A stretch of DNA of 23,259 bases from a virus. The stretch is taken from IMG/VR virus record IMGVR_UViG_3300002231_000657, positions 39,737 through 62,995 of that record; one strand, 5' to 3'. The stretch's first letter is position 1, and each line of letters opens with the position of its first letter. Shown here piece after piece: positions 1-23,259 of the stretch. The notes under the pieces are model-generated. The model was not told the origin of the DNA and searched no databases. It saw only the letters and a program-made list of their open reading frames with translations. Both the position numbers and the translations under genes were made by a program.

Positions 1-102
1 AAAAGTGGAATGGGCCTCACAGAAGATGCTGACAACAAAGACCGCGAAAAATACGTGGCAGGTTCCAAAGCAGGAAAATTCATTTACTCCGGTTGGGGTT
101 AA
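1..102 (+). CDS. 3' end of an unidentified gene
   Basis: The frame is open from the first base and ends at TAA 100-102, giving 33 residues of a C-terminus that ends in KFIYSGWG. The start lies outside the window. The fragment is rich in charged residues (GLTEDADNKDREKY) and I recognise no family. Its stop is 2 nt before the ATG of the next gene, so the two are probably co-transcribed. Confidence 0.6.
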   Translation, partial: KSGMGLTEDADNKDREKYVAGSKAGKFIYSGWG

Positions 103-104
103 AC

Positions 105-569
105 ATGAAATTAAACGAAATCGAAAATAAAAAAATAGAATTAACGCCTTCTCTACTTTCGGAACACTTCGATGCTGTGGAAGGAATGCACATATACGGG
201 CATTATATTTTAAATAAAAACTTAACAGAGAGTAATAGTGAAGAAGAAGTTAATCGCATCAATATATTACACACCGAGGATCCCACCGTTTCCCAAGATT
301 ATTATGGCCTGAGTTTTGTTGTAGTAAACGACACAATCCATCCATATGATAATTTCTATGGAAAGGTTATTAACAAGAAACGACTACCTAACGGTGGTTA
401 CCGGTGCACTGTCGAATTTAGTGATGGTTCGACAACAACTTATCCAAACGAAGTGTCTAGTCTGATGCCATATAAGACTCTTTTCCATTCGGATAAATTG
501 GCCCACAATGATATTGAACTTAGTCTTAAACTATCCGACACTGTAGATTTTTCACCTATTAGAAAATAA
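105..569 (+). CDS. Uncharacterised protein with a possible small beta-barrel (Tudor/SH3-like) patch
   Basis: This 154-residue protein is of unknown family. I use ATG 105; the frame also opens at TTG 93, but that would overlap the upstream stop. The ribosome site is weak (GG-rich, no clean AGGAG). Residues about 85-130 alternate hydrophobic and polar residues (GKVINKKRL, YRCTVEFSDGSTTTYP), a pattern seen in small SH3/Tudor-like barrels that ends in a short acidic tail. This fold guess is from pattern only. There is no signal peptide or membrane segment. The gene ends just before a strong promoter and so closes the upstream transcription unit. Confidence 0.7.
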   Translation: MKLNEIENKKIELTPSLLSEHFDAVEGMHIYGHYILNKNLTESNSEEEVNRINILHTEDPTVSQDYYGLSFVVVNDTIHPYDNFYGKVINKKRLPNGGYRCTVEFSDGSTTTYPNEVSSLMPYKTLFHSDKLAHNDIELSLKLSDTVDFSPIRK

Positions 570-573
570 ACAC

Positions 574-602
574 TTGACATAACCACTCTTATCCTGTATA
601 AT
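574..602 (+). promoter_or_regulatory. Perfect sigma70-type promoter P1
   Basis: TTGACA at 574-579 and TATAAT at 597-602 are separated by exactly 17 bp. It lies in the only gap between the 105 and 632 genes, 30 nt ahead of the next ATG, and is followed by an AGGAGG ribosome site at 620-625. It should be read by host RNA polymerase as an early or middle promoter for the 632-2957 genes. Confidence 0.85.
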
Positions 603-631
603 GTATATAATATTACTTCAGGAGGACATCT

Positions 632-1165
632 ATGTCACAATTTCAGCAAAACCCACCACAAGCAAACCTCACATTATCTAATAAAGAAGGACTACTTGAC
701 TTATTAGGAAAAGTAGATATTGCAATTAACAATATATACGATAGAAGAAAAATAACAGTAGAATATTTTAAAGAAGAATTATTTATAGCAAAAAACAAAC
801 ATGAAAATTTCTCCACTTGGGGACTTGATGAAAAAGACCACCTGATAATAACTCCGCCGAAACCAAATCCATCTGCAGGCCAAAATACTAATCTTATATT
901 CACCAATGCCGGGTCACACTCAGTGAAAGAATACAATAACCTAATACGATATCAATTTAAAAATGCCGTAGCAAATTTAAAGAATACAGAACGGGCATTG
1001 AAGATGGCTTTACGCTATCAAGGCCAAGTGGAAATCTCCGCAGATATTTTAAACAACATGGATTTCTTCAGTAATAATATCGAATGTGTTCGTAAACTAA
1101 ATAGCTACTGTACACGAACAGTAGATAAATTTATCAAACAAAATACTCCAGTACAAGGACAATAA
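632..1165 (+). CDS. Uncharacterised, mostly helical phage protein
   Basis: A 177-residue protein with an AGGAGG ribosome site 6 nt before ATG 632. Residues about 15-60 and 95-172 look helical, with regularly spaced hydrophobics (KEGLLDLLGKVDIAINNIY; NLIRYQFKNAVANLKNTERALK). Between them is a proline-rich loop (TPPKPNPSAG). There is no membrane segment, signal peptide or catalytic motif I can name. It is the first gene after P1 and lies 1 nt from the next gene, so both are likely made together early. The length and helical make-up recall T4 recombination mediators such as UvsY, but I see no sequence match and do not claim that. Confidence 0.8.
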   Translation: MSQFQQNPPQANLTLSNKEGLLDLLGKVDIAINNIYDRRKITVEYFKEELFIAKNKHENFSTWGLDEKDHLIITPPKPNPSAGQNTNLIFTNAGSHSVKEYNNLIRYQFKNAVANLKNTERALKMALRYQGQVEISADILNNMDFFSNNIECVRKLNSYCTRTVDKFIKQNTPVQGQ

Positions 1166-1166
1166 A

Positions 1167-2288
1167 ATGGCAAAGCGTAAAGGCAGCGTAGCAAAAACAT
1201 ACAGATGCGATAAAGTAGATCCTAAACTAGATCCAGTTGTATATGCAAAAAACTTAGAAGATGCATTATATTATGTGCATTATCAAATGTCAAATAAAGA
1301 GCTGACAAAAGAGTTCACGGCATATGCTAAGAAAATTAAAGAATACAAGAAAACACCATTCTCCGTACTATCAGACCACGAGTATAGGGTGGTAGGAAAA
1401 TACTGTTTCGTAATGGCTCGGGGTGGTGTACTAACTGAAAAGCTAGATACACAAATCCACGATATGATTAAAGACTTAGCAAAGCGAGCCACCGAAGTAA
1501 ATAAAGGCAAAAAAGAAGAAGCAGCCGAGAAGGAAGCAAAGAAGGGAATTGTAATATCAATACAAGACCGTCTTAGAATGAAATCAGAAGCAGTCTGTGG
1601 CGAAGAATTTGAAGGACTTGTAGATGAGTTAATTAAAGATCCTAAGAAATTTGATTTGAAGAAATTCGATCCAGTTGGCACAATGGCTAAGCATGAACTA
1701 AAGCAAGGACATTTACGTTACATTGTTAAATTCTATGAGCCACTTATAAAAGAACTAAATGAATATATTAATAACCCAGATGATGATTTAAAAGATGGCT
1801 ATAAATATTTAGGTAAGTCGGGTGTTAAAAAATTGGTTAAATTCTATCAAGAAATTACTGGCGCAGCAAATATGATTATTACTAAAGCTAAAGCAAATAA
1901 AAAGCCACGTAAAAAGAAAGTAGTACCAGCTGATAAAGTTGTTGCAAAACTTAAATATATGATAGATGACACAACATTAAAACTAGCAAGTGTCAACCCA
2001 ATTGAAATATTAGGAGCCAAAGAACTTTGGGTGTATAACACAAAGTATCGCAAAATCGGAGTATACAAAGCCTTTGATGAAACAGGATTGTATGCTAAGG
2101 GTGCTTCGATTACTAACATTTCAGAAACTAGTGTTCAAAAGACATTGCGTAAACCGGCAGAACAAATACGTGGTTTCAAAGGAACACAAGCAAAGTTTAA
2201 GAAAGCGTTCAAAGAAGTAAAGTCGATCGAAACTAAGATGAACGGACGACTAAACGAGAATTGCATATTACTAAGGGTATTTAAATGA
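1167..2288 (+). CDS. Uncharacterised lysine-rich protein of a family seen in marine T4-like phages
   Basis: A 373-residue protein very rich in lysine, with AAGGA upstream (1155-1159) and ATG one base after the previous stop. Residues about 110-130 form a strongly charged helix or linker (KGKKEEAAEKEAKK), and a second basic stretch lies near 240-252 (KANKKPRKKK). The C-terminal third (about 275-373) looks globular, with ILGAKELWVYNTKYRKIGVY and a NGRLNENCILLR end. From memory similar C-termini occur in hypothetical proteins of marine T4-like phages, but no function is known to me. The basic character would fit nucleic-acid binding; this is inference. Its stop overlaps the next ATG (ATGA). Confidence 0.8.
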   Translation: MAKRKGSVAKTYRCDKVDPKLDPVVYAKNLEDALYYVHYQMSNKELTKEFTAYAKKIKEYKKTPFSVLSDHEYRVVGKYCFVMARGGVLTEKLDTQIHDMIKDLAKRATEVNKGKKEEAAEKEAKKGIVISIQDRLRMKSEAVCGEEFEGLVDELIKDPKKFDLKKFDPVGTMAKHELKQGHLRYIVKFYEPLIKELNEYINNPDDDLKDGYKYLGKSGVKKLVKFYQEITGAANMIITKAKANKKPRKKKVVPADKVVAKLKYMIDDTTLKLASVNPIEILGAKELWVYNTKYRKIGVYKAFDETGLYAKGASITNISETSVQKTLRKPAEQIRGFKGTQAKFKKAFKEVKSIETKMNGRLNENCILLRVFK

Positions 2289-2578
2289 AGATGTTTAACG
2301 AAGATGATTTTGTAATGTTGCGTAAAGCAATAGGTACTGGCATAACAGATGCTATTGCTTTTGTATTAATTGTATACTTATTTTCGATTGGTGTAGGATA
2401 TCTATATGGATTAATATTTGCAGATTATGACAACACAGATGATAAGCAAAACGGAGTGCGCTCCGGTGTAGAATTAGTAATAGATCACGGCACAGGATGT
2501 CAATATTTACAATCACAACTAGGGTATTTAACACCCAGAATGGACAAAGAGGGGAAACAAGTCTGTGCAAAACGATGA
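2285..2578 (+). CDS. Small membrane protein with a DUF6440-like tail
   Basis: A 97-residue protein whose ATG overlaps the previous stop; TAAGGG upstream is the ribosome site. Residues about 20-46 are a single hydrophobic segment (DAIAFVLIVYLFSIGVGYLYGLI), probably a membrane helix with no cleavage site. After an acidic linker the C-terminus carries DHGTGCQYL (67-75) and LTPRMD (82-87). This spacing is typical of the short phage domain I know as DUF6440-like ('D..TG.QYL...LTPR.D..G'). Function unknown. The topology is probably a short N-terminus, one helix and a C-terminal soluble domain. Confidence 0.75.
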   Translation: MKMFNEDDFVMLRKAIGTGITDAIAFVLIVYLFSIGVGYLYGLIFADYDNTDDKQNGVRSGVELVIDHGTGCQYLQSQLGYLTPRMDKEGKQVCAKR

Positions 2579-2756
2579 CTATTTTAAAAACAGATACGAA
2601 TATAGTGAGCCACATTTTCGATTAGTAGCTCGCTACAAAGGGAAAATATATTGGTTCGCAACATGGTACATCCGTCAGAACTTAACTATAAAGGATTCAC
2701 TGCACCACGATTATTTAATTAGAGTACCAGAAGAAATAATGATCGAAGATTTATAA
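2565..2756 (+). CDS. Small uncharacterised protein, paralogue A of a tandem pair
   Basis: A 63-residue protein read from GTG 2565; no ATG in this frame would keep the conserved part. It overlaps the preceding gene by 14 nt, and GAGGGG lies about 12 nt upstream. It contains RLVARYKGKIYWFATWY, which matches CRIYNGKLYWFTEWY in the next gene, so the two genes are tandem paralogues. The shared core is (Y)-(K/N)-G-K-(I/L)-YWF-x2-WY, rich in aromatics. The function is unknown. Confidence 0.65.
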   Translation: MQNDDYFKNRYEYSEPHFRLVARYKGKIYWFATWYIRQNLTIKDSLHHDYLIRVPEEIMIEDL

Positions 2757-2957
2757 ATGATAACACAATACACACCGATAGGTAAAAAAATATGCCGAAT
2801 ATATAACGGTAAATTGTATTGGTTTACAGAATGGTATAGATCATCAAAACCATTTATTGAATACCCAGATAGAGTAATCGAGCACTTGCCAATTATTCCA
2901 AAGCAAGAACTTTTCGCCCGTCAGCTGAAGGACCCGGAATCTGTTTTAATCAGATAA
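2757..2957 (+). CDS. Small uncharacterised protein, paralogue B of a tandem pair
   Basis: A 66-residue protein whose ATG directly follows the previous stop. It carries the same aromatic core as its neighbour (YNGKLYWFTEWY, residues about 15-26) followed by a different proline-rich tail. Its stop codon lies inside the GATAAATA late promoter of the next gene, so it is the last gene of the P1 unit. No known family recognised. Confidence 0.7.
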   Translation: MITQYTPIGKKICRIYNGKLYWFTEWYRSSKPFIEYPDRVIEHLPIIPKQELFARQLKDPESVLIR

Positions 2958-2960
2958 ATA
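2953..2960 (+). promoter_or_regulatory. GATAAATA late promoter for the neck-protein operon
   Basis: GATAAATA lies 20 nt before ATG 2981, with AGGA in between. It differs from the T4 late promoter TATAAATA only at the first base, and the same octamer precedes most virion genes in this window. Confidence 0.7.
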
Positions 2961-2980
2961 CATTAAACGAGGAATAATGT

Positions 2981-3733
2981 ATGTCTGCAACAACAGAACC
3001 AAGAGTTGAAATAATAAATCAAGTTAAGCTGATTTTAGGTGATCAAATGATCGATCTAGAAGCAGATCCTGAACACTATGATTTGGCGATCGATTTAGCA
3101 ATAGAAAAACTACGCCAAAGATCCGACGGAGCGACAGAAGAATCTACACTGTTCTTAACCCTCCAGCCGAATCAAACAGAGTACACTCTACCTGCCGAAG
3201 TATTAAACGTTAGACGCTTACACAGACGCGGCGTTGGCGCAAATAGCACAGGTGGTACGAACTTTGACCCATTTGAAGCAGCTTTCAGTAACATTTATCT
3301 TCTCCAAGCAGGCAGAACAGGTGGCCTTGCAACGTGGGATTTCTTCAGCCAGTTCCAAGAAACACTAGGTAGAGTATTTGGCTCAGAGCTTAATTTTACG
3401 TGGAACGCATCCACTAAAAAACTTAAAATCATACGCAGAATACGTGGCGAAGAAGATGTAGCAATCACAGCATATATTATCAAACCAGAACACTCACTTA
3501 TACAAGACCCATATACAAGACCGTGGATACGTGACTACGCAGCGGCGAATGTAAAGATGATGATCGGTGAAGCACGTAGTAAATTTACAGGTGGTTTACC
3601 TGGACCAAACGGCAACGTTATTCTTAACGGTACAGAATTAAAAACAGATGCCCAAGCAGAAATAGAACGTCTATTACTTGAGTTAGATAACCTAGTAACA
3701 GCAGACAACGGTTATAGTTTCGTAATAGGCTAA
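2981..3733 (+). CDS. Neck/connector protein, gp13-like
   Basis: A 250-residue virion protein, probably part of the neck that seals the filled head and joins it to the tail. The N-terminus (about 8-85) has the pattern of phage head-tail adaptors: a helix with LGDQMIDLE, then AIDLAIEKLRQRSDG, then a strand ending in YTLPAEVLNVRRLHRRG. The C-terminus has FTWNASTKKLKI (139-150), the core PWIRDYAAANVKMMIGEARSKFTG (181-204), LPGPNG, ILNG, and a final EIERLLLEL...SFVIG. From memory this is the architecture annotated as gp13 neck protein in T4-like cyanophages; I could not run a search. It is the first gene after a late promoter and its stop overlaps the next ATG. It could instead be another connector subunit. 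Confidence 0.6.
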   Translation: MSATTEPRVEIINQVKLILGDQMIDLEADPEHYDLAIDLAIEKLRQRSDGATEESTLFLTLQPNQTEYTLPAEVLNVRRLHRRGVGANSTGGTNFDPFEAAFSNIYLLQAGRTGGLATWDFFSQFQETLGRVFGSELNFTWNASTKKLKIIRRIRGEEDVAITAYIIKPEHSLIQDPYTRPWIRDYAAANVKMMIGEARSKFTGGLPGPNGNVILNGTELKTDAQAEIERLLLELDNLVTADNGYSFVIG

Positions 3734-4272
3734 TGAAAATAAGAGAGATCCTTGCAGAAGGAATATTAGATGATATAGTTGGCGACTATCCAGATCAAGT
3801 AAAAGTCGACACACCAATATCAACTATAAAAACAACACCACGAAAACGTCACGTGCCACGTGCAGTATATAAAGGTGAACCTGCAAAAGGATTTAAAGAA
3901 TATGTTCGCTATGCAGAAAAAGACACAATGCATTTACAAGATGTGGTGAATATGTTTGCAAAAGAAAATAAAGCACTAGCAGATAACGTAACTATTAATG
4001 TTCCTGTTTCTGAGCTAGATACAATTAAAGAATATGATAGAGAATTAATAAACGGATTTACGGGTAAAAATACTGCCGATGAAGTAGCAGCAATGACCGC
4101 AGATATTAAAAAGAACGGCATACGTGATCCAGGCGTAGTAACATTAAATCGTAAAAAGAATGGTACAATAACAGCAATCTTAGGCGAAGGCAATCACAGA
4201 TTAAATATTGCAAAGAAACTAGGACTAAAAACAATGCCAGTTCGTTTTTATTATACGGAAACATTTAGATGA
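3733..4272 (+). CDS. ParB/sulfiredoxin-fold protein with a capsid-targeting-like leader
   Basis: A 179-residue protein. Residues about 118-173 match the ParB N-terminal/sulfiredoxin fold: ADIKKNGIRDPGVVTL, then the signature GEGNHRL at 151-157, then AKKLGLKTMPVRF. In ParB-like proteins the GxGxHRLxA segment binds nucleotide, and members act as CTPases, nucleases or kinase-like enzymes; which applies here cannot be read from sequence. The N-terminus MKIREILAE-G resembles the T4 internal-protein leader, which ends in (L/I)xE. The ATG overlaps the previous stop (TAATG), and the stop overlaps the next gene by 4 nt, so it belongs to the late operon. No ParA partner is present, so a role in partition is unlikely. 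Confidence 0.7.
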   Translation: MKIREILAEGILDDIVGDYPDQVKVDTPISTIKTTPRKRHVPRAVYKGEPAKGFKEYVRYAEKDTMHLQDVVNMFAKENKALADNVTINVPVSELDTIKEYDRELINGFTGKNTADEVAAMTADIKKNGIRDPGVVTLNRKKNGTITAILGEGNHRLNIAKKLGLKTMPVRFYYTETFR

Positions 4273-6203
4273 AAGCAATTGAAATATTACTAGAAGACAA
4301 GCTGGAGCACCTAGCAAAGACGATGGGTCCAAAACTTCTCTCTGCCTTTGAGAGAGACACAATGTTTGTGACAGATGGCGAAGAAATGACCCCCGAAAAA
4401 ATCCTCAGTATATTAGCAGGAGCAGATCCCCAAGGCCAAAAGCACCTACAGTGGATTGCTAAATTATATGCTAACAACATATTTAGAATGGAAGATCTTA
4501 ATAGAGTGCAAAACGCACTGTCTCAATTCGTAGCAAAGAAACGTGGATTAGAAAAGAAAGACATCGGACAATACAAAACATTAGCAGATTTAGAAGATGC
4601 AGTCGAGGATGCTGAAGAAGTAAAAAGTAAACGACAAGAAAAGCAAGATATAAAAGCCGAAGGTGCAGATATAATATTCGAATCAAACGATTACACGATT
4701 ATAAAATTAAAAACAGAAGCAGCAGCATGTTACTACGGTAAGAATACAAGATGGTGTACAACCGGTGATCAAAATAACATGTTTGATTATTACAATCAAG
4801 ATGGCCCAATCTATGTAATACTAGATCACAAGATTAATAGAAAGTTCCAAGTACATTGGGAAAGCAACCAATTTATGAACGAACGGGACGAAGCAATCGA
4901 TGCATATTATATGGTGGAACAATACCCTGCATTATATAAAACAATGCCAAAGACATCAAGAGCAGCATATGATCTAGCATATTCGGCAGGAAAACCACTA
5001 CCAAAAGTAGAACCACTGATAGCAAAGTCGGGAAACGATTCAGCAAGTTACGCATTATATGTAACGCACGAAAGATTCCCCGCAGGCGAACCTGCCATTA
5101 TTAAAGCAGGTATGGAAGATGATTATGATGGCCCAAACAATTTGAGTCAATACATGACTGATTTTATAGATGAAGGTGAACGCTGGCCTGAGGCAGAACA
5201 TGCCATAGCCCGACACGGATTTATAGCGTTGGAATATGCATCGACACATTTAAATGGAGAACGATTCCCCGAAGCAGAAAAACATATGCCGATGGAAGAC
5301 CAAGAAAGCGCAATTGCATACGCAAGAGATATACTAAAAAGACGCTGGCCACAGCTAGAACAAGAAATAATAACTAAAATGGAATCACAGCCGAATGCAG
5401 TATCGACGGCATTAAAATATGCAAACTTAGTCATTAAAGGAAGATGGGAAGAAGCAGAAAGATTTATATCTAGTAATGGCGAAGCATCGTATAAATACGC
5501 AAAAGATATAATTCACGGAAGATTCAGCCAAGGCGAAACAGCAATGGTAGAAGATACGCCACACCTAGCGATTAAATATGCCAACGAAATATTAAAAAGT
5601 AGATTCCCAAAACTTGAAAGACGGGTGTTTAAAAAATCAGCGAGAGTTGTCGAGTACATGAATGAGGTTATTAAGCCACTGGGAAAACGTTGGCCAGAAT
5701 TTGAAGAATATATGGAATCAGGCAAAGCAGAAAAAGAAATGGATAAAGGATTTAGTGGACCTGTTAGCCGCGATGAATACCGCATTCGGTTAGTGCTAAA
5801 ATACAGCCAAGAGATACTCGAAGGAAGATGGCCTGCTATGGAATCTAAAATATTAAAATACCCACCCATGGCAGTTTCTTACGCAATTCACATAATGAAG
5901 ACACGCTGGCCTGCCTTAGAAAAAGTATTATTCTCCCAAAAAAATCCCCCTGCAGAATTAATATTAAAATACGGCAAAAAATTCATCCAAGGCGAGTGGC
6001 CAGCCTTCGAAAAAAACATAGATAATTCCGCAGCACTTGTTAGCTATGCAACTAAAATTAAAAAAGATAGATTAAAACCAGAGCAAGAAAAACTTGTTAA
6101 AAAGCAAGCAAAACAAAATAATATGGGAACGTGGGATTGGTACAGAGATGAATTTGATATATTTGAGAATGTACAATCACTAAGGAAAAAGGCAGGACTA
6201 TGA
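4269..6203 (+). CDS. Large RWPEAE-type helical repeat protein with a YGxxTxWCT domain
   Basis: A 644-residue protein in three parts. Residues 1-9 (MKAIEILLE) form a leader-like peptide. Residues about 10-225 are a domain with DPQGQKHLQWIAKLYA, LEKKDIGQY, KRQEKQDIK and the signature YGKNTRWCT (156-164), then GPIYVILD and QFMNERD. From memory, this YGxxTxWCT domain is widespread in phage proteins without a known function. Residues about 231-620 hold about 12-13 tandem repeats of 24-38 residues, consensus ALxYAxxIIxGRWPEAExxI (e.g. near 286-310, 340-365, 382-405, 530-553), predicted to form paired helices like a HEAT/TPR solenoid. No membrane segment is seen. A shorter paralogue lies at 6796. 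The solenoid suggests protein binding; a packaged or injected role is inference from the leader. Confidence 0.85.
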   Translation: MKAIEILLEDKLEHLAKTMGPKLLSAFERDTMFVTDGEEMTPEKILSILAGADPQGQKHLQWIAKLYANNIFRMEDLNRVQNALSQFVAKKRGLEKKDIGQYKTLADLEDAVEDAEEVKSKRQEKQDIKAEGADIIFESNDYTIIKLKTEAAACYYGKNTRWCTTGDQNNMFDYYNQDGPIYVILDHKINRKFQVHWESNQFMNERDEAIDAYYMVEQYPALYKTMPKTSRAAYDLAYSAGKPLPKVEPLIAKSGNDSASYALYVTHERFPAGEPAIIKAGMEDDYDGPNNLSQYMTDFIDEGERWPEAEHAIARHGFIALEYASTHLNGERFPEAEKHMPMEDQESAIAYARDILKRRWPQLEQEIITKMESQPNAVSTALKYANLVIKGRWEEAERFISSNGEASYKYAKDIIHGRFSQGETAMVEDTPHLAIKYANEILKSRFPKLERRVFKKSARVVEYMNEVIKPLGKRWPEFEEYMESGKAEKEMDKGFSGPVSRDEYRIRLVLKYSQEILEGRWPAMESKILKYPPMAVSYAIHIMKTRWPALEKVLFSQKNPPAELILKYGKKFIQGEWPAFEKNIDNSAALVSYATKIKKDRLKPEQEKLVKKQAKQNNMGTWDWYRDEFDIFENVQSLRKKAGL

Positions 6204-6796
6204 GAGCAGCAGAAATACTAAACGAATCAATTATAAATAAGCCACTAGTTGTAGTTGACGTGCAACCTGCCTATTCATATAACATTAACTTTGGCCAAAA
6301 ATTAGCAAGAACTAATTGAGAAAAGAACCGGTGAAACACTAATGTATGTAAATGCAGAAGATACAGGCGCAAGCGACGATACCCTACAAGAAATAAAAGA
6401 ATTTTGGTGGCGTTTTGGGTATGGAAGAAGATACCCTAAACAACCTGTCGTGGTTCGATAAAGGATACGGTAATCTCCGCGAAGCAATGGATACCGGTGC
6501 TAGTGACCACGATATTATCGCTGTAATACGTGAGATGTTTCGACAAGACGTAAACGACAGTCGTATGTTATTCGACGAAGATTACGACAAACAGCTAGAG
6601 GCCTTTGGAGAAGATAATATAGAGTGGATACAATTCGGCATCTCCATTATGGATCTTTAACGGCTTTGATACCCTAAAGAGAATGAGCCCATTCTACCTA
6701 TGTGGCGGAGGCAAAGATGAGTGCCTGAAAGAAGTGATGCTAATGTGCAACGCCCTTAATATAAAATACAAATTACTATCGGAGTTTATATACTAA
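6200..6796 (+). pseudogene. Broken isochorismatase-like (cysteine hydrolase superfamily) gene with three +1 frame breaks
   Basis: ATG 6200 overlaps the upstream stop. Translation gives MRAAEILNE, then PLVVVDVQPAY, the start of the isochorismatase-like fold, and stops at TGA 6317-6319. The homologous reading continues in the next frame from 6309 (ELIEKRTGETLMYVNAEDTG). It continues in the third frame from about 6412 (EDTLNNLSWFDKGYGNLREAMDTG to 6655), and back in the first frame from 6656 (GFDTLKRMSPFYLCGGGKDECLKEV to TAA 6794-6796). Removing one A near 6307, one T near 6413-6416 and one T near 6656-6658 would restore about 197 codons. Both gene overlaps are kept, so the loss looks recent. No other gene in the window is broken this way, which argues against general sequencing error, but errors are not excluded. 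Confidence 0.75.
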
Positions 6797-7890
6797 TGAA
6801 ATTATTTGAATTATTTCTTATAGAAAATAAGATATCACACCTTGTTAAAACAATGGGTCATAAAGTCATGGCCGCATATAATAACGACACATACGCCCAG
6901 CGATTTCTTCCAAACAGCGAAGAAGTAACAGCAGAAGAAATAATAGGTTATTTAGCAAATGTTGATCCACAAGGACAAAAACATTTACAATGGATAGTTA
7001 AATTGTATGCTAATGGAGATTTTAAATTAGAAGATCTCGAACGGGTAGAAACAGCACTAATACAATTTACAGAAAAGAAACGTGGTCTAGAAAAGAAAGA
7101 TATCGGACAATATAAAAAATTATCAGAACTAGAGCAAGCAGTAGAAGATCAAGAAGAAGTAAAAAGTAACCGCCAGAAGAAACAAGAAATAAAAGCAGAC
7201 GGTGCAAAAGTATTATTTAAATCTGCGAAATATTTAATAATAGATCTTTACACAGAAGCCGCAGCGAAATTTTATGGAAAGAATACTAAATGGTGTACAG
7301 CCTCTGATAAAAATAATATGTTTAACACTTATATTGATTATAGTCCACTTTATGTTATTGTTGATCGTTCATCAAATCGAAAGTATCAATACCAATGGGA
7401 TCATGAAGATCCGCAATTCATGGATGAAAACGACGACGATGTAGACATAGATAAATTAATACGTAAATATCCTGCAATAACAACTACAATAAGTCCAAGG
7501 TCGAGCATTGACCATGTAAATATGGCACTTGTACTAGCAAAACGAACACCCGAGGCTGATAAAGAAGTATTAGCCCACTACGAAGATTATCCCGATGATA
7601 GGTTATTAGAATCATACCTTTTGATAGTAGTCGAAGATCCGTGGCCAGAAGCCGCAGCAGCCATACTTAGCAAAGGTGAAGCCGCAGATGCTGGTGTGGC
7701 ATTGGCGTATGCTTATGTTTTGGGAAAAAAATGGCCAGAAGCAGAATCAGCAATTGCATACAATTCACAAACATCATTAAACTATGCTAGAGATATACTA
7801 CACGGACGTTTTCCAGAAGGTGAAGAAATTATAGCACAATCCGATTATGCCAAAAGCGAATATAACGACCTGTTCGGAACAAACCTATAA
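6796..7890 (+). CDS. Shorter paralogue of the YGxxTxWCT / RWPEAE repeat protein
   Basis: A 364-residue protein with ATG overlapping the previous stop and GGAG 11 nt upstream. Residues 1-225 align along their length with the 4269 protein: DPQGQKHLQWIVKLYA, KKRGLEKKDIGQYK, YGKNTKWCT (160-168), YVIVDRSSNRKYQ and QFMDENDD. The repeat part is short: about three clear units (DPWPEAAAAILSKGEA, GKKWPEAESAIAYNS, LNYARDILHGRFPEGEEII) plus a degenerate one, against 12-13 in the larger copy. The leader is MKLFELFLIE. The two genes are diverged duplicates flanking the broken hydrolase gene. It is the last gene of the operon. Function unknown. Confidence 0.85.
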   Translation: MKLFELFLIENKISHLVKTMGHKVMAAYNNDTYAQRFLPNSEEVTAEEIIGYLANVDPQGQKHLQWIVKLYANGDFKLEDLERVETALIQFTEKKRGLEKKDIGQYKKLSELEQAVEDQEEVKSNRQKKQEIKADGAKVLFKSAKYLIIDLYTEAAAKFYGKNTKWCTASDKNNMFNTYIDYSPLYVIVDRSSNRKYQYQWDHEDPQFMDENDDDVDIDKLIRKYPAITTTISPRSSIDHVNMALVLAKRTPEADKEVLAHYEDYPDDRLLESYLLIVVEDPWPEAAAAILSKGEAADAGVALAYAYVLGKKWPEAESAIAYNSQTSLNYARDILHGRFPEGEEIIAQSDYAKSEYNDLFGTNL

Positions 7891-7912
7891 AATCATATTA
7901 CACAAATAACCA

Positions 7913-7941
7913 TTGACAACTCCCCGTAACTATGTTATAAT
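7913..7941 (+). promoter_or_regulatory. Perfect sigma70-type promoter P2
   Basis: TTGACA 7913-7918 and TATAAT 7936-7941 are spaced by 17 bp, in the 84-bp gap before the dNMP kinase gene. It gives that gene early or middle expression separate from the late operon upstream. Confidence 0.85.
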
Positions 7942-7974
7942 AGTTTATTAAATTAGACAAGGAGAAGTCGTGAT

Positions 7975-8625
7975 ATGATAATAGGAATTCTAGGAATTGC
8001 CGGAAGTGGTAAAGACACCATAGCAGATTATTTAGTTGAAAATTATAATTACAAGAAAGACAGTTTCGCAGCATCACTCAAAGATGCAACCGCAGTGATG
8101 TTTAACTGGGACCGCGAAATGCTGGAAGGTAGCACACCAGAATCGAGAGAAGAACGAGAAATAATAGATCCATACTGGAGTGAAAAATTAGGAATGCCAT
8201 GGTCTCCACGATATGCATTACAGTATCTCGGCACAAATGTCCTACGCAAACAATTCTACGATGGGATTTGGCTATCTAGCTTAGAACACAGATTATTGAC
8301 AGCAAAGCACGATACAGTTATTTCCGATGTAAGATTCCCAAATGAAGTAAAATTAATCAAAGAATCCGGCGGTATCCTCATCCATGTTAAACGTGGAGTC
8401 AACCCAGCCTGGCAAGAGATAGCAATCGAAGCAAACAAAGGCAATGCCGACGCCATTGCTGTCATGCAAGGAAAATATTCGCATGTACATGAATCAGAAT
8501 GGGCCTGGGCAGGTACCAAAGCAGATTACACAGTCGACAATAACAGATCGTTCGAAGAACTATACAGTGATGTTAGTGCAGTGTGGAATGGTATTACAAC
8601 TAAGCCAAATTTGACGTTAGTTTAA
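7975..8625 (+). CDS. 1: Deoxynucleoside monophosphate kinase (T4 gp1-like)
   Basis: A 216-residue P-loop kinase; T4 gp1 is about 240 residues. It phosphorylates dNMPs to dNDPs to supply phage DNA synthesis. The Walker A loop GIAGSGKDT is at residues 7-15 at the very N-terminus, as in this family. SFAASLKDATAVMF, LQYLGTNVLR and ISDVRFPNE follow in the order expected of dNMP kinases. An AAGGAG site at 7959-7964 fixes ATG 7975. It is a single gene behind P2, which fits early/middle timing for nucleotide metabolism. The product should be cytoplasmic. I cannot tell which dNMPs it accepts. Confidence 0.85.
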   Translation: MIIGILGIAGSGKDTIADYLVENYNYKKDSFAASLKDATAVMFNWDREMLEGSTPESREEREIIDPYWSEKLGMPWSPRYALQYLGTNVLRKQFYDGIWLSSLEHRLLTAKHDTVISDVRFPNEVKLIKESGGILIHVKRGVNPAWQEIAIEANKGNADAIAVMQGKYSHVHESEWAWAGTKADYTVDNNRSFEELYSDVSAVWNGITTKPNLTLV

Positions 8626-8859
8626 ATATCGATAAATAGTTTTACGTGATACGTTATATTTTGCAGCAAGCTCGGTAACATTCATAGTTTTACGATCCTC
8701 TAAAATGCGGCTTTTGTCGCATTTTCTATTCTTTAAATTACTTACACCTTTTTTAGATCTGCTAATTTTAGCCTTTGATGCATCACTGTGATGTTTCCCC
8801 GCGAAACCTTTTGTAGGCGTAGTGACGTTTATTATTATGGGTTTAGTGTTTATATCCAT
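8617..8859 (-). CDS. NUMOD3 plus HTH fragment, probable homing-endonuclease remnant
   Basis: This is the only supported minus-strand frame: 80 residues from ATG 8857-8859, or 99 from an upstream ATG at 8914-8916 that lies within promoter-like DNA. It has a NUMOD3 motif (GFAGKHHSDASKAKISRSKKG) and then a C-terminal helix-turn-helix (MNVTELAAKYNVSRKTIYRYL). Both are DNA-binding parts of phage homing endonucleases. No HNH or GIY-YIG nuclease domain is present, and neither start has a clear ribosome site. It overlaps the 3' end of the dNMP kinase gene by 9 nt. I read it as a decayed or orphan DNA-binding piece; it might still be made as a small regulator. Confidence 0.5.
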   Translation of the reverse strand: MDINTKPIIINVTTPTKGFAGKHHSDASKAKISRSKKGVSNLKNRKCDKSRILEDRKTMNVTELAAKYNVSRKTIYRYLN

Positions 8860-8867
8860 GGTATATT

Positions 8868-8875
8868 TATTTATC
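8868..8875 (-). promoter_or_regulatory. GATAAATA on the minus strand
   Basis: The late-promoter octamer read on the minus strand, 8 bp before ATG 8859 of the NUMOD3/HTH frame. That distance would leave almost no leader. A second minus-strand copy is at 8907-8914. Confidence 0.4.
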
Positions 8876-8878
8876 AAA

Positions 8879-8886
8879 GATAAATA
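8879..8886 (+). promoter_or_regulatory. GATAAATA late promoter for the tail sheath gene
   Basis: The + strand octamer lies about 100 nt upstream of the sheath ATG, in a gap that also has a good AAAGGAGA ribosome site. It is 3 bp from one minus-strand copy and about 20 bp from another, giving a divergent cluster. Confidence 0.65.
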
Positions 8887-8906
8887 ATACGAAGGAAAAA
8901 GGCTTT

Positions 8907-8914
8907 TATTTATC
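8907..8914 (-). promoter_or_regulatory. GATAAATA on the minus strand, second copy
   Basis: This octamer on the minus strand would start transcription some 40 nt upstream of ATG 8859, a more normal leader length for the NUMOD3/HTH frame. It overlaps the alternative ATG 8914-8916. Confidence 0.4.
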
Positions 8915-8986
8915 ATCTACCACTAAAAAAGTTCAAAAACAAAATTAAGTGTTAGGTAAACAAACATCAAAAGGAGAAAATTAACT

Positions 8987-11380
8987 ATGCTAGTCAGTCC
9001 AGGCGTTAATGTAACCGTAACAGACGAGAGCTTCTATGTAGGAGCAGGTCCAGGTACAGTGCCACTAATATTCATTGCTACAGAGCAAGACAAATTAAAT
9101 TCCGCAGGCGATGCAACAGCAGACGGAACTACAAAAGCAAACGCAGGTAAGTTATACTTAATGACTAGCCAACGTGAATTGCTACAAACGTTTGGTACTC
9201 CAAACTTTAACAACGTTGGCGGTTCAAGTCAACATGGTAACGAACTTAACGAATACGGTTTGTTAGCAGCATACTCATACTTAGGTAACGCAAACCGTGC
9301 ATATGTTGTACGTGGCGATTTAGACCTAGGTCAACTACAACCACTGAATGATTCACCAGTAGGCGATCCAGTAAACGGAACATATTGGTTAGATGAAGCA
9401 GTAGCAGATTTTGCTATTTACGGTTGGGAAGATTCAGGAAGCGGTCCTTCATGGAAAGCACAGATTCCTACAGTAATTACAGCAGCACAATTAGACGGTG
9501 GATTCCTACCAACTATAGCTGGTGCACAAGGCGACTACGCAATATGCCCAGGTGTTACAGGAGCAGGTGAAAATGCATTATTTATGTATTCTGGTTCTTG
9601 GATACGTGTTAATGCTTCGTCCGCAGTACCTAGTCAATACGACTACCAAGTTAAAAAAATATATCCTACAGCACAATTAAGTTCAGCACCACTAGACGAT
9701 GGTTTAACACAACCATACGATACATGGATTAACATGTCAGAATTAAGCCTCGGTCTTAAAGTTTGGGATTCATCACTCGGAGCATTTGTAGCACAGGAAG
9801 CACCAGGATTTGAAACTGATGCAGAAGCTACTTCATACTACGGCACACCAGCAGATGGCGATTTATACATCCAGTACAATGTTGCTACATTCGAAGATCA
9901 ATTCTTTGTTAAACGCTATAACATCGTTACTGAATTGTGGGAAGGCCTTTCGTACGAGACAGGAGCAACGGCTCCAACCACTGCGGCAGCAGCAGGAACA
10001 CTATGGTTCAACAACGACATTGCAATTGACTTGTTAGTCAACGACGGTGCAGGAGCATGGGCAGAAATTTCAACTACATTATCAATTCAACCAAGTGAGC
10101 CAAGTTTACCAGTAGCTGGTGATATTTGGGTTGACACAGACCAACTAGATGCATATCCTGTGATTTACAGATATAATGGATCTGCTTGGATTGTTACTGA
10201 TAACACTGATCAAACTACTCCAAACGGTATCGTATTTGCTGATGCTAGAGTAGCACCAGGTGATTTATTAGATGCAGACGCACCTGATCCACTACTATAC
10301 CCAGAAGGTATGTTACTATGGAACTCACGTTACAGCACAATGAACGTTAAAGAATGGACTCCGGGTTACACATTCGAAGGTACATTAATTGGTGATCGTT
10401 GGGTATCAGTTAGCGGTAACGCATTAGACGGTTCACTGTTAGCAGGACGTCATGCACAACGTCAAATGGTTATCGAAGCAATTGCTTCTTCAATTGTTGA
10501 CAACGATGAAATCCGCGCAGAAGCAATTGTATTTAACTTAATGGCTGCTCCAGGTTACATCGAAGCAGTAGACGAAATGATTGCACTTAACGTAGACAGA
10601 AAAGAGAAAGGATTCATTATTGCTGATGCACCAATGCGTTTATCATCATCTGCTACAGACATGCAAGCATGGGCACAAAATTCAAACAACGCAGCAACAA
10701 ACGGCGAAGACGGTTTGATTGCAGCAGATCCATACGTAGGTGTTTACTACTCAGCATGTTTAACTACTAACATAGACGGCGAAGCAGTTGTACAACCAGC
10801 AAGTCACATTATGTTACGTACTATGGCATACAACGACCAAGTAGCATACCAATGGTTTGCACCAGCAGGTTTACAACGTGGTCGAGTACAAAACGCAGAA
10901 TCGGTAGGTTACTTAGATAGCGAAAGCGAATATGTATCAGTACAACTTAACGAAGGCCAACGTAATACATTGTATGTAAACAACGTTAACCCAATTGCAT
11001 TTATTCCTGGTTCAGGTTTAGTTGTATTTGGTCAAAAGACACGTAGCCCAGTTAGTTCGGCACTAGATAGAATTAACGTAGCACGTTTAATTAACTACAT
11101 ACGTTATCAAGCAGAACAATTAGCTCGTCCGTACTTGTTTGAGCCAAACGATGCACTTACACGTTCTAACGTAAAAGACGCATTTGATCGTTTCTTGTCA
11201 GAACTTATTACTTTACGTGGTCTTTATGACTTCTTAGTAGTATGTGATACAAGCAACAACACCGGCGCAAGAATTGACCGTAACGAACTTTGGATCGATA
11301 TAGCAATACAACCAGTTAAAGCAATTGAGTTTATTAATATACCGATAAGAATTCGTAACACAGGTTCTGATTTAGCATAA
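8987..11380 (+). CDS. 18: Contractile tail sheath protein (T4 gp18-like)
   Basis: A 797-residue protein that forms the contractile sheath around the tail tube; T4 gp18 is 659 residues. The N-terminus starts LVSPGVNVTVTDESFYVG and includes the conserved AYSYLGNANRAYVVRGDLDL. The conserved C-terminal domain runs from about 440 to the end: QWFAPAGLQRGRVQNAESVGYL, LNEGQRNTLYVNNVNPIAFIPGSGLVVFGQKT, then VARLINYIRYQAEQLARPYLFEPND and AIQPVKAIEFINIPIRIRN. Residues about 130-400 are an insertion built of repeated G(T/D)xW/Y units (GTYWLD, GDYAI, GDLYIQ, GTLWFN, GDIWVDT), probably surface-exposed beta domains. This explains the extra length. It has AAAGGAGA upstream and an intrinsic terminator behind it, so it can be transcribed alone at high level. 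Confidence 0.95.
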   Translation: MLVSPGVNVTVTDESFYVGAGPGTVPLIFIATEQDKLNSAGDATADGTTKANAGKLYLMTSQRELLQTFGTPNFNNVGGSSQHGNELNEYGLLAAYSYLGNANRAYVVRGDLDLGQLQPLNDSPVGDPVNGTYWLDEAVADFAIYGWEDSGSGPSWKAQIPTVITAAQLDGGFLPTIAGAQGDYAICPGVTGAGENALFMYSGSWIRVNASSAVPSQYDYQVKKIYPTAQLSSAPLDDGLTQPYDTWINMSELSLGLKVWDSSLGAFVAQEAPGFETDAEATSYYGTPADGDLYIQYNVATFEDQFFVKRYNIVTELWEGLSYETGATAPTTAAAAGTLWFNNDIAIDLLVNDGAGAWAEISTTLSIQPSEPSLPVAGDIWVDTDQLDAYPVIYRYNGSAWIVTDNTDQTTPNGIVFADARVAPGDLLDADAPDPLLYPEGMLLWNSRYSTMNVKEWTPGYTFEGTLIGDRWVSVSGNALDGSLLAGRHAQRQMVIEAIASSIVDNDEIRAEAIVFNLMAAPGYIEAVDEMIALNVDRKEKGFIIADAPMRLSSSATDMQAWAQNSNNAATNGEDGLIAADPYVGVYYSACLTTNIDGEAVVQPASHIMLRTMAYNDQVAYQWFAPAGLQRGRVQNAESVGYLDSESEYVSVQLNEGQRNTLYVNNVNPIAFIPGSGLVVFGQKTRSPVSSALDRINVARLINYIRYQAEQLARPYLFEPNDALTRSNVKDAFDRFLSELITLRGLYDFLVVCDTSNNTGARIDRNELWIDIAIQPVKAIEFINIPIRIRNTGSDLA

Positions 11381-11404
11381 TAATTATAATATAATAATTA
11401 TAAT
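11377..11404 (+). repeat. 14-bp tandem direct repeat after the sheath gene
   Basis: ATAATAATTATAAT occurs twice head to tail (11377-11390 and 11391-11404). The first copy includes the sheath stop codon, and the block runs into the terminator stem. It is probably a slippage duplication. Confidence 0.8.
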
Positions 11405-11407
11405 ATT

Positions 11408-11431
11408 GGGAGGCTTCGGCCTCCCTTTTTT
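11408..11431 (+). terminator. Intrinsic terminator after tail sheath
   Basis: The stem GGGAGGC (11408-11414) pairs perfectly with GCCTCCC (11419-11425) around a TTCG tetraloop and is followed by six T. This is the strongest terminator in the window and separates the sheath gene from the SPRY gene. Confidence 0.95.
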
Positions 11432-11440
11432 ATGATTCTA

Positions 11441-11448
11441 GATAAATA
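11441..11448 (+). promoter_or_regulatory. GATAAATA late promoter for the SPRY-domain gene
   Basis: The octamer starts 10 bp after the terminator T-run and lies 85 nt before ATG 11534. The order terminator, late promoter, gene shows that the next unit is started afresh. Confidence 0.7.
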
Positions 11449-11533
11449 AAAGAAACAGTAGATTACTAACACAAAACAATTTACATACCTACACAAAACA
11501 TACATGTAATCCTTAAATAAAAAGGAGACAGAT

Positions 11534-12274
11534 ATGTCATTAACAATAAAAGGCCAAATAACAGCACTTGGCCAAATAACAACAGGAAATATTCCACCAA
11601 CCACTACAAATGCAGTTTGGTCATCAACAAAGAAAGCATCCGATTGGTCGCTATCGAATGGTGATTTGTCAGTAGCAAATGCAGGTAATGGTGCGCCAGC
11701 TTTCGGTGGTGTAGCAACAGAAGGTGGTATTACGTCAGGAAAGCATTATTGGGAAATAACAATAACTAGCATTGGTACCGCCGGCAGTAAAGGCGATATA
11801 TTAGCTGGTGTAGCTAAGACTTCGACTTATCCTACTGCAAATGTTGATTGGTTCAACGGTAGTAACGGAACAGATAAAATAATATGCGAGTTCGGTGGTT
11901 TAAGTGTGAACCAATCGATGCGTACTAACGACAATGGTATAGTTACTGGGTTTACTCAACAGAGTGTAGCATTTGGCGCAGCACCAAATCCAGGTGTTAT
12001 CATTGGTGTAGCATTTGACGCAGATACAAGAATTTGTAATATTGCGTTAAACGGAACATGGCAACGTGGCACATCACAAGTAGATGTAGAAAACGGTGTT
12101 ACTACAAATTCGACAGGTAAAGGCAACGGTACAGCAGGGTCGTATCATGCTATAATCGGCTCGCACGATAACAATACATTTGGTAGTTGTGCGTTTACAG
12201 CAAACTTTGGCCAAAACGCATTTACGTATACTGTGCCATCTGGTTATAACGCAGGATTATTAGTAACTATTTAG
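11534..12274 (+). CDS. SPRY-domain protein, probable virion or adhesion accessory
   Basis: A 246-residue protein with AAAGGAGA upstream. After a short N-terminal tail (about 1-25) the rest is a SPRY/B30.2-like beta sandwich: WSLSNGDLSV, SGKHYWEITI (69-78), GDILAGVA (87-94), VIIGVAFDADTRICNIALNG, and a closing FTANFGQNAFTYTVPSGY. SPRY modules bind proteins or glycans and occur on phage tail and head decoration proteins. The gene sits between sheath and tube with its own late promoter and its own terminator, so it is probably a virion component made in set amounts. No signal peptide is seen. The ligand and the position on the particle cannot be told from sequence. Confidence 0.8.
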   Translation: MSLTIKGQITALGQITTGNIPPTTTNAVWSSTKKASDWSLSNGDLSVANAGNGAPAFGGVATEGGITSGKHYWEITITSIGTAGSKGDILAGVAKTSTYPTANVDWFNGSNGTDKIICEFGGLSVNQSMRTNDNGIVTGFTQQSVAFGAAPNPGVIIGVAFDADTRICNIALNGTWQRGTSQVDVENGVTTNSTGKGNGTAGSYHAIIGSHDNNTFGSCAFTANFGQNAFTYTVPSGYNAGLLVTI

Positions 12275-12291
12275 CAATTGTTAAAAGATTC

Positions 12292-12316
12292 AAGGCTGCA
12301 ACAACCAGCCTTTTTT
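12292..12316 (+). terminator. Intrinsic terminator after the SPRY gene
   Basis: AAGGCTG (12292-12298) pairs with CAGCCTT (12306-12312) around a 7-nt loop and runs into a T-tract to 12316. Confidence 0.85.
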
Positions 12317-12341
12317 CTTGACAAAAAAATCTGTCTCAAAC

Positions 12342-12349
12342 GATAAATA
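12342..12349 (+). promoter_or_regulatory. GATAAATA late promoter, distal copy, for tail tube
   Basis: The octamer lies 85 nt before the tail tube ATG, just past the terminator. A second copy lies 46 bp downstream, so the tube gene has two late promoters in tandem. This would fit the need for many tube subunits. Confidence 0.65.
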
Positions 12350-12394
12350 CAGTTGTATAAAATAAACATCACGAAAATAAAATATGACAAAAGT

Positions 12395-12402
12395 GATAAA
12401 TA
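12395..12402 (+). promoter_or_regulatory. GATAAATA late promoter, proximal copy, for tail tube
   Basis: The octamer lies 32 nt before ATG 12435, with AGGAG at 12424-12428 between them. Confidence 0.7.
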
Positions 12403-12434
12403 TAATAAATGAAAAGTATTCATAGGAGTATACA

Positions 12435-13049
12435 ATGGCAACATTAGATAAATTTGGAGTACCACTAGACGGTCAAAAGTTAGGTATATTACATCCTAAA
12501 CAGTCATACCGTTTTCGTGTAGTATTCAACAACTTCGGTACCGGCAACAATTTACGTGAAATGACACAGAACGTCATGACAGTAGGTCGTCCAACACCGA
12601 CATTCGCAGACGTAGAATTACATGCATATAATTCACATGCTAAACTTGCAGGTAAAGCAACTTGGGGCGATATAGAACTTAAATTACGTGATGATATTAA
12701 TTCGTCAGTTGCATCGGCAGTCGGTGCTCAGTTACAGAAGCAATTTAACTTCTTTGAGCAAACATCAGCAGTAGCAGGTGTAAACTACAAATTCACAATG
12801 GAACTTCACGTACTAGACGGTACTGACGCAGATGCGTTAGAAGAATGGATTTGCGAAGGTTGTTATTTAAGCAGCGTAGCATACGGAGATCACGACTATT
12901 CTAGTTCAGATCCAATGGAAGTTACATTAACTATTAAAATAGACAACGCAACACAAATAGCAGGACCAAATAACAACGGTGGTTCAGTAGTTGGCGGCGA
13001 TCCATTCCCGAATGACGAAAGTCCAACAGGTGGATCTACATTCGCTTAA
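12435..13049 (+). CDS. 19: Tail tube protein (T4 gp19-like)
   Basis: A 204-residue protein whose hexamers stack into the inner tail tube through which DNA passes; T4 gp19 is 163 residues. The family pattern is clear: YRFRVVFNNFG (25-35), VGRPTPTFADVELHAYNS (50-67), GDIELKLRDDINSSV, VGAQLQKQFNFFEQTSAVAG and ALEEWICEGCYL...YGDHDYSSSDPMEVTL. The extra length is mostly a glycine/asparagine/serine-rich C-terminal tail after about residue 172. AGGAG at 12424-12428 fixes ATG 12435. It is first in an operon with the tube-fold baseplate-like gene, the unknown 14384 gene and gp4. Confidence 0.93.
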   Translation: MATLDKFGVPLDGQKLGILHPKQSYRFRVVFNNFGTGNNLREMTQNVMTVGRPTPTFADVELHAYNSHAKLAGKATWGDIELKLRDDINSSVASAVGAQLQKQFNFFEQTSAVAGVNYKFTMELHVLDGTDADALEEWICEGCYLSSVAYGDHDYSSSDPMEVTLTIKIDNATQIAGPNNNGGSVVGGDPFPNDESPTGGSTFA

Positions 13050-13064
13050 TAAGGGAGCCATAAT

Positions 13065-14384
13065 ATGGCTATACCGCACATTCCAAACGATAACAAAGGT
13101 ATTCACTTACGTGGTTCACACCATGCAAGTGATATCTTTCGGTTAAACGATGCATGGTTAGACCAAGCACCCAAATTAAAATTCGAAAGCTGGATACGAT
13201 TCAATTTCAATACGGAAGATGATGTTAAACGAGAATGGGTTGACAAATATCTTCCAGAAGCAACAGGAAGCCCAGCAATTATTGCATCCTTAGTTAAAAA
13301 TGCTTCATATCCAAACATGGATATAGAAACAGATACCTTAAATCAATACAATAAGAAAAGACTAGTACAAAAGAAAATAAATTTCGATCCTATCACGGTT
13401 GTGATGCACGATGTGCCACATGGCCAGACTCTTGCATTTTGGGAATTGTATTATAATTATTATTTTAGAGACGGCCGCCCAGAAAACGAAACATCATCCG
13501 GCAAAAAAATCAAAAAAACAAATATCGATAGTAAGAATCCTATAATAGCATATAACGAAGGAACTGAATTTACAGATTTCCCATCCGGAGCAAACGGTGG
13601 CTTACTACCTGATACAACGACACACGATATGTTTGGTTATGTTAATCATAAATCAAAAAATCAATTAATCAGAAGCATCGAACTGTTTTACAGTCGTGGT
13701 GGAATATATAGCAAAGTAATACTTATAAATCCAAAAATAACAAAATTTCAACATGATACTTTTGATTACGCAGGTGTTGCAGATACAATGCAGTTAACAT
13801 TCTCCATAGAATATGAGAACGTAGTATACGGCAATCATAAATACTATTTAGAAGAAAACGGAGATATTAAAGCACTACCAGATGTTGTCGATCTGCCACA
13901 CCAAGATAATCCACCACCTGAGAGACCACTGCCGACCAGAGATATCACAGGACTAAAAAATGATGTCAAAATTAAACCTATCGGCGAAGGCGGCACAACG
14001 TCTGTATTAAATTCCATATTATCAGGCAATGCAGAATTTGGAGATGGGCCTATTACAAACGCAGCTGAAAATATATTAAATAATACGGTAGGCAACGTAC
14101 AAGGCCAGCTAGGTAACATTGTGGGTAACATAGGAAACGACGTCGCAAGATCACTGACTCGAGGATTACAGACGGGCAACTTCTCACTGAGCCCAAATCC
14201 AATAGATTCTGCAAAAAATATAATTAGTAATACGGGTAGTAACATAACAAATCGTGTCACACAGCAAGCCACTAATGCAGTCGGTAACGCAATCGGTCAA
14301 GGCATTAACAACCTGTTCAACTCAGGTTCCGATAATGCACAAGGCGGCACCGGTAACGGCCCTGGACAATCAGGAGGCGGATAA
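13065..14384 (+). CDS. Tube-fold baseplate/tail protein, possibly gp54- or gp48-like
   Basis: A 439-residue protein with AGGGAG upstream. The N-terminal part (about 36-275) looks like a tube/baseplate fold: LKFESWIRFNFN, KKINFDPITVVMHDVPHGQTLAFWELYYNYYF (103-134), then RSIELFYSRGGIYSKVILINPKITKFQHDTFDY and MQLTFSIEYENVVY. Such sequences recall the T4 tail-tube initiator gp54 and cap gp48, which share the gp19 fold. The C-terminal 150 residues are low complexity, rich in N, G, S and I (INNTVGN, LTRGLQTGNF, TNAVGNAIGQGINNLF). The tail looks helical or disordered and ends in glycines. It directly follows the tube gene and overlaps the next start, which supports a role at a tube end. The exact T4 counterpart is uncertain. 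Confidence 0.6.
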   Translation: MAIPHIPNDNKGIHLRGSHHASDIFRLNDAWLDQAPKLKFESWIRFNFNTEDDVKREWVDKYLPEATGSPAIIASLVKNASYPNMDIETDTLNQYNKKRLVQKKINFDPITVVMHDVPHGQTLAFWELYYNYYFRDGRPENETSSGKKIKKTNIDSKNPIIAYNEGTEFTDFPSGANGGLLPDTTTHDMFGYVNHKSKNQLIRSIELFYSRGGIYSKVILINPKITKFQHDTFDYAGVADTMQLTFSIEYENVVYGNHKYYLEENGDIKALPDVVDLPHQDNPPPERPLPTRDITGLKNDVKIKPIGEGGTTSVLNSILSGNAEFGDGPITNAAENILNNTVGNVQGQLGNIVGNIGNDVARSLTRGLQTGNFSLSPNPIDSAKNIISNTGSNITNRVTQQATNAVGNAIGQGINNLFNSGSDNAQGGTGNGPGQSGGG

Positions 14385-14842
14385 TGACACAACGAAATAG
14401 CACAATAGCAAATAGCTTTCGCGGAAAAGATGTCAAATCACAGTACGATGGCAACCAATTCAACAACACCTTTGGCGGCGGCGATGGCACTGAACAATCT
14501 CCCCCACCAGAACTAGCAAAACTGTTAGGCGAAGCCACAGTACCGGCCAGCGTTGATTCGATCACGTACAACGTTATAAAAGCATATTTCGTTTCGAAAG
14601 GCTCTAGCCAGAGAAACGCATCAGCCATGGTCCTGTTAATCATCGACGCAGCAAAACTACAAAATACGTCACCGATGAAATTGCTCGAAGAATTTAAAAC
14701 AGCAAACGTGTCACTGTCCGATACTATGCAATATGCAGTAAACATGTTAAGCGGTTCTACAACATCACGTATCGGAACAGCAACTACAAAGGACAATAGT
14801 AAAAGCTATAAATCAAGACTCATTAATCCGAAACCACTATAA
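14384..14842 (+). CDS. Uncharacterised tail/head operon protein
   Basis: A 152-residue protein with AGGAGG at 14372-14377 and an ATG that overlaps the preceding stop. The first 45 residues are polar and glycine-rich (GKDVKSQYDGNQFNNTFGGGDG). Residues about 60-125 look helical (YNVIKAYFVSKG, ASAMVLLIIDAAKLQ, PMKLLEEFKT, MQYAVNML), followed by a basic tail (KSYKSRLINPKPL). No membrane segment is seen. Its place between a tube-fold protein and gp4 suggests an assembly or baseplate-hub role. I recognise no named family. Confidence 0.75.
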   Translation: MTQRNSTIANSFRGKDVKSQYDGNQFNNTFGGGDGTEQSPPPELAKLLGEATVPASVDSITYNVIKAYFVSKGSSQRNASAMVLLIIDAAKLQNTSPMKLLEEFKTANVSLSDTMQYAVNMLSGSTTSRIGTATTKDNSKSYKSRLINPKPL

Positions 14843-15291
14843 TGAGACGCACACAAAAAGGTTATTTCGAACCTAAAAATCCACAGAAATTACTATCCAA
14901 CAAAAGAATAATATATAGAAGTTCTTGGGAATTATCTTTTATGAGAATGGCAGATTCACATCCAAATATAATCCAATGGGCAAGCGAACACCCAGATACA
15001 AGAATACCGTATTATAATCCAGTAACACATAAACATACAATTTATGTACCTGATTTTTTTGTCGTCTACAAAGATAAAAACGGAAAGAAAAGAGTAGAGT
15101 TAATAGAGATAAAACCAGCAGCAGAGACATACCTAAAAGAAGCAAAATCAAATAGACATAAATTGGCACTTGCGGTGAATGTGGCGAAGTGGAAAGCAGC
15201 CCAAGAATGGGCGGCACGTAAAGGCATAAAATTTAGAGTTTTAACGGAATATGACATCTTCAATAACCCAGGAAAAAAGAGAAAGAAGTAG
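14842..15291 (+). CDS. 4: Head completion protein (T4 gp4-like) with a PD-(D/E)xK nuclease motif
   Basis: A 149-residue protein; T4 gp4 is about 150. The family core is visible: IIYRSSWELSFMRMADSHPNI (23-43), a WASEHP turn, IPYYNP, YVPDFFVVY (68-76), ELIEIKP (86-92) and KWKAAQEWAARKGIKFRVLTE. E30, D71 and E89-x-K91 fit the active site of PD-(D/E)xK endonucleases, consistent with gp4 acting on DNA or at the portal when a packaged head is finished. T4 gp4 mutants fill heads that cannot join tails. The ATG overlaps the previous stop, and the TAG stop overlaps the GATAAATA promoter of the HNH gene. The protein ends in a lysine-rich tail. Confidence 0.88.
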   Translation: MRRTQKGYFEPKNPQKLLSNKRIIYRSSWELSFMRMADSHPNIIQWASEHPDTRIPYYNPVTHKHTIYVPDFFVVYKDKNGKKRVELIEIKPAAETYLKEAKSNRHKLALAVNVAKWKAAQEWAARKGIKFRVLTEYDIFNNPGKKRKK

Positions 15292-15298
15292 ATAAATA
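15291..15298 (+). promoter_or_regulatory. GATAAATA late promoter before the HNH gene
   Basis: The octamer overlaps the gp4 stop codon and lies 59 nt before ATG 15358. A hairpin lies between it and the ribosome site. Confidence 0.6.
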
Positions 15299-15300
15299 AA

Positions 15301-15334
15301 AGTGTAGCTCGCGTATTGGCGTACCAGCTACTCT
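15301..15334 (+). other. Hairpin in the leader of the HNH gene
   Basis: GTAGCT (15304-15309) pairs with AGCTAC (15326-15331), extended by AG/CT across one T-T mismatch; the loop is 16 nt. No T-tract follows, so it is not a standard terminator. It sits 9 nt before AAGGAG (15343-15348). The sequence GTACCAG occurs both in the loop/stem edge (15321-15327) and right after the ribosome site. A role in controlling translation is possible. Confidence 0.5.
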
Positions 15335-15357
15335 AATACTATAAAGGAGTACCAGCA

Positions 15358-16035
15358 ATGATATTTATCGACAATAAATACACCAAGACCTATTATGCGA
15401 TCGTAGAATCGGCAACGCAAAATCCTCACAATGGGTATACTGAAAAACATCACATAGTACCTAAATCGCTCGGCGGCGACAACACAAAGAAAAACCTGGT
15501 AAAATTATCAGCTCGACAACATTTCGTCTGTCACAGACTATTAACTAGAATGACTTCGGGAAAAGATAAAAGCAAGATGGTTCTTGCAGTATGGGCATTT
15601 ATAAGAAGTAGTAAAAATCAAAAAAGGAATAAAATTAACAGTCGAACATATTCTGTATTAAGAGAAGCATGGGCAAAAGAGATATCCGTAATAAACAGTG
15701 GCAGAAAATTACCACCACTTTCGCCCGAACATAAGAAGAAAATTTCAGAAGCAACTAAAGGAAAAAAGAAATCAGAAGCAACAAAACAAAAGATGAAAGA
15801 TTCGTGGAAATTGCGAGATAGGGATATAAGCGAATCTACTAGACAAAAGTTATCAAATGCCAGCAAAGGCAGAACACACTCAGTAGAAACAAAACAATTA
15901 ATGTCGGATCAACGAAAAGGCATTAACCCGATATGGACACAGACTGAATTTACGTGCGAACATTGCGGGAAAAAAGGTAAAGGTGCAGTCAATTATTCTA
16001 GATGGCACGGAGATAACTGTAAAAAGAAACGTTGA
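15358..16035 (+). CDS. HNH homing endonuclease with NUMOD3 repeats
   Basis: A 225-residue free-standing homing endonuclease, a selfish gene that cuts phage genomes lacking it. The nuclease domain comes first: EKHHIVPKSLGG (29-40, HH at 31-32), NLVKLSARQHFVCH with N46, H55 and H59, the usual HNH (His-Asn-His) arrangement. Next come several NUMOD3 DNA-binding repeats (SPEHKKKISEATKGK, SEATKQKMKDSW, SESTRQKLSNASKGR, SVETKQLMSDQRKG; about 121-188). A likely zinc finger closes it (C200, C203, H217, C221). No intron borders are seen, so it is an intergenic insert between gp4 and the 16109 gene. Its TGA stop lies inside the -35 box of the next promoter. The nuclease residues look intact. Confidence 0.9.
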   Translation: MIFIDNKYTKTYYAIVESATQNPHNGYTEKHHIVPKSLGGDNTKKNLVKLSARQHFVCHRLLTRMTSGKDKSKMVLAVWAFIRSSKNQKRNKINSRTYSVLREAWAKEISVINSGRKLPPLSPEHKKKISEATKGKKKSEATKQKMKDSWKLRDRDISESTRQKLSNASKGRTHSVETKQLMSDQRKGINPIWTQTEFTCEHCGKKGKGAVNYSRWHGDNCKKKR

Positions 16036-16060
16036 CATTACCACTGTTCTATGCTATAAT
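16032..16060 (+). promoter_or_regulatory. Perfect sigma70-type promoter P3
   Basis: TTGACA 16032-16037 and TATAAT 16055-16060 are spaced by 17 bp. The spacer shares ACCACTxTT with P1. The HNH stop codon (16033-16035) is part of the -35 box. It drives the 16109 and 16333 genes. Confidence 0.85.
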
Positions 16061-16108
16061 ATACAAGTTGAGGGGACGCCATTAAATTTAACTATACAGG
16101 TGATTAAA

Positions 16109-16351
16109 ATGAACGTCTTAAAAAATATAGAAATTAGTATATGTAATACAGATCAGCTTCTATCGATAGGTAAGTTTCTCGAGAAGAAAGTTGGTCCACA
16201 CATGGCCAATTGGAGATTCCGAACAGTATCGAAAAATAGATCGATAACAGAGGATTTAGCAGAAGGCAAACGTACTAAGATACGTGTAGAAATTTACACA
16301 AATGAAGATTTAATAACAGAACAGGATATAATATGTCTGATAGAATACTAA
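16109..16351 (+). CDS. Small uncharacterised protein
   Basis: An 80-residue protein. The frame is open further upstream, through the promoter, so I chose ATG 16109 because AGGTGA (16098-16103) lies 5 nt before it. It looks like a compact alpha/beta protein: LKNIEISICNTDQLLSIGKFLEKKVG, then a basic stretch WRFRTVSKNRS, then KIRVEIYTNEDLITEQDIICLIE. No known family recognised. It overlaps the next gene by 19 nt and is probably translated with it under P3. Confidence 0.7.
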   Translation: MNVLKNIEISICNTDQLLSIGKFLEKKVGPHMANWRFRTVSKNRSITEDLAEGKRTKIRVEIYTNEDLITEQDIICLIEY

Positions 16352-16707
16352 TATTAATGTGGGATGATAATGGATTGGAGTCTATTTCTGACATCACTGC
16401 CTTCGAAGATGAATCGGAAGCTAAAATGTTTGCAATATTAGCAGGTGAAGAACCACCAGACGATTCTTGGCCAAACTTACACGCAATGCGTCTACGAGCC
16501 AGATACAATACACCACGCAATTATCACATAATTGGAATTAAATTGCCAGATGATTTCACCGATGAAATAATAGAAAAAGCATTAGAGCCAAACCAACCAC
16601 CCGAGTTATTATGTAAGACTTGGAATGGCGAAGCATGGACATATGGCGAGAACATGACTCCAGTTAAGAAACACCTAATTACTCACGGTATTAACTTAAA
16701 TTATTAA
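16333..16707 (+). CDS. Uncharacterised acidic protein
   Basis: A 124-residue protein from ATG 16333, inside the end of the preceding gene. The N-terminus starts with a strand and helix (ILILMWDDNG, ITAFEDESEAKMFAILAGEEPPDDSWP), with YHIIGIKLPDDFTDEIIEKAL in the middle and a C-terminal WNGEAWTYGENMTPVKKHL. There is no membrane segment or motif I can name. It is the second gene behind P3 and is followed by a late-type leader. Confidence 0.75.
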   Translation: MSDRILILMWDDNGLESISDITAFEDESEAKMFAILAGEEPPDDSWPNLHAMRLRARYNTPRNYHIIGIKLPDDFTDEIIEKALEPNQPPELLCKTWNGEAWTYGENMTPVKKHLITHGINLNY

Positions 16708-16713
16708 TAACAT

Positions 16714-16721
16714 GGTAAATA
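16714..16721 (+). promoter_or_regulatory. Variant late promoter GGTAAATA
   Basis: It differs from the recurrent GATAAATA by one base, after the stop of the 16333 gene and ahead of the 16800 gene. It would give the leader with the mini-ORF and nested hairpin. This is weaker evidence than for the exact octamers. Confidence 0.4.
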
Positions 16722-16734
16722 AAACTACCAACCA

Positions 16735-16798
16735 AAGGAGATCAATACAATGTTGAAAATGTTTAGCTGAAGATAGCTAACTTAATAAGGAACATTGT
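16735..16798 (+). promoter_or_regulatory. Structured leader with 6-codon mini-ORF and nested hairpin
   Basis: A good ribosome site (AAAGGAG, ending at 16740) precedes ATG 16749, which opens a six-codon frame MLKMFS ending at TGA 16767-16769. The outer inverted repeat ACAATGTT (16747-16754) / AACATTGT (16791-16798) is perfect over 8 bp. It pairs the mini-ORF start with the segment just before ATG 16800. An inner stem TTAGCT (16763-16768) / AGCTAA (16775-16780) covers the mini-ORF stop. The second ribosome site (AAGGAAC, about 16787-16793) would be partly closed by the outer stem. This looks like translational coupling or attenuation; it is inference. Confidence 0.55.
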
Positions 16799-16799
16799 A

Positions 16800-17252
16800 A
16801 TGCCACGATCTTATAACGAGCGTCAGCACCTGACTGAACGCTACCAAAATAAACAGATAAAACGAGCAGGACCTTTCAAAGACTATAAACGTCGACCCAA
16901 AGATACCTTTCTGTGGGAATTAATGGGTCTTGAGATCTATCCCCGATACGATTGGAACGCACCTGCCAATCAATTAGACGGCGCCCGCCGAGGATATTAT
17001 CGCAACCACTCACCCTATTCATGCTCCTGCCACCGATGCTTAGGAGGCTGGAACAAATATGACGAAAACGAGATGCGAGCCAAACGCAAAACGTATAAAC
17101 AGGACCAAGACTACCACGATGGCCTAAAAGAGTACCACATCTCCATTTCAGATGATAAATATAAGTATGACAAAGAAATTGGAAGAAACATTCGACATAA
17201 TGCCTGCAGACGAGGAAGAATTAACCCCCACAGAAGCCTGGGAAGAATCTAA
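16800..17252 (+). CDS. Uncharacterised basic protein with a CxCxxC cluster
   Basis: A 150-residue basic, aromatic-rich protein. Residues about 36-66 are compact (DTFLWELMGLEIYPRYDW, LDGARRGYYRNHSPY). SCSCHRCLGGWNKYDENE follows near 73-90, with three Cys and one His close together, which could bind a metal ion. The C-terminal third is charged (MRAKRKTYKQDQDYHDGL, RRGRINPHRSLGRI). The last 86-101 nt overlap the start of the gp16 gene in another frame. That is long for a phage overlap, so its natural stop may be different or its C-terminus poorly constrained. The gene lies just upstream of the terminase genes. No known family recognised. Confidence 0.65.
   Translation: MPRSYNERQHLTERYQNKQIKRAGPFKDYKRRPKDTFLWELMGLEIYPRYDWNAPANQLDGARRGYYRNHSPYSCSCHRCLGGWNKYDENEMRAKRKTYKQDQDYHDGLKEYHISISDDKYKYDKEIGRNIRHNACRRGRINPHRSLGRI
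17154..17161 (+). promoter_or_regulatory. GATAAATA late promoter inside the 16800 gene, at the gp16 start
   Basis: The octamer lies 5 bp before ATG 17167. If spacing follows T4 late promoters (start about 6 bp past the box), the transcript would begin at or very near that ATG. Confidence 0.5.
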
Positions 17253-17673
17253 AGATATTATAGAACACGTCGAAGAAGATAAAACGGAGATGATTGCTGC
17301 CATTAGTAATTCGGAGAAGATCAACGCAGCACTACCTGCGATATTAGATATCGAGGTGCATGATGTCGAAATGGATGATATTGCTGCAAAGGCACTAGAT
17401 ATGTTTGATAGATTAGATGCATTGGGTATGCAAGTAACCGATGCCCACGCAGGTAAAGTGTTTGAAGTAGCATCTACTATGCTAAAAACAGCATTAGATG
17501 CAAGAGATGCAAAAGTTAATAGAAAATTAAAGCAAGTTGAGTTAATGATTAAGAAACAAAAACTCGATCACGACGTAGGTGATGTACAAACAGGACAAGG
17601 CGAAGATTTTGATAGAAACGAACTAATCAAGATGTTTATGGACACCCAAAAAGAACAACAAAGTGATAAATAG
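17167..17673 (+). CDS. 16: Small terminase subunit (T4 gp16-like)
   Basis: 168 residues from ATG 17167; T4 gp16 is 164. It should form a ring that recognises phage DNA and regulates the gp17 motor. An acidic N-terminus (about 1-60) is followed by the long central helices ALDMFDRLDALGMQVTDAHAGKVFEVASTMLKTALDARDAKVNRKLKQVELMIKKQKLD, matching the T4 gp16 layout. A polar C-terminus ends in SDK. Two other starts are possible: ATG 17152, and ATG 17200 (MPADEEELTP). None has a clear ribosome site. Its last codons (GAT AAA TAG) are also the GATAAATA of the next gene. The gp17 gene follows after two other genes. Confidence 0.75.
   Translation: MTKKLEETFDIMPADEEELTPTEAWEESKDIIEHVEEDKTEMIAAISNSEKINAALPAILDIEVHDVEMDDIAAKALDMFDRLDALGMQVTDAHAGKVFEVASTMLKTALDARDAKVNRKLKQVELMIKKQKLDHDVGDVQTGQGEDFDRNELIKMFMDTQKEQQSDK
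17665..17672 (+). promoter_or_regulatory. GATAAATA late promoter overlapping the gp16 stop
   Basis: The octamer codes for the last residues DK and most of the stop of gp16 and lies 25 nt before ATG 17698. AGGAA lies between. Confidence 0.65.
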
Positions 17674-17697
17674 TTACAACTATAGGAAACAATTAAA

Positions 17698-18306
17698 ATG
17701 ACAACATTTTTAGAATTGCTCGAAAGCAACAAAAAAGAATATAAATTCACTGTTAAATTAGCATGTCAAGAAGTAGATAATGATATGTTGGACAAAATGG
17801 AGAAGTGTTTAGAAAAATACGACTTAGTATCAGCTTCGAAGTTTAAGAAATCACCACTACAAAAGAATCCATTGGATTTTCCACGTGTTACTAACAGCGA
17901 AGTTCATACATCGGATATAGTTACTAACTACCCATGTACACAAGATTTATTATCAACTCAAATAGCAAAGGAATTAGAAATTCCACAGCACCACGTAGTA
18001 GTTTACACAGAAAACGATCCACGTGCAGCATACAACGAAGAAAATAAGCCAGAAGGCGAGTACGTAGCAAAACACGGTACAGAATATGATCCTAGCGAAG
18101 AAGAAAGCGCAGAAGGACTTGACGGACAATCACAAGCAGACACAGCAGTTGATGCAACAATTGAAGCAAGAAAAGATCGTAAAGTTACTAAAGTGTATAA
18201 CGACTTAAGCCACGAAGAAGCATTTGATGACGCAAAATTTGAAAGAGCTCCAAGAGACGGTGATAATGTAGCATCTGTTCTTTTTGGCAGACTAAAGGAA
18301 AGATAA
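17698..18306 (+). CDS. Uncharacterised protein between terminase subunits, with a leader-like N-terminus
   Basis: A 202-residue protein. It starts MTTFLELLE-S, a short leader ending in LxE like the 3733-6796 proteins. Residues about 13-105 look globular: YKFTVKLACQEVDNDMLDKMEKCLEKYDLVSASKF, PLDFPRVTNSEV, DIVTNYPCTQDLLSTQIAKELEIPQHHVVVYTEND, an alpha/beta pattern. Residues 105-170 are acidic and disordered-looking (DPSEEESAEGLDGQSQAD). The C-terminus ends NVASVLFGRLKER. No known family recognised. Its late promoter and position argue for a virion or assembly role, perhaps in the prohead core. Confidence 0.75.
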   Translation: MTTFLELLESNKKEYKFTVKLACQEVDNDMLDKMEKCLEKYDLVSASKFKKSPLQKNPLDFPRVTNSEVHTSDIVTNYPCTQDLLSTQIAKELEIPQHHVVVYTENDPRAAYNEENKPEGEYVAKHGTEYDPSEEESAEGLDGQSQADTAVDATIEARKDRKVTKVYNDLSHEEAFDDAKFERAPRDGDNVASVLFGRLKER

Positions 18307-18307
18307 A

Positions 18308-19321
18308 ATGGATATCCAAGCAAACGAATTAGCAGAACTACTAAAACTAGCCGGCGTAGCAGCACCAGATCAAGGGCCAGCAGATTTAGAACAAGAACTA
18401 GAACTTCCTATGGACGACAGCGGAGCAGTAGAAATTGAACTGCCAGTGCAAGAGCCTGAGCTATCGTCGGACGACGAAGTAGCACTACAAATAGGCGATC
18501 AAGAAATTGACGAACTAAAGCAGACTTCAGCTGATACTAAACGTAAAAACAAAGGCGATGATTACTATCACGGAGAAGTACAAGACCGTCCGGATTTAGT
18601 TGCACAATATAATAAGAAATCAGAACAAGAAGCAGAAGTAGAAGAAGACTTAGGACCTGCCCAAGCATATAGCTATGACGACCCCGAAGCTAGAGATGAT
18701 GCACAAGAATATTATGCAGATGCCGCAGCAGACGCAGAAGCAGAAGATGATTATAATGCCGAAGAAGAATTCCTTAAAATGATAGGTGCAGAATATGCTA
18801 GACCAGAAGGCGAAGATATGCAACAACGTGGTCGAGAACATACATATGATTATGAAACAAATCCAGAAGATGGCATACACAATCAAAATGATATGATGAA
18901 TACAGGCACACGAGTAGAGTATCGCGACGATGCAGATATGCAGAACGGTTACGAAGCAGAGAGCGTTGAGGCAGACGGCAGCGAAGAAGATTTACAGAAC
19001 GGTTACGGAGATATAAATCAACCAGTTAATCCAACAGGTGATGATCCGTACGGTAACGACAAGAATGAAAAACCAGTAGACCACAGAGATGATAACCCAA
19101 TCCAAGTCGAAGCAGAACAATCAGAAAAAGAAAAATATCCTAGTTCATATAACCAAGGCGTTAAAGACGGTAAAGCAGGAACAAAATGCGATAACGTAAG
19201 TGACAGATATGCACACGAAGGTAGTGCATATAATCAAGGTTATTCCGACGGCGAATCACAAAAACAAACTGAATCAATTCACGAGTCACTAGTTTACAAG
19301 TACCGAGAATTCAATGGATGA
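18308..19321 (+). CDS. Very acidic, low-complexity protein between terminase subunits
   Basis: A 337-residue protein with AAGGAAAG before ATG 18308. It opens with a short helix (NELAELLKLAGV, 6-17); the rest is dominated by D, E, Q and N with few hydrophobics (e.g. EVEEDLGPAQAYSYDDPEARDD, YYADAAADAEAEDDYNAEEEF). Near the C-terminus is a paired motif: YNQGVKDGKAG (about 278-288) and YNQGYSDGESQ (about 306-316). Acidic disorder of this kind is found in scaffold and core proteins and in DNA mimics; which applies is unknown. It overlaps the start of gp17 by 8 nt, so it is made together with the packaging motor. Confidence 0.75.
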   Translation: MDIQANELAELLKLAGVAAPDQGPADLEQELELPMDDSGAVEIELPVQEPELSSDDEVALQIGDQEIDELKQTSADTKRKNKGDDYYHGEVQDRPDLVAQYNKKSEQEAEVEEDLGPAQAYSYDDPEARDDAQEYYADAAADAEAEDDYNAEEEFLKMIGAEYARPEGEDMQQRGREHTYDYETNPEDGIHNQNDMMNTGTRVEYRDDADMQNGYEAESVEADGSEEDLQNGYGDINQPVNPTGDDPYGNDKNEKPVDHRDDNPIQVEAEQSEKEKYPSSYNQGVKDGKAGTKCDNVSDRYAHEGSAYNQGYSDGESQKQTESIHESLVYKYREFNG

Positions 19322-20888
19322 TTCACTAGTAAAAAAAGCGTTTAAAAAGGTAAAATACACACCACAGCAACTCACTGAACTAAAAAACTGTATGCACCCC
19401 AAGACAGGGCCAATGTATTTCATGGAAAATTTCATGCAGATACAACACCCGACCAAAGGTGAAATATCTTTTGACCCATTTCCTTATCAGCACGAGCTTG
19501 TAGAGTGTTACCACAACTATAAATATTCGATCGCGATGATCGGACGACAGCTAGGCAAGACGACAGTGGCCGCAGGCTACCTATTGTGGTATGCGATGTT
19601 TATCAATGACAGCCACATATTAATTGCAGCACATAAATATGATGGTGCATTAGAAATCATGGACAGAGTAAGATTTGCCTATGAAGGATTGCCTGATCAC
19701 ATTAGAGCTGGGGCCAGAGAATACAATAAAAAGTCCATTAAATTTGATAATGGTTCTACAATCGAAGCCCAAACAACTACGTCAAATACAGGACGTGGTA
19801 AATCACTATCCTTAATATACTTAGACGAGTTTGCATTCGTGGAACCTAGAATAGCCAAAGAATTTTGGACTGCAATATCTCCTACACTGTCAACAGGTGG
19901 TAAGTGTATGATCACATCCACTCCAAATACAGACGAAGATCAGTTTGCACATATTTGGTTCGAATCGCTAAAGAATGTAGACGAATACGGGAACAAAATA
20001 AGAGAAGTAGGACGTAACGGGTTTAAACCATATTATGCAACATGGGAAGCTCATCCAGACAGAGATGAAGCCTGGGCTCAACAGGAACGTAGTAAAATCG
20101 GACCTGACAGATTTGATCGTGAGCATGAGTGTAAATTTATATCATTCGACGAAACACTTATTAATCCAGCCAAACTAGCACAATTAGAAGCTAGTAAACC
20201 CACCGAAGTAGACGGACACGTAAGATGGTACAAAGATATTAATCCAAACAGAACATATGTACTTGGATTAGACCCTAGTATGGGAACGGGCGGGGATGAT
20301 GCAGCAATACAAGTATATGAATTACCATCGTTGATCCAAGTGGGCGAATGGCAACATAACAAAACTCCAATCGAAGGTCAAGTACGTGTTTTAAAACAAA
20401 TGGCAAATCATATTTATAATAAAGGTGCAACAGATTTATATTGGTCTGTAGAATCAAATAGTTTAGGTGAGGCAGTTCTTGTTGTAATACGTGATACAGG
20501 AGAAGACACCTTCCCCGGAACATTCTTGCATGACCAACGCAGAGATTTAGGTATCAAACATAGACGTAAAGGATTCATTACAACTCACAAATCCAAAATC
20601 GAAGCCTGTGCTAGACTTAAAGCATGGATTGAAACAGGTAAGCTACACGTAAAAAGTAAGAACTTAATACATCAATTAAAAATGTTTATTGCAAAAGGCA
20701 ACAGCTATGAGGCTAAAATAGGCGAACGAGATGATTTAGTTATGTCGACGGTATTAGCAATACGCATGGCGCTCGCAGTATCACTGTTCGACGATCGTGC
20801 ATATAGCGCAATTAATTCGAATGTCGATCGAGACGGAACGGATGACGAAGGCGAGTATGCAGCACCACTGCCTATAATGGTAGTCTAA
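19314..20888 (+). CDS. 17: Large terminase subunit, DNA packaging motor (T4 gp17-like)
   Basis: A 524-residue ATPase-nuclease that pumps DNA into the prohead and cuts concatemers; T4 gp17 is 610 residues. The ATPase domain has Walker A GRQLGKTT (77-84), Walker B LIYLDEF with D171 and E172, and the coupling motif TSTPN (201-205). The RNase H-like nuclease domain has GLDPSMGTGGDD with D320, SVESNSLGE with E380 and ERDDLVM with D473/D474, the expected acidic triad. All key residues are present. The shorter length reflects a shorter N-terminus before the Walker A motif than in T4. The ATG overlaps the acidic gene upstream. Confidence 0.95.
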   Translation: MDDSLVKKAFKKVKYTPQQLTELKNCMHPKTGPMYFMENFMQIQHPTKGEISFDPFPYQHELVECYHNYKYSIAMIGRQLGKTTVAAGYLLWYAMFINDSHILIAAHKYDGALEIMDRVRFAYEGLPDHIRAGAREYNKKSIKFDNGSTIEAQTTTSNTGRGKSLSLIYLDEFAFVEPRIAKEFWTAISPTLSTGGKCMITSTPNTDEDQFAHIWFESLKNVDEYGNKIREVGRNGFKPYYATWEAHPDRDEAWAQQERSKIGPDRFDREHECKFISFDETLINPAKLAQLEASKPTEVDGHVRWYKDINPNRTYVLGLDPSMGTGGDDAAIQVYELPSLIQVGEWQHNKTPIEGQVRVLKQMANHIYNKGATDLYWSVESNSLGEAVLVVIRDTGEDTFPGTFLHDQRRDLGIKHRRKGFITTHKSKIEACARLKAWIETGKLHVKSKNLIHQLKMFIAKGNSYEAKIGERDDLVMSTVLAIRMALAVSLFDDRAYSAINSNVDRDGTDDEGEYAAPLPIMVV

Positions 20889-20901
20889 ATCCTCCATTTT
20901 A

Positions 20902-20909
20902 GATAAATA
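20902..20909 (+). promoter_or_regulatory. GATAAATA late promoter after gp17
   Basis: The octamer lies 20 nt before ATG 20930, with AAAAAGGAA between. It separates the last two genes from the packaging genes. Confidence 0.7.
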
Positions 20910-20929
20910 CAAAAAAGGAATTTATTTAA

Positions 20930-21616
20930 ATGGTAAACTATTCAAAGATAGCAGACAAATTATACGGCATGATTAAAGGTCAAGGCTTTGACGTCAAATC
21001 ATTCACTGAAGATGGTAAAGAAACTGTAGATACAGCAGAGGCAGTATATTTCTTTGTATCTGATCCAAATATAATGGTAGCACTAGATCAAGACAATGCA
21101 ACTATTAGATTTCACAAAAGTAAAGATTTACCACTCGCCGTAATCGATAAGTTACGAAAGCAAATACGCAAACTATCACAGAATAACGTATTAAACTTTG
21201 AATTTAAAGTAGTCGGCAAAGAAATTACACCGAAAGAATATTCTTACGAAACTAAACGAAAGGAAAGAACAATGGAATCAATAGATAAATTTGCAAACAC
21301 ACTTAAAGGATTAAGCGGATGGGATGTCTATATTAGAAATAATTACTCATTTACCGGTGGATATCCAAAAGATACTGTTCACCCATATACCGTGGCTGCA
21401 ACCACCGGAGAAGAAGCAAAACAAGTTGTATTAGATAATGCAGCTGAAATACTAAAAGCTATGTTAATGATACGAGCCCACAGTGGTAGGAAAATACTAC
21501 CAAGAAAATACGCAAGGGATATCGTACCTGATACTATAGGTAAAGCTGAACCGACACGTATTATAACTTCGCCTTCTAAATCGTATTTTTACACCTCACG
21601 GCAAGCAAAATTTTGA
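20930..21616 (+). CDS. N-terminal half of a split phage protein joined to a foreign C-terminal module
   Basis: A 228-residue protein. Residues 1-114 (MVNYSKIADKLYGMIKGQGF, AVYFFVSDPNIMVALDQD, LRKQIRKLS, FEFKVVGKEITPKEYSYETK) match, from memory, the N-terminus of a larger uncharacterised protein in marine T4-like phages. Residues 115-228 start at an internal ATG (21272) with its own strong AAGGAAAG site. They form a separate module (SGWDVYIRNNYSFTGGYP, VHPYTVAATTGEEAKQVVLDNAAEILKAML, RAHSGRKILPRKYARDI). The 391 bp from 21272 to 21662 look inserted: without them the upstream frame runs straight into the next gene. The module could also be made alone from 21272. Function unknown. Confidence 0.75.
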   Translation: MVNYSKIADKLYGMIKGQGFDVKSFTEDGKETVDTAEAVYFFVSDPNIMVALDQDNATIRFHKSKDLPLAVIDKLRKQIRKLSQNNVLNFEFKVVGKEITPKEYSYETKRKERTMESIDKFANTLKGLSGWDVYIRNNYSFTGGYPKDTVHPYTVAATTGEEAKQVVLDNAAEILKAMLMIRAHSGRKILPRKYARDIVPDTIGKAEPTRIITSPSKSYFYTSRQAKF

Positions 21617-21662
21617 AATTAAAAAGAATAAACTTATACCAAGTGTCCAAAAAGAAAAAACA

Positions 21663-23162
21663 ATGGAAAGCATAATGGAAGGTTTTACAAGATTAAAAGG
21701 ATCATCCAAAACAAGCTACCAAACACTAGAAAGTGTACGTTTAGTAATTCAACACAAAATACCTGTTAACGAAGAAATACGTGGATCACGCAGCCGAAAT
21801 ATTCGAGCAATATTTGTAGAATGTCACGGAGAAAGATTCCGTTTCCCAGTAAACGATTTGCGTGGTGCTAGATCAATGGCACGTCACATAAACGAAGGCG
21901 GAAAAATTGACGATACAGTGGGTAATTATATTGTTGAGGCAGTACAAAAGACTAGAAAATTGCGTGAATTTGTACGTTATGCAAAAACCAACAAATTAAT
22001 CAATGAAGGCACACAAGATATTGTTGAGATAGTTAAAGAAAACATATTAACATTATCTAAGGACTTACATAAGTTAACTGGAGCAAGAACATACGAATCA
22101 ATTAAAGCACGTATCGAAGAATCAACAGAAGAAGTACTAGCAGAAGAAAACTTAGACGAATTAAGAGATAAGTTCACTGTTAAGAGATTTGATGAAAAGT
22201 TTTTAGAGATCCTTCCTACCGTAAATACAATGATGAACGAAAAGCAATCCTTCCTACGTAAGTTAGAAGAATCAAGCGAAGTGGCAATTATGCTTGACGC
22301 AGATAAGTTTATAAATGATACGATTATTGAGCACACAACAACAGAAGGCAAATTAAGCCACCAGTTGTATATGATATCAGAATCAATTATGGAAAATGAT
22401 GATCTTGCTAATTTTGTAAGTAGCATTGCATCTAAACTAAACGAAGCAACAGAGCTTACAGCATTCGAAAGCACAATACTTGGTAACGTATTAAAGAACG
22501 CAACAGTAAACGAAGGCTACAAAATCCTCCCACCAATGGACACAGAACGTTACACCGATATGTCAGGAGAAGGCCTAGAAGGACCATTTAGACTAAAGAG
22601 TGGAATGGTTGTATACTACGATCCACAAGCAGGCAAATATTACGATCGCGATACAGATATGTATTTAAGCGATGAAGATTATTTTGCACATTCTGAAGGT
22701 TCAGTTCACTCAATGCACGGAGCAGATGTTGACGAAGATTTTGCAGGTATGGCAGCAGGAGCAAAAGAAAAATATAACAAATACAAAGTTAACAAAAAAG
22801 TATCAAAAAATAATTCTAAGAAAGTAAGACAAGCAACAGTAAACGAAGCAAAACCACAAACAAATTCATTCACTGGAGATGATATTAATAGAATTGCAAC
22901 TATGCCGCTTGATGCAGCAAAAGCAGCAGCAATTGACATTATTAATAATTCCACCACAACGAATCCAAGAGCAGAAACGTTAAGACGTAATGTTGGTAAA
23001 ACTAGAGATTCTGGTAAAGTAGCATATTTATTATATAACATGTTATTGGCAGGTGAAGGTTTATCTACCATCGGTAGCAGATATCAAAGTCATTTTGAAT
23101 CAAAAGAAGAAAAGATGTTTGAATCGGCATTATTAAAACACGATCCAAGAAACATATTTTAA
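21663..23162 (+). CDS. C-terminal part of the split phage protein (uncharacterised)
   Basis: A 499-residue protein from ATG 21663; ATG 21675 is also possible and has GGAAAG at a better distance. Its start (MESIMEGFTRLKGSSKTSYQ) resembles the start of the inserted module (MESIDKFANTLKGLSG). Residues about 13-85 form a conserved-looking block (SYQTLESVRLVIQHKIPVNEE, GSRSRNIRAIFVECHGERFRFPVNDLRGARSMARHINEGG). From memory this block follows the 20930-type N-terminus in related phages. A long helical part (about 90-285), an acidic tyrosine-rich segment (YYDPQAGKYYDRDTDMYLSDEDYF, about 314-337) and a basic linker follow. A C-terminal domain ends SALLKHDPRNIF. It is preceded by a late promoter at 20902 and is probably a virion or late protein. 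Confidence 0.8.
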   Translation: MESIMEGFTRLKGSSKTSYQTLESVRLVIQHKIPVNEEIRGSRSRNIRAIFVECHGERFRFPVNDLRGARSMARHINEGGKIDDTVGNYIVEAVQKTRKLREFVRYAKTNKLINEGTQDIVEIVKENILTLSKDLHKLTGARTYESIKARIEESTEEVLAEENLDELRDKFTVKRFDEKFLEILPTVNTMMNEKQSFLRKLEESSEVAIMLDADKFINDTIIEHTTTEGKLSHQLYMISESIMENDDLANFVSSIASKLNEATELTAFESTILGNVLKNATVNEGYKILPPMDTERYTDMSGEGLEGPFRLKSGMVVYYDPQAGKYYDRDTDMYLSDEDYFAHSEGSVHSMHGADVDEDFAGMAAGAKEKYNKYKVNKKVSKNNSKKVRQATVNEAKPQTNSFTGDDINRIATMPLDAAKAAAIDIINNSTTTNPRAETLRRNVGKTRDSGKVAYLLYNMLLAGEGLSTIGSRYQSHFESKEEKMFESALLKHDPRNIF

Positions 23163-23166
23163 GACC

Positions 23167-23193
23167 TTTTTACCACGATTAACAAGGTAAAAA
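23167..23193 (+). repeat. 8-bp inverted repeat after the last gene
   Basis: TTTTTACC (23167-23174) and GGTAAAAA (23186-23193) are perfectly complementary around an 11-nt loop. The stem is AT-rich and no T-tract follows on either strand, so a classic terminator is doubtful. It sits directly upstream of promoter P4. Confidence 0.5.
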
Positions 23194-23199
23194 TAAAGG

Positions 23200-23228
23200 T
23201 TGACATAAATACAAATACAGTGTATAAT
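23200..23228 (+). promoter_or_regulatory. Perfect sigma70-type promoter P4
   Basis: TTGACA 23200-23205 and TATAAT 23223-23228 are spaced by 17 bp, 37 bp after the last stop codon. It should drive an early/middle gene beyond the window end. Confidence 0.85.
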
Positions 23229-23259
23229 GTGTATATAAATTAGTAGAAGAGCTAGTTTA

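What the first reader, a model, noticed from the sequence alone, without database searches (positions are those of the whole stretch)
3733..7890. Operon whose four products all start with a T4-like capsid-targeting leader
Seen: the 3733, 4269, 6200 and 6796 genes start MKIREILAE, MKAIEILLE, MRAAEILNE and MKLFELFLIE; 17698 starts MTTFLELLE. Downstream sequences are unrelated, apart from the 4269/6796 paralogues. Known: T4 internal proteins carry a roughly 10-residue N-terminal capsid-targeting sequence, removed by prohead protease gp21 after (L/I)xE. Inference: these are packaged proteins injected with the DNA, forming a late cassette of delivered effectors made of a ParB/sulfiredoxin-fold protein, a hydrolase and two WCT/repeat proteins.
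Basis: partly seen in the sequence, partly recalled or inferred. Interest (0 to 1): 0.75.

Follow-up and report, generated by a model that had tools for sequence, protein, structure and literature searches.

The report
Capsid-cargo cassette with T4-like leaders
A large bacterial virus carries a swappable row of genes whose otherwise unrelated proteins begin with the same short tag, which most likely gets them packed into the virus head and then injected into the bacterium with the DNA; phage T4 is known to do this, but it is seen here in distant jumbo phages with a new family of cargo.

Summary
Four adjacent, overlapping genes (3733, 4269, 6200, 6796) encode nine- or ten-residue starts ending in (L/I)xE. 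However, the 6200 gene is broken by three +1 insertions relative to an intact relative, and 17698 is a core virion protein whose PA5oct relative lacks the motif.

A tighter one is enriched at gene starts against internal methionines in this contig (4/65 against 0/314) and in a 330-kb relative (10/391 against 2/1,616). In Pseudomonas jumbo phage PA5oct it is enriched among mass-spectrometry-detected proteins (6/93 against 2/352, p=0.0014). PA5oct's homologue of 4269/6796 is itself annotated as detected.

In 26 of 30 aligned homologues, LxE sits directly before the domain although the leader varies. Related phages hold tandem sets of unrelated proteins sharing a leader beside capsid genes, and several encode the gp21/S77 protease. 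The same N-terminal adaptor can carry WCT or PARP domains. PA5oct lacks the cassette between the same flanking genes.

Best reading: capsid-targeted, protease-processed, injected effectors working like T4 internal proteins. Cleavage and injection are inferred. The protease is not on this fragment.

The parts
3733..3759 (+). leader MKIREILAE, predicted cut after LAE
   Evidence: translation; same layout as T4 IPII/IPIII MKTYQEFIAE
3733..4272 (+). 179-aa ParB-like protein with leader
   Evidence: PHROG ParB-like families E about 1e-5 over residues 115-172; Pfam ParB_N only below cut-off
4269..4295 (+). leader MKAIEILLE, predicted cut after LLE
   Evidence: the E is a nearly invariant column in A5
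4269..6203 (+). 644-aa protein: leader, helical adaptor (about 10-125), WCT domain (about 130-225), then repeats with WPxxE motifs
   Evidence: homologue of PA5oct EST35_0205, annotated ESI-MS/MS structural protein; alignments A3/A4; AlphaFold model pLDDT 86
6200..6226 (+). leader MRAAEILNE, predicted cut after LNE
   Evidence: relative L033 has MRLDEIKQLNE before the same body
6200..6796 (+). frame-broken gene; the intact form in L033 is 199 aa with VVVDVQPAY shortly after the leader (hydrolase-like by eye, no family match)
   Evidence: three +1 insertions at 6310, 6413, 6656 against L033; no Pfam or PHROG match for the intact form
6796..6825 (+). leader MKLFELFLIE, predicted cut after LIE
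   Evidence: PA5oct homologue starts MKLFEVFTLYE
6796..7890 (+). 364-aa paralogue of 4269: leader, adaptor, WCT domain, shorter repeat tail
2981..3733 (+). left flank: neck protein (T4 gp13-like head-tail adaptor); stop overlaps start of 3733
   Evidence: PHROG 211 1.9e-30; 59% identical to PA5oct 117153-117905
7975..8625 (+). right flank: deoxynucleoside monophosphate kinase (T4 gp1-like)
   Evidence: Pfam DNMK 1.7e-14; 46% identical to PA5oct 117910-118551, which starts 4 bases after the neck gene there

Best explanation
3733-7890 is a cargo cassette inserted between the neck and dNMP-kinase genes of a jumbo phage's structural operon. Each product begins with a nine- or ten-residue capsid-targeting leader. 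During head assembly the leader binds the scaffold core, so the protein is enclosed in the prohead. The phage's gp21-type (S77) protease then cuts after (L/I)xE, freeing the mature protein. It is ejected with the DNA and acts in the host at the very start of infection. The two WCT proteins consist of leader, a conserved helical adaptor, a WCT domain and repeats. Related phages put a PARP domain on the same adaptor, or ankyrin repeats after a WCT-like domain, which points to host-takeover or anti-defence effectors rather than structural parts. Shown: the leaders, homologue detection in virions (by annotation), motif enrichment, LxE conservation, protease genes in relatives, and cassette mobility. 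Inferred: packaging in this phage, cleavage, injection, and effector action.
For: Virion detection: PA5oct EST35_0205, 41% identical to both WCT proteins from residue 1, carries an ESI-MS/MS note. Leader enrichment: 6 of 93 MS-detected against 2 of 352 other PA5oct genes, p=0.0014; 6 against 0.20 expected after shuffling N-termini. 4 of 65 starts against 0 of 314 internal Met here, and 10 of 391 against 2 of 1,616 in G001. T4 IPII and IPIII match the form with a longer spacer. Junction conservation: 26 of 30 homologues with a complete N-terminus have [LI]xE directly before the domain despite leaders of 9 to about 25 residues; E9 is nearly invariant in A5. Candidate capsid-protein maturation sites in relatives read LxE too: FLVE/NASAG, LLKE/SSAG, YLSE/SATAG. 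Protease: S77 in PA5oct and six related contigs. Shared leaders on unrelated proteins: G001 has an HExxH protein, a PARP-like protein and a WCT protein in a row. Salicola phage SCTP-2 has the HExxH relative followed by a protein with a similar YHG start, with leaders MLIKHVLNE and MKIKDLMEA. G010 has five genes of four families sharing MSxFxxIxxxIL-type starts, just upstream of the capsid gene. L122 has three WCT genes soon after protease-, scaffold- and capsid-like genes. Cassette behaviour: PA5oct lacks it between the same neighbours; close relative L033 has the 3733 and 6200 homologues but no WCT genes.
Against: No S77 or gp23 gene is on this 63-kb fragment, so the protease is inferred from relatives; none was found on G010 either. 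No virion data exist for this phage, and no N-terminal peptide data were available even for PA5oct (its omics paper is not held). The PA5oct MS list includes likely carry-over proteins such as ribonucleotide reductase and thymidylate synthase, so detection is not proof of packaging. The tighter motif was partly tuned on the window. In the AlphaFold model the leader runs into the first adaptor helix, though at low confidence. Three homologues lack LxE (L079, L092, L097), and in L004 the site lies further inside. Nothing shows directly what the WCT domain does.
Confidence: 0.75

Rival explanations
1. The proteins are ordinary internal or structural head components (core or neck-associated) that share a core-docking leader but are not injected effectors.
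For: The cassette is embedded in the structural operon; PA5oct places its WCT gene between terminase and a virion protein and calls it structural. T4 core and vertex proteins also have such starts (gp22 MLKEQLIAE, gp24 MAKINELLRE).
Against: The genes are dispensable within the lineage (no WCT genes in L033 and no cassette at this site in PA5oct), vary in number, and relatives carry PARP, HExxH and ankyrin domains, which do not look structural.
Confidence: 0.15
2. The shared start is only the natural beginning of an amphipathic helix, with E and I/L common in AT-rich phage proteins; there is no targeting or cleavage.
Against: Shuffling N-terminal residues gives 0.20 against 6 observed in PA5oct virion proteins, while the other proteins stay near background (2 against 0.48); LxE position is kept while leader length and sequence change; clusters of unrelated genes share leaders.
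Confidence: 0.07
3. The products are cytoplasmic late proteins (assembly chaperones, anti-defence factors) made in the infected cell and merely co-purified with virions.
For: The PA5oct virion list includes metabolic enzymes.
Against: Leader enrichment in the detected set would then be unexplained; leader genes lie next to capsid genes in several different contigs.
Confidence: 0.05

Closest known systems
T4 internal proteins IPI, IPII, IPIII and Alt with capsid-targeting sequence, processed by gp21
   Same: About 10-residue start ending in (L/I)xE (T4 IPII/IPIII MKTYQEFIAE); unrelated bodies sharing only the leader; variable accessory genes. Leader role and L/I-x-E cleavage as reviewed in PMC9026906; anti-restriction roles of Ip1-3 in PMC12373910.
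   Different: Nearest genome with annotation is PA5oct (Arenbergviridae), not a T-even phage; no homology of the bodies to IPs in the searches run; leaders end at residue 9 or 10; part of the cargo has a conserved adaptor domain; the cassette sits between neck and kinase genes.
PA5oct EST35_0205 (Arenbergviridae)
   Same: Homologue of 4269/6796 from residue 1 (41% identity), annotated as virion-detected, in the same structural module.
   Different: One copy, different insertion site (after the large terminase gene), no ParB-like or 6200-like neighbour there.
Long propeptides of giant-phage head proteins (SPN3US, phiKZ)
   Same: N-terminal propeptides removed by a gp21-related protease after a short motif ending in E; inferred targeting role (PMC5694885).
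   Different: Those are mostly over 100 residues; here 9 to about 25 residues.
Polyvalent proteins of phages and conjugative elements
   Same: Overlapping effector domains (ART/PARP, zincin-like HExxH, ParB); proposed packaging and injection (PMC5512222).
   Different: Here the cargo are separate proteins, each with its own leader, rather than giant multidomain chains.

Membership tests
T4-type capsid-targeting sequence (CTS) cargo | Short N-terminal leader of about 10 residues ending in (L/I)xE | tested here: met
T4-type capsid-targeting sequence (CTS) cargo | Leader shared by proteins with unrelated bodies | tested here: met
   3733, 4269/6796 and 6200 in the window; G001, G010 and SCTP-2 clusters
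T4-type capsid-targeting sequence (CTS) cargo | Protein present in virions | tested here: inconclusive
   Met for the PA5oct homologue by database annotation; no data for this phage
T4-type capsid-targeting sequence (CTS) cargo | gp21/S77 protease encoded by the phage | tested here: inconclusive
   Absent from this 63-kb fragment, present in PA5oct and several relatives
T4-type capsid-targeting sequence (CTS) cargo | Cleavage after (L/I)xE in the mature protein | not testable with these tools
   Needs N-terminal peptides; PA5oct omics paper not held
T4-type capsid-targeting sequence (CTS) cargo | Leader alone suffices for packaging and injection | not testable with these tools
   Needs reporter fusions
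T4 internal proteins (IPI-III) by descent | Sequence homology of the mature body to IPs | tested here: not met
   No IP family among Pfam or PHROG matches; T4 not among the tblastn matches of 4269
PARP/ART effectors (T4 Alt-like) | ART catalytic domain in window cargo | tested here: not met
   No ART match in the window proteins; found on the same adaptor in L089
ParB-fold proteins | ParB N-terminal domain in 3733 | tested here: inconclusive
   PHROG E about 1e-5, Pfam below cut-off

The most novel reading that the evidence does not exclude
A general, modular injection system exists across many distantly related large phages. A short lineage-specific leader matched to each phage's own head protease is placed in front of a conserved phage adaptor (EKKDINQY domain), whose C-terminal effector (WCT, PARP) is exchangeable and may be followed by repeats, with the junction residues changing (LxE to RIA) where the S77 protease was not found.
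Probability: 0.4. Interest if true: 0.8.

Novelty: new variant of a known kind. Interest (0 to 1): 0.62.

Why it matters
Capsid-targeting leaders have served to find internal proteins in T-even phages. If the same logic holds in distant jumbo phages, a short N-terminal motif plus the phage's own protease specificity becomes a way to read out, from sequence alone, which hypothetical proteins are injected at the start of infection. Those are prime candidates for host-takeover and anti-defence functions, and the WCT/adaptor family would be a widespread one with no assigned function yet.

Tried and rejected
17698 as a leader protein: rejected, its homologue lacks the motif. T4-type late promoters (TATAAATA): six matches, none upstream of the cassette. 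S77 and gp23 on this contig: none. WCT domain identity: no PDB relative by sequence or fold (best E 0.2); BFVD gives only other uncharacterised or repeat-named viral proteins and weak PcfJ-like hits. Adaptor in cellular genomes: 60 pattern matches, none confirmed, and only one peptide pattern was scanned. Relatives of 3733: none found in phages or IMG/VR by search, only a cut homologue in L033. Intact 6200 relative: no further homologues found.

Full report
Observation. The window is the last 23 kb of a 62,995-base virus record. The genes overlap: neck/3733 and 6200/6796 at TAATG, 3733/4269 and 4269/6200 at ATGA. The 6200 gene is not open: it stops after 39 codons, and compared with the intact 199-aa gene in L033 it carries three extra bases at 6310, 6413 and 6656. 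Codon differences to L033 are 62 synonymous and 20 non-synonymous, so the break is recent or an error. 17698 is a conserved virion protein whose PA5oct homologue lacks the motif.

Is the motif more than chance? The pattern common to the window leaders, M[KR]xx[ED][ILVMF] followed within five residues by E, is: 6/93 against 2/352, p=0.0014. Shuffling residues 2-12 gives 0.20 expected in the detected set and 0.48 in the rest, where 2 are seen. Counting the same pattern at internal methionines gives 0 of 314 here against 4 of 65 starts, and 2 of 1,616 against 10 of 391 starts in the 330-kb contig G001. As positive control, T4 IPII and IPIII (MKTYQEFIAE) match the form with a longer spacer; IPI does not. 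The pattern was chosen after seeing the window, so the PA5oct and G001 results are the fairer tests.

What the proteins are. 4269 and 6796 share a leader, a helical adaptor ending in a conserved EKKDINQY-type motif, and a domain with an invariant W-C; 4269 then has repeats with WPxxE motifs. The PA5oct homologue EST35_0205 is annotated as detected by ESI-MS/MS. Homologues occur in tens of virus contigs but none was confirmed in cellular genomes. L089 has the same adaptor with a PARP domain; L052 has a WCT-like domain followed by ankyrin repeats. 3733 has weak ParB-like similarity. The intact 6200 relative matches no family.

Leader conservation. Of 30 aligned homologues with complete N-termini, 26 have [LI]xE immediately before the domain, with leaders from 9 to about 25 residues and little other similarity (some rows are close relatives of each other). 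Two of the exceptions (L079, L092) read RIA at that point and come from contigs where no S77 protease was found; a WCT protein of the siphovirus CcrBL9 has no LxE there. Candidate maturation sites of capsid proteins in relatives also read LxE. S77 proteases were found in PA5oct, G001, G003, G007, G008, G011 and G012, not on this fragment.

Shared leaders elsewhere. G001 has an HExxH protein, a PARP-like protein and a WCT protein in a row, each with the leader. The isolate Salicola phage SCTP-2 has the HExxH relative followed by a protein with a similar YHG start, with leaders MLIKHVLNE and MKIKDLMEA. G010 has five genes of four families sharing a different leader just upstream of its capsid gene (5 starts, 0 of 345 internal Met). 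L122 has three WCT genes soon after protease-, scaffold- and capsid-like genes.

Cassette. The window is collinear with PA5oct; neck and kinase genes, 59% and 46% identical, are 4 bases apart in PA5oct but 4.2 kb apart here. PA5oct keeps its single WCT gene after the terminase gene. L033 has the 3733-like and 6200-like genes but no WCT genes before the kinase. This is the behaviour of a variable cargo locus.

Mechanism and standing. In T4 the first ten residues of IPIII target it to the head and gp21 cuts after L/I-x-E (PMC9026906); Ip1-3 share no homology except the leader and block restriction enzymes (PMC12373910). The window cassette works like this by the features that could be tested, but packaging of these very proteins, cleavage and injection are inferences. 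It is not a member of the IP families by descent. The held literature searched did not describe this outside T4-like and phiKZ/SPN3US-type phages; that search is not exhaustive.

Noticed in passing
L002:6730-8712 (contig 26,730-28,712, upstream of the window): A GGDEF-EAL protein with a weak GAF match (cyclic-di-GMP enzyme; EAL 2.7e-60, GGDEF 2.9e-40) encoded on the phage contig.
   Followed up: no
L089:5995-7326 and L147:4932-6266: The leader plus EKKDINQY adaptor of the WCT family is fused to a PARP domain instead of WCT; some neighbours in L147 have similar EIVKEIL-type starts.
   Followed up: partly
L072, L079, L092: WCT homologues with RIA near the leader/domain junction in place of LxE, in contigs where no S77 protease was found.
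   Followed up: partly
window 105-569; L002:3202-3846; L002:4048-4590: Further possible leader proteins of the same phage: MKLNEIENKK, MKATEVIRYLDILKE (PHROG 15502) and MQYTDITEGPEW.
   Followed up: partly
PA5oct 260677-261429 and 261410-262099 (minus strand): Two adjacent leader proteins with a HELRHALD/HELQHALD metallopeptidase-like motif, both annotated ESI-MS/MS.
   Followed up: no
C-termini in the window and relatives: A short LxxxAG[IL]-type motif recurs near protein ends (window 4269 ...LRKKAGL, PA5oct scaffold ...LRRLAGIK); possibly a second docking signal.
   Followed up: no
BFVD hits: WCT-like domains also appear in Marseillevirus LCMAC201/202 proteins, one named an ankyrin repeat protein.
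   Followed up: no
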